From Methylococcaceae bacterium (GTDB lineage: Bacteria > Pseudomonadota > Gammaproteobacteria > Methylococcales > Methylococcaceae): DNA of 60,584 nt. The DNA lies in assembly GCA_902812445.1 (NCBI GenBank), contig CADDZF010000003.1:1-60584 (forward strand), in the 5' to 3' direction. The position numbers and the translations under genes were made by a program. Shown here one piece after another: positions 1 through 60,584 of this stretch (position 1 is the first letter of the stretch; each line of letters starts with the position of its first letter). The notes under the pieces were generated by a model, which saw nothing but the letters and a program-made list of their open reading frames with translations, made no database searches and was not told the DNA's origin.

Positions 1-2
1 AA

Positions 3-491
3 GTCAAGGCCGATCCCAAGGCACCGAGCGCGCCCCATGTTCTGGCGATCACGAAGATTCACGACGATTCGGGCGATGTCTTTAACTTGTGCTGGACGAA
101 CGTGGTGAAATTCCGGGACGGCACCATCGAAGTCAGCCTCCGCGCCGACAGCGGCAAGGAAGATCAAGGGGGTGGCCTCATCTGGCGGGCGCAGGACGCC
201 AATAACTATTACGTCGCCCGCTACAACCCCTTGGAAAACAACTTCCGCCTGTATTACGTCAACGACGGTCGGCGCAAACAACTGGCCAGCGCGGACATCT
301 CCGGCGTCAAATCCGGCGAATGGTTCCGATTGAAGATCGTTCAGCAGGGAGACAAGATCGAAGCCTATTTGAACGACCGGAAATATCTGGAGACTACGGA
401 TAGAACCTTTATGAAAGCGGGCGGGATCGGCTTCTGGAGCAAGGCCGATGCGGCCAGTTCGTTCGACGATCTGGTGGTGACGACCCGATAA
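3..491 (+). CDS. DUF1080/LamG-like sugar-binding fold protein, 3' end only
   Basis: The reading frame is open from base 3, so the gene starts left of the window and only about 162 C-terminal residues are seen. The sequence has the look of a concanavalin-like beta-sandwich of the DUF1080 (3-keto-disaccharide hydrolase-type) or related family: WTN, then a GTIEVSLR strand, GGLIWRAQD, YYVARYNP, a stretch ending GEWFRLKIV, and a closing GGIGFWSKAD-FDDL pattern. Members are usually exported and bind or cleave glycans, but the N-terminus is missing, so no signal peptide can be judged. The beta-barrel pseudogene begins 3 nt after the stop, which suggests co-transcription. The fold assignment is fairly safe. 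The substrate is unknown. Confidence 0.6.
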   Translation, partial: VKADPKAPSAPHVLAITKIHDDSGDVFNLCWTNVVKFRDGTIEVSLRADSGKEDQGGGLIWRAQDANNYYVARYNPLENNFRLYYVNDGRRKQLASADISGVKSGEWFRLKIVQQGDKIEAYLNDRKYLETTDRTFMKAGGIGFWSKADAASSFDDLVVTTR

Positions 492-494
492 CGG

Positions 495-1247
495 ATGGGC
501 CGTGATACGCCAGCATCCATTCGGTGGGTCTTTTCTTTGGTTCTGGCCGGATCGTCCGCGGCCTTCGCCGGCCCGCCCTTCTTCACCAACGATCCCGACC
601 CGCCCGAACCGGGCCAATGGGAAATCAACCTGCCCTGGTTCATGGAACACGGCCGGGATGGTTCGGCGATCGGCGAATTCGTGCGCGTGGATGTGAATTA
701 CGGCTACGATCCTTACACCCAGCTCAGTATCGAGCTGCCTGCGCCCTATAGGCTTCCGGCTGAAGGCGGATTTCGCTTCGGCGTGGGCGATGTGCTGTTC
801 GAGTACAAGCGGCGCTTCGGCCTCGATGCTAAAGCGGGATATTTCGGCATCAATCCTGAGCTCACCCTGCCCACGGGAGACGAGGAAAGGGGCTAGGGTG
901 CGGGGCGCGCGACCCTGCAATTGCCGCTGCTCTATCAGAAGCAGTGGGGCGACACCGTCGTTTACGGCGATGCGCGCTACAAATGGCGGGCCGGAAGCGA
1001 GGGCAAGAGTTACTGGTTTTTCGGTTTGGCTTTAGAACACGCCATGGGCGAGCGGCTCAAGCTCGGCGCCTAAGCGTTCGCCTTCACGCCCCAGTCCCCC
1101 GGCGGCGAACCCAACGCTGGCTTCAACGTAGGTGGGAAGTGGGTCATAGCCCCTGGCCGGGTGTTGATGCTGTCCTCTAGCCGCTCGTTCCGGGACGAGC
1201 CAGAACTGACTTTGTTTATCGGCTTGAAACTGCTGTTTTCGCCATAA
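495..1247 (+). pseudogene. Outer-membrane beta-barrel (phenol MetA-pathway/transporter-like) with two in-frame stops
   Basis: One reading frame runs through 250 codons but is interrupted by TAG at 894-896 and TAA at 1071-1073; the natural end is TAA at 1245-1247. It has a signal peptide (SLVLAGSSAAFAG), then alternating aromatic and hydrophobic strands (FFTNDPDPPEPGQWE, NYGYDPYTQLSIELP, GINPELTLPTG, LPLLYQKQWGD, LKLLFSP) as in the MetA-pathway/transporter-like outer-membrane family. The frame is kept on both sides of each stop, so these are point substitutions, not indels. The likely ancestral codons are TTG or similar at the first stop and GAA or similar at the second. Only the first 133 residues could be made without readthrough, and such a fragment could not form a barrel. 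Ligand unknown. Confidence 0.75.
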
Positions 1248-1264
1248 CCCTTAGGGAGGCTACT

Positions 1265-2263
1265 ATGAAAATACGATCCTATGGTTGGATGCTGCTGCTG
1301 AGCCTCGCGCTCGTCCGGACCGCGGTGGGCGCGGAACCCACTGTGGTGGTCTATGCCAGCGAGGATCAGGTGTTCTCGGAGCCGATCCTCAAGGACTTCG
1401 AGCGGGAGACCGGCATCCGCGTCAAAGCCGTGTACGACACCGAGGAAACCAAGGGCACCGGCGTCATGAACCGGCTGCTTGCCGAGAAGAACAACCCGCA
1501 GGCAGACGTCTATTGGGCGAACGAACCGATCCGGGCGGAAGTCCTGAAGCAGCGGGGTGTTTCGGCGCCTTACCGGTCCTCCAATGGCGAAGGCATCCCT
1601 AAGGTCTTCAAGGACCCTGAAGGGTACTGGACCGGCTTTTCCGCAAGGGCGCGGGTGTTCATCGTCCACCACAAGGCCCGCCTCAAGCCGCAGAGCCTGG
1701 CCGCCTATACCGATCCTAAGTGGGCGGGCAAAGGCGTTATTGCCAATCCCCTGTTCGGCACGACCGCCACCCATGTGGCGGCCCTGTTCACGCTGTGGGG
1801 CGATGAGCGCACCAAAGGGTTTATGGACGCCCTCAAAAAGAACGGCACCAGGATTTCTACCAGCAATGGCGAAAGCGCGGACCTGGTGGCGGCCGGGGAA
1901 TTCGAGTTCAGTTTGGTGGACAGCGATGACGCGGTCAACCGCATGCGCCAGGGCAAAACCGTCGAGATGATCTGTCCGGACCAGGGCGAGGGCGAACCGG
2001 GTTGCCTGATCCTGCCTAACGCCGTCGTGCCGATCCGGGGCGCACCGCACTCCGAGGCCGCCCAGAAGCTCATCGATTACCTCCTGTCCAAAGAGACCGA
2101 GCGCAAGCTGGCCTTCGCCGACTGCGGCCAAATTCCGCTGCACCCGGGCGTGGAGACTCCGCCCGACGTGCCGAAGCTCGACCGGCTCAAAACTAGCCCC
2201 ATCGATTACGGGGCAGTGGCTCGAAAGCTACAAGCCATCCAGCCCTGGCTGAAGCAATGGTGA
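1265..2263 (+). CDS. Iron(III)-type ABC transporter periplasmic substrate-binding protein
   Basis: This is a 332-residue FutA/AfuA-like solute-binding protein that would capture ferric iron or a chelate in the periplasm for an ABC importer. A clear signal peptide ends at VGA (cleavage near residue 23). The mature part starts with the typical VVVYASEDQVFSEPIL, followed by FERETGIRV, ADVYWANEP, and the hinge segments WAGKGVIANPLFGTTATH and GEFEFSLVDSDDAVN. The C-terminus has the helix around LIDYLLSKETE. An AGGGAGG-like ribosome site (TTAGGGAGG) lies 5 nt before the ATG. No permease or ATPase gene is adjacent, so partners must be elsewhere. It is intact although its neighbours on both sides carry lesions. 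Iron is inferred from family; another oxyanion or metal is possible. Confidence 0.8.
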   Translation: MKIRSYGWMLLLSLALVRTAVGAEPTVVVYASEDQVFSEPILKDFERETGIRVKAVYDTEETKGTGVMNRLLAEKNNPQADVYWANEPIRAEVLKQRGVSAPYRSSNGEGIPKVFKDPEGYWTGFSARARVFIVHHKARLKPQSLAAYTDPKWAGKGVIANPLFGTTATHVAALFTLWGDERTKGFMDALKKNGTRISTSNGESADLVAAGEFEFSLVDSDDAVNRMRQGKTVEMICPDQGEGEPGCLILPNAVVPIRGAPHSEAAQKLIDYLLSKETERKLAFADCGQIPLHPGVETPPDVPKLDRLKTSPIDYGAVARKLQAIQPWLKQW

Positions 2264-2357
2264 AGACGCTTCCCGTCGCCATCAAACCCGAAACAACTCG
2301 GCCTGTCCACCCCGACGCCGAGTACTTTTTCTTGCAAACATCAAGGAGCACACGCTC

Positions 2358-2997
2358 ATGACCTCACCTATTGCGAACGCTTTTATGGGTTCTTGCGAAG
2401 CAACCAAACCTCTTGCTCTTTGATCCCGCCAAGCGGGACGGCCTGTCCGAAAAACTGATCCGTTCCCACTGCTGGAACAACTACGGTGGCTTGGTGAAGG
2501 CCCTAAACGCCGGCAAGCAAAAACTGGCCGGCTTTCTGGAAGATCAGAATTTACCTCCCTACCGATACAACGACCTCAAGCGGGAGCGCCTGATGCGCAC
2601 CGGCTCGGTGATTTTGCACGAGTTGTCTTTCGACAACCTGGGCGGGACTGGCCAGCCGGGCGCAGCGTTTCGCAAAATGCTGACCGAAGCCTTTGGGTCC
2701 ATGGAAACCTGGGAAAAGGAATTCAAACGCATGGACTTCGGGTTGGGCGGTGGCTCCGGCTGGGTAGTGCTGGGCTATAACCTGCGCAGCGGTTTGCTGC
2801 AGAACTATTGGCAATGGAATCACCTCCATGCTCCCAGCGCCACACTGCCCATTCGGGTGATGGCCAGGTACGAGCATTCCTACCACATGGACCACGGCGC
2901 GGCGGCGCCGGCTTATGTCGATGCCTTCTTCCGTAACATTCATTGGGCGACGGTATTGGCGCGCCTGGACAAGGCGTTGAATGCGCGTGCGCTTTGA
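2358..2997 (+). pseudogene. Fe/Mn superoxide dismutase family gene, frameshifted, one metal ligand lost
   Basis: The family start is probably ATG 2358, behind AAGGAG, giving MTSPIANAFMGSCEATKPL. That frame then hits TGA, while the body continues one base out of phase as LLFDPAKRDGLSEKL. One extra base around 2408-2415 explains it. The body keeps the SOD landmarks: first His ligand in RSHCWNNYGG, second His in VILHELSFDNLGG, GSGWVVLGYN, and third His in YEHSYHMD, ending NIHWATV. The Asp ligand that normally sits three residues before EH is Ala here (MARYEH), so normal metal binding and superoxide dismutation are doubtful even if the frame is restored. A start at TTG 2371 would give an in-frame 208-residue protein with an odd N-terminus. 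It lies between the iron-binding protein and chrB-like genes. Confidence 0.75.
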
Positions 2998-3014
2998 ACA
3001 GAAGGTCCAGCCCA

Positions 3015-3465
3015 ATGAAATGGATCACCCGCGAACGCCCTGAGATCGACCGTATCGCCTGCCCCTGGCTGATCAAGCGATTCATCGACTGCGAGCCGGA
3101 GGTCTTGTATGTGCCCACCAGTGAGGTGCTCAAGGTCGCCGATGAAACCGGCGCCATCCCATTTGATGTGCCCGGTGTCGAACTGGGTCACCCAGGCGAT
3201 CGGTGCAGTTTCGACGCTTTTATCGCGACATGCGCGATCCGGTATGCCGCCCTCGATCGGCTTGCCCTGATCGTCCGCGCGGCCGACAGTAAGCAGCCGG
3301 AGTTGTCGAAGCAAGCCGTGGGGGCTGCTGGCGATCTCGAAAGGGTCATCCCTTAATTTCGCCGATAATCACGAAATGCTGGAGTATGGCATGGGGATCT
3401 ATGACGCGTTCTATGCCGGGTGTTCCGATGCACCGATCGTGGAGACGGCCGGTTTCCTGAGGTGA
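3015..3465 (+). pseudogene. ChrB-type chromate resistance protein, frameshifted near its end
   Basis: The ATG at 3015 starts a typical ChrB C-terminal-domain protein: KWITRERPEIDRIACPWLIKRFID, EVLYVPTSEV, GAIPFDVPGVELGH, CSFDAF, RLALIVRAAD. Around 3318-3323 the frame breaks in a run of five G. In the original frame translation stops at 3354-3356 after 113 codons. In the +1 frame the expected tail is intact: LLAISKGSSLNFADNHEMLEYGMGIYDAFYAG, ending at TGA 3463-3465. Removing one G restores a full-length product of about 150 residues. The family is associated with chromate sensing and resistance and is often found near SOD and a chromate exporter. The restored stop would overlap the MFS start. 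The lesion may be a real slip or an assembly error in the homopolymer. Confidence 0.75.
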
Positions 3466-4679
3466 CGGTGAGCCGTTGGGTGCTCCTGCCCGAGGACGTG
3501 GATGGGGCGGTGCTGCCTATCCTCGTTGGGCGTGCATTGCGCGCCTTCGCGGATGGCTACGCCGCGGTGCTGCTACCCGCCTATCTGCTGGCGATGGGCT
3601 TCGATACCTGGAAGGTGGGTATCCTTGCCAGCGGAACCTTGCTGGGTTCTGCCATGGCCACTCTGGCGATGGGTGCCTGGGGGCATCATTTCCATCCTCG
3701 CAGACTGCTGCTCGGGGCGGCGTCGCTTATGGCCTTGACCGGTATCGCTTTCGCCGTCCAGTCGACTTTCGGGCTACTACTGCTGATCGCCTTCTTTGGC
3801 ACGCTGAATCCAAGTTCCGGTGATGTGAGTCTGTTCTTGCCCCTGGAGCACGCGAGACTGGCCGAGGCTGGCTACGGAGAGGCGCGCACCGCACTGTTCG
3901 CCCGCTACAGCCTGCTCGGGGCCCTGCTCGCAGCCTTGGGGTCATTGGCGGCTGCGCTGCCCGATCGTCTCGTCCTCCTCGCCGGAGTGACGCGACTCGA
4001 TGCCCTCAGGGCGATGTTCGTCCTCTACGGCCTCATCGGGTGCTCGCTTTGGCTGCTCTACCGGCGCTTACCCGAGTCCCACACCGAGGAACTAAATCAG
4101 CCCAGACCGCTAGACCCCTCCCGGCCTGTAGTGCTAAGGCTCGCGGTATTATTCTCGGTGGATGCCTTTGCTGGAGGATTGGTCGTCAACTCGCTGTTAG
4201 CTCTCTGGCTGTTCAAACACTTCGATCTAACCCTGACGACAGCCGGGGCTTTTTTCTTCTGGTCCGGGCTGCTGACGGCCGCCTCCCAGCTTGCCGCTCC
4301 CCGTCTGGCTAAACGCATCGGGCTGCTGAACACCATGGTCTTCACCCACATTCCGGCGAACCTCTGTCTGATCGGGGCGGCATTCGCGCCGGATCTCAGA
4401 ATGGCACTTGGATTGTTGCTGGTGCGCGCGCTGCTTTCACAGATGGATGTTCCAACGCGAGGAGCGTTTGTGATGGCCGTGGTCACGCCGGAGGAAAGGG
4501 CGGCGGCAAGCTTTACAGCCGTGCCACGCAGCCTCGCATCGGCGATCAGCCCGACCCTGGGAGGTGCGCTGTTTGCTGCCGGGTGGCTTGCCACCCCTTT
4601 GGTGGTCTGTGGGGCGCTGAAAATAGGTTACGACTTGACGCTGTGGTCGGCCTTTCGGAGATTCAGGGAAAAGCCGTAG
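3462..4679 (+). CDS. MFS transporter, probable efflux pump linked to the chrB-like gene
   Basis: This is a Major Facilitator protein of about 405 residues with roughly 12 hydrophobic segments (for example GYAAVLLPAYLLAMGF, LLLLIAFFGTL, LLGALLAALGSLAAALP, GALFAAGWLATPLVVCG). I prefer GTG 3462, because it overlaps the restored chrB stop TGA 3463-3465 and puts the conserved-looking SRWVLLPEDVDGA at the N-terminus; GTG 3420 and GTG 3468 are alternatives. Genes like this are found beside chrB-type genes and are thought to export toxic anions or metals, but the substrate cannot be read from sequence. The frame is uninterrupted, unlike its upstream neighbours. If chrB is truly broken, translation coupling to this gene would be weakened. 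Confidence 0.75.
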   Translation: MTVSRWVLLPEDVDGAVLPILVGRALRAFADGYAAVLLPAYLLAMGFDTWKVGILASGTLLGSAMATLAMGAWGHHFHPRRLLLGAASLMALTGIAFAVQSTFGLLLLIAFFGTLNPSSGDVSLFLPLEHARLAEAGYGEARTALFARYSLLGALLAALGSLAAALPDRLVLLAGVTRLDALRAMFVLYGLIGCSLWLLYRRLPESHTEELNQPRPLDPSRPVVLRLAVLFSVDAFAGGLVVNSLLALWLFKHFDLTLTTAGAFFFWSGLLTAASQLAAPRLAKRIGLLNTMVFTHIPANLCLIGAAFAPDLRMALGLLLVRALLSQMDVPTRGAFVMAVVTPEERAAASFTAVPRSLASAISPTLGGALFAAGWLATPLVVCGALKIGYDLTLWSAFRRFREKP

Positions 4680-4758
4680 CCAGGTCAAGATGTCGGAAGC
4701 GAGGATTTTCCCGCCGGTCGGTATGCGACACACCGGATCGGGTCGTTTCCCAACCAGC

Positions 4759-5591
4759 TCACCCCAGCTTGCGGTACAGCGTGTCGCGGTCCACGCCCAG
4801 GGTGCGCGCGGCCTGGATCTTGTTGCCGCCGGTCGCATCGAGCACGTGCCGAATATACGCCCGTTCCGCGTCTTCCAGGGTCCAGCCGCGGGCCAGGGCG
4901 TCGTTCAGGAAATGATCGTTTCCCGCTATCCGGGAAGCCTGCGCCAGGTCCTCGAGCAACAGGTATCGTGTTCCGCCAGGGCGATGGCTCGCTCCAGGGT
5001 GCTGGCGAGTTCCCGCACGTTGCCGGGCCAGCGGTAGGCGCGGATCCAACGCAGGGCGTCTACCGACACCGCCGGCGAGGGCTTCCGGAGGCGCAAGCCG
5101 ATCCGCCGAATGAGGACATCCACCAGTTCGTCGATATCCTCCGTGCGTTCCCGCAAAGGCGGTAGCTCCAGCCGGATCATATTGATGCGATGATAAAGAT
5201 CGGCCCGGAACAGCCGCTCGTTGACCCGCTGTTCCAGCGGCTGATTGGTGGCGGCAATCAGCCGCACGTCCACCACGGTTTCCCGCGTGTGGCCGAGAGG
5301 GCGGATGGTTCCCGCTTCCAGTGCCTGGAGCAGTTTAGGCTGCACCTCCAATGGCAGTTCGGCGATCTCGCCCAGGAACAAGGTGCCGCCGTTGGCCTGG
5401 GCAAACAGACCGGGCCGATCCTGGCGGGCGTCGGTGTAGGCGCCCTTGTGCACGCCAGGACTTTCCTGGATATAGGTCGACGTGGCGTAGATCGGCGTGA
5501 TGACGGCGCCGGTGGACGCAGCGGGAGGTTGGCCGGTGTGAATGGCGCGTGTGGCGAAGCGGTGGCGGCGGTTGCGATCTAACTCTGACAT
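4759..5591 (-). pseudogene. Chimera: cystathionine gamma-synthase/lyase 5' end fused to a sigma-54 activator 3' end
   Basis: Reading from 5591 leftward, codons 1 to about 50 are the unmistakable start of a MetB/CGL-type PLP enzyme ([37 protein letters not shown]). At about 5437-5452 this passes in frame into the AAA+ domain of a bacterial enhancer-binding protein: [16 protein letters not shown], then [59 protein letters not shown]. The Walker A part is absent and the Walker B Asp is Gly (FLGEI). A further frameshift near 4961-4968 moves the C-terminal Fis-type helix-turn-helix (GNKIQAARTLGVDRDTLYRKLG) to another frame, ending at 4759. Both parent genes are dead here. The upstream gene encodes cystathionine beta-synthase, the natural partner of the lost lyase. 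Confidence 0.8.
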
Positions 5592-5664
5592 GGCGGGCCC
5601 TGGTTGTTTTCGCTTATTTCGCTGGTGATTGCAGAGCTGAAATGCGATCGGTAAGGCAAGCAGG

Positions 5665-7032
5665 CTAAGACTTCACGCGCCTGCGCAGATAATTTAGCAG
5701 GTCGATGCGCGTAATCAATCCCATAAAAGCATCGCCCTCGCAAACGATCGCCACCCTGCCGTTTTCGAAGATAGGAAGTAGGGCTTCAACGGGCGTCGAA
5801 GGCGGAACCGTTTGCAGTCGAGTGGACATGTAGGCGGCGACCTTCTCGCCGAAACGCTCTTCCCGATCGTAGGTGGCGAGCAATAGATCCGACTCATCGA
5901 TAATGCCGACAATGCGTCCTTTCTCCAACACCGGCAGTTGGGAAATATCGTACAGCTTGCAACGGCCATAGGCGGTGAGCAGGCTGTCATCGGGACTTAA
6001 GCTGATCACGCTGCCTTCCGTATACCGGCGCGTGATCAGATCGCGCAGGTCACCGTACTGCTCGCGCTTTATGAAGCCTTGATCGATCATCCAGTAATCG
6101 TTGTACATCTTGGAGAGGTATTTGTTGCCGCTGTCGCAGATGAGCGTGACGACCCGTTCCGGCTGGCTGCGGCTCCGGCAGTAGCGGAGCGCCGCCGCCA
6201 CCAGCGTGCCCGATGAGGAACCTCCCATGATGCCTTCCTTGCACAACACGGCGCGCGCGGTCGCGAAGCTTTCCGCATCGTCGATGGTATACGCCTCGCG
6301 CACCCGAGACAGATCGCAGATGGGGGGAATGAAGTCCTCGCCGATGCCTTCCACGAGCCAGGAGCCGGCCTGCCCCAACGTGCCCGTCCGGATGTAGTCC
6401 GCCAGCACGGAACCTTCCGGATCGGCAAGCACCATATTGACGTGTGGCGCCACCCGGCCAAAGAAACGGCTGAGACCGGTCAGCGTGCCGCCGGAGCCGA
6501 CGCCGCAGACGACGGCATCGAGCTGATGCTCCAGCTGTTCCCAAATCTCAGGGCCGGTGCCTTCCTCGTGAGCTTTCGGATTGCCCGGATTGGCGAATTG
6601 ATTGACGTAGAACGAATCGGGCGTTTCGCGCGCCAGTTGCTCGGCGAGATCCTGATAATACTGCGGATGTCCCCGCCCTATGTCGGAGCGCGTCATCACC
6701 ACTTCGGCGCCGAGCGCTTTGAGGTGGAATATTTTTTCCTGGCTCATCTTGTCCGGTATCACCAGCAGCAGCCGGTAGCCCTTGTGCGCCGCGACCAGAG
6801 CCAAGGCCAGACCGGTATTGCCGGCCGTTGCCTCGATCAGAGTGGTGCCTGGATGGATTTTTCCTTCGCGCTCGGCCGCCTCGATCATCGACAAGGCGAT
6901 GCGATCCTTGATCGAGCCCCCTGGATTGTGGTTTTCCAGCTTCACGAACAAGCGGCACGGACCCGTATCGAAGCGGGTTATCTCAACGATGGGCGTGTTG
7001 CCGATCAATCCAAGCACTTTTGTATCAGGCAT
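5665..7032 (-). CDS. Cystathionine beta-synthase with C-terminal CBS domain pair
   Basis: The protein (455 residues from ATG 7032) joins a fold-type II PLP domain to two CBS domains, so it should condense serine with homocysteine to cystathionine, the first step of reverse transsulfuration. Visible motifs are GNTPIVEI, the PLP lysine in NPGGSIKDR (K42), TAGNTG, the phosphate loop GSGGTLTGL and GGSSSGT. From about residue 330 a CBS pair follows ([62 protein letters not shown]). No haem domain is present. ATG 7032 has GGGGTAGAG upstream; ATG 7047 is possible but has no ribosome site. The downstream partner, a cystathionine gamma-lyase gene, survives only as a 50-codon stub, so the pathway may stop at cystathionine unless another copy exists. 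Confidence 0.85.
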
Positions 7033-7410
7033 AGCTCTACCCCGCATGGCAGCGGTTTAATAACCAATGATTCTATATTAAAGGCAATATATTCTTTTAT
7101 AGAATGAAAACTTGATTATATTCTACGCTACATGGACAGCGGTATAGCAAGGTGAATCCGACCTCCTGGCAGCAACGTTTGTATGCAATGAGCACGGCAT
7201 TGATGCAAAAGAATCTCTTTTTTGACTGTTGCTCAGGAAACACCGGATCAGCAGACACTGCCACGAAACAAGACAAGGCTTCATGGATATTCCGGTTAAG
7301 AAAACAGGAATTGTATGAAAAAACATGGGCTAAGGGCCATGGCATAATAGCTGCTCATATATTGGACAAAATGAAATGCGGACAATCCCCGCTAAAAATG
7401 AGGTGAAACG
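7033..7410. promoter_or_regulatory. Divergent intergenic control region, AT-rich, with ATTCT-N5-AGAAT inverted repeat
   Basis: This gap separates the minus-strand cystathionine beta-synthase from the plus-strand small ORF and XRE-cupin gene. It is much more AT-rich than the flanks near 7065-7130. An inverted repeat with arms ATTCT (7091-7095) and AGAAT (7101-7105) lies about 60 nt upstream of the synthase start. The 11-mer TTCTTTTATAG (7092-7102) recurs exactly at 8810-8820. These features suit operators for the XRE-cupin regulator, which is an inference. An 84-codon frame at 7152-7406 (GTG start) is open but looks like nothing known and is probably not a gene. Confidence 0.4.
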
Positions 7411-7581
7411 ATGTCAGTTGTAATCGACTTCCAGGAATATCGCAGAAAGCGCGAGCGGGAGCGCGTTCCCGATGCGCAGCCCAGCCAATACTATTGCTGG
7501 TATCCGGTTTATTGGATGGTAATGATATGGCCGCCTGCTCCTTATGTAACGACTTGTCTCATCGCCAATGACGCCCGGTAA
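7411..7581 (+). CDS. 56-residue protein of unknown function, coupled to the XRE-cupin regulator
   Basis: ATG 7411 follows a good ribosome site (AGGTGA, 4-nt gap) and opens a 56-codon frame ending at TAA 7579-7581. The protein has a charged N-terminus (DFQEYRRKREREP-like, with many Arg/Glu) and a strikingly aromatic, hydrophobic middle (YYCWYPVYW then MVMIWPPAP), with one Cys in each half. I do not recognise the family. The next gene's ATG (7568) lies inside this frame, a 14-nt overlap that implies translational coupling. The hydrophobic stretch is too short and Pro-broken for a certain membrane helix. It may be a small partner of the regulator. That it is translated is supported only by the ribosome site and overlap. 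Confidence 0.5.
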   Translation: MSVVIDFQEYRRKRERERVPDAQPSQYYCWYPVYWMVMIWPPAPYVTTCLIANDAR

Positions 7582-8281
7582 CAGCAAACGCCAGCAGGAA
7601 GGCTCGGGCAGGGATACCGATTCTCAGCCCGCGGCGATTGCGCGCGCGAACAGGGAGCATATCGTACTTACGAAATTCCGCAGTGCGCCAAGCATGGGCT
7701 CAAGCGATCCAGACAGTGACCTCGAGAAAACAGTGGGCGCTAATCTGCGTCAACTGCGCAAGCAAAAGGGCGTTTCCCTGGAGCAATTCGCCAAGTTGAC
7801 TGGAGTCAGCCGGGCCATGCTTGGCCAGATCGAACTGGGACACAGCACGCCGACCATCAAGGTTTTGTGGAAGATCGCTCGCGCGCTGGATATCCCGATC
7901 AATGCCTTTCTGAGCGAAGACGCGGCAACAAAATCGGTGTTGCTGGTGCGTGCCGAGGAGTCGAAGGTGCTGATTTCCACGGATGGCAAATTCCGATCGC
8001 GGGCGCTATTTCCGTTCGACATGGCGCGGAAAGTGGAATTTTACGAGCTGATCATGAAAAGTCAGGCGGTAGAGGAAGCGGATGCACATCCCCCGGGCAC
8101 AACGGAAAACTTGGTCGTGGCGACGGGAAGCGTCGAAGTCACCGTCAATAACCAGCGTTACCTGGTGGCCGAGGGGGATGCTATCCTCTTCACAGCGGAT
8201 GTCCCGCATACGTACCGCAATCCAGACGATGCCGAGACGCGGATCTATCTGGTGATGGTCTACGCGGAAACCCGCTATTGA
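7568..8281 (+). CDS. XRE-family transcriptional regulator with C-terminal cupin domain
   Basis: The 237-residue protein has a poorly conserved, polar N-terminus of about 50 residues, a lambda-repressor-type helix-turn-helix (residues about 55-110: VGANLRQLRKQKGVSLEQFAKLTGVSRAMLGQIELG), and a cupin_2 domain near the end (TENLVVATGSVEVTVNNQ, YLVAEGDAILFTADVPHTYRN). Regulators of this layout bind a small ligand in the cupin and control genes for amino-acid, sulfur or polyamine metabolism; the position next to cystathionine beta-synthase suggests a sulfur-amino-acid role, which is inference. ATG 7568 overlaps the upstream 56-codon gene; ATG 7694 just before the helix-turn-helix is a possible alternative. 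Its last 276 nt are antisense to the 3' end of the Met-rich gene. Confidence 0.85.
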   Translation: MTPGNSKRQQEGSGRDTDSQPAAIARANREHIVLTKFRSAPSMGSSDPDSDLEKTVGANLRQLRKQKGVSLEQFAKLTGVSRAMLGQIELGHSTPTIKVLWKIARALDIPINAFLSEDAATKSVLLVRAEESKVLISTDGKFRSRALFPFDMARKVEFYELIMKSQAVEEADAHPPGTTENLVVATGSVEVTVNNQRYLVAEGDAILFTADVPHTYRNPDDAETRIYLVMVYAETRY

Positions 8282-8698
8282 TCCAATAGTAGCGACAAAG
8301 GTCTCATTCAACGAGCCGTGGCAAGCTCCGATTGAATAGCGCGCCTGCTGCGACCGGCTCGATCCAGCCAGGCAGCACATCATCATCGGCATACCGCCGC
8401 ACATCATCATCATCGGCATGCCGCACTTCATCATCGACATCATCATGTCGCAGCAGTTCTTCATCATTTCCATGCTCATGCCTTCCATCGGCATCATATT
8501 GCAGGTCATGCCGTCGTTGGTCATTTCGCATTTCATCTTGCACATCATCATGGGCATCATGCCCATCGGCATGCCACCCATCATCGGCATTCCCATTCCC
8601 ATGGTGTTCATCATGTTCATGGGCATTCCCATCATGTTCATGGGCATTCCCATCATGTTCATGGGCATCCCAGTATTCATCATTGGCATTGCGTTCAT
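8006..8698 (-). CDS. Met/Cys-rich probable metal-binding protein with a tail antisense to the XRE gene
   Basis: ATG 8698 follows GGAGAG by 7 nt. The first 110 residues contain about 52 Met and 9 Cys, arranged as MPMNMMG repeats, then CKMKCEM, MTCNMMPMEGMSMEMMKNCC, a KCGMPMMMMC stretch and MMMCC. This composition points to Cu(I) or another soft metal, as in methionine-rich copper proteins, but no known fold is visible and there is no signal peptide. After CCLAG the frame continues another ~118 residues that look random and are antisense to the 3' part of the regulator gene, so an ancestral stop near 8360 was probably lost, or the tail is real but unusual. An alternative frame (8304-8729) is His/Asp-rich; I consider it a by-product of the ATG-rich repeat. 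Confidence 0.6.
   Translation of the reverse strand: MNAMPMMNTGMPMNMMGMPMNMMGMPMNMMNTMGMGMPMMGGMPMGMMPMMMCKMKCEMTNDGMTCNMMPMEGMSMEMMKNCCDMMMSMMKCGMPMMMMCGGMPMMMCCLAGSSRSQQARYSIGACHGSLNETFVATIGSIAGFRVDHHQIDPRLGIVWIAVRMRDIRCEEDSIPLGHQVTLVIDGDFDASRRHDQVFRCARGMCIRFLYRLTFHDQLVKFHFPRHVERK
8611..8673. repeat. 21-bp tandem repeat, three copies, inside the Met-rich gene
   Basis: Units 8611-8631 and 8632-8652 are identical (TCATGTTCATGGGCATTCCC plus A). The third, 8653-8673, differs only near its end. Each encodes seven residues of the Met-rich protein (GMPMNMM in the minus-strand frame). Such exact copies suggest recent expansion by slippage and a site of length variation. Confidence 0.9.
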
Positions 8699-8900
8699 TT
8701 GGTTTCTCTCCAGCGTTGATTCGTAACATCAGGTTTGCGTCAAGTACGCAGGGAAAAGCGTACGCGCCTCGACTGTTGATGTCAACTATTTGATATATCT
8801 ATATATTTTTTCTTTTATAGTGGATGGTATAGCTACTATTTGAGATGGTTCGTTCGCTGGTCCACATTCGTGGCGTCAGCTAGCATCCCCGGCGCTACTC
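8699..8900. promoter_or_regulatory. AT-rich upstream region of the Met-rich gene
   Basis: The gap lies upstream of the Met-rich gene and downstream of the sigma-54 activator gene. It includes an AT-rich block at 8785-8840, the partial palindrome GTTGA-TG-TCAAC (8775-8786), and the 11-mer TTCTTTTATAG (8810-8820) shared with the control region of cystathionine beta-synthase. No -24/-12 element is obvious. Promoter placement is uncertain. Confidence 0.3.
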
Positions 8901-9977
8901 TCAAAGAAGCTGGTAACGGATGAGGCGCGCTCTCAGAACGTTACGGCTGATGTTCAGTAGCCTGGCCGTATGGACCTGGTTCCTTTCGCAAAAATTGTAG
9001 GCTGTGCTGATGGTCGTTTTTTCGACGAGGTCATACAGGCTGGGCGGGTTTTTATCGAACAGGTTGCGCAGCGCGCGCTCAAGTTCATCGCTTTCGGGCT
9101 GTGCCGCCGGAGCAACGGCGGATTGCTGCGTTGAAGCGGCTGAAAAGTGCAAATCCTCGGGCCTCAACGTGGCGCCGGGACAGACCAACAGCGCGTAATG
9201 AATGACATTTTCCAGTTCCCGAATATTGCCCGGCCAGGAATATTCCTGCATTCTGCGTTCTGCCTCGGGCGAGATGTGGGCTTCTGCTTGACCGATACGC
9301 TCGGCATAGATCCTGAGGTAATGATGAGCCAGGGGCAGAATATCGCCGGGGCGTTCCCGTAGCGGCGGCAGATAAATGGGCGCGACACTCAGCCGATAGT
9401 AAAGATCTTCACGGAAGCGCCCGGCCTGCACTGCTGCTTTCAGATCGACATTGGTCGCGGCGATCATCCGTACATTGATAGGTATCGATTTGCGCGAGCC
9501 GACTCGCACGACTTCGCGCTCCTGCAGGACGCGCAACAGTTTTACCTGAATACTCGGAGGCAAATCGCCGATCTCGTCGAGAAACAGCGTGCCGCCATGA
9601 GCGGTCTCGAACCAGCCGGCTTTTTCGCTTACCGCGCCGGTGAAAGCGCCGCGTTCATGGCCGAACAGTTCAGTTTCGATTAACGATTCGGATAGTGATG
9701 CGCAGTTGACCGCGACAAATGATCTGTTGCCTCGCTCGCTCAAAGCATGTATGTGGCGTGCGATGAGTTCCTTGCCCGTACCCGTCTCCCCGATGATCAA
9801 AGCCGACGCGGAGCTCGGAGCGATGCGCTCGAGCCTATCCAGCAGCTCTCTTGATTTCGGATCTTCGAAAACCAGCGCGGTCGCCCGTATGGATAAACTG
9901 AACGAGCGCGGTTCGGGAAAAGTCAGCACGGGGCTTTCATAGTAAGTGTCAGGTCGATCGAAAGGCTTGATTGACAT
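8901..9977 (-). CDS. Sigma-54-dependent activator without a sensory domain (PspF-like layout)
   Basis: The 358-residue protein has only about 40 residues before its AAA+ domain. Walker A is GETGTGKE (63-70), the sigma-54 contact loop is GAFTGA (110-115), Walker B is LFLDE (131-135), followed by the [21 protein letters not shown] and [12 protein letters not shown] signatures. A Fis-type DNA-binding helix-turn-helix ends the protein ([16 protein letters not shown]). It should remodel RNA polymerase-sigma54 holoenzyme at -24/-12 promoters. With no receiver, GAF or PAS domain, control probably comes from a partner protein or from expression level, as with PspF. It is the last gene of the minus-strand sulfur run, 36 nt after the EAL-like gene. 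ATG 9977 is preferred to TTG 9983. Confidence 0.85.
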
Positions 9978-10013
9978 TGCCAACTCGGGTCGCTAAACGC
10001 TGAGCCTGGGGAT

Positions 10014-10943
10014 TTAAGCCGGATTCGGCGCGGTATCCGTCTGGATGTCAGCCCGCAGCGCTTTTTCCAAAAAGCAGTCGGCTGACAGGCGTTTGTTGGC
10101 TGACAGGCGTTTGTCAACCGGGTTGGACAGACCATAGCGGGTGTCATAATAGGCGCCCATTACCAGATCGATTCCCGCGTCCCCGGCGGCAGCGGCCTGG
10201 GCTCTGGTTTCAATGCGCTCCTGCAGCACCTGTCCGCCGAGCTCGTGAGCCACCGAAACCAGCGACTTGATGCGCTCCTGGCTAAAGCCATCGGGAGCAT
10301 GCTCCTGCGTGTTCAGGAAAGAGGCATCCAGCCTCACGAAGTTCGGCAGCACCTGGCGCAACAGATCGGGGTGGCGCGAGCCGTTGCCGCTAGCCAGCTT
10401 GAGGGCGATGCCATAACCGCGTTCGCGGTAATTGGTCAAGCCTTCGATCAACACGCTGTTGTAGCCATGACTGTAACCAGGACTGGTCTCGATGGTGATG
10501 ATCACGCGCTGGGGCGTCAAGCCGCAGCGGAAAAGCACTTCTTCGAAATACGCGCCGTGGTTGCGTTTGACATTCAGCACGTGGCGCGGATGCACATAAA
10601 GGAAGAGCAGACCTTCTTCATGCGCGTTCGGTAGATAATTCAGCATGTGGATGGTGCGGCAGAGGCGATCGAGGTCGATCACCGAGCTCCCTTCCGCCGA
10701 AGCAAACAGATCCAGGGCTTCATAGAGATTGTTATCGTCTATGTACGCCCTGAGGCAGGCGTCGTGGCCCACGATTCTATCGGGCGATGCGGTGAGGCGA
10801 ACACGATGAAAGAGGCTGCTGAGAATGATATCGCCATAGCGGCCTTCTACTCTGTTGTCTTGCAGCGAAAGCGGCGGCTGAGCGAGCCCCCTTTCTTTGC
10901 AGATACGTTCGTTGAAATAGGCGACAAGTTGCTGTAAGGGCAT
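10014..10943 (-). CDS. Degenerate EAL-domain protein, probably non-catalytic
   Basis: The 309-residue protein aligns with EAL c-di-GMP phosphodiesterases in outline but has lost key residues. The EAL signature is DAC (GHDACLRAY), the region normally ITE reads TIETSPG, the metal-binding DDFG is replaced by KLASGNG, and the KID lysine is Arg (VRLDASF). ERIETRAQ matches the late EGVE-x-AQ motif. Loss of the acidic pair predicts no hydrolysis; it could bind c-di-GMP or proteins instead. The start ATG 10943 has AAGGA upstream. Near the C-terminus a duplicated 18-bp segment repeats RLSANK/RLSAD. It lies between the glutamine-amidotransferase-like gene and the sigma-54 activator, and could be the missing sensor or partner for that activator (inference). 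Confidence 0.75.
   Translation of the reverse strand: MPLQQLVAYFNERICKERGLAQPPLSLQDNRVEGRYGDIILSSLFHRVRLTASPDRIVGHDACLRAYIDDNNLYEALDLFASAEGSSVIDLDRLCRTIHMLNYLPNAHEEGLLFLYVHPRHVLNVKRNHGAYFEEVLFRCGLTPQRVIITIETSPGYSHGYNSVLIEGLTNYRERGYGIALKLASGNGSRHPDLLRQVLPNFVRLDASFLNTQEHAPDGFSQERIKSLVSVAHELGGQVLQERIETRAQAAAAGDAGIDLVMGAYYDTRYGLSNPVDKRLSANKRLSADCFLEKALRADIQTDTAPNPA
10080..10116. repeat. Short tandem duplication in the EAL-like gene
   Basis: GCTGACAGGCGTTTGT occurs twice in direct order, 18 bp apart, giving the repeated RLSA-containing hexapeptide near the C-terminus of the EAL-like protein. It keeps the frame and looks like recent slippage in a tolerant tail. Confidence 0.8.
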
Positions 10944-10965
10944 GATCGATTCCTTTAATATTAAT

Positions 10966-11592
10966 TTAATGAAGTACGGATGGCGGCTTGAAAGCTTGTT
11001 CAGGCCGGTTTGAATTCGCTTTAGCTTTCAGCCCGAACCTGGCCGCGTCGAACCAACGGATATTGCTCAGCCACAAGCCTTCTCGCTCCACGCCGTATTC
11101 CCGGTTGAAAACTAGTGTCGAGCGTGTCTCGCCATCCATAAATATCAGCTTGTTTTGGGCGCCGAGCCATTCCTGCAGGGCCGATCTGAAAAAATCGTCG
11201 TGGAGTCGCTCAGGCCGTTCGTTGAGCAGCGGCTTAAAATAATCGTGCACCAAGTGCCAGGTATCCGAGCGCGCCTCAAGGCGGCGGCAAATCGGCAGCG
11301 TGCCGTTGTGCGCCATGTAAAGACGCCTGTTGATCCTGAAGGGATGCGTGTTGTCATCGTCGACGACGCCTTCGGTACGCTTACGCAGGTGTATTACGCA
11401 CTCCTCGTCCTCATAATCTTTATAAGCGCGCAGCAGATCGGCGAAACGGGTTCGGCTACATTTGTTCACGCGTATGCCGCCGGCTCCATCAAAGGCCATG
11501 ATGCCGAATCCGTCGGGGTTATAGTGGGCAGCGGACCGCAGCAAGTTCTTTGGCGCCGCTACGCCTTTCGGCTTATGGATGATTAGACACAT
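10966..11592 (-). CDS. Class II glutamine amidotransferase-like Ntn-hydrolase
   Basis: Starting at ATG 11592 (GGAGCACCC just before it) the protein begins MCLIIHKP, putting a Cys at position 2, the nucleophile place of N-terminal-nucleophile glutamine amidotransferases after Met removal. Further family marks are NPDGFGIMAFD, IHLRKRTEG (the Arg that binds the glutamine carboxylate is expected in such a stretch), THPFRINRRLYMAHNGTLP and LNER. The length of 208 residues fits a stand-alone glutaminase domain with no synthase domain. Such YafJ-type proteins have unknown acceptors. It sits 74 nt downstream of the Mop-like gene and 22 nt upstream of the EAL-like gene in the same direction. An in-frame upstream start (11643) would remove Cys from the N-terminus and is unlikely. 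Confidence 0.75.
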   Translation of the reverse strand: MCLIIHKPKGVAAPKNLLRSAAHYNPDGFGIMAFDGAGGIRVNKCSRTRFADLLRAYKDYEDEECVIHLRKRTEGVVDDDNTHPFRINRRLYMAHNGTLPICRRLEARSDTWHLVHDYFKPLLNERPERLHDDFFRSALQEWLGAQNKLIFMDGETRSTLVFNREYGVEREGLWLSNIRWFDAARFGLKAKANSNRPEQAFKPPSVLH

Positions 11593-11666
11593 GGGTGCTC
11601 CGCAAGCTCTAACGAAGGTAATCGGCACAGTGCCGCCGGCCAAAGCCGGCGACCTGCTTCAACGAC

Positions 11667-11882
11667 TTAAAGTTTAGCGATCGAGACTTCGGTAGCCTTG
11701 ACCACCGCCAGGACGTCCGAGCCCACGTGAAGATCCAAATCACCCACGGAGCTGCTGGTGATGACCGACGATACGATGCCGGCCGGCGTCTCGACATCGA
11801 CTTCCGAGACGACAGGTCCGTTGACGATGTTCTTAACCTTACCTCTGAACTGGTTTTTTGCATTGATGGCTTGAATCGACAT
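11667..11882 (-). CDS. Mop-type TOBE-domain molybdate/oxyanion-binding protein
   Basis: The 71-residue protein is a single TOBE/Mop domain (SIQAINAKNQFRGKVKNIVNGPVVSEV, IVSSVITSSSV, DLDLHVGSDVLAVVKATEVSIAKL), the size of molybdenum-pterin-binding or molbindin proteins that oligomerise to store or sense molybdate or tungstate. GAGGTAACCACC provides the ribosome site before ATG 11882. It lies between the sulfate-binding protein and the amidotransferase-like gene. Because sulfate and molybdate are chemically similar, a role in discriminating or buffering oxyanions near a sulfate uptake gene is plausible but unproven. Confidence 0.85.
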   Translation of the reverse strand: MSIQAINAKNQFRGKVKNIVNGPVVSEVDVETPAGIVSSVITSSSVGDLDLHVGSDVLAVVKATEVSIAKL

Positions 11883-11915
11883 GGTGGTTACCTCGTAATG
11901 TTGAGTTTGTTATCC

Positions 11916-11943
11916 CGATTGTTCAGCCGACCTGAAACAATCG
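11916..11943. promoter_or_regulatory. Hairpin in the Mop leader
   Basis: An 11-bp inverted repeat with one bulged base (arms CGATTGTTCAG at 11916-11926 and CTGAAACAATCG at 11932-11943, loop about 5 nt) lies 34-61 nt upstream of the mop start. On the plus strand it is followed by CGTTTT; in the mop transcript no T-run follows, so it is not a clear terminator for that direction. It could be an attenuator, an RNA-processing site or an operator between the sulfate-binding gene and mop. Confidence 0.5.
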
Positions 11944-12070
11944 TTTTCCCCGCCCTTCGCGTCCTCCACTGCAACTCGGCCAGGAAACTAGAGTGGCAGG
12001 CTTGATCCTTTCCCGGCCTGCCGGCGGGATTCGCCTCCCGTCCTCCCTGACGAGGGGCGTATTCCTGAAA

Positions 12071-13087
12071 TCAGCGGCCCGGCGTATAAATCTTGTCGAA
12101 CACGCCACCGTCGGCGAAGTGCTTCTCCTGGGCTTCCTTCCAGCCGCCAAACAGCGCATCGACGGTGAACAGTTCCAGGTTGGCGAACTGCTTGCCGTAT
12201 TTGGCCAAAACTTCTGCATCGCGCGGACGATAGTGGTGTTTCGCTGCCAGTTCCTGCGCTTCCTTGCTATAGAGGTATTTCAGGTATTCCGTAGCCACCT
12301 TCTCCGTACCGTGCCGTTTCACGACCTTGTCGACGACCGTGACCGGGGGTTCGGCCAGGATGCTTACGGATGGTGTGACGATTTGGAATTTTTCATTGCC
12401 GCCATATTCCTTGAGTATCAGAAAGCCCTCGTTTTCCCAGGTGAGCAGAACATCCCCGATCTCACGCTCGGCAAAGGAAACACTCGCTCCGCGCGCGCCG
12501 GTATCGAGGACGGCCGTATTTTTGTACAGCTTGCCGACGAACTCCTGGGCTTTTTCCTCGCTGCCGTATTTTTTCAGCGCGTAGCCCCACGCCGCCAGAT
12601 AAACCCAGCGGGCGCCCCCCGAGGTTTTCGGGTTTGGCGTGACGATGGAAACGCCGTTCTTGACCACGTCGTCCCAGTCCTTGATGTTTTTCGGATTGCC
12701 GGCGCGAACTAGAAAGACGATGGTGGATGTGTAAGGCGAACTGTTCTGCGGCAGGCGGCCTTGCCAGCTTTTCGGAACCAGCTTGGCCTTATCGTAGAGT
12801 TGATCGACATCGTAGGCAAGGGCCAGCGTGACGACGTCGCCCTCGAGCCCATCGACCACGGCGCGCGCCTGTTTGCCGCTGCCGCCGTGAGATTGCTGGA
12901 TTGTCACGTCCTCGCCGGTCTTGCTCTTCCAGTACTTGGCGAACAGCGCGTTGTAGTCTTGATAGAGCTCGCGCGTCGGATCGTAGGAAACGTTAAGCAG
13001 AGTGACCTCGGCTTTGGCGCTGTCGGGCTGCAATGCAATCAAGATCATCAGCGTCGTGAACAGGGCTGTCGATTTCAAGAAAGACAT
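12071..13087 (-). CDS. Sulfate/thiosulfate ABC transporter periplasmic binding protein
   Basis: The 338-residue protein is Sbp/CysP-like. A signal peptide ends near DSAKA (about residue 26), and the mature protein starts [19 protein letters not shown], the family hallmark. Other marks are [13 protein letters not shown] (sulfate-contact loop), [36 protein letters not shown] and [16 protein letters not shown]. It should deliver sulfate or thiosulfate to CysTWA-type membrane components, none of which is in this window. AAGGAG precedes ATG 13087. It follows the porin gene after about 39 nt, so a pore plus binding-protein route across the outer membrane and periplasm is suggested. The exact substrate (sulfate, thiosulfate, another oxyanion) is not settled by sequence. 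Confidence 0.9.
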
Positions 13088-13126
13088 AGGTGTTTTAACT
13101 CCTTAAAGTCAAAGTGCTGAATTTCA

Positions 13127-14791
13127 TTAAAACGCATATTGGAAACGGGTGAAAAATACCTTCTCCGTTTCGCGGTCGGCCAGTTGATTGGTGCCAGTGC
13201 CGGCTTTCCCGCCTTCAAAGTAAGTCTGTTCGTAATCTGCCATGAGCTTGATGTTGGCGTTGAGATACCAATTCAGCCCCACGGCCCACGAGGTCGCCCT
13301 GCTGATGGAGGTTTGCGGGTTCGCCAGGAAGAACGGGCTTTGCGCCGTTGCGTAATTTCTGAAGGTGTCGTCATCGATATCGAGTTCGCTCCAGCGCGCG
13401 GCAAGCTGGAACGCGCCCCAGGTGCTAGCAAAAGGATTGAAAGCGTGCGGCGGCCGGACGCCCTGAAACGTGTTGTCCTCGCCGGTCAACACGTAGGACG
13501 CGGCGATCTGCCAGGCAGTATTGTCCTGGCGTACGGACACATCGTTGCGGACATGGGTGACGTTGCCGATCCTGCGGGTTCTTGTGCCATGCAGTCCCTG
13601 CGAGGAAAGCACCCATTCGCCCAAAAGCCCGTAAGGCCCCCAGTACCAGTAAGCCTGTGGGTAAAGGCGGTAATGATCACCGGATGAGGTGACGCTGCTG
13701 ACATTGGTGATCACATTGGCGCCGCGCACGGTGTTGGCGCTCGTGGCATTGGCATAACTGAGGACCGCGTTTTGGCCCGGACTGGTCAGGTTGGCTAGCT
13801 GATTTTCGAAAGGCTGGCCCCAACTGCCGGCGACGCCGACGCCAAGGCCTTCCAGCACCGATACGCCGGAGTGCTGAAACGGATGAGCGAAGACGCGACC
13901 CTCGAATTCCTTGTCGTCGTCTCGATCGGTGTCGGCATTCTGCACCGCCTGGTTATCCGTGGTCCCGTTGAAGACTCCAAGATGGTAGGTGATGACGTCG
14001 TTGAAATTGTGCAGGCCCCCATACTGCGCTGTAGATCCGAGCCGTGAAATGTTGCCGTGCAACACGACGCCCAAATCCCGGTTGGGTGCGAGCTGGGTCG
14101 GATAAGCCCGCTCGGCAAACAACAGGGCCGTCGCGCTCTGCAGGCGCTCGAGGCTGATCGGCGCTTTCTGTTTGCCCGCGGCCAAGCTGGCGAAGGGAAA
14201 GTAGTGCAGGTCGACATAGCCGTCGAATAGTCTAGCCTGCCCCCCACCGAAGTCCGGTGCGAAGCGGAAATCGACGTGTTTGAATAAAGTGCCGTCCAGT
14301 AATAGCCGTGCGCGGCGCAAAGTGAATTTGTCGGGGATATTGGTGCGGTTCTGCGGCGTGGTGCCTTGTGTGGAATCATCCATGAAAAAATTCCCATCGG
14401 CCTGCACAAAGCCGCGTATTCTGAGATTATGTCCACCATCCGGCGAGGAAATTTTGACGCCAGACGAGCCTGCTTCAATCTTGGGGGTCTTTTTCGCGTT
14501 TTCCGCGGCTACCTCCTGCTCGACCTCCCGCTTTCTTTCCAGTATCCTGACCTTCTGGTCGAGCGCCTTGACGGTTCGCTCGTCCGCCGCCGGCTGGGCT
14601 GCTGCCTCTGCAGAGGGCGCTGCGATGATGTTGCGGTTGCCTCGCTCGGCGACTTCAAGCCTCCGCTCCAGCTCTCGTAGACGCCGTTCCATGGCCTCGA
14701 ATTTCTTTTCGTCGAGCGCTGCAAGGGCAGGATCGGCTCCCAGAACACTATTGACCGTCAGCACCAGGACCCACATACGGGGATGTTTCAT
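13127..14791 (-). CDS. OprO/OprP-type anion-selective outer-membrane porin
   Basis: The 554-residue product has a signal peptide (VLVLTVNSVLG to ALA), a coiled-coil-like N-terminal stretch (EKKFEAMERRLRELERRLEVAE, ALDQKVRILERKREVEQ) and then a phosphate-selective porin O/P barrel (NLRIRGFVQADGNFF, FTLRRARLLLDG, VDFRFAPDFG, DGYVDLHYF, AGKQKAPISLERLQSA). It ends in FTRFQYAF, with the terminal Phe recognised by BAM. The coiled coil probably trimerises or tethers to peptidoglycan. AAGGAG lies upstream of ATG 14791; the TTG three bases upstream is less likely. Its place between yezD and the sulfate-binding protein suggests it passes sulfate or organosulfonates rather than phosphate, an inference from context. 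Confidence 0.85.
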   Translation of the reverse strand: MKHPRMWVLVLTVNSVLGADPALAALDEKKFEAMERRLRELERRLEVAERGNRNIIAAPSAEAAAQPAADERTVKALDQKVRILERKREVEQEVAAENAKKTPKIEAGSSGVKISSPDGGHNLRIRGFVQADGNFFMDDSTQGTTPQNRTNIPDKFTLRRARLLLDGTLFKHVDFRFAPDFGGGQARLFDGYVDLHYFPFASLAAGKQKAPISLERLQSATALLFAERAYPTQLAPNRDLGVVLHGNISRLGSTAQYGGLHNFNDVITYHLGVFNGTTDNQAVQNADTDRDDDKEFEGRVFAHPFQHSGVSVLEGLGVGVAGSWGQPFENQLANLTSPGQNAVLSYANATSANTVRGANVITNVSSVTSSGDHYRLYPQAYWYWGPYGLLGEWVLSSQGLHGTRTRRIGNVTHVRNDVSVRQDNTAWQIAASYVLTGEDNTFQGVRPPHAFNPFASTWGAFQLAARWSELDIDDDTFRNYATAQSPFFLANPQTSISRATSWAVGLNWYLNANIKLMADYEQTYFEGGKAGTGTNQLADRETEKVFFTRFQYAF

Positions 14792-14881
14792 CAATGTTCT
14801 CCTTATTTCAGAGAACTTCCGGCGGTCCGGTCAGTCTGCTTACGCTAAGATTCTTATTGCCTCCGGATGACCGGTTGGCCT

Positions 14882-14915
14882 GGATAGGTGTTATCACTAT
14901 CCGCCCAAAGGCGGG
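14882..14915. promoter_or_regulatory. Two adjacent hairpins in the porin leader
   Basis: Between yezD and the porin lie two neighbouring inverted repeats: GGATAG(G)TG / CACTATCC around TTAT (14882-14902) and CCGCC / GGCGG around a short A-rich loop (14901-14914). They share bases, so only one can form at a time, the layout of an attenuator. No clear T-run follows on the minus strand. They may alternatively mark mRNA processing that sets different yezD and porin levels. Confidence 0.4.
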
Positions 14916-14998
14916 CCTTGGACCTATCAATTGCGCACAACGCAGAAGAACTGCCCGATTTGTGCTGCGGGCACGGCGATTCTAGGAAGCTCGCAGGT

Positions 14999-15193
14999 TC
15001 AATCACTTCTGGTCTTGTGGGATACTTCTAGGCGCAGTTTCTCTTTGCGCTCGATTTGCACGATGCGTCCGTCATGCACCGTAATTTCCACCGCGCCGTA
15101 GCGTATGCCCTCTAGCGCATGGAAAATTCTCCGGGCAAGCTGCGCAGGAGGAAAGTCTTTAGTATCATCGGACGAAGTATCATGAGCAGCCAT
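14999..15193 (-). CDS. YezD-family (DUF2292) small protein
   Basis: The 64-residue protein matches the YezD/DUF2292 pattern: a short central block reading ARRIFHALEGIRYGAVEITVHDGRIVQIERKEKLRL. Members are small, of unknown biochemical role, and recur next to sulfate uptake and assimilation genes; in Bacillus yezD is linked to sulfur control. AAGGAAATCC precedes ATG 15193. As first gene of the minus-strand run it supports reading the following porin and sulfate-binding protein as sulfur acquisition genes. Confidence 0.8.
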   Translation of the reverse strand: MAAHDTSSDDTKDFPPAQLARRIFHALEGIRYGAVEITVHDGRIVQIERKEKLRLEVSHKTRSD

Positions 15194-15233
15194 TGGATTT
15201 CCTTACGTTGTGTGCGAGAAAGTTGCAAACCCA

Positions 15234-15249
15234 TGCGATCTACATCCCA
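15234..15249 (-). promoter_or_regulatory. Possible sigma-54 -24/-12 promoter for the yezD-led run
   Basis: On the minus strand the sequence TGGGATGTAGATCGCA has GG and GC exactly ten bases apart and matches TGG-A at -24 and T-GCA at -12. It lies about 41-56 nt upstream of the yezD start. The sigma-54 activator at the end of this run would be the natural partner. The match is imperfect, and one such hit in 200 nt could be chance. Confidence 0.3.
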
Positions 15250-15413
15250 AGCGTGATGAGAACTTTAGCAAGGGACGCGTTGTAACAAAAAAGAATTATT
15301 TGATAATTATTTATAACCTTTAATTATAAATCGCCATTTTCTATCATGGCGGGTAAAGTCGGGACAGTTTTTCCGGTGCTTTCCACCTTTCAGCGGATTT
15401 GTACGAACTTTCT

Positions 15414-16226
15414 ATGCATGAAATAAAGCCTGATGTGCCAGCGGGTGGCTGGAGCCGCGCAAACCTTAAGCACGCGTTCAATATAGCGATCATCATCGCC
15501 CTCATGGCCGTTGGATTACTCGTTTTTGATGCCCCGTTGCAGGACTGGCTGATACACGGTCAGCTTATCAAAGCCCGGCTTGCTGAATGGGGCACGGCGG
15601 CGCCCGCGATATTTAGCTTGGGCGTTGCCTTGCTGACGGCCATCGGCATGCCGAGGCTGGTTTTATGCTCGATCGGCGGGCTTGCGTTCGGGGCGTGGGG
15701 AATCATCTGGAACCAACTCGGCACGCTGGCGGGATCTTATATCGCATTTCTGTTGGTGCGCTGGGGCGGGCGCGAGATAATCCTGCGCAAGTATCCCAAG
15801 CTCGACCGGTTTTCTAAGCGTATCGAGCAGCGCGGGGTCTTTGCGGTGCTGCTCATACGCCAGATGCCAATGAACGGCTTTTACAATAATGTGTTGCTCG
15901 GATTGACCGCTGTGACCCACCGCGATTTCCTGCTCGGCAGCTTCTTGGGTTTTCTACCGCTGGGAGTGGCTGCAACCTTGGTCGGTGCCGGCATGATTCA
16001 AACCAAGGCCGTGCATCTGATGCAGCACGTTTTGGTGGCGGCGCTGTGCGCGCTCGTGCTGGGTTTCTTGTTGAAATGGATGCTGCATTCGCCGCGCTCT
16101 CCAATTGCGAGATCGCCGAATCCAGAACTCGTCCTGGCTGATGACTTAGCAACCGCGGCGCCTCGAGCCTGCAACGCCGAAGACATGCCGGAGGAGAACC
16201 GCAACATGGCTTTTAGAGCAGACTGA
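15414..16226 (+). CDS. VTT/TVP38-family (SNARE-associated) inner-membrane protein
   Basis: From ATG 15414 the protein has about 270 residues with around five to six hydrophobic segments. It carries the VTT (DedA/TVP38-like) core: FSLGVALLTAIGMPRLVLCSIGGLAFGAWGIIWNQLGTLAGSYIAFLL, then RFSKRIEQRGVFAVLLIRQMP, NNVLLGLTAV and GSFLGFLPLGVAATLVGAG. Relatives act in membrane lipid transport or envelope stability; the substrate is unknown. TTG 15399 would add five residues. The C-terminal ~50 residues after the last helix are low-complexity. The gene ends 14 nt inside the convergent DUF5063 gene, and upstream of it lies an AT-rich stretch (15285-15335) shared with the divergent yezD gene. Confidence 0.8.
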   Translation: MHEIKPDVPAGGWSRANLKHAFNIAIIIALMAVGLLVFDAPLQDWLIHGQLIKARLAEWGTAAPAIFSLGVALLTAIGMPRLVLCSIGGLAFGAWGIIWNQLGTLAGSYIAFLLVRWGGREIILRKYPKLDRFSKRIEQRGVFAVLLIRQMPMNGFYNNVLLGLTAVTHRDFLLGSFLGFLPLGVAATLVGAGMIQTKAVHLMQHVLVAALCALVLGFLLKWMLHSPRSPIARSPNPELVLADDLATAAPRACNAEDMPEENRNMAFRAD

Positions 16227-16686
16227 GCCGTCGCAGCGCGTTGTCGAGATGCTGCTTCCAGTGAATTTTGTAGCCCGTCGTCCATATTTTAATGGCGGCT
16301 TTTTCGCGCCTCGGCCCTAGCCGATAAAGCTTGAAACCTCTCTTGAGCTCAAAATAGATATCGGTCAAATCATCTGCCAGACTGCCGCTCATGAGGCCGT
16401 CGACGGTCGTCAAGTCGGATATCGACCAATATTCATCGTGCGAGCCGAGATAGTGCTTTAGGCGACAAAAAAGGTCGAAGCGTTCATCCAGGTTGTTCAA
16501 GACGCGATAGCCATGGGGAAAGCCGAGCGCGCCTAATTCGATCATGCTCGTCCGCAGTACGGGCAACGTTTTTGCCAAGCTACTCAGCCATCGATTATTA
16601 GCAAACTCATCGATTTTTTCGATCAAGCTACAAAACTCCTGGGCGGCTTCGACAAACTCGGCAACGTACTTCAATTTATCAACCAT
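16213..16686 (-). CDS. DUF5063 domain protein
   Basis: From ATG 16686 the protein has 157 residues and is predicted all-helical and cytoplasmic: KYVAEFVEAAQEFCSLIEKIDEF at the N-terminus, AKTLPVLRTSMIELG in the middle, then DEYWSISDLTTVDGLMSGSLADDLTDIYFELKRG and WTTGYKIHWKQHLDNALRRL at the C-terminus. This is the DUF5063 pattern, a family of unknown function. The frame is open upstream to 16836, but those 50 residues are low-quality and overlap the rubredoxin gene. It is downstream of rubredoxin on the same strand. Confidence 0.75.
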   Translation of the reverse strand: MVDKLKYVAEFVEAAQEFCSLIEKIDEFANNRWLSSLAKTLPVLRTSMIELGALGFPHGYRVLNNLDERFDLFCRLKHYLGSHDEYWSISDLTTVDGLMSGSLADDLTDIYFELKRGFKLYRLGPRREKAAIKIWTTGYKIHWKQHLDNALRRLSLL

Positions 16687-16760
16687 AAGGCTTTCGCCGA
16701 TACAACGTGTTTTACTAAGTCTAGTCAAGGGGGGTCTGTTTGAGGCGGTGAGGCTCTGCC

Positions 16761-17018
16761 TTAGGCGCCGGTTCCCGGCTCGTCCGCTTCGTGCGCTGGC
16801 GAAAACGCAGCCTCCGGTTCCGGCTGTGGGGTGCAAAAAACCACCGCTTCGAAATCTTCCTTCATCGCTCCGCAGTCAGGACAGCGCCAATTTACGGGAA
16901 CGCATTGCCAGGCGGTTCCCGGCAGAAGGCCCGAATCTTGGTGTCCACGCGTAGGATCGTAGATGAAGCCGCATGGAATACACAGGTAATAAAGACTGCC
17001 CTTTATCGCTCCATTCAT
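16761..17018 (-). CDS. Rubredoxin
   Basis: The 85-residue protein carries one iron held by four cysteines: C13 and C16 in CIPCGFIYD, and C46 and C49 in WRCPDCGAMKEDFE, with an extra Cys at 39 where VP follows. It is a small one-electron carrier in the cytoplasm, used for oxygenases, NO or peroxide reduction. The C-terminal ~25 residues (after EAVVF) are acidic and Pro/Ala-rich, longer than usual. The redox partner is not next door. The neighbours are thiD on one side, divergent, and the DUF5063 gene downstream. Confidence 0.95.
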   Translation of the reverse strand: MNGAIKGSLYYLCIPCGFIYDPTRGHQDSGLLPGTAWQCVPVNWRCPDCGAMKEDFEAVVFCTPQPEPEAAFSPAHEADEPGTGA

Positions 17019-17079
17019 GATAGGGTGCCACCTTTTACATTTCGATCAGGCCTGTCGTGGAGCTTCATCCAATAGCATC

Positions 17080-17865
17080 ATGAACGATCCACTGCCCATC
17101 GTATTGAGTCTATCCGGCCATGATCCGAGCGGAGGCGCCGGGATTCAGGCGGATATCGAAACGCTGAGCCGGTTCAATTGCCGGCCCTGCACCGTGATTA
17201 CTGCATTGACCGTACAAGATACGCAAAACGTACAAAAAGTCATCCCGCAGCGTGCCAGCGACTTCTATGCCGCGGCCCGAGCCATCTTGGACGATATGCC
17301 GGTCGCCGCCATCAAGATCGGCCTGCTAGGCAGCGCCGAGCTGGTGGCGGGATTGCACCGTCTGTTGAGCGAATTTCCCGCCATACCGGTCGTGTTCGAC
17401 CCTATTCTAGAGGCTGGGGGCGGCGCTGAGCTGGCTGACCGCGCACTGATTCGCGCGATGGCCTCACACTTGCTTCCCCACACCACCATTGTGACTCCCA
17501 ACAGTCATGAAGCGCGCAAGCTGGCCCCCGGCAGGACGGATTTGGACGCATGCGCGCAGCATATGCTGGCGTCCGGCTGCCAATACGTTTTAATCACCGG
17601 CACCCACGAAGATAGCGTGCAGGTCATCAATCGTCTGTATGCTCTCGACCGCAGCGAGAGTCACCGCTTTGAACGCTTGCCGCACAGCTATCATGGCTCG
17701 GGGTGCACCTTGGCGTCGGCCATCGCCGGCGGTCTGGCGTGGGGACGCGGCGTTCCCGCCGCCGTACTCGAAGCCCTAGCCTTCACTTGGCGCTCGCTCA
17801 AAGCCGGCGGTTGCCCCGGTCGGGGACAGTATTTGCCGAATCGGTTTTTCTCCGCGAACGAATGA
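17080..17865 (+). CDS. thiD: Hydroxymethylpyrimidine/phosphomethylpyrimidine kinase
   Basis: ThiD makes hydroxymethylpyrimidine pyrophosphate for thiamine synthesis. The 261-residue protein from ATG 17080 shows VLSLSGHDPSGGAGIQADIETL at the start, QDTQNV, a FDPILEAGGGAEL loop, TPNSHEARKL, the anion hole GTH and HGSGCTLASAIAGGLAWG, which holds the catalytic Asp/Gly-Cys region. Its TGA (17863-17865) overlaps the thiE start, so thiD and thiE are translationally coupled. No TPP riboswitch consensus is visible upstream, so this pair may be constitutive or controlled otherwise. Confidence 0.95.
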   Translation: MNDPLPIVLSLSGHDPSGGAGIQADIETLSRFNCRPCTVITALTVQDTQNVQKVIPQRASDFYAAARAILDDMPVAAIKIGLLGSAELVAGLHRLLSEFPAIPVVFDPILEAGGGAELADRALIRAMASHLLPHTTIVTPNSHEARKLAPGRTDLDACAQHMLASGCQYVLITGTHEDSVQVINRLYALDRSESHRFERLPHSYHGSGCTLASAIAGGLAWGRGVPAAVLEALAFTWRSLKAGGCPGRGQYLPNRFFSANE

Positions 17866-18509
17866 TGAGCGTCCGCTTTCCGTCTTCTGGACTGTATGCC
17901 GTTACCCCGGATGCGGGCGCTCCTCCCGAGCGGCTCGTACAAGCGGTGCGCGCGGCCATCCGGGGCGGCGCGGCCGCCGTACAGTATCGCGCCAAAACGG
18001 CCGAATGCCGCACGGAGACCGCGCAGTGGCTGCTGGACCTCTGCCAGGCCGCCAACGTGCCTTTGATCATCAACGATGACGTCGACCTGGCGGCAGAAAT
18101 AGGCGCGGACGGCGTGCACCTCGGCCGCTACGACTGTAGTCTCGCCAAAGCCAGGCACCTGCTCGGTCCGGAGCCAATCATCGGCATTTCCTGTTACGAC
18201 TCGCTCGGGCGGGCGAACGAGGCGGCAGCTCAAGGCGCCAGCTATGTGGCTTTCGGCCGGTTTTTTGAGTCTGCGACCAAGCCGGATGCTGCCCCCGCCA
18301 GACTGGAGACTTTGCGCGAGGCGAAGAAAATCCTGCGCATTCCCATCGTGGCGATTGGCGGCGTGACGCCCGACAATGGTAAAGCGCTGCTCGAGGCGGG
18401 AGCCGATGTGCTCGCCGCTGTCGGCGCGATATTCGGTGCGGCGGATGTCGAGTTGGCTGCCCGGCGCTTCCACACCCTCTGCAATCCGTGTCGCCATTTG
18501 TTGCGCTGA
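17862..18509 (+). CDS. thiE: Thiamine phosphate synthase
   Basis: ThiE joins hydroxymethylpyrimidine diphosphate and thiazole phosphate to thiamine phosphate. The 215-residue TIM barrel starts MMSVRFPSSGLYAVTPD at ATG 17862 (overlap with the thiD stop). Family signatures are AVQYRAKTAE, INDDVDLAAEIGADGVHLG, IIGISCYDSL, YVAFGRFFESATK, PIVAIGGVTPDNG and VLAAVGAIFGA. Active-site Arg and Lys in QYRAKT are present. A longer in-frame extension back to 17703 overlaps thiD and is not a real start. It is the second gene of the thiD-thiE pair. Confidence 0.95.
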   Translation: MMSVRFPSSGLYAVTPDAGAPPERLVQAVRAAIRGGAAAVQYRAKTAECRTETAQWLLDLCQAANVPLIINDDVDLAAEIGADGVHLGRYDCSLAKARHLLGPEPIIGISCYDSLGRANEAAAQGASYVAFGRFFESATKPDAAPARLETLREAKKILRIPIVAIGGVTPDNGKALLEAGADVLAAVGAIFGAADVELAARRFHTLCNPCRHLLR

Positions 18510-18547
18510 GACGGAAGGGCGGTCTAGATGTTGGCGGGCCTGTTGTC

Positions 18548-18553
18548 TATAAT
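18548..18553 (+). promoter_or_regulatory. Candidate -10 box for aceE
   Basis: A perfect TATAAT lies 58-64 nt upstream of the aceE ATG. The -35 region at the right spacing (TAGATG) is weak. It is the only good -10 in the thiE-aceE gap, so a promoter here is likely though not certain. Confidence 0.4.
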
Positions 18554-18611
18554 CAAGCGCTTCTTGCGAGCATACTGATCGCCCATTAAGGTATTCTGAT
18601 AGGTATTTCCG

Positions 18612-21296
18612 ATGGTTGCAGTGAATCCGACGTCCTTTCAACCTCTCGACAAGAACGACCTCGACCCGGAGGAAACGCACGAATGGCTCGATGCGTTGGA
18701 AGCCGTGATCGGTGCCGAAGGGATCGAGCGCGCCCACTACCTGATCGAACGACTAGTCGACAAGGCGCGGAGATCGGGCGCCAATCTGCCTTATTCGGCC
18801 AATACCGCCTACATCAACACCATACCGCCGCATATGGAAGCCCGTTCGCCAGGCGATGCCGGTCTGGAACAGCGTATCCGTTCCTACGTTCGCTGGAACG
18901 CCATGGCGATGGTCTTGCAAGCCAACCACAAATCAACCGAATACGGCGGCCATATCGGTAGCTTCGCCTCGTCGGCCACCCTCTACGATGTCGGCTTCAA
19001 TCATTTTTTCCATGCCCCGAACAAGCAGCACGGCGGCGACCTCGTCTACTTCCAGGGCCATTCATCGCCTGGCATCTATGCGCGCGCCTTTCTGGAAGGA
19101 CGGCTAACCGAGGAACAGTTGCAGAAATTCCGCGCCGAAGTGGGGGGCGGTGGTCTTTCCTCCTATCCCCACCCCTGGCTGATGCCGGACTTCTGGCAGT
19201 TCCCGACCGTGTCGATGGGGCTCGGGCCGATCATGGCGATCTATCAGGCCCGCTTCATGAAGTACTTGCAGGACCGCGGTATCCTGCATACCGGCGGGCG
19301 GAAGGTATGGGCCTTCATGGGAGACGGTGAAATGGACGAGCCGGAATCCATGGGCGCCATCGGTCTTGCGGGGCGCGAGAGACTCGACAACCTGATTTTC
19401 GTCATCAACTGCAATTTGCAGCGGCTGGACGGCCCGGTGCGCGGCGACGGCAAGATCATCCAGGAGCTGGAAGCGGGTTTTCGCGGATCGGGCTGGAACG
19501 TCATCAAGGTGATCTGGGGCTCTTACTGGGATCCCTTGCTGGCCAAGGACACCAAGGGGCTGCTGCAGCGGCGCATGGAAGAAGCGGTCGACGGCGAGTA
19601 CCAGAACTACAAGGCCAAGGGCGGTGCCTACACGCGCAAGCATTTCTTCGGCAAGTATCCAGAGCTGCTGGAAATGGTCGCCAATATGTCGGACGAAGAC
19701 ATCTGGCGGCTGAACCGCGGCGGCCATGATCCGCACAAGGTCTACGCCGCCTATGCCGCCGCAGTCAGGCATGAAGGGCAGCCGACGGTAATTCTGGCCA
19801 AGACGGTCAAGGGTTATGGTCTCGGCCAAGCCGGAGGGGAAGGCAAGAACATTACCCACCAGCATAAAAAGATGACCGAAGAAGCGCTGAAAGCGTTTCG
19901 CGACCGTTTCAACATCCCGGTTGCGGACGACAAGCTCGCCGATGCGCCGTTCTGCAAGCCGCCAGAGGACAGTCCGGAAATGCGCTACCTCCACGAGAGA
20001 CGGCAGGCGCTCGGCGGTTATCTTCCAGTCCGGCGGAAAGATGCAGCTCTGCTGCAGGTGCCCGATCTCAGCATCTTCGAAACGCTGCTAAAAAGCAGCG
20101 AAGACCGGGAGCTGTCGACCACCATGGCGTTCGTCCGCATCCTGAGCGCTCTGCTGCGTGATAAAAAGCTCGGCAAGTACGTCGTGCCGATCATTCCTGA
20201 TGAAGCGCGCACCTTCGGGATGGAAGGCTTGTTCCGTCAGTACAGCATTTATTCCTCGGTCGGCCAGTTGTATGAGCCCGAAGACGCCGACCAGATCATG
20301 TATTACCGTGAAGACAAGACCGGCCAGATTCTGGAGGAAGGCATCACCGAGGCGGGCGCGATGTGCTCATGGATCGCCGCGGGTACCGCTTACAGCAACC
20401 ATAACGTACAGATGATCCCGTTCTATGCGTTTTATTCCATGTTCGGCTTCCAGCGTATCGGTGATTTCATCTGGGCGGCTGGAGACAGTCAGGCGCGCGG
20501 TTTCCTGATGGGCGCGACCGCCGGGCGCACCACGCTGGCCGGCGAAGGCTTGCAGCACCAGGATGGGCATAGTCATCTTGCAGCATCGACCGTTCCGAAC
20601 TGCATCGCCTACGATCCCGGTTTTGCTTACGAGCTGGCGGTCATCATCCATGACGGGCTGCGACGGATGTACCAGGAAGGCGAAAATATCTTCTACTACA
20701 TCACCGTGATGAACGAGAACTATCGTCATCCTGAAATGCCGCCAAACGCGCGCGATGGCATTATCAAGGGCATGTACCGGATCAAGGATGGTGGCGATGC
20801 GGCGATCGTGCAGATCTTGGGCAGCGGAACGATTCTGCGAGAGGCCCTGTTCGCCGCCAAGCTGCTGGAAGATGATTTCGGCGTGGTGGCCAACGTATGG
20901 AGCGTAACCAGTTACAAGGAATTGCGCCGCGAAGGTCTGCATAAGGAGCGCTGGAATCTCTTGCACCCCGATCGGCCCCGCCAAGTGAGTTATGTGGAGG
21001 AGTGCCTGTCCGCCTGCGCCGGTCCGATCGTCGCCGCAACCGACTACATGAAGATCGTCGCCGATCAGATCCGGCCGTTCGTGCGGAGAAACTATACCGT
21101 TTTGGGAACCGATGGTTTTGGCCGCAGCGACAGCCGCAAGCAATTGCGCTACTTCTTTGAGGTCGATCGCCACTATATCGCCGTGGCGGCCCTGAAAGCG
21201 CTGGCCGATGACGGCAAAGTGGGCGCTGAGCGAGTGGTGCAGGCGATCGCGCAATACGGTATCGATCCAGAGAAAGCCGATCCGGTTACCGTCTGA
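18612..21296 (+). CDS. aceE: Pyruvate dehydrogenase E1 component, homodimeric type
   Basis: The 894-residue E1 decarboxylates pyruvate with thiamine diphosphate and acetylates the E2 lipoyl group. Length and sequence fit the AceE family of gammaproteobacteria: QANHKSTEYGGHIGSFAS near residue 100, the TPP fold GDGEMDEPESMGAIGLAGRE with the closing NCNLQRLDGPVRG, KTVKGYGLG, and the second half PDEARTFGMEGLFR, LAGEGLQHQDGHSH, YVEECLSACAGPIV and GTDGFGRSDSR. ATG 18612 is close to a GGTATTTCC-type weak ribosome site. aceF follows after 21 nt; the three PDH genes form one operon, upstream of which thiD-thiE, makers of its cofactor, lie. Confidence 0.97.
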   Translation: MVAVNPTSFQPLDKNDLDPEETHEWLDALEAVIGAEGIERAHYLIERLVDKARRSGANLPYSANTAYINTIPPHMEARSPGDAGLEQRIRSYVRWNAMAMVLQANHKSTEYGGHIGSFASSATLYDVGFNHFFHAPNKQHGGDLVYFQGHSSPGIYARAFLEGRLTEEQLQKFRAEVGGGGLSSYPHPWLMPDFWQFPTVSMGLGPIMAIYQARFMKYLQDRGILHTGGRKVWAFMGDGEMDEPESMGAIGLAGRERLDNLIFVINCNLQRLDGPVRGDGKIIQELEAGFRGSGWNVIKVIWGSYWDPLLAKDTKGLLQRRMEEAVDGEYQNYKAKGGAYTRKHFFGKYPELLEMVANMSDEDIWRLNRGGHDPHKVYAAYAAAVRHEGQPTVILAKTVKGYGLGQAGGEGKNITHQHKKMTEEALKAFRDRFNIPVADDKLADAPFCKPPEDSPEMRYLHERRQALGGYLPVRRKDAALLQVPDLSIFETLLKSSEDRELSTTMAFVRILSALLRDKKLGKYVVPIIPDEARTFGMEGLFRQYSIYSSVGQLYEPEDADQIMYYREDKTGQILEEGITEAGAMCSWIAAGTAYSNHNVQMIPFYAFYSMFGFQRIGDFIWAAGDSQARGFLMGATAGRTTLAGEGLQHQDGHSHLAASTVPNCIAYDPGFAYELAVIIHDGLRRMYQEGENIFYYITVMNENYRHPEMPPNARDGIIKGMYRIKDGGDAAIVQILGSGTILREALFAAKLLEDDFGVVANVWSVTSYKELRREGLHKERWNLLHPDRPRQVSYVEECLSACAGPIVAATDYMKIVADQIRPFVRRNYTVLGTDGFGRSDSRKQLRYFFEVDRHYIAVAALKALADDGKVGAERVVQAIAQYGIDPEKADPVTV

Positions 21297-21317
21297 GCAC
21301 TGGCTCAAGGACACAGC

Positions 21318-22655
21318 ATGGCGTTAGAAAAAGAGGTCGTGGTTCCCGATATTGGCGGTTTTCAAGACGTTGAAGTCATCGAGGTGCTGGTCAAGCCGGG
21401 CGATCAAGTCAAAGCGGAAGAATCTCTGATCACCTTGGAGAGCGACAAGGCCGCCATGGAGATCCCGGCGCCTTTTGCGGGCACCGTGAAAGAGCTCAAA
21501 ATCGCAACTGGCGGTAAAGTAAGCAAAGGCTCGCCCATTCTGACGATGGAGGTAGCGGAAGAACCGGCGAAGAACGAGCAACAGGCGGCTTTTAAGACCG
21601 ACCGGGATGAAGCCGAGGCCTCTCGGGAGGTCGCGGAACAACAGCCCGCGGAAAAACGGCCGGAGAAGCCGGCTGCAGCACCATCGACCGCGCCTCCGAC
21701 GCCGCCTCCCGTGACCGAGCCAGCGGCTGTGCAGGAGGACGTTCCACAGGCCGGCGAAAAGCCTCATGCCAGCCCGTCCGTGCGGCGTTTCGCTCGCGAG
21801 CTGGGGGTGGATGTGAGCAATATCCGGGGCAGCGGCCGGAAAGGACGAATTCTCAAGGAAGACGTGCAGGCATTCGTCAAGATCAATCTGCAAAGAGCGC
21901 AAAAATCGACGGCTGCGTTGGCCCTTCCGGAACTGCCCGAAATCGATTTCAGCCAGTTCGGAGCAATCGAAACCCAGCCCCTCTCGCGCATCAAAAAGCT
22001 GACCGCGGTCAATCTGCACCGCAGTTGGATCACTATCCCGCACGTCACCCAGCACGATGAAGCCGACATCACCGAGCTGGAGCATTTCCGCCAGTCGCTG
22101 AAGAGCGAGGCGGAGGACCAAGGCGTCAAGCTGACGTTTCTGCCCCTCTTGATGAAAGCTGTCGTGGCGACGCTCCAGGCGTTTCCGGGCTTCAACGCGT
22201 CCCTTGCCAATGGGGGCGAGGACCTGATCATCAAAAAGTACTACCACATCGGCGTTGCGGTAGATACAGCGGACGGGCTGGTGGTGCCGGTAGTGCGAGA
22301 TGCCGATAAAAAAGGCGTGTTCGAGCTGGCGAAAGAACTTGCCGACGTGAGCGCGCGGACGCGCAGCAAGCGGCTCAGAAATACCGAGCTGCAGGGTGCT
22401 TCATTCAGTATTTCCAGCCTGGGTGGGATCAGCGGCACCGCATTTACACCGATTATCAATCCGCCCGAAGTGGCCATCCTCGGCGTTTCCCGCGCCAAGA
22501 CGCAGCCGGTTTACCGAGATGGACAGTTCGTGCCGCGGCTGGTATTGCCATTTTCATTGTCTTACGATCATCGCGCTATCGACGGCGCCGAAGCGGCCCG
22601 CTTTTCCGCCTATCTCGGAAAAATGCTCGAAGACCTGCGACGGCTTCTGGTGTGA
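21318..22655 (+). CDS. aceF: Pyruvate dehydrogenase E2, dihydrolipoamide acetyltransferase
   Basis: The 445-residue E2 transfers acetyl from lipoate to CoA. It has one N-terminal lipoyl domain with the target Lys in ESDKAAMEIP (K44), a Pro/Ala/Glu-rich flexible linker (about 85-150), a peripheral subunit-binding domain (SPSVRRFARELGVDVSNIRGSG) and a catalytic core with HVTQHDEADITELE, INPPEVAILGV and the active-site HRAIDGAEAARF. Only one lipoyl domain is present, against three in the E. coli protein. Ribosome site AAGGA precedes ATG 21318. The gene is 62 nt upstream of lpd. Confidence 0.97.
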   Translation: MALEKEVVVPDIGGFQDVEVIEVLVKPGDQVKAEESLITLESDKAAMEIPAPFAGTVKELKIATGGKVSKGSPILTMEVAEEPAKNEQQAAFKTDRDEAEASREVAEQQPAEKRPEKPAAAPSTAPPTPPPVTEPAAVQEDVPQAGEKPHASPSVRRFARELGVDVSNIRGSGRKGRILKEDVQAFVKINLQRAQKSTAALALPELPEIDFSQFGAIETQPLSRIKKLTAVNLHRSWITIPHVTQHDEADITELEHFRQSLKSEAEDQGVKLTFLPLLMKAVVATLQAFPGFNASLANGGEDLIIKKYYHIGVAVDTADGLVVPVVRDADKKGVFELAKELADVSARTRSKRLRNTELQGASFSISSLGGISGTAFTPIINPPEVAILGVSRAKTQPVYRDGQFVPRLVLPFSLSYDHRAIDGAEAARFSAYLGKMLEDLRRLLV

Positions 22656-22717
22656 CGAGGCTGTGTGGGGCAATTTGACGCGAAAGACGACTGAGCAAAT
22701 GGAGGATCGATAAAATC

Positions 22718-24157
22718 ATGTCTGCATCGCCGCCGCAAACCAGCGCGAATTCTGATTTACACGCCGAGGTTCTGGTGCTCGGAGCCGGGCCCGGTGGATA
22801 TACGGCTGCTTTTCGCGCCGCCGATCTCGGTAAGCGAGTCGTTCTGGTTGAGCGTTATCCGACTCTGGGGGGCGTCTGCTTGAACGTCGGCTGCATTCCG
22901 TCCAAGGCGCTGCTGCACCTGGCTAAAGTCATTCATGAGGCGGAAGAATGCTCTGCCTTTGGCGTGAAATTCGGCAAACCGGAAGTGGTGTTGAACGATA
23001 TCCGCGTCTGGAGAGATCAGGTAGTCGGTACGTTGACCTCAGGTCTCGCCGCGCTGGTCAAGCAGCGCAAGGTCACGGTCGTGCAGGGCCATGCCAAGTT
23101 CATATCCGATAAGGTGGTTCAGGTCGAAAGTGGCGGGAGCAGCCGGAATGTGTCGTTCGAGAACGCGATCATCGCGGCCGGCTCGCAGTCCAGCAAGATT
23201 CCGGGCTTTCCCTATGACGATCCGCGTGTCATGGATTCGACCGACGCGCTGGCGCTGCAAGATATACCGAAAAGACTGCTCATCGTCGGCGGCGGCATCA
23301 TCGGACTGGAGATGGCGACGGTTTATCAAGCCCTGGGTTCTGCCATCACCGTCGTTGAACTGATGGATCAGCTCATCCCCGGTTGTGATCAGGACCTCGT
23401 CAAGCCGCTGCATCAGCGCATCAAAAAGCAATATGAGAACATCTATCTCAAAACCAAGGTCAGCAGAATCGAAGCGCGCTCCGAAGGCCTACGGGCGTTT
23501 TTCGAAGGCGAAGGCGCGCCCGAATCCGACTCGTTCGACCGCGTGCTAGTCGCGGTGGGACGCAAACCGAACGGCCGCTTGATCGGTGCCGAGGCAGCGG
23601 GTATTCAGATCAATGACGCCGGCTTTATTCCGGTCGATCACAAACAGCGCACCAACGTGCCGCATATCTACGCCATCGGCGACATCGTGGGCAATCCGAT
23701 GCTGGCGCACAAGGCGACCCATGAAGGCAAGGTGGCGGCCGAGGTGATCGCCGGCCTGCCCACCGCTTTTCAGGCGCTGGGCATCCCTTCAGTCGCCTAT
23801 ACCGATCCCGAAATCGCTTGGATGGGCCTGACAGAAACGCAAGCCCGATCGCAGGGCATCGAGTATGCAAAGGCGGTGTTCCCCTGGGCGGCGAGTGGAC
23901 GCTCGCTGGGAATAGGCCGCAAGGAAGGCCTGACCAAGATCCTGTGCGACAAAAATAGCAAACGGATTGTGGGCGCCGGCATTACCGGCAGCAATGCCGG
24001 AGAGCTCATCGCAGAGACCATGCTGGCCCTGGAAATGGGTGCCGATGCCGAAGACGTCGGCTTGACTATCCATCCGCATCCGACCTTGTCCGAAACGGTC
24101 GCGTTTGCCGCCGAGATGATCGAAGGCACGATCACCGACCTCTACGTGAAAAAGTGA
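22718..24157 (+). CDS. lpd: Dihydrolipoyl dehydrogenase (E3)
   Basis: This FAD-dependent disulfide reductase reoxidises lipoate in the PDH complex and likely also in 2-oxoglutarate dehydrogenase. The 479-residue protein shows the FAD-binding VLGAGPGGYTAAFRAADLG, the redox pair GGVCLNVGCIPSK, the NAD site IVGGGIIGLEMA, the FAD Asp motif HIYAIGDIVG and the catalytic His in HPHPTLSETV. GGAGG precedes ATG 22718. It closes the aceE-aceF-lpd operon. The N-terminal ~15 residues before VLVLG are slightly longer than usual. Confidence 0.97.
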   Translation: MSASPPQTSANSDLHAEVLVLGAGPGGYTAAFRAADLGKRVVLVERYPTLGGVCLNVGCIPSKALLHLAKVIHEAEECSAFGVKFGKPEVVLNDIRVWRDQVVGTLTSGLAALVKQRKVTVVQGHAKFISDKVVQVESGGSSRNVSFENAIIAAGSQSSKIPGFPYDDPRVMDSTDALALQDIPKRLLIVGGGIIGLEMATVYQALGSAITVVELMDQLIPGCDQDLVKPLHQRIKKQYENIYLKTKVSRIEARSEGLRAFFEGEGAPESDSFDRVLVAVGRKPNGRLIGAEAAGIQINDAGFIPVDHKQRTNVPHIYAIGDIVGNPMLAHKATHEGKVAAEVIAGLPTAFQALGIPSVAYTDPEIAWMGLTETQARSQGIEYAKAVFPWAASGRSLGIGRKEGLTKILCDKNSKRIVGAGITGSNAGELIAETMLALEMGADAEDVGLTIHPHPTLSETVAFAAEMIEGTITDLYVKK

Positions 24158-24210
24158 GAGGTTGATCGGCAACGCGGGCGAGGCTTGAAGGCGGGCGGTG
24201 AGTTCACGAT

Positions 24211-25008
24211 ATGACTACGGCGGCGCACACGGTCGCTCTCGCGTTCCAGTCGTTTGGCGACAGCGGAACCCCGCTCATTATCCTGCATGGGCTCTTCGCC
24301 TCCGCTCGTAACTGGCAGTCCGTGGCGCGCCAGCTTTCCGGGAGCCATCGGGTTTTCACGCTCGACCTGCGCAATCATGGGGCATCGCCTCACTCGGCGG
24401 AGATGACGTATCCCGCTCTTGCGGCCGATGTCGCTGCTTTTGTCGACCGCCACGGCATCGAGCGGGCGCATGTGCTCGGTCACAGCATGGGCGGCAAGAC
24501 GGCGATGTGGCTGGCCTTGACCGCACCGGAGCGCGTGGCGACGCTGATCGTGGTCGATATCGCGCCGGTCCGCTATGCGCATGATTACTCGGCCATCATC
24601 GAGCACATGCGGGCTTTGCCGCTGCAAAGTTTGACGAATCGCCAAGCAGCAGATGATGCGCTGGCCCGATCGATTCCCGATGCGCGCCTGCGCCAGTTCC
24701 TGCTGCAGAATCTTGTTCCCAAGGACCGGCGCTATCGCTGGCGTATCGATCTCGACATCCTCGAGCGCGCCCAGCCTGAGCTAGCAGCCTTTCCCGCTAC
24801 CGAGGATGTCGGTCCTTGCTGGAAACCGGCGCTGTTTATCGCTGGCGCCGCGTCGGATTATGTGTTGCCCGAGCACCGAGCGATGATCGAGCGCCTGTTT
24901 CCAGCAGCCCGCCTGGAAACGATTGTAGGCGCCGGACATTGGCTGCAGGTCGATCAGCCGGATGCATTTTTGCGCATCGTACGCGAGTTTCTAAGCCACA
25001 CGAGTTAA
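24211..25008 (+). CDS. Alpha/beta-fold hydrolase (YbfF-like esterase)
   Basis: The 265-residue protein has the usual alpha/beta hydrolase parts: IILHGLFASARNW (oxyanion strand), LDLRNHGASPHS, the nucleophile elbow GHSMGGK, an acid in the later strand and the catalytic His in GAGHWLQVDQPD. Resemblance is to YbfF-type acyl-CoA/short ester hydrolases. The GHSMGGKTAMWLAL motif is well conserved. It follows lpd after about 50 nt and may be co-transcribed. Its last 18 nt overlap the convergent ampG-like gene end. Substrate unknown. Confidence 0.8.
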   Translation: MTTAAHTVALAFQSFGDSGTPLIILHGLFASARNWQSVARQLSGSHRVFTLDLRNHGASPHSAEMTYPALAADVAAFVDRHGIERAHVLGHSMGGKTAMWLALTAPERVATLIVVDIAPVRYAHDYSAIIEHMRALPLQSLTNRQAADDALARSIPDARLRQFLLQNLVPKDRRYRWRIDLDILERAQPELAAFPATEDVGPCWKPALFIAGAASDYVLPEHRAMIERLFPAARLETIVGAGHWLQVDQPDAFLRIVREFLSHTS

Positions 25009-26271
25009 CGGGCGCTGGTCGTGGCTTCCCAGCCAGCCGCGGAATTTCAGCAGCACGATGAGACCCGGAATCGCCATCAGGGAGCACGCGATGAAGAACT
25101 TCAGCCAGCCCACTTCTTCGGCGAGCCAACCACTCGGCGCAGCAATCAATACCCGCGGAATTCCCATCAGACTCGACAACAGCGCGTATTGAGTCGCGGT
25201 GAAACGCGTGTCCGTCTGGCTTGCCATGAAGGCGGTAAAAGCCGCGGTGCCCATGCCCGCCGAGAGGTTTTCGAAGCTGATGACCAGAGAAAGCCCGATG
25301 AGGCTGGCGCCAACTTGTGCAAGTAACGCAAAAGCAGCGGTCGACAGTGCCTGCAGCAAGCCGAATTGCCATAACGCAGGATAGATGCCCGTGCGCAGGA
25401 TCCAGAAGCCGCCAATGAAGCCGCCCGTGACGGTCGCCCAGAAGCCGAACAACTTGACGACGGCACCGATTTCGGTCTTGCTGTAGCCGATATCCAGATA
25501 AAACAGCGTGGTCATCTGGCTGGCCACCGTATCGCCCAGCTTGTAAAGCAAAACGAATAGCAGTACCCACAACGCATCCTGCCTGCCGAAAAATTGGACA
25601 AAAGGTTGGATGACCGCCTCGGCCAGCCGAGTCGGTGCGTTGTCCGGCAGGGGCGGCTCTTTGGCGATGATCGTGGTCGCGATCAGTCCGGTCGACATGA
25701 TCGCCGCCATCAGCCAATAAACCTGATTAAAGCCGAGAAAATCAGCCAACATAAGGCCACCTGCGGAAGCGAGCAGCGTGCCGAGTCGATAACCATTGAC
25801 AAACAGCGCCGCACCGAGCCCCTGCTCGTCATCCGACAGGATTTCGCGACGGTAAGCATCCACGATGACATCTTGCGAGGCGGAAAAAAAAGTGACGAGA
25901 AACGCGCTGGCTGCGATATAGCAAAGGCTTGCGGGCGGTGCGCTGAAGCCGAATGCCGCGATGGCCACGGTCAATAAAAGTTGGAAGATCGCAAGCCAAC
26001 CGCGCCTGCGTCCAAATAAAGGCAGCGTGAAGCGGTCGAAAAACGGGGCCCACATAAATTTCAACCCATACGGCAGACCCACCAGTGCGAACGCACCGAT
26101 CGTAGCGATATTGACGCCATCTTCCTTCAACCATGCCTGCAGTACCGAGCCGGTCAGCAGCAGGGGCAGCCCGCTGTAAAAGCCCATCAAAAAAGCGACC
26201 AGCATCCGGCGGCTGAAAAAGGTGCGTAAAGGCGCTCCTTTTGGCGAGGAGGCATCAAAAGGGATAGTCAT
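24991..26271 (-). CDS. ampG: AmpG-like muropeptide/MFS permease
   Basis: The 426-residue inner-membrane MFS protein has about 12 to 14 hydrophobic segments and N-terminal signatures of AmpG: MLVAFLMGFYSGLPLLLTGSVLQAWLKE, GLPYGLKFMWAPFFDRF, RRRGWLA, SQDVIVDAYRRE. AmpG imports anhydro-muropeptides for peptidoglycan recycling. Start ATG 26271 lies inside the exonuclease gene's 3' end (17-nt overlap), which suggests coupling. The downstream end overlaps the convergent hydrolase gene. Other close MFS families exist, but the FMWAPFFDRF and SQDVIVDA patterns favour AmpG. Confidence 0.85.
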   Translation of the reverse strand: MTIPFDASSPKGAPLRTFFSRRMLVAFLMGFYSGLPLLLTGSVLQAWLKEDGVNIATIGAFALVGLPYGLKFMWAPFFDRFTLPLFGRRRGWLAIFQLLLTVAIAAFGFSAPPASLCYIAASAFLVTFFSASQDVIVDAYRREILSDDEQGLGAALFVNGYRLGTLLASAGGLMLADFLGFNQVYWLMAAIMSTGLIATTIIAKEPPLPDNAPTRLAEAVIQPFVQFFGRQDALWVLLFVLLYKLGDTVASQMTTLFYLDIGYSKTEIGAVVKLFGFWATVTGGFIGGFWILRTGIYPALWQFGLLQALSTAAFALLAQVGASLIGLSLVISFENLSAGMGTAAFTAFMASQTDTRFTATQYALLSSLMGIPRVLIAAPSGWLAEEVGWLKFFIACSLMAIPGLIVLLKFRGWLGSHDQRPLTRVA

Positions 26272-27028
26272 AGTCGATGATCAGCGGCGCGTGGTCGGAG
26301 AAGCGCTCTTCCTTATAGATCGTCGCAGCCCGGATGCGATTCTTCAGACTCGGGCTGACGATATGGTAATCAATCCGCCATCCTACGTTGTTGGCCCAGG
26401 CTCGGCCGCGGTTTGACCACCAGGTGTATTGTTCCGGATGGGGATTGACAGCGCGGAGGGCATCCACCCAGTTTTCGGTCACGAACAACGCATCAATCCA
26501 GGCGCGTTCTTCCGGCAGAAAGCCTGAGTTCGTTTGATTGGAGCGCCAGTTCTTAAGATCGATCGCTTTGTGGGCGATGTTCCAGTCGCCGCAGAAAATG
26601 TATTCCCGCCCGCATCGAGCACGATCGCGCAGAAAGCGCATGAAGCAATCGAGAAAGTCGAACTTGACACTCTGCCGCTCCGTGCTGGAAGAGCCGGACG
26701 GCACGTATAGCGATACGATGCTCAGATTGCCGAACTGTGCTTCGAGATAGCGGCCTTCCGCATCTATTGTTGGCCAGCCCAGGCCGGTTATGACCTGGTC
26801 GGGCTTCTTGCAGGCGTAAAGGGCTACGCCACTGTAGCCTTTTTTTACCGCATCGAGGTAATAGCTGTGATAACCGGGCGGCCAAAATGCGTCCTCGGCC
26901 AACTGATCGATCTGGGCTTTCGTTTCCTGGATACAGACGACGTCGGCTGCTTGCTTGTCGAGCCAGGAAAAAAATCCTTTCCGTCGGGCCGAACGAATGC
27001 CGTTCACGTTTAAGGTAATAATTCGCAT
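26255..27028 (-). CDS. xth: Exodeoxyribonuclease III
   Basis: The 257-residue EEP-fold nuclease removes 3' blocks and cuts at AP sites in base excision repair. Motifs are MRIITLNVNGIRSA at the start, IQETKA (metal Glu), a YSGVALY strand, EGRYLEAQF, CGDWNIAHKAIDLKNW, WWSNRG and the closing SDHAPLIIDYD. I chose ATG 27028 because MRIITLNVNGIR is the family start; ATG 27049 would add seven residues. Upstream is a 174-nt gap to the divergent rpmE. Another possible name is xthA. The 3' end overlaps ampG. Confidence 0.93.
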   Translation of the reverse strand: MRIITLNVNGIRSARRKGFFSWLDKQAADVVCIQETKAQIDQLAEDAFWPPGYHSYYLDAVKKGYSGVALYACKKPDQVITGLGWPTIDAEGRYLEAQFGNLSIVSLYVPSGSSSTERQSVKFDFLDCFMRFLRDRARCGREYIFCGDWNIAHKAIDLKNWRSNQTNSGFLPEERAWIDALFVTENWVDALRAVNPHPEQYTWWSNRGRAWANNVGWRIDYHIVSPSLKNRIRAATIYKEERFSDHAPLIIDYDYPF

Positions 27029-27202
27029 GGATTGCGTCTTATGTTTCAACGGATCAAGGAATACGATCGATCAGGAATGCTGTTGCGATGATCAGCGAAA
27101 AACCACTATAAGCGCGGGATTTTTCTTGTATTGTTGCGTCGCTTGGCGCTTTTGCGTAGTATCAAGTGCGTTTTTACTAATTGCGTCTGAGAAATTGTCA
27201 CC

Positions 27203-27406
27203 ATGAAACCGCAAATTCATCCGAACTATCAAATGATCACCGTACGCTGCAATTGTGGCAACAGCTTCGAAACAAGCTCCACCTTGTGCAAGGATATCCA
27301 GGTGGAAGTCTGCTCGGCGTGTCATCCATTCTACACGGGCAAGCAGAAGACCGTCGATACGGGCGGTCGGGTGGACAAATTCCGCCGCAAGTATGCAAGA
27401 AGCTAA
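27203..27406 (+). CDS. rpmE: 50S ribosomal protein L31, zinc-binding type
   Basis: The 67-residue protein is the Cys-containing L31 form: [22 protein letters not shown] with a CxC pair, then [28 protein letters not shown]. The four Cys, at the CNC and CSAC positions, can hold zinc. It is part of the large ribosomal subunit near the central protuberance. The Cys+ form is used when zinc is sufficient. The divergent neighbour is xth and gltA follows downstream. Confidence 0.97.
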
Positions 27407-27413
27407 GGAGAAC

Positions 27414-27448
27414 GAGCGATTTTATTGACGTAATCGGATAAATCGCTC
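27414..27448. promoter_or_regulatory. 9-bp inverted repeat between rpmE and gltA
   Basis: GAGCGATTT (27414-27422) and AAATCGCTC (27440-27448) are perfect inverted repeats 17 nt apart, 8 nt after the rpmE stop. There is no T-run after the second arm, so a rho-independent terminator is unlikely. It could be an operator for gltA or a processing hairpin. Confidence 0.4.
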
Positions 27449-27548
27449 CCGCTGCGGGCCTGTGCACGGGTTCAGCGATCCAGCGTGTCAGACAGGTATG
27501 GTTATTGCCTTCTGCTGTTAAACGGTTAGCCAGATCAGGAGTTTCTCG

Positions 27549-28853
27549 ATGCCGCAAAATACACTGACAGTGATTGATAACCGTACCGGAAAAACGGTCG
27601 AGTTCCCCATCCATAACGGCACCTTGGGAGAGCCTGCGATTGATATTGCCACGCTTTATTCCGAGCTCGGCTGTTTCACGTATGACCCCGGCTTCGTCTC
27701 CACGGCAAGTTGCAAGAGCGAGATCACATATATTGATGGCGATGCAGGGATATTGCTCTATCGAGGCTATCCGATAGAACAACTGGCGGAAAAGAGTAGT
27801 TTTCTGGAAGTCGCCTACTTGCTCATTTATGGTGCACTTCCGACTAAAGATGAGCTGCACGGGTTCAATGCCGAAATCAACCGGCATTCGATGATTCACG
27901 AAGCGCTACGGAATTTCTTCAACGGGTTTCACTATGACGCCCACCCCATGGCCATGATGGTGGGCGTGGTGGGTTCGCTGTCCGCCTTTTATCACAGCGA
28001 GCTCAATATCAAGAAAAAAGAGCATCGCCGGATATCAGCCCTCAGGCTGCTGGCCAAGATGCCGACGATTGCGGCGGCTTGCTACAAGCATTCCGTCGGC
28101 ATGCCGTTTATCTACCCTCACAACGACTTGGGTTACTGCGAAAATTTCCTCAACATGATGTTTTCGGTGCCCGCGCAACCCTATGAAGTCAACCCCGTTA
28201 CCGCCCGAGTGCTGAACCTGTTATTCATTCTCCACGCTGATCATGAACAGAATGCGAGCACATCAACAGTGCGTATGGCCAGCAGTACCGGTGCCAATCC
28301 CTATGCCTGTATCGCGGCGGGAATCGCGGCCTTATGGGGTCCATCGCATGGCGGGGCGAATGAAGCGGTGCTTAAAATGCTTGCCGACATCGGTGATGTC
28401 AAGCGTATACCCGAATACATCGCCCGGGCGAAAGATAAGAACGATCCGTTCCGATTGATGGGTTTTGGTCACCGGGTCTACAAGAATTTTGATCCCAGGG
28501 CTACCATCATACGTAACGCCTGCCATGAAGTGCTGCAGGAATTGTCGTGCCAGGATCCATTGTTTGATCTAGCGCTCGAACTAGAAAAAATCGCGCTCGA
28601 AGATGAATATTTCATCACGAAAAAGTTATATCCCAATGTGGATTTCTATTCGGGAATTATCTACAAAGCGCTCAATATTCCGAACAACATGTTTACCGTC
28701 ATGTTTGCCTTGGCGAGAACAGCCGGGTGGGTTGCGCACTGGCTCGAGATGAAGGCCGACCCCCTGCAGCGAATAGCAAGACCGCGGCAGCTCTATGTGG
28801 GTCTGGACAAGCGCGATTATATTCCGATCGAACAGCGTCGGGCGCAAGGTTGA
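27549..28853 (+). CDS. gltA: Citrate synthase (type II)
   Basis: The 434-residue enzyme condenses acetyl-CoA and oxaloacetate at the start of the TCA cycle, fed by the PDH complex encoded upstream. Signatures are [56 protein letters not shown], the catalytic His in [41 protein letters not shown] and the C-terminal [11 protein letters not shown]. The length matches the NADH-sensitive hexameric form of gammaproteobacteria. AGGAG lies before ATG 27549. Confidence 0.97.
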
Positions 28854-28905
28854 GGCGCTACGCTAAGCTGGGTTCGATCGGCAGCAGCCCGCAAAGCCGA
28901 GAGGC

Positions 28906-29520
28906 TTACGACGCTTCACACGCCATATCGCTGCTTAACAAGCGCTGTACGTCTTTCGTAGATGCGCTGAGGGCGGAGCTTTCCGTTTTGTTCTTGCTGC
29001 GGCCATTCCGTCTAAAGGTGAGTGGAAAAACGAGCAGCGAGATTTCGGTATCATCGACCCAGAAGCCTATTGTCGGAAGCGCAATGAATTGCTTCTTGCC
29101 AATGTCGAAACTGCGCGTGCCGCTGTTATAGGGAATGTTGGCATCCAGCAATTTTTTGATGATTTCTTCTGTGGTTTCGGCAAATAAATGTAGAGTGATC
29201 GGACTGAATCGTCCCGCGCTCCCGTCTAGCACGCCTCCCACTAAGCGGGGTGAAAAGTCGTCAAAAAATCCCATGGCCTCGACCGCGAGCTGTCTCAGCC
29301 GGCTGATGTGATGGCATTGGACATTCGTTCGGTAAAGACGGTGATACTCCAGCAGAGCATCATCGATCTCTTCATTGGGCGGCAACAGCTTTACCGTTTT
29401 GATGTTCAATCTTGAGGCCGCTTTCTTCTTGGCAGCCAGGTAATCGTTGATCCCTTCCTCTGCCATCATGCGAGCGGCTTCTTGCGCGATACGCGTTCGT
29501 ATTCGACGATTGATATGCAT
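28906..29520 (-). CDS. Conserved hypothetical protein next to mrcA
   Basis: The 204-residue protein starts MHINRRIRTRIAQEAARMMAEEGINDYLAAKKKAASRL, a helical Arg/Ala-rich region, followed by LLPPNEEIDDALLEYHRL and a mixed alpha/beta part (FFDDFSPRLVGGVLDGSAGRFSPITLHLFAETTEEI, then PTIGFWVDDTEISLLVFPLTFRR). Homologous genes recur near penicillin-binding protein genes and are often misnamed as Mur ligases. No Mur-ligase ATP motif is visible. The FSPRLVGGVLDG part with the DDTEI strand resembles nucleotidyltransferase-like folds, a weak impression. It is downstream of mrcA on the same strand, separated by 24 nt. Confidence 0.65.
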   Translation of the reverse strand: MHINRRIRTRIAQEAARMMAEEGINDYLAAKKKAASRLNIKTVKLLPPNEEIDDALLEYHRLYRTNVQCHHISRLRQLAVEAMGFFDDFSPRLVGGVLDGSAGRFSPITLHLFAETTEEIIKKLLDANIPYNSGTRSFDIGKKQFIALPTIGFWVDDTEISLLVFPLTFRRNGRSKNKTESSALSASTKDVQRLLSSDMACEAS

Positions 29521-29544
29521 GAGCTGTCTTACCGGCTTGCAGCA

Positions 29545-31962
29545 TCAAAAAAGCGATTGGATCTGTGTATCACTGGAATCGTCGGCCACACCAGGCTTGG
29601 TGGAAAAAGATGAGACAGGCGTGGCTCGTTTCGGCAGCAGTTCAGCCTGAACGGTTTCAAATATGGCATTCCGGCTGCCCTGCGGCGCGAGCAGCCCAGT
29701 GGCCGGATTGATCTGAACGGTCGTTAAGCCGCTTGGTTGCTGAAAATTGATCTCTGGCACGTCTTTCAGCGCGGTTTTCATGTAATCAATCCACATAGGA
29801 AGTGCGGCGTGGCCGCCGGTCTCCTTGTTGCCTAGAGGTTTGGATGAATCCAAACCGATCCAACTGACGGCGACCAGCGAGGGAGTATAGCCATTAAACC
29901 AGGCATCACGCTGATCGTTCGTGGTTCCCGTTTTACCCGCCAGGTCGGTGCGCCCCAATTTCAGTGCGCGCTTGGCGGTGCCTTGGCGAATGACATCCTG
30001 CAGCATTGAATGCATCAGATAATGCGTCTGCGGGGAGATGATGCGGGGAGCCGGTTCCACCCGCCGATCCGCATCGCCCATACAGTTCTGGCAAGCGACT
30101 TTAGGGCTCGCTTGAAAAATGATCTTGCCGTCCGTGGTTTCAATTCGGTCGATAAGATACGGCTCTACCCGAAAGCCGCCATTGGCAAATACCGCGTATG
30201 CAACAGCCATTTTCAATGGCGAGGCCGTGCCGCTGCCAAGGGCTAGCGACAGATTGCGGGGCAAGTCATCCGGCTTGAGTCCAAAGCGCTCCCCGAACTC
30301 TATGACTTTGTCGATGCCGATTAACTGCGTTAGCCGGATGGACACCAGATTCCTCGATTTGGCCAACGCGACCCTTAGACGGGTAGGCCCGTAGAACCTT
30401 CCAGTATAGTTTTGCGGTCGCCACTCCCCCCTGTGCAAGGGATTGCTGTTGAAAATGATGGGAGCATCGTTGATGACACTGGCAGGCGTAAAACCGCTTT
30501 CCAGGGCCGCGGCGTAAATGATCGGCTTGAAGCCGGAGCCGGGCTGTCGCTGTGTCTGAGTTGCGCGGTTGAACTTGCTGAGGGCGAAATCAAACCCGCC
30601 GACCACCGCCCGTATAGCGCCATCGGCAGGGTTCAGCGAGACAATAGCCCCTTCGACCTGAGGCACTTGTGCCAGTTTCCAGGTTCCCTCGCTGGTCTGG
30701 CGTACCCGGATGACGTCACCTGGTTTCAAAGGCCCCTGGACAGAGTGTGGCGCGTCCGTTTTGGCGCCGGCGGCAAGAGCGGAGCCAGCCCATTTCTGCC
30801 CTTCCCAGGGAAGTTCGATCAGGCGGGATTTTCCGAGATAGATGCGAGCTGTTTTGTTCTTTACCGCTAGCACGATGCCGGGCAGCGTATCGCCCAACTT
30901 GGGCCGCGAACCGAGGTATTGATCGCGTTCTTCCGGTTTTTTGAATTTTTCCAGCTTGATGCGCTTTTTTACGCCGCGAAAACCATGGCGTTCATCGTAA
31001 GTGTGCAGAGTGTGGTGCAAGGCCTGCGTAGCGGCTATCTGTAGACGGCTATCTACGGTAGTGAATACCTTGTAGCCATTGATATAGGCATCGTCTCCGT
31101 ATTGCTCGAACATCTGCTGACGCGCCATTTCGGCAACATACGGTGCGCTGAGTTCGACTACGGAAGGAATGTTGATTTGGGCGGTAACGGGCTCGTTGAG
31201 GGCAGACCGGTACGCCGCTTCATCAATATATTTGAGTTTCAGCATTCGGCCCAGCACGTAGTTGCGCCGTGTCAAGGCCCGTTGAGGATCCGTGATGGGA
31301 TTGAAGGCCGATGGCGCTTTCGGTAAACCGGCGAGCATGGCGATTTGAGGCAAGTCCAGTTCGTCCACCGGTTTTCCATAATAAACCTGAGCGGCGGCGG
31401 CGATGCCGTAAGCGTGATGACCGAAGTAGATTTTATTTAAATACAGTTCGAGAATCTGTTGCTTGCTCAGCTTGAACTCGATTCTGATCGCCAGAATGAT
31501 CTCTTTGATCTTACGAAGAAAGGTCTTTTCGCTGCTGAGGAAAAAATTCCGCGCGACCTGCATCGTAATCGTGCTGCCGCCCTGCCGCTTTTCACCGGTG
31601 CGCGCGAATTCCAGCGCGGCCCGCAGCAGGCCCTTGTAGTCCACACCCGGGTGATCGAAGAAACGGTCGTCTTCCGCCGCCAATACGGCGTGGACGAGTG
31701 GCGCGGGAATCTCCGCGATGTCGATCGGATCGCGCTTGTTTTCTCCGAATTGAGCAATGAGCTTTCCATCTCTGCTGTAAATGCTCATCGGAACTTGATA
31801 GTTCACATCATCAAGCGTCTTGATGTCGGGCAGTTGCGGCTTGATATAAATGTATGTGCCAACGAGACAGACGATGCCCAACGCTGCCCCTGAGAGCAAA
31901 AAAACGATCGAGAATTTCAACAGTTTCTTTGCCAATATTGGCTTAACGCGCTTTCTTCTCAA
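29545..31962 (-). CDS. mrcA: Penicillin-binding protein 1A (bifunctional transglycosylase/transpeptidase)
   Basis: The 805-residue protein polymerises and cross-links peptidoglycan. It has a short cytoplasmic tail, one membrane helix (FSIVFLLSGAALGIVCLVGTYI), a GT51 domain with the catalytic Glu in AAEDDRFFDHPGVDYKG and TITMQVARNFF, an insertion typical of PBP1A, and a transpeptidase domain with PGSGFKP (SxxK), SRNLVSIR (SxN) and AGKTGTTNDQRDAWF (KTG). Divergence from pilM is the typical gammaproteobacterial arrangement and supports the symbol (ponA is a synonym). The C-terminal tail is low-complexity. Confidence 0.95.
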   Translation of the reverse strand: MRRKRVKPILAKKLLKFSIVFLLSGAALGIVCLVGTYIYIKPQLPDIKTLDDVNYQVPMSIYSRDGKLIAQFGENKRDPIDIAEIPAPLVHAVLAAEDDRFFDHPGVDYKGLLRAALEFARTGEKRQGGSTITMQVARNFFLSSEKTFLRKIKEIILAIRIEFKLSKQQILELYLNKIYFGHHAYGIAAAAQVYYGKPVDELDLPQIAMLAGLPKAPSAFNPITDPQRALTRRNYVLGRMLKLKYIDEAAYRSALNEPVTAQINIPSVVELSAPYVAEMARQQMFEQYGDDAYINGYKVFTTVDSRLQIAATQALHHTLHTYDERHGFRGVKKRIKLEKFKKPEERDQYLGSRPKLGDTLPGIVLAVKNKTARIYLGKSRLIELPWEGQKWAGSALAAGAKTDAPHSVQGPLKPGDVIRVRQTSEGTWKLAQVPQVEGAIVSLNPADGAIRAVVGGFDFALSKFNRATQTQRQPGSGFKPIIYAAALESGFTPASVINDAPIIFNSNPLHRGEWRPQNYTGRFYGPTRLRVALAKSRNLVSIRLTQLIGIDKVIEFGERFGLKPDDLPRNLSLALGSGTASPLKMAVAYAVFANGGFRVEPYLIDRIETTDGKIIFQASPKVACQNCMGDADRRVEPAPRIISPQTHYLMHSMLQDVIRQGTAKRALKLGRTDLAGKTGTTNDQRDAWFNGYTPSLVAVSWIGLDSSKPLGNKETGGHAALPMWIDYMKTALKDVPEINFQQPSGLTTVQINPATGLLAPQGSRNAIFETVQAELLPKRATPVSSFSTKPGVADDSSDTQIQSLF

Positions 31963-31985
31963 AATGGCTTATTTTTAACATCTAA

Positions 31986-33229
<1,244 letters not shown>

Positions 33230-33230
<1 letters not shown>

Positions 33231-33808
33231 TGGCCCGCATCAACCTCCTGCCCTGGCGAGCCCAGCAGCGAAAGCAGCAGCAAAAGGATTTTCTTACCTC
33301 TGTTTTGCTGGCGGTGATGCTTAATCTGGCGGTTCTGCTTTTCGTACACTCCCATATCAGCGGTTTGATCGAATACCAAAGGTCACGAAATCAGTTTCTG
33401 GATTCGGAAATTGCAACATTAGACGGAAAGATCAAGGAAATCGAAAGCTTGGAGAGTAAAAAACGGAAATTTATCGCACGCATGGAGATGATTCAACAGT
33501 TACAGATTAGCCGACCGGAAATCGTTCATCTATTTGATGAGCTGGCCAGGACTTTGCCGGACGGCATCGTTATCAATCAATTAACCCAAATGGATAAGCG
33601 CCTGACGTTAAACGGCATCGCCCAATCCAATGCCAGAGTGTCTACCTATATGCATAACTTGGAGTCATCCGCCTGGCTGAAGGAGCCTCAGCTGAACATC
33701 ATCGAAAGCAAAGACAGCAAAGGCGAGAGGAGAAAAGATCGAGCCAGCAATTTTACTTTGCTGGTTAGGCAGGCTAGCGAGAAATCCTTGGCGACAAAGG
33801 CGAAATGA
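33230..33808 (+). CDS. pilN: Type IV pilus assembly protein PilN
   Basis: The 192-residue bitopic inner-membrane protein starts ARINLLPWRAQQRKQQQKDF, the conserved INLLPWR motif that binds PilM, followed by one membrane helix (VLLAVMLNLAVLLFVHSHI), a coiled coil (RNQFLDSEIATLDGKIKEIESLESKK) and a ferredoxin-like periplasmic domain (LPDGIVINQLTQMDKRLTLNGIA). It pairs with PilO to form the alignment complex. The ATG overlaps the pilM stop. Confidence 0.95.
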
Positions 33809-34416
33809 ACCTTTCAGAGGTCAGTTGGGACATCGAAAACGCGGGTATTTGGCCACTGCCCGTCAAAATCGCCGTGATCGCTCTGAGTTGTCTTCTGGTC
33901 AGCGCCGGTTGGGTTTATTTTGATACTCAGCAGCAATCGAGCGATCTCGGGAATGAGCGGCACAAGGAGCAAGCGCTTAGACAAGCTTTTGAAACCAAGC
34001 AAAAGAAAGCCGCGAATCTGGATCAATATAGACGGCAACTCGAGGATATTGAAAAAACTTTCGGCAACCTGTTGCGGCAACTTCCCGACAAAACCCAGGT
34101 TCCGGAGCTGTTGGTTGACGTTTCCCAGACCGGCTTGGCGAGTGGTCTGGAATTTGAGTTGTTCAAGCCTGGGAGCGAGGTCACCAAAGAGTTTTATGCT
34201 GAGTTGCCCATCGATATACGAGTCATCGGCAACTACATGGAGTTCGGTGCGTTTATCAGCGGATTGGCCTCTTTACCGCGGATCGTGACGATACACAACG
34301 TCAAAATAGCGCCACAGAAAGAAGGCAAGAATGCCGTACTGATCATGGAAGCCCTCGTCAAAACCTATCGTTACCTGGACGAGACTGCTCGTGAGAGCAA
34401 GCCCGCGCCCAAGTGA
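33805..34416 (+). CDS. pilO: Type IV pilus assembly protein PilO
   Basis: The 203-residue inner-membrane protein has one N-terminal membrane helix (VKIAVIALSCLLVSAGWVYF), a coiled coil (NERHKEQALRQAFETKQKKAANLDQYRRQLEDIEKTF) and a C-terminal periplasmic ferredoxin-like domain (PIDIRVIGNYMEFGAFISGLASLPRIVTIHNVKI). It forms heterodimers with PilN. The ATG overlaps the pilN stop by 4 nt, so the two are coupled. The length and layout fit the family. Confidence 0.95.
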   Translation: MNLSEVSWDIENAGIWPLPVKIAVIALSCLLVSAGWVYFDTQQQSSDLGNERHKEQALRQAFETKQKKAANLDQYRRQLEDIEKTFGNLLRQLPDKTQVPELLVDVSQTGLASGLEFELFKPGSEVTKEFYAELPIDIRVIGNYMEFGAFISGLASLPRIVTIHNVKIAPQKEGKNAVLIMEALVKTYRYLDETARESKPAPK

Positions 34417-34423
34417 AGGGACC

Positions 34424-34969
34424 ATGCGCTCGAGCGTGCGCAAGGCGACGTTCAGCCTGAACCGCCTAGCATTGTGTTTAATGATCATGGGGCTGGAGGC
34501 GTGCGGCGAGCCCGATTTATCGGACTTAAAAAACTATGTCGCGGAAGTGAAAGCCGGCCAGAGAGGGGCGGTGGCGCCGTTGCCAGAACTCAAGGCCGTC
34601 GAGCCGTTCTTATTCAGCGCCGATGAGTTGCATGATCCCTTTATGCAGGACGAAAAAGCGCAGCATCCCGAAGATGCGCGGCTCGATAACGGCTTGCGGC
34701 CGGATCAGGCAAGACCGAAAGAGCAGTTGGAAACCTATGCCCTCGATGGGCTTCACATGGTCGGTACCGTCAATATGAAAAGTGAATTATGGGGCTTGGT
34801 GAAAGCCAATGACGGGACGGTTCATCGTGTGCGGACGGGAAATCATATGGGACAAAATTACGGCACGATCGTCCGCGTCACGGAAGACAAGATTGAGTTA
34901 ATCGAAATCATACCCGACAGTCCCGGCGCCTGGCGCGAGCGCCAGGCCTTTCTGACGATCACTGAGTAA
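34424..34969 (+). CDS. pilP: Type IV pilus lipoprotein PilP
   Basis: The protein (181 residues from ATG 34424, behind GAAGGG) is an inner-membrane lipoprotein linking PilNO to the PilQ secretin. The lipobox is LEAC in a hydrophobic leader (LALCLMIMGLEACG). The conserved core begins LKNYVAEVKAGQRG and ends in the beta-sandwich LDGLHMVGTV, LWGLVKANDGTVHRVRTGNHMGQNYGTIVRVTEDKIEL. An in-frame start 33 nt upstream (34391) overlaps pilO and lacks a ribosome site. It precedes pilQ by 14 nt. Confidence 0.92.
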   Translation: MRSSVRKATFSLNRLALCLMIMGLEACGEPDLSDLKNYVAEVKAGQRGAVAPLPELKAVEPFLFSADELHDPFMQDEKAQHPEDARLDNGLRPDQARPKEQLETYALDGLHMVGTVNMKSELWGLVKANDGTVHRVRTGNHMGQNYGTIVRVTEDKIELIEIIPDSPGAWRERQAFLTITE

Positions 34970-34983
34970 TCACCGGGGAAACG

Positions 34984-37215
34984 ATGAAACGCCCAGCAGG
35001 CACGGCCAAACCAGGCGCGGAAAACTGCAGCGTTGGCTTTTTTATCTTTTATATCTTTTTCTCGATGGCATTTTTTTTTCGACCAAGCCTCGTGCAGGCG
35101 GAAAATCTGAAGCTTCAAGCGATCGATGTTTCTTTCTTGCCGGGCGGCAAACTGAGTTTGCAGCTAAGCTTGAGCGGTCCTGCATTCAAGCCAAGAATCT
35201 TTCATACCGAAAATCCCGCGCGCATCGCGCTCGATCTGCCGGGTGTAAGCAATGCGCTCGAGCGGAAGACCATCCCCGTGAAAATAGGCGGGGCGGACAG
35301 CATCCAGACGGTCGAGGCGGCCGGCAGAACACGGGTCGTGATCAATCTGGCCACCATGGCGCCGTACTCGAGCAGCGTGGAAGGCAACAAAATCTACCTC
35401 GTTGTGGAGAATAGCGGGGCCAGCGGCAGGTTCAAACGAACGCCAGCCGCGGAAACCCGTTTGGCCGAATCGGGTGCGTCTCGGCGCATAGAGAACATCG
35501 ATTTCAGGCGGGGAGAGGCCGGCGAAGGGCGTGTTCTAATCACCTTGACCGATCCCAAAACGGTCGTCGATGTCCGCGAGGTAGATAAAAAAGTGGTCGT
35601 CGATTTCATGAACACATCGTTGCCGCCCAATCTCGCGCGCCGCCTGGACGTGCTGGACTTCGCAACACCGGTGAAGGCCATCGAAACGGTCATGGAGGGC
35701 GCGAAAACGAGAATGACCATCACGCCGATCTCGGAAGATTATGATTACTCATCGTATCAATCGGGCAATCTCCTGATCGCCGAATTCCGACCGCTCGCGA
35801 AAGCCGAAAAAGAAGAGATCAAAAAGAAGGCCTTTGCCTATAGCGGTGAAAAACTCTCCCTGAACTTCCAGGATATTCCGGTCCGCCAGGTTCTCCATAT
35901 ATTGGCCGATTTCACCAAGCTCAATATCGTGGTCAGCGATACGGTGCAAGGTAATGTCACCCTGAAGCTCGAAAGCGTGCCTTGGGATCAGGCTCTGGAC
36001 ATCGTTCTGAAGGACAAGCAACTGGCCAAGCGAATGGATGGCAACGTGATTCGCATTGCGCCGATAGACGAAGTCAACAAGCAGGAGAAGGAAGAGCTGG
36101 AGGCGCAAAAAACGGTGGAGGAGCTCGAGCCGCTCAAAACCGAATTAATCCAGGTCAATTATACGAAGGCACAGGATGTCCAAAAGGTTCTGATCAGCAC
36201 CACGCAGAGAAGTGCCCAGGCGACCGGCTATAGCTCTCCCACGGACGGAATCGGTGGTCCGGGGCGTTCCACGCAGTCATTGTCGAACGTTTCAACCCTA
36301 GATAGCCAGTCCATTCTCTCGTCACGGGGCAATGTGACGGTCGACCAGCGGACCAATCAGCTCATCGTCAAGGATACCTCCCGCAATCTGGAAAAGATTC
36401 GCGAGCTGGTTCACCAACTGGACAAACCCGTGCGGCAGGTGCTGATCGAGTCGCGTATCGTGATCGCCAATAGCGACTTTTCGAGGGAACTGGGCAGCCG
36501 CCTGTCAGCGAACCGAGCAAGCTTTGTAAAAGACAGCCGAGGTAAAGAATTCACTGAAGACGGCAAGCTCTTTACCGAAAAAACGGGGGATGAAAAGCTG
36601 ACAGCGCCCGATCTCCTGGTCGATCTGGCGGCGGCGGCGGGAAAGGGAGCCGGCGGCGCTTTCGGGTTCTCTTTGCTGAAGGCAGGTGATTACCTCCTGG
36701 ATCTTGAGCTTTCGGCGCTGCAGAGCGAAGGGCGCGGCGAAGTCGTTTCCAATCCGCGCCTGATTACGTCGGATCAGACCAAGGCGGTAATCAAGCAAGG
36801 CATCGAAATTCCTTATCAGGCACAAAGCAGCGTGGGTGGAGCGCTGGTCAACACCATCATATTCAAGGAAGCCGTCCTCGAGTTGAACGTCACCCCGCAC
36901 ATCACGCCGGACGACAACATCGTCATGGATTTATTGGTACGCAAAGATTCCCAGGGAGTATTGCTGCCGAATGGCAATTTCGGCATCGATAAACGCGAAA
37001 TCCAAACAACAGCGCAAGTGGAAAACGGTGAGACTGTAGTCTTGGGCGGCGTGTACGAGGGAACCAAAGCGAATAACGTCAATAAAGTGCCCTTTTTTGG
37101 TGACCTGCCAGGCGTGGGCTTTCTGTTCAGGAAGAAAGCCCTGCTGGATAACAAGAAAGAACTCTTAATCTTCATCACTCCCAAAGTACTCGAGCAAAAT
37201 CTGGCGGTTCAATAG
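34984..37215 (+). CDS. pilQ: Type IV pilus secretin PilQ
   Basis: The 743-residue outer-membrane pore through which pili extrude. There is an N-terminal signal segment (VGFFIFYIFFSMAFFF), two AMIN domains that bind peptidoglycan (around 60-160 and 165-265), a secretin-TonB short N-terminal domain (LSLNFQDIPVRQVLHILADFTKLNIVVSD), an N1 domain and the secretin domain (VRQVLIESRIVIA, EVVSNPRLITSDQTKAVIKQG, PHITPDDNIVMDL, VLGGVYEG, VPFFGDLPGVGFLFR, LLIFITPKVLE). The Ser-rich linker after STTQRSAQA is normal. It is the last gene of the operon; aroK starts about 170 nt on. Confidence 0.96.
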   Translation: MKRPAGTAKPGAENCSVGFFIFYIFFSMAFFFRPSLVQAENLKLQAIDVSFLPGGKLSLQLSLSGPAFKPRIFHTENPARIALDLPGVSNALERKTIPVKIGGADSIQTVEAAGRTRVVINLATMAPYSSSVEGNKIYLVVENSGASGRFKRTPAAETRLAESGASRRIENIDFRRGEAGEGRVLITLTDPKTVVDVREVDKKVVVDFMNTSLPPNLARRLDVLDFATPVKAIETVMEGAKTRMTITPISEDYDYSSYQSGNLLIAEFRPLAKAEKEEIKKKAFAYSGEKLSLNFQDIPVRQVLHILADFTKLNIVVSDTVQGNVTLKLESVPWDQALDIVLKDKQLAKRMDGNVIRIAPIDEVNKQEKEELEAQKTVEELEPLKTELIQVNYTKAQDVQKVLISTTQRSAQATGYSSPTDGIGGPGRSTQSLSNVSTLDSQSILSSRGNVTVDQRTNQLIVKDTSRNLEKIRELVHQLDKPVRQVLIESRIVIANSDFSRELGSRLSANRASFVKDSRGKEFTEDGKLFTEKTGDEKLTAPDLLVDLAAAAGKGAGGAFGFSLLKAGDYLLDLELSALQSEGRGEVVSNPRLITSDQTKAVIKQGIEIPYQAQSSVGGALVNTIIFKEAVLELNVTPHITPDDNIVMDLLVRKDSQGVLLPNGNFGIDKREIQTTAQVENGETVVLGGVYEGTKANNVNKVPFFGDLPGVGFLFRKKALLDNKKELLIFITPKVLEQNLAVQ

Positions 37216-37385
37216 ACAGAGCAGGTAACATCCAAATTACACCGGCGCACTGGCATAGGCCCGATCGTAGTTCAGTCTTGAGTTATCCCGCCATCGATGT
37301 CCTCTCAGACGATTTGCCGGTTCCTGAAGGACCAGTCCCGGTAGCATGCTTAAGTGGTATCATCTAGCAAAAACGTCCCTTGCTC

Positions 37386-37916
37386 ATGCGATACTCAGGA
37401 AATATTTTTCTAATCGGCCCCATGGGGGCTGGAAAAACGACCATCGGCCGGCTGCTTGCGAAATCCCTGGCGCTCAGCTTTTACGACAGCGATCGGGAAA
37501 TCGAGCGGCGGACGGGCGTTAACATCCCAATGATATTTGAATACGAAGGCGAAAAAGGCTTTCGAAAACGCGAATCCGAGGTGCTGATGGATTTGGCCCA
37601 ACTGCACTCGATCGTCATGGCGACCGGCGGCGGGTCAGTATTGAAGGCCGAAAATCGCGCACTGCTGAGCCGGTGCGGCTTTGTAGTCTACTTACAGTGT
37701 TCGCTCGACAAGCAACTGGAAAGAACCCGTAAGGACCTCAACCGTCCGTTGCTGGATCCGGAGCACCCGCGGCAGCGGCTGGTAGACCTCATGCAGGTGC
37801 GCGAACCCTTATATCGGTCGATCGCAGATCATATAGTGGATACGGGCCGCTGCTCGAGCCGAAGCGTCGTGAATCAGATTTTAAAGGTGTTCAAACGGGA
37901 TGCCGAAATCGGTTGA
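37386..37916 (+). CDS. aroK: Shikimate kinase I
   Basis: The 176-residue enzyme phosphorylates shikimate in the chorismate pathway. It shows [19 protein letters not shown] (Walker A), [33 protein letters not shown] (shikimate site, Asp and Arg present), MATGGGSVL and RPLL in the lid. ATG 37386 starts [19 protein letters not shown], the usual start; TTG 37380 would add two residues. aroB starts 7 nt later, the conserved aroK-aroB-damX order. Confidence 0.95.
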
Positions 37917-37923
37917 CGATGCC

Positions 37924-39005
37924 ATGAAGATCTTGAACGTTGATTTGAAGGACCGGGATTATCCGATTTATATCGGTAGTGGCTTACTCGAGCGGCCTTT
38001 CTTATGGAACCGGCACCTCGATGGAAATCAAGCCCTGGTGGTGACCAATGAAACGATCGCGCCGCTCTATCTCGATCGCTTGGTCGACAGCCTGGCCGGT
38101 AAGCGCGTGGAAACCGTCGTTTTCCCGGACGGTGAAAGGTACAAAACGCTGGCATCAGCTACCCAGATATTCGACGCCTTGATCGACCATCAATTCAGCC
38201 GCAATGCTTGCCTTGTCGCCCTGGGAGGCGGCGTGATCGGCGATTTAGCCGGTTTTGCCGCGGCTTGTTATCAGCGCGGCATTCCCTTCGTGCAGGCGCC
38301 GACGACGTTGCTGGCACAGGTAGATTCTCAGTGGGGGGGAAAACCGGCGTCAATCATCCGCGCGGCAAAAACATGATCGGCGCATTCCACCAGCCGCAGT
38401 GTGTCATCGCAGATACCCGTACGCTGGCGACTCTGCCGGATCGTGAGCTGAGCGCGGGGTTGGCGGAGGTAATCAAATATGGTTTGATTCGCGATCTGGC
38501 GTTCCTTGCCTGGCTTGAAGGAAACATGGAAGCGCTGCTCGCGCGAGATCCCGATGCGCTGGCGTTCGTTATCGAACGCTCTTGCATCAATAAGGCTCAA
38601 GTGGTGGCGCAGGATGAACGGGAATCCGGAGTGAGGGCTACGCTAAACCTCGGCCATACGTTTGCTCATGCGATCGAAACCGGCACGGGTTACGGCACTT
38701 ACCTGCACGGTGAAGCGGTAGCGATAGGCTGCTGTCAGGCCGCCGATCTATCGCGACGCTTGGATCGAATATCGGCTGATGATCTTGAACGCATCGTCGC
38801 TTTATTCCGGCGCGCCGCGCTTCCGGTCATTCCGCCGCGGGAGTTGAATGCCCGGCGATATTTGGATTTAATGGCCACCGATAAGAAAAACCGCAGCGGT
38901 GAGCTGCGCCTGATTATTTTGCAGCGGATTGGCCAGGCTTCATTACCCGTCAGCGTTGATCGGGGATTATTGGAAGCGACTTTAAATGAGTACGGCAGAA
39001 ACTGA
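37924..39005 (+). pseudogene. aroB: 3-dehydroquinate synthase gene with a one-base frameshift
   Basis: ATG 37924 starts a normal AroB ([75 protein letters not shown]). At about 38326-38333 the frame breaks inside the conserved [12 protein letters not shown] motif: the sequence reads TTCTCAG where TTCTTCAG is expected. The downstream frame is intact to TGA 39003-39005 ([64 protein letters not shown]). In the upstream frame translation ends at 38374-38376. The enzyme is usually essential for aromatic amino acids, so either this base is an assembly error or the strain depends on another copy. Restored, the protein would have 361 residues. Confidence 0.85.
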
Positions 39006-40737
39006 TTCTTTCACCAGACAGCGCGAGCGCTCGTCCGCAACGGCGGCGAAAAGCCCGGATTCATCGCACTATTTTATTACTTCCGAGCGTGCTCAGAAGT
39101 TTGATTTATTGATCCATCTCCTGAATAACCTGCAGCAGCCTTTGCTGGTATGCGGACCGCCGGGTATCGGGAAAACCACCATGCTGCGCCGGATCCAGCA
39201 ATCGGCCATGGCGACCTGGACGGTTTGCCCGCTGACCGCAACGCCGGAATCGAGCTACGACAGCGTTCTCCGTCACCTAGAGAAGGCGCTGGGCGGCCAT
39301 GCCGAGGAAATAACGGAGTCGGGCGTGGCGAATGCGCTTAAGGACGCAGCCGGGCGGAAGCAGAAAATCGTATTGCTGTTGGACGATGCGGGCCGCCTCA
39401 TGGCGGGCGTACTCAACGCACTCTATATGCTCACCCGTAACTGTCCGGCGCTGCGGCCGGTGCTTTTCATACGGCCGGATGACCTGTATGCCAAGGCAGC
39501 CAGCGATACGGTCGCGGTCGACGGCTGCCACGAGATTGACCTTGCTCCGCTGACCGAGCCGCAATGCGAGACCTATCTGAGACAATTGGCCTTGAAACCG
39601 AATAGCCCGGTTCAACTTGAGCAGATTTCACCCGGCTTGGTACACGAGGTTTACCAGCGGAGTCACGGCATTCCAGGCGCCATCCTTGAGCTTTTCAAGC
39701 AGGAGCCCCGCGAAAAACCCACCGCTTTTTCGCCTATGAGGCTGCTACTGCTCGGCAGCATGGCTTCACTCCTCGTCACGCTGGCGGTGGTTTTTTTTCT
39801 TTGGCAAGACGATTCTTTGGAATCCAAATCATCAAGCGGCTCGACTCCAGAGAGCGCATTGAACCAGAGAGCGCCTGGATCTTCAGATCAGCAAACGGCA
39901 GCGATTCCAATCGGCGCATCGCCCGCCAGGGCGAAAAAACAGTTTATCGGGCAGCCATCTGCCGGGCCGGGAAACAGCCAGCCAAATTCGTCAGCGCCGT
40001 CCGCGTCCGAAGGCCCCGTAAGCGAGCGCCTCGCCGCCGAGCCGAAGCGGCCTTCGACCGGGCAGCCGGTGGCAATCGCTGCGCCATCTCCAGCCGCTCA
40101 AGATCATCCCGACCCAGCAATGGCCGGTTCTGCTGCCGGCCCAGGAGGGCAGCTACCCCCCATCACGGAACGGGCGAGCGAACAACGTGAAGCCATCCCG
40201 GATTCCGCTGACTCATCCGCCGTGGACGAGGAAACGCCAGCCGATGCAAGCGAGGCTGCAAGGACTAACGAATCAACCATAGCGGAAAATCGGTCTGCCG
40301 ATCATCCGGCCGCGACAGCGGCGCAGGCCCTGCCGGCTAGACAGGCCGATGCGAGCGAGACCGCGCCGGAACAACCACCGCTGCCCGCAGGAGCACAGCG
40401 GGCGGGTGCTGAACCGGCTCAGGCCATCAATGGAGCGGAATGGATTCTGGCGCAAGATCCGAGCGCGTATACCTTACAGTTGGCGTCGTTCAACCAGTCC
40501 GCCACCCTCGTGAAGGTCATTGCCGAACATCCGAATTTAGGGGGTTCGTCGGCTACCTTCCGTTCGCGCAAGGGCAGAAAAGACCTGTATCCGCTTCTGT
40601 ATGGCCTTTATCCTGATTTGGACGAGGCTCGAAAGGCGGGCGAGAAGCTCCCGGTTGCTTTCGGCAAGGCATGGCCCCGGCAGATGCAATCCGTTCAGGA
40701 TGAAATTCGCGCGGTCATCGACATAAACCCGCGTTGA
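38986..40737 (+). CDS. damX: DamX-like AAA-SPOR cell division protein
   Basis: The 583-residue protein has an N-terminal AAA/ATPase region (FLIGPP-like Walker [14 protein letters not shown] about residue 58, LLLDDAG), a membrane helix ([23 protein letters not shown], about 247-270), a long Ala/Pro/Glu-rich periplasmic linker and a C-terminal SPOR domain ([42 protein letters not shown]) that binds denuded glycan strands at the division site. Order aroK-aroB-damX is conserved in gammaproteobacteria. ATG 38986 overlaps the aroB end by 20 nt. The name follows location and domain layout. Confidence 0.85.
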
Positions 40738-40738
40738 T

Positions 40739-41860
40739 ATGAGCTCCACACCTCAGCCAAATAAGCGTCCTATGAAGTCATCTGCGAACGATTGTTTCAT
40801 CCGCGCGTTGCTCAGGAAGCCGGTCGAACGCACGCCGGTCTGGATCATGCGCCAAGCGGGGCGCTATCTGCCGGAGTACCGGCGCGTGCGCGAGCAGGCC
40901 GGAAGCTTCATGAAGCTTTGCACCACGCCCGAATTGGCGTGCGAGGTCACGCTGCAACCCGTCGAGCGTTACCGGCTGGATGCCGCGATTCTGTTTTCTG
41001 ACATTCTGACCATACCTCACGCGATGGGTCTGGGGCTCGAGTTTGTCGAAGGGGAAGGGCCGCATTTCAGCAGGCCGATCCGGAGCGCAGCCGATATACG
41101 CCATCTGCCCGTACCCGATCCCGAGATCGAGTTGCCTTATGTGCCGGAGAGCGTGCGTCTGATCCAGCGTGCGTTACAGCGCAAAGTGCCATTGATCGGT
41201 TTTTCAGGCAGTCCCTGGACCCTGGCCACCTACATGGTCGAAGGCGGCGGCAGCCGCGAGTTTCGCAAAATCAAGCAACTCATGTATGAACAGCCGCAAT
41301 GGCTACATCAATTGCTGATCAAACTGGCCGACGCGGTAACCTGCTATCTCAATGCCCAGATTGCCGCGGGCGTCGATGCGGTGATGTTGTTCGATACTTG
41401 GGGCGGCGTGTTGGCGACGGAAGAATACGAGCAGTTTTCGCTTCACTATGCCACGCAGATCGTCGAAAAGCTGCATACGCGTATCGGCAGCAGCAAAATC
41501 CCCACCATTCTTTTCACCAAAGGTGGCGGTCAGTGGCTGCAGGCGATGTCGCGATCAGGTTATGACGCGCTGGGGCTGGATTGGACGACTCACATGGGCC
41601 GCGCCCGCTCGCGCGTGGGCGATAAGGTCGCGCTTCAGGGTAACCTGGATCCGGTGGCACTGTATGCATCGCCAGAGACGATACGTAGCCAGGTAAACAA
41701 CGTTCTTCGGCAGTTTGGCGGCGGCACCGGCCATGTGTTCAATCTGGGTCACGGCGTCCTGCCGGACACCGATCCCGCACACGTAGGCGCCATGATCGAG
41801 GCTGTACATGAGTTGAGCCCAGCCTGCCACGGCGCTGCCGGCATTGAAAGCGCGGGCTGA
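40739..41860 (+). CDS. hemE: Uroporphyrinogen decarboxylase
   Basis: The 373-residue enzyme converts uroporphyrinogen III to coproporphyrinogen III in haem synthesis. Signatures are [93 protein letters not shown] and the closing [18 protein letters not shown] 40739 begins after one base from the damX stop, so they are probably co-transcribed; an internal ATG at 40772 would still give the whole catalytic domain. Confidence 0.97.
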
Positions 41861-41923
41861 TTCCTTAATTTGCGCCTCGCAGCCGGGCGGCTTTGAGGGT
41901 CGCTGTCAGGTCGACAAGTGACC

Positions 41924-42478
41924 ATGTCAAACAGCAATCCCTGGAAATTCATTCGCAGCCGTGAAATTTACGATAACCCCTGGATACGCGTCGATGAAGA
42001 TCACGTGATCAATCCGGGAGGCGGTATCAGCCTGTACGGCAAGATCCACTTCAAGAACCAGGCCGTCGGCATTGTTCCGCTGGATCGGGAGGGCAATACC
42101 TGGCTGGTCGGGCAGTACCGCTATGTACCCGACGCCTATTTCTGGGAAATTCCGATGGGCGGCTCACCTCGCAGCGAAGACCTATTGGAGACGGCCAGGC
42201 GGGAATTGAAGGAAGAGACCGGTCTTCTGGCAAGCAAGTTGACCCAGGTCATGCGTCTACATACGTCAAACTCAGTCACCGACGAAGAAGGCTATGTTTT
42301 TTTGGCCGAAGACCTGACCGAAGGCGAAACCGAATTCGAGGAAACCGAGGCGATTACCGTCAGAAAGCTTCCTTTCCGTGAAGCGGTTCGCATGGTTCTC
42401 AACGGGGAGATTACCGACGCCATCAGTGCGGCCGCCTTGCTTAAACTGGCCTGCACGATCTATCCGCCTGGCAGCTGA
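41924..42478 (+). CDS. NUDIX hydrolase (ADP-ribose-type)
   Basis: The 184-residue protein has a complete Nudix box, G(x5)E(x7)REL(x)EE(x)GL, at MGGSPRSEDLLETARRELKEETGLLA, around residues 78-102. N-terminal NPWIRVDEDHVINPGG and WLVGQYRYVPDAYFWEIPMGG are typical of ADP-sugar hydrolases (NudF/YffH-like), so substrates are likely ADP-ribose, ADP-glucose or similar. ATG 41924 is preferred over GTG 41918. Downstream the convergent helicase gene ends about 40 nt later. Confidence 0.88.
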   Translation: MSNSNPWKFIRSREIYDNPWIRVDEDHVINPGGGISLYGKIHFKNQAVGIVPLDREGNTWLVGQYRYVPDAYFWEIPMGGSPRSEDLLETARRELKEETGLLASKLTQVMRLHTSNSVTDEEGYVFLAEDLTEGETEFEETEAITVRKLPFREAVRMVLNGEITDAISAAALLKLACTIYPPGS

Positions 42479-42518
42479 AGCGATACGCCGTACTCGACCT
42501 GAATGGTCGCTGCAACAG

Positions 42519-46805
<4,287 letters not shown>

Positions 46806-47086
46806 GTCGGTAGAGTAATGGATAGACGCATGCGGCGGAAGTCCAAAAAATCGGAGCGGGCAATGTTCCAACAGCGAAATCCCGACTTGGGTGAGAGACG
46901 CCAAGGTGAATGGTCAACGCGGAATGGCGTTCCGCCGCAGCGAATCTCCGCTCAGCGGGTACTGCCCCATCGCGAATATGCCGCCAATGACCCGGCTTTA
47001 TCCATCGAGCTCCTGCAGAAAAATCGAGGACTGCCCATTCCAGGTCAAGCCCTGGGGAGGTTCCGGTGGTACAAGGTGCTCGGAAT

Positions 47087-47162
47087 TGGTGGGCCGTGTG
47101 CGACTCGAACGCACGACCATCGCATTAAAAGTGCGGTGCTCTACCGACTGAGCTAACGGCCC
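47087..47162 (-). tRNA. tRNA-Lys (anticodon TTT)
   Basis: On the minus strand GGGCCGTTAGCTCAGTCGGTAGAGC opens a normal tRNA: a 7-bp acceptor stem pairing with ACGGCCC, the D arm (TAGCTCAGTCGGTAGAGC), anticodon loop CTTTTAA (anticodon TTT), and T arm around GTTCGAGTC. The discriminator is A and CCA is encoded (47087-47089 on the plus strand reads TGG). One mismatch at the top of the anticodon stem (C27-A43) is tolerable. It lies in the gap between the helicase and relA. Confidence 0.95.
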
Positions 47163-47325
47163 GAACTAGCGGAAGATCAATTATAAAAAGAATGCCAAAG
47201 CCCTGCAAATTGCCGAGCAGGCTCCGAGTGGGTTATCTCTCCGCAGCGAACCTGCTGCTCGCCACAGGGCTATGGAGCGATTGGGTTGTTGCTCGCATCG
47301 GCAGTCGCGGCAGGGAGCTTTTTGA

Positions 47326-49473
47326 TCAGGCTTTTCGCCTGACGTCCAGCACATTGTGTACCTGGCTGATTTTGTCGAGCGCTAGGCTTAACTGCGCCAT
47401 CTCGGATATCTCCAAGATGATGCTCATGCCAACAGAGCGGTCGTGAGAATTGGTATAAGAAGAAGTTCGCACGATGTTGATGTGTTCATTGGAGAGAATA
47501 TGCGTGATGTCCTTGAGTAATCCCTTGCGATCTATGGCGGTGACTGCAATTTCGACAGGAAACGCGTCAGGATCATTGCCCCAGCTTACATCGATCAGTC
47601 TGGACTGTCGTTCCTGCGGCAAGCGGATAATGTTTTTGCAGTCCTGTCGATGAATGGTGACGCCTTTACCGATCGTTACGTAACCGATGATGTCATCGCT
47701 GGGCGTCGGGGCGCAGCATTTCGCCAGATGGGTAAACAGGTTACGTATACCCTGGATAGTAATTTGGTCCGCTTCATTCAGCTTTTTGATGTGGTGCGCC
47801 CGCGCCGGAAGTTTCACCGGATCTTGCTTAAGGTCCGGAATCTTGAGCGCCGCAGCGACCTGGGTGGGGCTGATGTCGGCTCGACCTATGGCGATCAGGA
47901 AGTCTTCTGGCCGGCTGAAATGAAAGTGCGCCGCCAGTTCGCCGACATCCAGATCCTTGATGCCGAGCTTTTGTCTTTCCTTCTCGATAAGTAGCTTACC
48001 CGCGCGCTGATGTTTCTCGTGATCCTGCTGTTTAAACCATTGCCGGATCTTGTTGCGAGCATGTGCCGTTTTTACGTAGCCCATGTTGGCCTCCAGCCAG
48101 CCAAGGCTTGGGCCGCCATGCTTGGCGGTCAGAATCTCCACTCTCTCTCCCGATTTGAGCGCATAGGTAAGGGGTACAATATGACCGTTCACTTTGGCGC
48201 CCCGGCAGCGATGGCCGACTTCGGTATGGATGGCGTAGGCGAAATCAAGCGGCGTGGCGTCCTTGACCAGCCGGATGACTTGCCCTTTCGGCGTAAGAAC
48301 GAATATTTCGTCGGTAAACAGCTCGGCGCGAAAATGGTCCAGCAAGGAATGATCATCGGCTCTGCTGTCCAGCAGCCGCCTCAAGGAAGCTATGTTACGG
48401 TCGAACGTGGGATCTTGTTGCCCGCCTTCCTTATAACGCCAATGCGCCGCGATGCCGTATTCGGCGAACATGTGCATCTCGCGGGTGCGAATCTGGATTT
48501 CCACCGGGCGGCCTTCGACTCCGATAACGACCGTATGCAGAGAGCGATAGCCGTTGTATTTCGGATTGGCGATGTAATCGTCAAATTCATTTGGGATATG
48601 CAGCCACTTGCTATGGATCACGCCGAGCACCGAATAGCAGGTCTGGATCTCATCGACAATTACGCGCACCGCCAAAAGATCAAACAGGTCGTTGATGTCG
48701 ACTTGCTTGCGTTCTATCTTTCGCCAGATGCTATACAGGTGCTTTGGACGCCCATAAATTCGGGCCTGAATGCCGTATTGCTGAAATTCCTGTTCGAGCA
48801 GCGTAATGAAGTTATGGATATAGGCTTCCCGCTCCGCTCGGTTGACGGCTAACGCCCGGGCCAGCTTTTTGTATTCCTCCGGATTGAGATAGCGAAAAGA
48901 GAGATCCTCCAGCTCCCATTTGAGTTGGCCTATGCCGAGACGGTTAGCCAGAGGCGAGAAAATGGCCAAGGTCTCTTTCGCGATGTCATGGCGGACCGGT
49001 ACCTCCTGGTTGGTGAGTATTCTCAAGCGCTGCACGCGGTAAGCCAGTTTGACGAAGACGGCGCGAACATCGTTCACCACGGCAAGCAACATGCGGCGAA
49101 GTAATTCAGCCTGTTCGGGTTCCTGAACTTCTGTCTGGGCGTATTCACTGAAGGTATTCAGCCAATTTACCTTGTCGACCAGATCAGCCACGGTTTCGCC
49201 GAAGTGGGCTCGAATATAACTTTCCTTCAGGGTTTCGCGCAGGTAAGGGTCACTCAGCAACGCTGCCTGAAGCGTCTGCGAATCAACCTTCAAGTGATGA
49301 AGTATTGCGGCCACGTCGACGCCCCGGGGTCTGATTTGCCGGTCGGCGTCTTTGGCCTGCATGGCCAAGCTCAAGGCGTCTTCAACGCGCAAGGCGTCGG
49401 CTTCTCGGAAGCCCATGCACAGCTTCCTGGCGAGCAAGCCTTGCGGCTCGGCTGATATATCAGTGTGTTTCAT
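47326..49473 (-). CDS. relA: GTP pyrophosphokinase RelA (monofunctional synthetase)
   Basis: The 715-residue protein makes (p)ppGpp at stalled ribosomes. The N-terminal pseudo-hydrolase has no HD catalytic pair (ILHHLKVDSQTLQAALLSDPYL), and the synthetase has EFDDYIANPKYNGYRSLHT, the EXDD version that marks RelA rather than bifunctional SpoT/Rel. TGS (EIFVLTPKGQVIRLVKDATPLDFAYAIHTEVGH), a zinc/CC-type helical region (HLAKCCAPTPSDDIIG) and a C-terminal ACT domain follow. The gene begins at ATG 49473. It has its own transcription unit between tRNA-Lys and tpiA. Confidence 0.95.
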   Translation of the reverse strand: MKHTDISAEPQGLLARKLCMGFREADALRVEDALSLAMQAKDADRQIRPRGVDVAAILHHLKVDSQTLQAALLSDPYLRETLKESYIRAHFGETVADLVDKVNWLNTFSEYAQTEVQEPEQAELLRRMLLAVVNDVRAVFVKLAYRVQRLRILTNQEVPVRHDIAKETLAIFSPLANRLGIGQLKWELEDLSFRYLNPEEYKKLARALAVNRAEREAYIHNFITLLEQEFQQYGIQARIYGRPKHLYSIWRKIERKQVDINDLFDLLAVRVIVDEIQTCYSVLGVIHSKWLHIPNEFDDYIANPKYNGYRSLHTVVIGVEGRPVEIQIRTREMHMFAEYGIAAHWRYKEGGQQDPTFDRNIASLRRLLDSRADDHSLLDHFRAELFTDEIFVLTPKGQVIRLVKDATPLDFAYAIHTEVGHRCRGAKVNGHIVPLTYALKSGERVEILTAKHGGPSLGWLEANMGYVKTAHARNKIRQWFKQQDHEKHQRAGKLLIEKERQKLGIKDLDVGELAAHFHFSRPEDFLIAIGRADISPTQVAAALKIPDLKQDPVKLPARAHHIKKLNEADQITIQGIRNLFTHLAKCCAPTPSDDIIGYVTIGKGVTIHRQDCKNIIRLPQERQSRLIDVSWGNDPDAFPVEIAVTAIDRKGLLKDITHILSNEHINIVRTSSYTNSHDRSVGMSIILEISEMAQLSLALDKISQVHNVLDVRRKA

Positions 49474-49694
49474 GTTTGATCGCCGTAATACGAGCGCTGT
49501 CTAGCCAGATAATCCAGGACAAGCCCACATCTCGTGGTGGCCTGGAAACAGGTCTTTCGCCAGCTAGCCCTATTTTAGAATAAGAAGCGCCAAGGACTAT
49601 AGATGATCGTATGGTTCGGAGTCTCAGACACCGGGTTGATTGCTTTATTCTTCTCGAAAGATTAATCTTCGATGCTTCTTCAAGAGGGCTGTAG

Positions 49695-50450
49695 ATGCGT
49701 CGCTCACTCGTTATCGGCAACTGGAAAATGAACGGCACCCGTGCCAGCACCCAACAATTGTTAGGCGATCTACTCGCCGGACTGGGCGAAAAAGCATTGA
49801 CCGGCGAAGTGGGCGTAGGAGTGCCTTTTGTTTTCATTCCCCAGGCCGCCGAGCAATTAAAGAATACCGGCATTCTGTTAGGATCGCAGAATGTGTCGGA
49901 TCAGGACGCAGGCGCCTATACGGGCGAGATTGCGGCGACCATGCTGCGCGAGTTTGGCTGCTCTTTCGCGATCGTGGGCCACTCGGAGCGACGCCTGCTT
50001 TATCATGAATCGAGCCCGGAAGTTGCCGCCCGCTACAACAAAGCAATCGAACACGGGCTCACCCCGGTCTTATGCGTTGGCGAACGCCTGGAACAGCGAG
50101 AACTTGGCGAGACTTTCAATGTCATTGACGAACAGCTTACCGCCGTTCTTGCCGTAGCGGGCACCGCGTCGTTTTTGCGGGCGGTCATCGCGTATGAGCC
50201 GGTCTGGGCGATCGGAACCGGAAAGACGGCGACGGCCGAGCAGGCGCAGGCAGTACATGAATTTATCCGCCAGCGGATCGCCTCGGAGGATCAGCATGTT
50301 GCCCAAGCCGTGCGTATTCTGTATGGCGGGAGCGTAAAGCCGGAGAATGCTGAAGCCTTGTTTGCCATGCCGGACATCGATGGTGGTCTGATAGGCGGGG
50401 CATCATTGGATGCGAGATCGTTTCTATCGATTTGTTTTTCTGCAGGGTGA
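49695..50450 (+). CDS. tpiA: Triosephosphate isomerase
   Basis: The 251-residue TIM barrel interconverts dihydroxyacetone phosphate and glyceraldehyde-3-phosphate. Signatures are VIGNWKMNGTRAS, FVFIPQAAEQL, GAYTGEIAATML, IVGHSERRLLYHE, AYEPVWAIGTGKTATAEQA (catalytic Glu) and ILYGGSVKPENA. The C-terminal tail ends IGGASLDARSFLSI. ATG 49695 follows GAGGGCTGTAG. secG starts 3 nt after the stop, the conserved tpiA-secG pair. Confidence 0.97.
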   Translation: MRRSLVIGNWKMNGTRASTQQLLGDLLAGLGEKALTGEVGVGVPFVFIPQAAEQLKNTGILLGSQNVSDQDAGAYTGEIAATMLREFGCSFAIVGHSERRLLYHESSPEVAARYNKAIEHGLTPVLCVGERLEQRELGETFNVIDEQLTAVLAVAGTASFLRAVIAYEPVWAIGTGKTATAEQAQAVHEFIRQRIASEDQHVAQAVRILYGGSVKPENAEALFAMPDIDGGLIGGASLDARSFLSICFSAG

Positions 50451-50453
50451 TAT

Positions 50454-50858
50454 ATGTATCAAGCGTTAATCATCGTTCACGTCGTGGTTGCGATCGCCAT
50501 CATCGGTATGGTTCTAATCCAGCAAGGTCGTGGTGCGGATGCCGGAGCTGGCTTTGGCGGCGGTTCATCGGGCAGCTTGTTTGGCGCCAGGGGCGCTGCC
50601 TCATTTCTTACGCGAACAACCGCAATTTTGGCCTTCCTGTTCTTTACATCCAGTCTCGTTCTTGCATATTTATCTGATAAACAAGATAATAAACAGAAAG
50701 ACTTGATGGACGTATCGCCCGCATCGGAGTCTGTCCAGCCCGATCTTCCCCCAGCGATCGACGATACACCGACTTCTGAAAGGAAGACGGATTTGCCTGA
50801 AAATCCAGATCTGCCCAAGCCGGCCCATGAGTCCGAATCAAATTCGGAAAAAAAGTAA
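50454..50858 (+). CDS. secG: Preprotein translocase subunit SecG
   Basis: The 134-residue protein is the small subunit of the SecYEG channel with two membrane helices (ALIIVHVVVAIAIIGMVLIQQGRGADAGAGFGGG and TTAILAFLFFTSSLVLAYL) around the GxGGG-rich loop with GARGAASFL. The C-terminal ~70 residues are polar and acidic, longer than the E. coli protein. It directly follows tpiA and precedes tRNA-Leu. Confidence 0.93.
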   Translation: MYQALIIVHVVVAIAIIGMVLIQQGRGADAGAGFGGGSSGSLFGARGAASFLTRTTAILAFLFFTSSLVLAYLSDKQDNKQKDLMDVSPASESVQPDLPPAIDDTPTSERKTDLPENPDLPKPAHESESNSEKK

Positions 50859-50889
50859 TCAAGGCTTACGCGCGGTTAGGGCATCCTAG

Positions 50890-50974
50890 GCCGATGTGGT
50901 GAAATTGGTAGACACGCCGTCTTGAGGGGGCGGTGACGCAAGTCGTGCCGGTTCAAATCCGGCCATCGGCACCA
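50890..50974 (+). tRNA. tRNA-Leu (anticodon GAG)
   Basis: GCCGATGTGGTGAAATTGGTAGACACG starts a class II tRNA: acceptor GCCGATG pairs with CATCGGC, anticodon loop CTTGAGG (GAG), a long variable arm (around GGTGACGCAAGTCGT), T arm GGTTCAAATCC and encoded ACCA at the end. 85 nt including CCA. It follows secG in the typical secG-tRNA-Leu order. The next 197 nt to tgt (50975-51171) show no gene, promoter or clear hairpin. Confidence 0.96.
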
Positions 50975-51162
50975 ACGATTATTCCGGCGCTTAGGCGTTC
51001 TTCCGGGCGCCCTTTCCAGCTGAGCTGCCCTGCGGCCAGACTAGTAGAACCTCTATCGTGATGGGCTTGACCACTCCGAACAACGTCTGCCAGAAGCCTC
51101 GAACACCTGCTAGGGCGTGACCGGGTATGCGCTCGCTGCATCGACCTGGCAATCCTGCTTGA

Positions 51163-52287
<1,125 letters not shown>

Positions 52288-52320
52288 TGCCGCGTTTCCT
52301 ATTCGAGCTAGAGAACGATC

Positions 52321-52668
52321 ATGAATTTTCTTAGTGATGCACTCGCCGCCGCCGCGCCTGCCCAGCAGGATCCCGGCATGGCGGGGCTGATTTTCCCCGT
52401 GGCGATCTTTGCGATCTTCTTTTTTCTGTTTATCAGGCCGCAGCAAAAACGGGCCAAAGAGCACAAAAAGCTGGTCGATGCCATCGCCAAAGGGAATGAA
52501 GTCGTGACCAGTGGCGGTTTGCTGGGGAAAGTCGTCGATCTCGACGACAACTTCGTGCAACTGGAAATCGCCGACAACGTCTTTATTCACGTCCAGCGCC
52601 ATGCCATCACCAGCCTGATGCCCAGGGGCACCTATAAAGCCAAGAAAAAACTCGACAAGGCGCAGTGA
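52321..52668 (+). CDS. yajC: Preprotein translocase accessory subunit YajC
   Basis: The 115-residue membrane protein joins SecDF. It has a membrane helix (AGLIFPVAIFAIFFFLFIRPQQKRAKEHKKLVDAIAKG), followed by the conserved GNEVVTSGGLLGKVVDLDDNFVQLEIADNVFIHVQRHAI. The second part is soluble. Located between tgt and secD in the typical order; about 100 nt separate it from secD. Confidence 0.95.
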   Translation: MNFLSDALAAAAPAQQDPGMAGLIFPVAIFAIFFFLFIRPQQKRAKEHKKLVDAIAKGNEVVTSGGLLGKVVDLDDNFVQLEIADNVFIHVQRHAITSLMPRGTYKAKKKLDKAQ

Positions 52669-52771
52669 TCTCCTCACCCAAACGGCTTGCCGCGATTCCC
52701 GCTCAGCGACATCGCGGCCATGCAGCGGCGCGGCAGCGCGCCTGCCGCTACCCCATCGTTGCGAGAAAGAC

Positions 52772-54646
52772 ATGATATACAACAAGATACCAATCATCCG
52801 CAATCGCTTTCCACTGTGGAAAAATATTTTGATTCTAGTGATCCTAGTGATCGGGATCCTGTATTCGTTGCCCAATCTGTTTGGCGAAGACCCCTCGGTT
52901 CAGCTGTCGCCTACGCGAAGTGCCAGAGTCGATGACGCGACCGTGGCCCATGTCGAAAAACTCCTCCTGGATGCAGGACTTGATAGCAAGGCCGTGGAAT
53001 TGACCGAGAGCCGGCTGTTAGTCAGGTTTACCGATACCGAGGCCCAGATTAAGGCTGCCGATGTCCTCAAAAACGACATGGGAGACAATTATATCGTCGC
53101 CTTGAACCTCGCCCCTTCCACGCCGGCCTGGCTCAAGGCGATCAAAGCCAAGCCCATGTATCTGGGACTGGATTTGCGCGGCGGTGTACATTTTCTGCTT
53201 CAAGTCGATATGGAGGCGGCCATTCAACAGGCGGAGGAGCGATATGCCGACGATATCCGCACCCTGCTGCGCGAAAACAAGATTCGCTATGCGGCGGTCG
53301 AGCGCGACAAGCGGGTGATCCAGGTCAAGTTGCAGGATAGCCAGAGCTTGGCTCCAGCCGAGGAACTGATTAAAAAGGAATTACGGGGTCTCGTGCTGAA
53401 TGAAGCCGAAGGAGGAACCCTGCTGCAGGCGAGCCTTTCCGACGCTGAACGGCGAGAGATACGCCGATTCGCCGTGGCGCAAAACATCACTACCCTGCGC
53501 AACCGCGTCAATGAGCTCGGCGTTGCCGAACCGGTCATTCAGCAGCAGGGAGACGATCGTATCGTCGTGCAGTTGCCCGGCGTACAGGATACCGCACGGG
53601 CAAAGGAAATCCTCGGTGCGACGGCGACTTTGGAGTTTCGCCTGGTAGACACGGAACACGACGTCCAGAGCGCCCGACAGCGCGTGCCCATCGGCTCGCG
53701 GCTGTATACCGATCGCAATGGCCGGCCGGTATTGTTGCAGCGAAAGATCATCGTGACCGGTGATCAGATCGTGGATGCCTCATCCGGACTGGAGGCTCAA
53801 TCCGGTTCGGCCGCTGTGTTTGTCACCCTAAACAGTGTCGGCGCCAAGAAAATGGCGGATACGACCAAGGAGAACATCGGCAAGCCGATGGCCGTGGTCT
53901 TCATTGAGAACAAAACGGAAACCAAGGAAATCAACGGTCAGAAAGTGAGCAGCAAGAAGAAAGTCGAGGAAGTTATCAACGTGGCAACCATTCGTGACCG
54001 GTTCAGCAAGCGGTTCCAGATCTCCGGTCTCGATAGCACCGAAGAGGCCAGGAATCTCGCGTTATTGCTGCGAGCGGGGGCTCTGGCGGCACCCGTGGAC
54101 ATCGTCGAGGAACGTACGGTGGGCCCGAGCCTCGGCAAGGAGAACATCGCGCGAGGCGTCAAGTCCAACGGTTACGGATTCATCGCCGTCGCCTTGTTCA
54201 TGATCATGTACTACCGCGTATTCGGGCTGTTTTCCGTCCTCGCGCTGGCGGCCAACGTCATGTTGCTGGTGGCGGCACTGTCTATCATGCAGGCGACCTT
54301 GACGCTTCCGGGCCTGGCGGGCATCGCACTGACCGTCGGCATGGCGATCGATGCCAACGTGCTCATCAATGAGCGTATTCGCGAGGAGTTGCGCACCGGC
54401 ATTTCGCCCCAAGCAGCCATTTATGCGGGTTATGAGCGAGCCTTTGCCACCATTCTCGATACCAACGTGACCACGTTCATCGCCGGCATGGCCTTGTTTC
54501 TGCTGGGATCAGGGCCGATACGCGGCTTCGCGGCGGTATTGTGCATCGGCATCCTCACGTCGATGTTCAGCGCGGTGCTGGTGTCGCGGGCGCTCGTGAA
54601 TCTGACTTATGGCCGGCAGCGCAAGCTGGCCAGACTCGCCGTCTGA
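52772..54646 (+). CDS. secD: Protein translocase subunit SecD
   Basis: The 624-residue inner-membrane protein uses the proton gradient to help exported proteins leave SecYEG. It has one N-terminal helix (NILILVILVIGILYSLPNLFG), large periplasmic domains starting with LGLDLRGGVHFLLQVDM and later TLRNRVNELGVAEPVIQQQGDDRIVVQLPGVQD, then five C-terminal helices with the RND signature (ALTVGMAIDANVLINERIREE). It belongs to the gammaproteobacterial SecD type. secF begins 11 nt after the stop. Confidence 0.97.
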   Translation: MIYNKIPIIRNRFPLWKNILILVILVIGILYSLPNLFGEDPSVQLSPTRSARVDDATVAHVEKLLLDAGLDSKAVELTESRLLVRFTDTEAQIKAADVLKNDMGDNYIVALNLAPSTPAWLKAIKAKPMYLGLDLRGGVHFLLQVDMEAAIQQAEERYADDIRTLLRENKIRYAAVERDKRVIQVKLQDSQSLAPAEELIKKELRGLVLNEAEGGTLLQASLSDAERREIRRFAVAQNITTLRNRVNELGVAEPVIQQQGDDRIVVQLPGVQDTARAKEILGATATLEFRLVDTEHDVQSARQRVPIGSRLYTDRNGRPVLLQRKIIVTGDQIVDASSGLEAQSGSAAVFVTLNSVGAKKMADTTKENIGKPMAVVFIENKTETKEINGQKVSSKKKVEEVINVATIRDRFSKRFQISGLDSTEEARNLALLLRAGALAAPVDIVEERTVGPSLGKENIARGVKSNGYGFIAVALFMIMYYRVFGLFSVLALAANVMLLVAALSIMQATLTLPGLAGIALTVGMAIDANVLINERIREELRTGISPQAAIYAGYERAFATILDTNVTTFIAGMALFLLGSGPIRGFAAVLCIGILTSMFSAVLVSRALVNLTYGRQRKLARLAV

Positions 54647-54657
54647 GGTAACTTTCG

Positions 54658-55590
54658 ATGGAATTTTTCAAGATCAAGCGCGATATCCCGTTCATGAAGT
54701 ACGGGACGCTCACCACCACCATTTCTCTGGTCACCTTTATTCTCGCCGTCCTCGCCCTTGGCTTTAGAGGCCTCAATCTGGGGATCGATTTCACCGGCGG
54801 AATGCTGATTGAAGTCAGCTATGCACAACCCGCCGATCTGGATGCCATCCGCAAGACGCTGGAAGCGCAGGAGATGGCCGAAGTTGCGGTGCAGAGTTTT
54901 GGCACCTCCAAGGACGTGCTGATCCGTTTACCGCTGAAAGGAGAGATCAATGGCGCCAAACTGAGCGAACAGGTCATCTCGAGCCTGAAGGCCCAGGATG
55001 CGTCCGCCGAGTTGCGGCGCGTCGAGTTTGTCGGTCCGCAGGTAGGACAAGAACTGTATGAAAGTGGCGGCCTGGCGCTGCTGCTGGTAGTGGCGGGCAT
55101 AATAGCTTACCTGGCGATGCGCTTCGCGTGGCGTTTTGCCGTGGCTGCCATCATCGCCAACCTGCATGATGTCGTCATCATTCTGGGCATGTTTGCTTTT
55201 TTTCAATGGGAATTCACCTTGAGCGTGCTGGCCGGCGTACTGGCGATCCTGGGCTATTCGGTGAACGAGTCGGTGGTCGTGTTCGACCGGGTGCGGGAAA
55301 ATTTCCGCAAGATGCGGCGGGCAGGCGTGGCGCAAGTGTTTGACAATGCCATCACCGCCACCATGTCGCGCACTATCATTACCCATTCGATGACTCAGTT
55401 GATGGTGCTGGCGATGTTTTTCTTGGGCGGCGAAGCCTTGCACAATTTTGCCCTTGCGCTGACCATCGGCATCGTCTTCGGCATCTACTCGTCGGTACTG
55501 GTCGCATGTCCCGTAGCCCTGCGACTGGGCGCCAATCGGGCTAACCTGTTAGAGGCGGACAAGGAAGGCATCATTGATAATCGTCCCTGA
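54658..55590 (+). CDS. secF: Protein translocase subunit SecF
   Basis: The 310-residue partner of SecD has six membrane helices, an N-terminal helix (TLTTTISLVTFILAVLALGFRG), the periplasmic part LGIDFTGGMLIEVSYA, FVGPQVGQELYESGGLALLLVV, and the signature GYSVNESVVVFDRVRENFRKMR and TIITHSMTQLMVLAMFFLGGEALHNFAL. The Asp in VVVFDRVRE is the proton-path residue. It ends the tgt-yajC-secD-secF group; suhB is convergent 23 nt away. Confidence 0.97.
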   Translation: MEFFKIKRDIPFMKYGTLTTTISLVTFILAVLALGFRGLNLGIDFTGGMLIEVSYAQPADLDAIRKTLEAQEMAEVAVQSFGTSKDVLIRLPLKGEINGAKLSEQVISSLKAQDASAELRRVEFVGPQVGQELYESGGLALLLVVAGIIAYLAMRFAWRFAVAAIIANLHDVVIILGMFAFFQWEFTLSVLAGVLAILGYSVNESVVVFDRVRENFRKMRRAGVAQVFDNAITATMSRTIITHSMTQLMVLAMFFLGGEALHNFALALTIGIVFGIYSSVLVACPVALRLGANRANLLEADKEGIIDNRP

Positions 55591-55613
55591 AGCGATCAGT
55601 GTGGCGGCGAGCT

Positions 55614-56441
55614 TCAAGCGGAAGGACGATCGATCTCGCGGAGGCTCTCGGTCAGATGGGGTTGAATCGCGTCAAGCATGATTTGATGCAATCTCGGACT
55701 GGCCGCGAGGACGTTACCTGAGCGCAGGTAACTCTCGCCGCCCAGGAAGTCGGTCACGATGCCGCCCGCTTCCTGAATGAGCAAGATGCCAGCGGCCATA
55801 TCCCATTCGCGCAGCCCGATCTCCCAGAAGCCATCCAGCCGGCCAGCGGCGATATAGGCAAGATCCAGCGCGGCGGAGCCGGCGCGGCGAATACCGGCGG
55901 TATCGACGATAAGGCTTCGGAACATGCCCAAGTAGGCATCGAGGTGGCGCTGATCCTTGAACGGAAAGCCGGTGCCCAGCAATGCGCCCGTGAAGGCGTG
56001 CTGTCTGGTGACGCGGATGCGGCGATTATTCAACATCGCTCCGGAACCGCGCTCGGCGGTAAAAAGCTCCTGTTTGAGCGGATCGTAAATCACGCCGATA
56101 GCCAGCTTCCCCCGGTGCATCAGTCCAATGGACACGGCAAATTGAGGAAATCCATGCAGAAAGTTGGTGGTGCCATCGAGCGGATCAATGATCCAGGTGT
56201 ACTCGTCATGGTGGCTCGAACCGGCCCGCTTGCCGCTCTCTTCGGCCAGAATGCCGTGGTCCGGGAAAGCCTTGAGCAGGATGCGGATGATCTCCTGTTC
56301 TGCCTGTTGATCGATTTCGCTGACAAAGTCGTTGCGACCTTTGGACGTAATGGTGAGCGTATCGATTCTGTCGACGACGCGGATGATCAGGTCGCCGGCG
56401 CTGCGGGCAGCGCGTACGGCGATATTCAGCATTGGGTCCAT
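55614..56441 (-). CDS. suhB: Inositol-1-monophosphatase family protein
   Basis: The 275-residue Mg-dependent phosphatase has EEISGK-like GILAEESGKRAG (metal Glu), WIIDPLDGTTNFLHGFPQFAVSI (metal Asp and PLDG), and a second WDMAAGILLIQEAGGIVTDF at the C-terminus. SuhB also acts as an rRNA antitermination factor in gammaproteobacteria. ATG 56441 starts MDPMLNIAVRAARSAGDL, the typical N-terminus; ATG 56432 is the internal alternative. Divergent from trmJ. Confidence 0.95.
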   Translation of the reverse strand: MDPMLNIAVRAARSAGDLIIRVVDRIDTLTITSKGRNDFVSEIDQQAEQEIIRILLKAFPDHGILAEESGKRAGSSHHDEYTWIIDPLDGTTNFLHGFPQFAVSIGLMHRGKLAIGVIYDPLKQELFTAERGSGAMLNNRRIRVTRQHAFTGALLGTGFPFKDQRHLDAYLGMFRSLIVDTAGIRRAGSAALDLAYIAAGRLDGFWEIGLREWDMAAGILLIQEAGGIVTDFLGGESYLRSGNVLAASPRLHQIMLDAIQPHLTESLREIDRPSA

Positions 56442-56527
56442 AGGCAAACCAGGTGAGGTAAAGGGTCGATGGCGAGTGAATTTCTGATAACATTCTACCT
56501 TACTTAACGATGAAGTAGGTTAGCGTC

Positions 56528-57265
56528 TTGTTGGCGAATATCAGGATCGTGCTGGTCGAGACGACACACCCGGGCAATATCGGCGCAGTGGCCCGTGCGA
56601 TGAAGAATATGCGTCTCGAAAGACTTTACCTGGTCGCGCCGAAACGGTTCCCGAGCCCGGAAGCGACCGCCCGCGCGGCGGGAGCCGATGATCTTCTGGA
56701 TGCAGCGGTCGTTTGCAGGACCTTGGCGGAAGCGATCGGGGATTGCCCTGTCGTGATCGGTGCCAGCGCCCGCCTGCGCACGATCAGTTGGCCGCAGTGG
56801 ACGCCGCGTGAATGTGCCGAAAAACTTAGGCGTGAAGCGGCCACGGTCAAAACGGCGATACTCTTCGGGCGCGAGCATTGCGGCCTGTCCAATGCAGAGC
56901 TCGAGCACTGCTCTCATCTGCTGCATATTCCGTGCAATCCCGCATTCAGCTCGCTCAACGTGGCTGCTGCCGTTCAAATCGTCGCTTACGAAGTGCATCT
57001 GGCGGCCCAAGGGCTGCCGGGTGCAAGTAACTCAAATGGGGCCACACCGGCTACCGCACGAGAACGCGAAAGCTTTTACCAGCATCTGCGCGAGACCTTG
57101 TTCGAGATTGGCTTTTTCCATCAAACCAAAAGGGCGCCTTTGCTGATGCGCCGCCTGAAGCGATTGTTCAATCGGGCACGCCTAGAGCCACGGGAAATCA
57201 ATATCCTGAGAGGCATTTTGACGGCTATCCAGCACAGCCGACCACGACACGCGAACCATGCTTGA
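56528..57265 (+). CDS. trmJ: tRNA 2'-O-methyltransferase TrmJ
   Basis: TrmJ methylates the ribose of nucleotide 32 in tRNAs. The 245-residue SPOUT protein has [49 protein letters not shown] and [27 protein letters not shown] (knot), plus a C-terminal helical extension ([26 protein letters not shown]). TTG 56528 is the start that fits best. It overlaps cysE by 8 nt, so the two are coupled. Confidence 0.95.
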
Positions 57266-58016
57266 TCGAATCAAGGAAGACATCTATTGCATTTTCGCGC
57301 GCGATCCGGCCGCTCAATCGGTTTTTGAAATCGTCACCGCTTACCCTGGGTTTCACGCGATCCTCATTCACCGTCTCAGCCACCAATTGTGGAACAGGAG
57401 ATTCCGATGGCTCGGACGCTTCATATCGCACCTGGCGCGCTGGCTGACCGGCATCGAAATTCATCCCGGCGCGGTAATCGGCAGACGCTTTTTCATCGAT
57501 CATGGCATGGGCGTCGTCATCGGCGAAACCGCCGTGATCGGCGATGATTGCACCTTGTATCACGGCGTGACGCTGGGCGGCATCAGCTGGAAAAAAGGCA
57601 AGCGGCATCCCACGCTCGGCAACAACGTCGTCGTCGGCGCCGGGGCGAAAATCCTAGGTCCGATCGAGGTTGGCGACGGCGCGCGCATCGGTTCGAATTC
57701 GGTGGTGCTGAAAAACGTGCCGGCCGGCGCGACCGTGATCGGCATCCCCGGCCATATCATCAACCCGGATCGCAAGGCGCAGGAAGCCCAGCGCCAGGCG
57801 ATCGCCAGCAAGATCGGTTTCGATGCTTACGGCCAGACGCCCGACATGCCGGATCCGGTTGCCCATGCCATTAACCACATGCTGAATCATATTCAACTGC
57901 TGGACGAGCAGATCGCCTGCTTGAAACTGGTGCTCCAACAGAACGGCATCGATTTCAAGCAGAAGCCGCTTCCGGACATCAGCAACTGTCAACTCGATCT
58001 GGGCAATGGAACATAA
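57258..58016 (+). CDS. cysE: Serine O-acetyltransferase
   Basis: The 252-residue enzyme makes O-acetylserine, the direct cysteine precursor, with acetyl-CoA. An N-terminal helical domain ([42 protein letters not shown]) is followed by a left-handed beta-helix with hexapeptide repeats and catalytic His/Asp in [43 protein letters not shown]. The length and the short C-terminal tail (after GIDFKQKPL) are a little longer than the enzyme core, with the usual Cys-feedback Ile region not obvious. Head of the forward cysteine route, which remains intact while the reverse one is broken. Confidence 0.95.
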
Positions 58017-58032
58017 GCCTATCGGCACCGCC

Positions 58033-60584
58033 CTAGCGGCGGCCGAATCCGCCACCGCCGGGTGTTTCAATCACGAAGACATCGCCCGCCTGCATCTCGA
58101 TCTGATCGCGCCCGTTGAGCTCCAAGACGGTTCCATCTCGGCGCACGACCCGGTTCCGCCCGCACGCGCCCGGCTCACCCCCGGCGAGGCCGAACGGTGG
58201 ATAGCGGCGATGGCTGGATAGGATAGCCGCCGTCATCGCTTCCAGGAAGCGCAGTTTGCGGACGACGCCGTCGCCGCCTCGGTGTTCTCCCTTACCGCCG
58301 CTGTGGCGGCGGATCGAGAACTCTTCCAGCAGCACCGGGAAGCGCCATTCCAGGACTTCCGGATCGGTGATGCGCGAATTGGTCATGTGCGTGTGCACCG
58401 CGTCGCAGCCGTCGAAGTCAGGGCCCGCGCCGGCGCCGCCGCAAATGGTTTCGTAATATTGCCAGCGCGCGTTGCCGAACGTGAAGTTGTTCATCGTGCC
58501 TTGGGAAGCGGCCAGGACGCCCAGCGCCCCGTAAAGGGCATCGGCGATGTATTGCGAGGTTTCTACGTTTCCGGCTGCCACGGCCGCAGGATACCGCGGG
58601 TTCAGTAAGGAGCCCTCCGGAATGGTGATTTGCAGCGGACGCAGACAGCCGGCGTTGAGCGGGATGTCGTCTTTGACTAGCGTGCGAAAGACGTAGAGCA
58701 CGGCGGCCTTGCAAACGGCGGCGGGCGCGTTCAGATTATTCGGTTGCTGTTTCGAGGTGCCGGTGAAATCGATGCGGGCGCTGCGCCGCTCGCGGTCGAT
58801 ACGAACGGATAGGCGGATCTCGGCGCCTTCGTCCATGATATAGCTGAAATCGCCGTCTCGCAGTGCTCCGATGACTCGCCGCACCGCTGCTTCGGCGTTG
58901 TCCTGCACGTGTTGCATGTAGGCGCGCACGGTGGCAAGCGAGTAGTGTTCCACCAGTTTCCTCAGCTCCCGACTACCTTTCTCGTTGGCGGCGACCTGGG
59001 CGCGCAGGTCGGCGACATTCTGCTGCGGGTTGCGAGCAGGATAGCGTCCCTCCGTCAGCCAGCGCGTCAGTTCGGCCTCGCAAAACCGTCCGCCGTCGAC
59101 AATTTTCAATCCGTCGCTTAGCGCGCCTTCTTCCTCGATGTGGCGGCTGTAGGGCGGCATGGAGCCGGGCGTGATGCCGCCGATATCCGCATGGTGGCCC
59201 CGCGAGGCGACATAAAACCAGATTGCTTTGCCGGCCGCATCGAATACCGGCGTGACGACGGTAATATCGGGCAGATGAGTGCCGCCGTGATAAGGCGAGT
59301 TGCTCAGATAGACGTCGCCGGGTCGCATGCCGGCGCCGAGCTCATCGATCAAAGCCCGCACGCTCTCTCCCATCGAGCCCAGATGCACCGGGATATGCGG
59401 CGCATTGGCGATCAACGCGCCTTGCGGGTCGAAAAGAGCACAGGAAAAATCCAGGCGTTCCTTGATATTCACCGAATGAGCGGTGTTCTGCAGGGTGTAG
59501 CCCATCTGCTCCGCAGTAGACATGAACAGCTGGTTGAAAATCTCTAGCGTGACCGGGTCGGCCCGCGCGCCAACGCCAACCTGCTTCGCCGGGGGTTCGC
59601 TGCGGTTAAGGATGAGGTGGTTGCGCCGCGTGATTTCTCCGCTCCATCCCGGTTCGATCACCGTCGTCGAGGTCGCCGCCACGATGACGGCGGGACCCGC
59701 TAAGCGCAGGCCGGCTTTCAGGGTTTCGTCACGATAAACCGGCGCATCGTGAAAATGGCCGTCGGCGTACAGTTTGACGGCGCCACAGGGTTCCGGCTGA
59801 ACATCCGGATCGATCTCATGTTCTATCTCGTCGATCCGTTCACCGGCGCTGACGAGTTCGACCGAAACGGCGTCCGCGATCAACGGCCTGTGTTCGTAGA
59901 TGAAGCCGAAGCGGCCACGATGGAGGCTCTCGAACTGGGTCCGCATCGATCGTTCGTCGGCAAATCGGACCAGGAGGACTGTATCGGTTCCTTCATAACG
60001 CAGGTGAACCCGGCGCATTGCCTGGATCTGCTCGTCGGGAATGCCTTGGGCGAGCATGTCCGGGCGGCTTCCGGCCTCCAGTGCGTTGAAGATCGACTCG
60101 AAGGTGTCCGTCGGCACCCCGTTCAATGGAAGCGCCAGGGCACGTTCCCGCAGCAGGCGGAAATCGGCCACACCCATGCCGTAAGCCGACAGTACGCCGG
60201 CCAAGGGATGCAGGAAAACGCGCGTGATGCCAAGTCGGTCGGCGACCTTGCAGGCGTGCTGACCGCCCGCGGCACCGAAGCAGCACAGCGTGTACTGCGC
60301 CACGTCATAGCCGCGCTGCACGGAGATCTTCTTGATGGCGTTCGCCATGTTTTCGACGGCGATGAGCAAAAAGCCTTCGGCGACTTGTTCCGGCGAGCGC
60401 CGCTCGCCGGTCGCGGCATGGATTACCGCGGTCAGGCGAGCGAAGCGTTGATGCACGATTGCACGGTCGAGCGCCTGATCGCCATTGGCGCCAAAAATTT
60501 TTGGGAAGAATTCAGGCGTCAACTTGCCGACCATCACGTTGGCGTCAGTGACGCATAGAGGCCCGCCGCGCCGGTAACAGGCTG
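58033..60584 (-). CDS. 5-oxoprolinase/hydantoinase-type ATP-dependent hydrolase, cut by the right window edge
   Basis: The frame is open to base 60584: the codons before the first in-window start read ACYRRGGPLCVTDANVMVGKL, so the N-terminal half lies outside the window and 58033 is the true 3' end. Domains in view are the end of the HyuA part (FFPKIFGANGDQALD, FGAAGGQHACKVADRL, HPLAGVLSAYGMGVAD) and a complete HyuB part (DPVTLEIFNQLFMSTAEQMG, HSVNIKERLDFSCALFD, IPVHLGSMGESV, YLSNSPYHGGTHLPDITVVTPVF, ASRGHHADIGGITPGSMPP). The single-chain fusion suggests 5-oxoprolinase rather than separate N-methylhydantoinase. It would open 5-oxoproline to glutamate with ATP. It is convergent with cysE (17 nt gap). 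Confidence 0.9.
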   Translation of the reverse strand, partial: ACYRRGGPLCVTDANVMVGKLTPEFFPKIFGANGDQALDRAIVHQRFARLTAVIHAATGERRSPEQVAEGFLLIAVENMANAIKKISVQRGYDVAQYTLCCFGAAGGQHACKVADRLGITRVFLHPLAGVLSAYGMGVADFRLLRERALALPLNGVPTDTFESIFNALEAGSRPDMLAQGIPDEQIQAMRRVHLRYEGTDTVLLVRFADERSMRTQFESLHRGRFGFIYEHRPLIADAVSVELVSAGERIDEIEHEIDPDVQPEPCGAVKLYADGHFHDAPVYRDETLKAGLRLAGPAVIVAATSTTVIEPGWSGEITRRNHLILNRSEPPAKQVGVGARADPVTLEIFNQLFMSTAEQMGYTLQNTAHSVNIKERLDFSCALFDPQGALIANAPHIPVHLGSMGESVRALIDELGAGMRPGDVYLSNSPYHGGTHLPDITVVTPVFDAAGKAIWFYVASRGHHADIGGITPGSMPPYSRHIEEEGALSDGLKIVDGGRFCEAELTRWLTEGRYPARNPQQNVADLRAQVAANEKGSRELRKLVEHYSLATVRAYMQHVQDNAEAAVRRVIGALRDGDFSYIMDEGAEIRLSVRIDRERRSARIDFTGTSKQQPNNLNAPAAVCKAAVLYVFRTLVKDDIPLNAGCLRPLQITIPEGSLLNPRYPAAVAAGNVETSQYIADALYGALGVLAASQGTMNNFTFGNARWQYYETICGGAGAGPDFDGCDAVHTHMTNSRITDPEVLEWRFPVLLEEFSIRRHSGGKGEHRGGDGVVRKLRFLEAMTAAILSSHRRYPPFGLAGGEPGACGRNRVVRRDGTVLELNGRDQIEMQAGDVFVIETPGGGGFGRR

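Follow-up and report, generated by a model that had tools for sequence, protein, structure and literature searches.

A degenerate stand-alone EAL-fold protein encoded with sulfate-uptake and cysteine genes in Methylococcales: a candidate sulfur-limitation regulator

What does an EAL-fold protein do once the acids of its active site have been lost, and with which partner does it work? The question is raised by a gene in a 60,584-nucleotide stretch of a Methylococcaceae genome (contig CADDZF010000003.1, positions 1 to 60,584), here called the window. An earlier note on this DNA had described the product as an EAL-fold protein that cannot hydrolyse c-di-GMP in the usual way, and had proposed that it could be a ligand- or protein-binding controller of the activator encoded beside it. 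The gene belongs to a run of six genes on the same strand, in the order porin O/P, sulfate-binding protein, Mop, glutamine amidotransferase (GATase), EAL and sigma-54 activator (Table 1). The gaps flanking the EAL gene are 22 bp on the GATase side and 30 bp on the activator side, as the reading frames were called. The window genome, from a family that also contains Methylomagnum, has a completeness rating of 99.94%. A search of this genome for PF02461 (pMMO/AMO A) gave no match, and control genomes gave none either.

Table 1. Coordinates of the genes of the EAL run in the window and of the conserved stretch within the EAL gene
Feature	Position	Strand	Basis
Porin O/P-type outer-membrane porin	13127..14794	(-)	PF07396, 96.6 bits (cut-off 20.9)
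Sulfate ABC transporter substrate-binding protein (Sbp)	12071..13087	(-)	NF008022, 493 bits (cut-off 288)
Stand-alone Mop/TOBE (molybdenum-pterin binding domain) protein, 71 aa	11667..11882	(-)	TIGR00638, 56.3 bits (cut-off 55)
Class II glutamine-amidotransferase-like protein, 208 aa	10966..11592	(-)	GATase_4, 39.8 bits (cut-off 23)
Degenerate EAL-fold protein, 309 aa	10014..10943	(-)	Pfam EAL, fold and residue alignment
Codons of the H121 ... H129-GAYF133 stretch (residues 117-133) of the EAL protein	10545..10593	(-)	Computed from the ORF start
Sensor-less sigma-54 AAA+ activator, SfnR-type by similarity and relatives' context	8901..9983	(-)	

The sole Pfam domain of the product is EAL (PF00563, 60.6 bits against a cut-off of 31.3), and it stands alone, without GGDEF. 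An AlphaFold2 model was computed from an input of this protein together with 13 homologues. It has a mean pLDDT of 77 and a pTM of 0.78, with residues 277-309 unreliable. Its top Foldseek match is a solved EAL domain, 4q6j (E 5e-12), and its top VIA match is 6ij2 (Z 20.5, 2.7 Å over 216 residues). With a profile score over the curated cut-off and a predicted EAL fold, the protein is a member of the EAL family, as the earlier note had it.

The active site is another matter. The protein was aligned with eight of the 12 other EAL matches in its genome, all eight being canonical EAL domains. Where the canonical columns read E/N/E/D/D/K/E/Q, the window protein reads D/Y/T/K/A/R/E/M, so that none of the metal ligands (E, N, E, D and D) and not the catalytic Lys either is kept, and the residue set of a phosphodiesterase is lacking. 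In a second alignment A/S stands in place of K/A at the DDFG loop; the acids are missing in both. That EAL reads DAC and that DDFG is gone had been noticed before, and the alignment agrees, the Asn, Glu, Lys and Gln positions being altered too. The ExLxR Arg and the two EGxE Glu are retained, while Gln is replaced by Met and Lys by Arg. The eight canonical domains are intact, apart from one in which the second D is N; in the five scored catalytic columns all eight are intact and none is degenerate. The fold and the Pfam family are thus shared with the EAL c-di-GMP phosphodiesterases (RocR, VcEAL and others), from which the window protein differs by the replacement of its catalytic and metal-binding residues. 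Near the 3' end of the gene there is a perfect 18-bp tandem duplication (10080-10114), with a repeated KRLSA in the protein tail.

The loss is not peculiar to the window. Homologues were taken from 16 loci of named genomes, from 61 relative genomes (the window genome included) and from samples of the order and the class. In the resulting family table of 74 rows, which contains one gene (L124) twice, 70 rows keep at most one of the five catalytic columns, three are partial and one is intact. Five loci (L118, L122, L136, L218 and L219) are outside the residue tables and the tree and were counted by tblastn in the locus tallies. The nearest relatives outside the clade are sister EAL proteins from elsewhere in the phylum (L026-L054, mostly 420-530 aa), most of which have an extra C-terminal part, unlike the window family. 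Catalytic columns are intact in 24 of the 28 sister rows that were rebuilt from a set of 29 (L039 was left out), partial in the other four and degenerate in none. In a quick tree of 109 rows, 73 of them from the family, 70 family rows form one group with an SH-aLRT of 93, and 69 of these are degenerate; the intact family row and two partial ones fall outside this main clade. Two state changes suffice to explain the catalytic loss on the tree. All trees were quick ones with SH-aLRT support only; in this one several long branches carry a flag and the support of some inner forks is weak.

Of the 40 listed pairs with the highest similarity, 36 have dN/dS values of 0.034-0.213 and four are saturated; many of the dS values are above 1. 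The estimates come from close relatives only, and the best identity of the window gene in the set is 49%. As judged from the alignments and the tree, catalytic loss is a trait of the clade under purifying selection in close relatives, not local decay. Usual c-di-GMP hydrolysis by the window protein, which the earlier note had ruled out, is very unlikely on the residues replaced both in it and in its clade. A binding or regulatory role is the best remaining reading, because the clade of degenerate EAL proteins is under purifying selection in close relatives, and to this extent the proposed role as a ligand- or protein-binding controller stands. Second EAL copies were seen at two loci: in L213 the degenerate gene is preceded by an EAL that is partly intact, and in L020 two EAL genes, the second at 1128-1988, flank CysTWA.

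At a threshold of E 1e-25, the family profile matches 114 of the order's 201 genomes; f1, the family of the window, contributes 32 of its 38 genomes, and f95, to which Methylovulum belongs, 82 of the 121 listed. Across the sample of the class, 14 of 369 genomes match, three of them within the order. Three of the 11 matches outside the order beat 1e-40, two in family f120 and one in f180, and both f120 loci have the order Sbp-Mop-EAL-CysTWA.

With what, then, is the gene associated? Neighbours were tallied within a radius of 8 kb at 85 distinct loci, that is 91 less six duplicates, a set in which many loci hold less than 8 kb of flank and which includes the paralogues or outliers L123, L135, L137, L218 and L219. 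Sbp, CysT, CysW or CysA lies within 8 kb of EAL at 46 of the 85 loci. The number rises to 64 once CysB-type LysR, cysteine synthase, serine acetyltransferase, family 2A encapsulin or cargo desulfurase is added. A same-strand Sbp gene lies no more than 1.5 kb upstream at 24 loci, and a divergent LysR within 700 bp upstream at 23. Sulfur markers are absent from 21 of the 85 loci within 8 kb or the shorter available flank, some of these being cut by contig ends. For comparison, 20 loci centred on homologues of the sigma-54 activator from the window were tallied: Sbp or CysTWA occurs at 0 of 20 and the encapsulin cluster at 4 of 20. The recurrent partner of EAL is sulfate uptake, CysB-type regulators and cysteine genes, rather than the activator. 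Because the gene is so often found with sulfate-uptake and cysteine genes, its product is probably a regulator of sulfur starvation, not a signalling enzyme.

Encapsulin, its cargo cysteine desulfurase or both are encoded near EAL at 16 of the 85 loci. The neighbouring encapsulin scores 533 bits with the family 2A model (cut-off 380) and the cargo cysteine desulfurase 879 bits (cut-off 800). An encapsulin of the family 2A type carrying a cysteine desulfurase is described in PMC8049743 as upregulated upon sulfate starvation. Encapsulin, cargo desulfurase, serine acetyltransferase and cysteine synthase occur near EAL in L106, L119, L190, L193, L208, L209, L211, L212 and others. The search of the window genome for family 2A encapsulin gave no match, and control genomes gave none either.

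The LysR protein adjoining EAL forms, in quick trees, a clade apart from the housekeeping-type CysB that is found elsewhere in several of the same genomes. The CysB-family models score best with it, yet under the NCBIfam cut-offs. In family f95 this paralogue is present in 80 of 82 genomes with EAL, as against 20 of 39 without (121 listed genomes, Fisher p 1.4e-9, uncorrected for descent; six genomes without a match are not in the list). Among the 82, the EAL match is weak and shorter in G808 and G858 and partial or split in G889, G906 and G920. Methylovulum miyakonense has two EAL copies, each of which adjoins its own LysR copy. The EAL and the LysR of Nitrosomonas both group with their Methylovulum counterparts, which suggests, as far as the trees go, that the two genes moved jointly into Nitrosomonas by horizontal transfer.

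The association with this regulator is not universal. Of the 38 genomes in f1, to which the window belongs, 32 have EAL but only one (G430) gave a match to the paralogue. A dedicated CysB paralogue was not found in the window genome, which has only the housekeeping type, and in the Nitrosomonas genome of L020, where EAL lies in a CysTWA operon, there is no CysB match at E 1e-30. Because of these three observations, no single regulator is, on the genomes searched, an obligatory partner of EAL.

The EAL protein would be a stand-alone pseudo-phosphodiesterase that Methylococcales, and some Nitrosomonas, encode as part of their sulfate/cysteine (sulfur-limitation) gene set. It is presumably cytosolic and made together with the sulfate-uptake genes, and it would work by binding a partner protein, the likeliest being the transcription factor of the regulon. 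In f95 and in most Nitrosomonas genomes seen, this partner would be the dedicated CysB paralogue, often divergently transcribed from EAL; in the window genome the candidates would be the housekeeping CysB and the SfnR-type activator, whose gene is the next one downstream. Under sulfate shortage the EAL protein would tune the partner regulator, as YdiV does with Fur and FlhDC. We give about an even chance to this reading, in which a non-catalytic protein regulates the response to sulfur limitation by contact with another protein, the likeliest being a CysB-family factor or, for the window, one of the SfnR type. Two counts from the genome comparison may be held against it: the 20 f95 genomes that have the paralogue without an EAL match, and the 21 loci of 85 that lack a sulfur marker. 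The tests of co-occurrence among EAL, the CysB paralogue and the activator are all confounded by descent.

The precedent comes from the enterobacteria. YdiV, a degenerate EAL domain protein, is described as an inhibitor of FlhD4C2 which, together with SlyD, also alters Fur under iron deficiency (PMC7515728). It is induced under nutrient starvation and modulates the transcription factors FlhD4C2 and Fur, according to PMC7515728 and PMC10100727. The likeness, drawn from the published description, is that proteins of the YdiV/STM1697 type are also stand-alone degenerate EAL proteins. The window family differs in its sulfur-linked regulon and gene neighbours, and its binding of a transcription factor is putative. 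If the parallel is correct, the YdiV-Fur precedent would be extended from iron to sulfur.

Among the alternatives, the best placed is that the pocket has been re-tooled: the mouth of the barrel would bind or convert a metabolite of the sulfur pathway or a sulfate analogue, the protein being a sensor or a pathway enzyme. This is unlikely, and it is the family-specific core that makes it worth weighing. In 46 family rows, conservation of residues H121, H129, G130, A131, Y132, F133 and C140 stands at 96-100%; the sister and canonical rows differ there, and H121, H129, Y132, F133 and C140 are the invariant positions to which this reading appeals. By comparison, D92, R93, H99 and N102 are conserved in both family and sister rows. 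In the model, strand 112-116 ends at the position that corresponds in the alignment to the metal-binding Asn of canonical domains, and residues 117-133 come after this strand; for this reason the stretch is placed, by inference from the model, at the former active-site mouth. The linkage of the gene to cysteine synthesis genes also fits. Conservation of the core could instead serve folding or a protein interface. In its most specific form, which we hold to be improbable in equal measure, the EAL barrel would be a sensor of sulfur status, in which a mouth made of H121, H129-GAYF and C140 binds a cysteine-pathway metabolite or a sulfate analogue and signals to the CysB-family regulator (in the window, the SfnR-type one). 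If so, the EAL protein would have left c-di-GMP signalling for nutrient sensing and would have moved between Methylococcales and Nitrosomonas with its regulator.

Direct action on the sulfate ABC transporter, for instance on CysA, with gating of uptake, is less probable again. It would account for the position of EAL between Sbp and CysTWA in L107, L111, L117, L121, L127, L133, L216 and L217, and inside CysTWA operons in L009/L116 and L020. It fits poorly with the many loci that have no CysTWA nearby, with the window genome, whose CysTWA is on another contig, and with the Nitrosomonas loci L019, L022, L023 and L024, which retain EAL with LysR only.

The pairing proposed in the earlier note, namely specific control of the adjacent activator, has a still smaller chance of being right. 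The neighbour lies on the same strand, 30 bp away, and its AAA+ match begins at residue 38, with no other N-terminal family and no recognised sensor domain. The label 'PspF-like' is only loosely right, and identity with PspF was rejected, as both PspF models score under their cut-offs (TIGR02974, 284.6 against 443.55; NF008622, 233.3 against 529). Its best match among plasmid records, at 61.7% identity, is a sigma-54 regulator that a P. aeruginosa plasmid encodes next to msuE, ssuD and a gene for an acyl-CoA dehydrogenase, and sfnR is reported to group with msu genes (PMC8234197). With no recognised N-terminal sensor and a close homologue linked to sulfonate genes, the protein is classed as probably of the SfnR type. 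It resembles the SfnR-type activators of sulfur scavenging in sequence and differs from them by lying in a porin-sbp-EAL run; its activation of sulfur promoters is putative. In relatives, only 4 of 20 loci of activator homologues are beside encapsulin or cysteine genes.

The close spacing in the window speaks for the pairing, as does L197, where the order is CysB< >EAL >activator, with EAL and the activator in the same order and direction as in the window; in L215 the two are also near. Homologues of at least 58% identity are present in 20 of 35 relatives with EAL and in one of the 26 that lack it; put the other way, EAL occurs in 20 of the 21 genomes that have a homologue, a count confounded by descent. 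The two genes are 28-69 kb apart in 5 of the 12 relatives that carry both on one contig. As regards adjacency, co-occurrence in other genomes, which the earlier note had named as a check, largely fails, because a close homologue lies within 8 kb of EAL at 3 of 85 loci (the window, L197 and L215) and none of 58% identity or more is present in 15 of the 35 relatives with EAL. The same two counts go against the activator as the main partner. It is plausibly a member of the same regulon, not a constant partner of EAL. A scan of the window for the sigma-54 promoter consensus gave 27 matches, below the 32.4 expected from shuffles, and a promoter signal was rejected.

Catalytically dead EAL receptors such as LapD and FimX bind c-di-GMP through conserved contact residues, and a protein of this kind could link c-di-GMP to sulfur uptake. 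The dead EAL fold is common to both. Of the contact residues, the ExLxR Arg and the two Glu of EGxE are still present in the window protein, and the Gln and the Lys are lost. In the family the contacts are not conserved: the Arg is kept in 11 of 49 rows, the first Glu in 25 and the Gln in 28, and the Lys is almost always Arg. (The 49-row table includes the duplicates L009/L116 and L016/L125 and the intact paralogue L135.) A c-di-GMP receptor is, on this count, very improbable. That the gene is a decaying relic without function, as the loss of catalytic residues might suggest, was rejected as practically incompatible with the dN/dS of relatives, the strong new conserved core and the long retention across genera.

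Inactive EAL regulators are already known. A conserved family of them in a sulfate/cysteine gene set appears new, in that no publication on one turned up in the restricted literature collection searched, as judged from titles and abstract starts. In this collection EAL with sulfate transport, inactive EAL with sulfate, and EAL with encapsulin gave no paper, and degenerate EAL with sulfur and EAL with CysB gave papers on other subjects. What makes the family worth attention is that a dead signalling enzyme is kept under selection beside the sulfate-uptake and cysteine genes of environmental bacteria. This one unstudied gene joins three known items of sulfur starvation: SfnR-type activators, CysB-type regulators and family 2A encapsulins. 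If the protein is indeed a sulfur-limitation regulator, it would offer a simple system for studying how an inactive EAL domain turns into a nutrient regulator, with a single clade, sister proteins that are mostly intact, and a CysB paralogue dedicated to it.

Several minor features of the neighbourhood may be recorded. Stand-alone Mop/TOBE genes occur near EAL in 7 of 91 loci, one of them a duplicate (the window, L016/L125, L111, L133, L216 and L217); their products perhaps serve in oxyanion storage or sensing. A class II glutamine amidotransferase, which we take to be YafJ-like, is encoded directly downstream of EAL in L186, L189, L190 and L196. The window GATase, directly upstream of EAL, is weakly similar to it (31% over 80 aa). 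Downstream of the sigma-54 gene, ORF 8006-8698 (-) has 52 Met and 9 Cys in its first 125 residues, with short tandem repeats, and continues antisense to an HTH/cupin gene; its predicted product could be a metal- or sulfur-rich protein, or the ORF could be a repeat artefact. Further along, the chimeric ORF 4926-5591 (-) joins the start of a Cys/Met-metabolism PLP enzyme (a weak Pfam match) in frame to the rear part of a sigma-54 AAA+ domain. Its apparent C-terminus lies in another frame, at 4759-5049 (-), and the chimera would reflect either a deletion or a misassembly.
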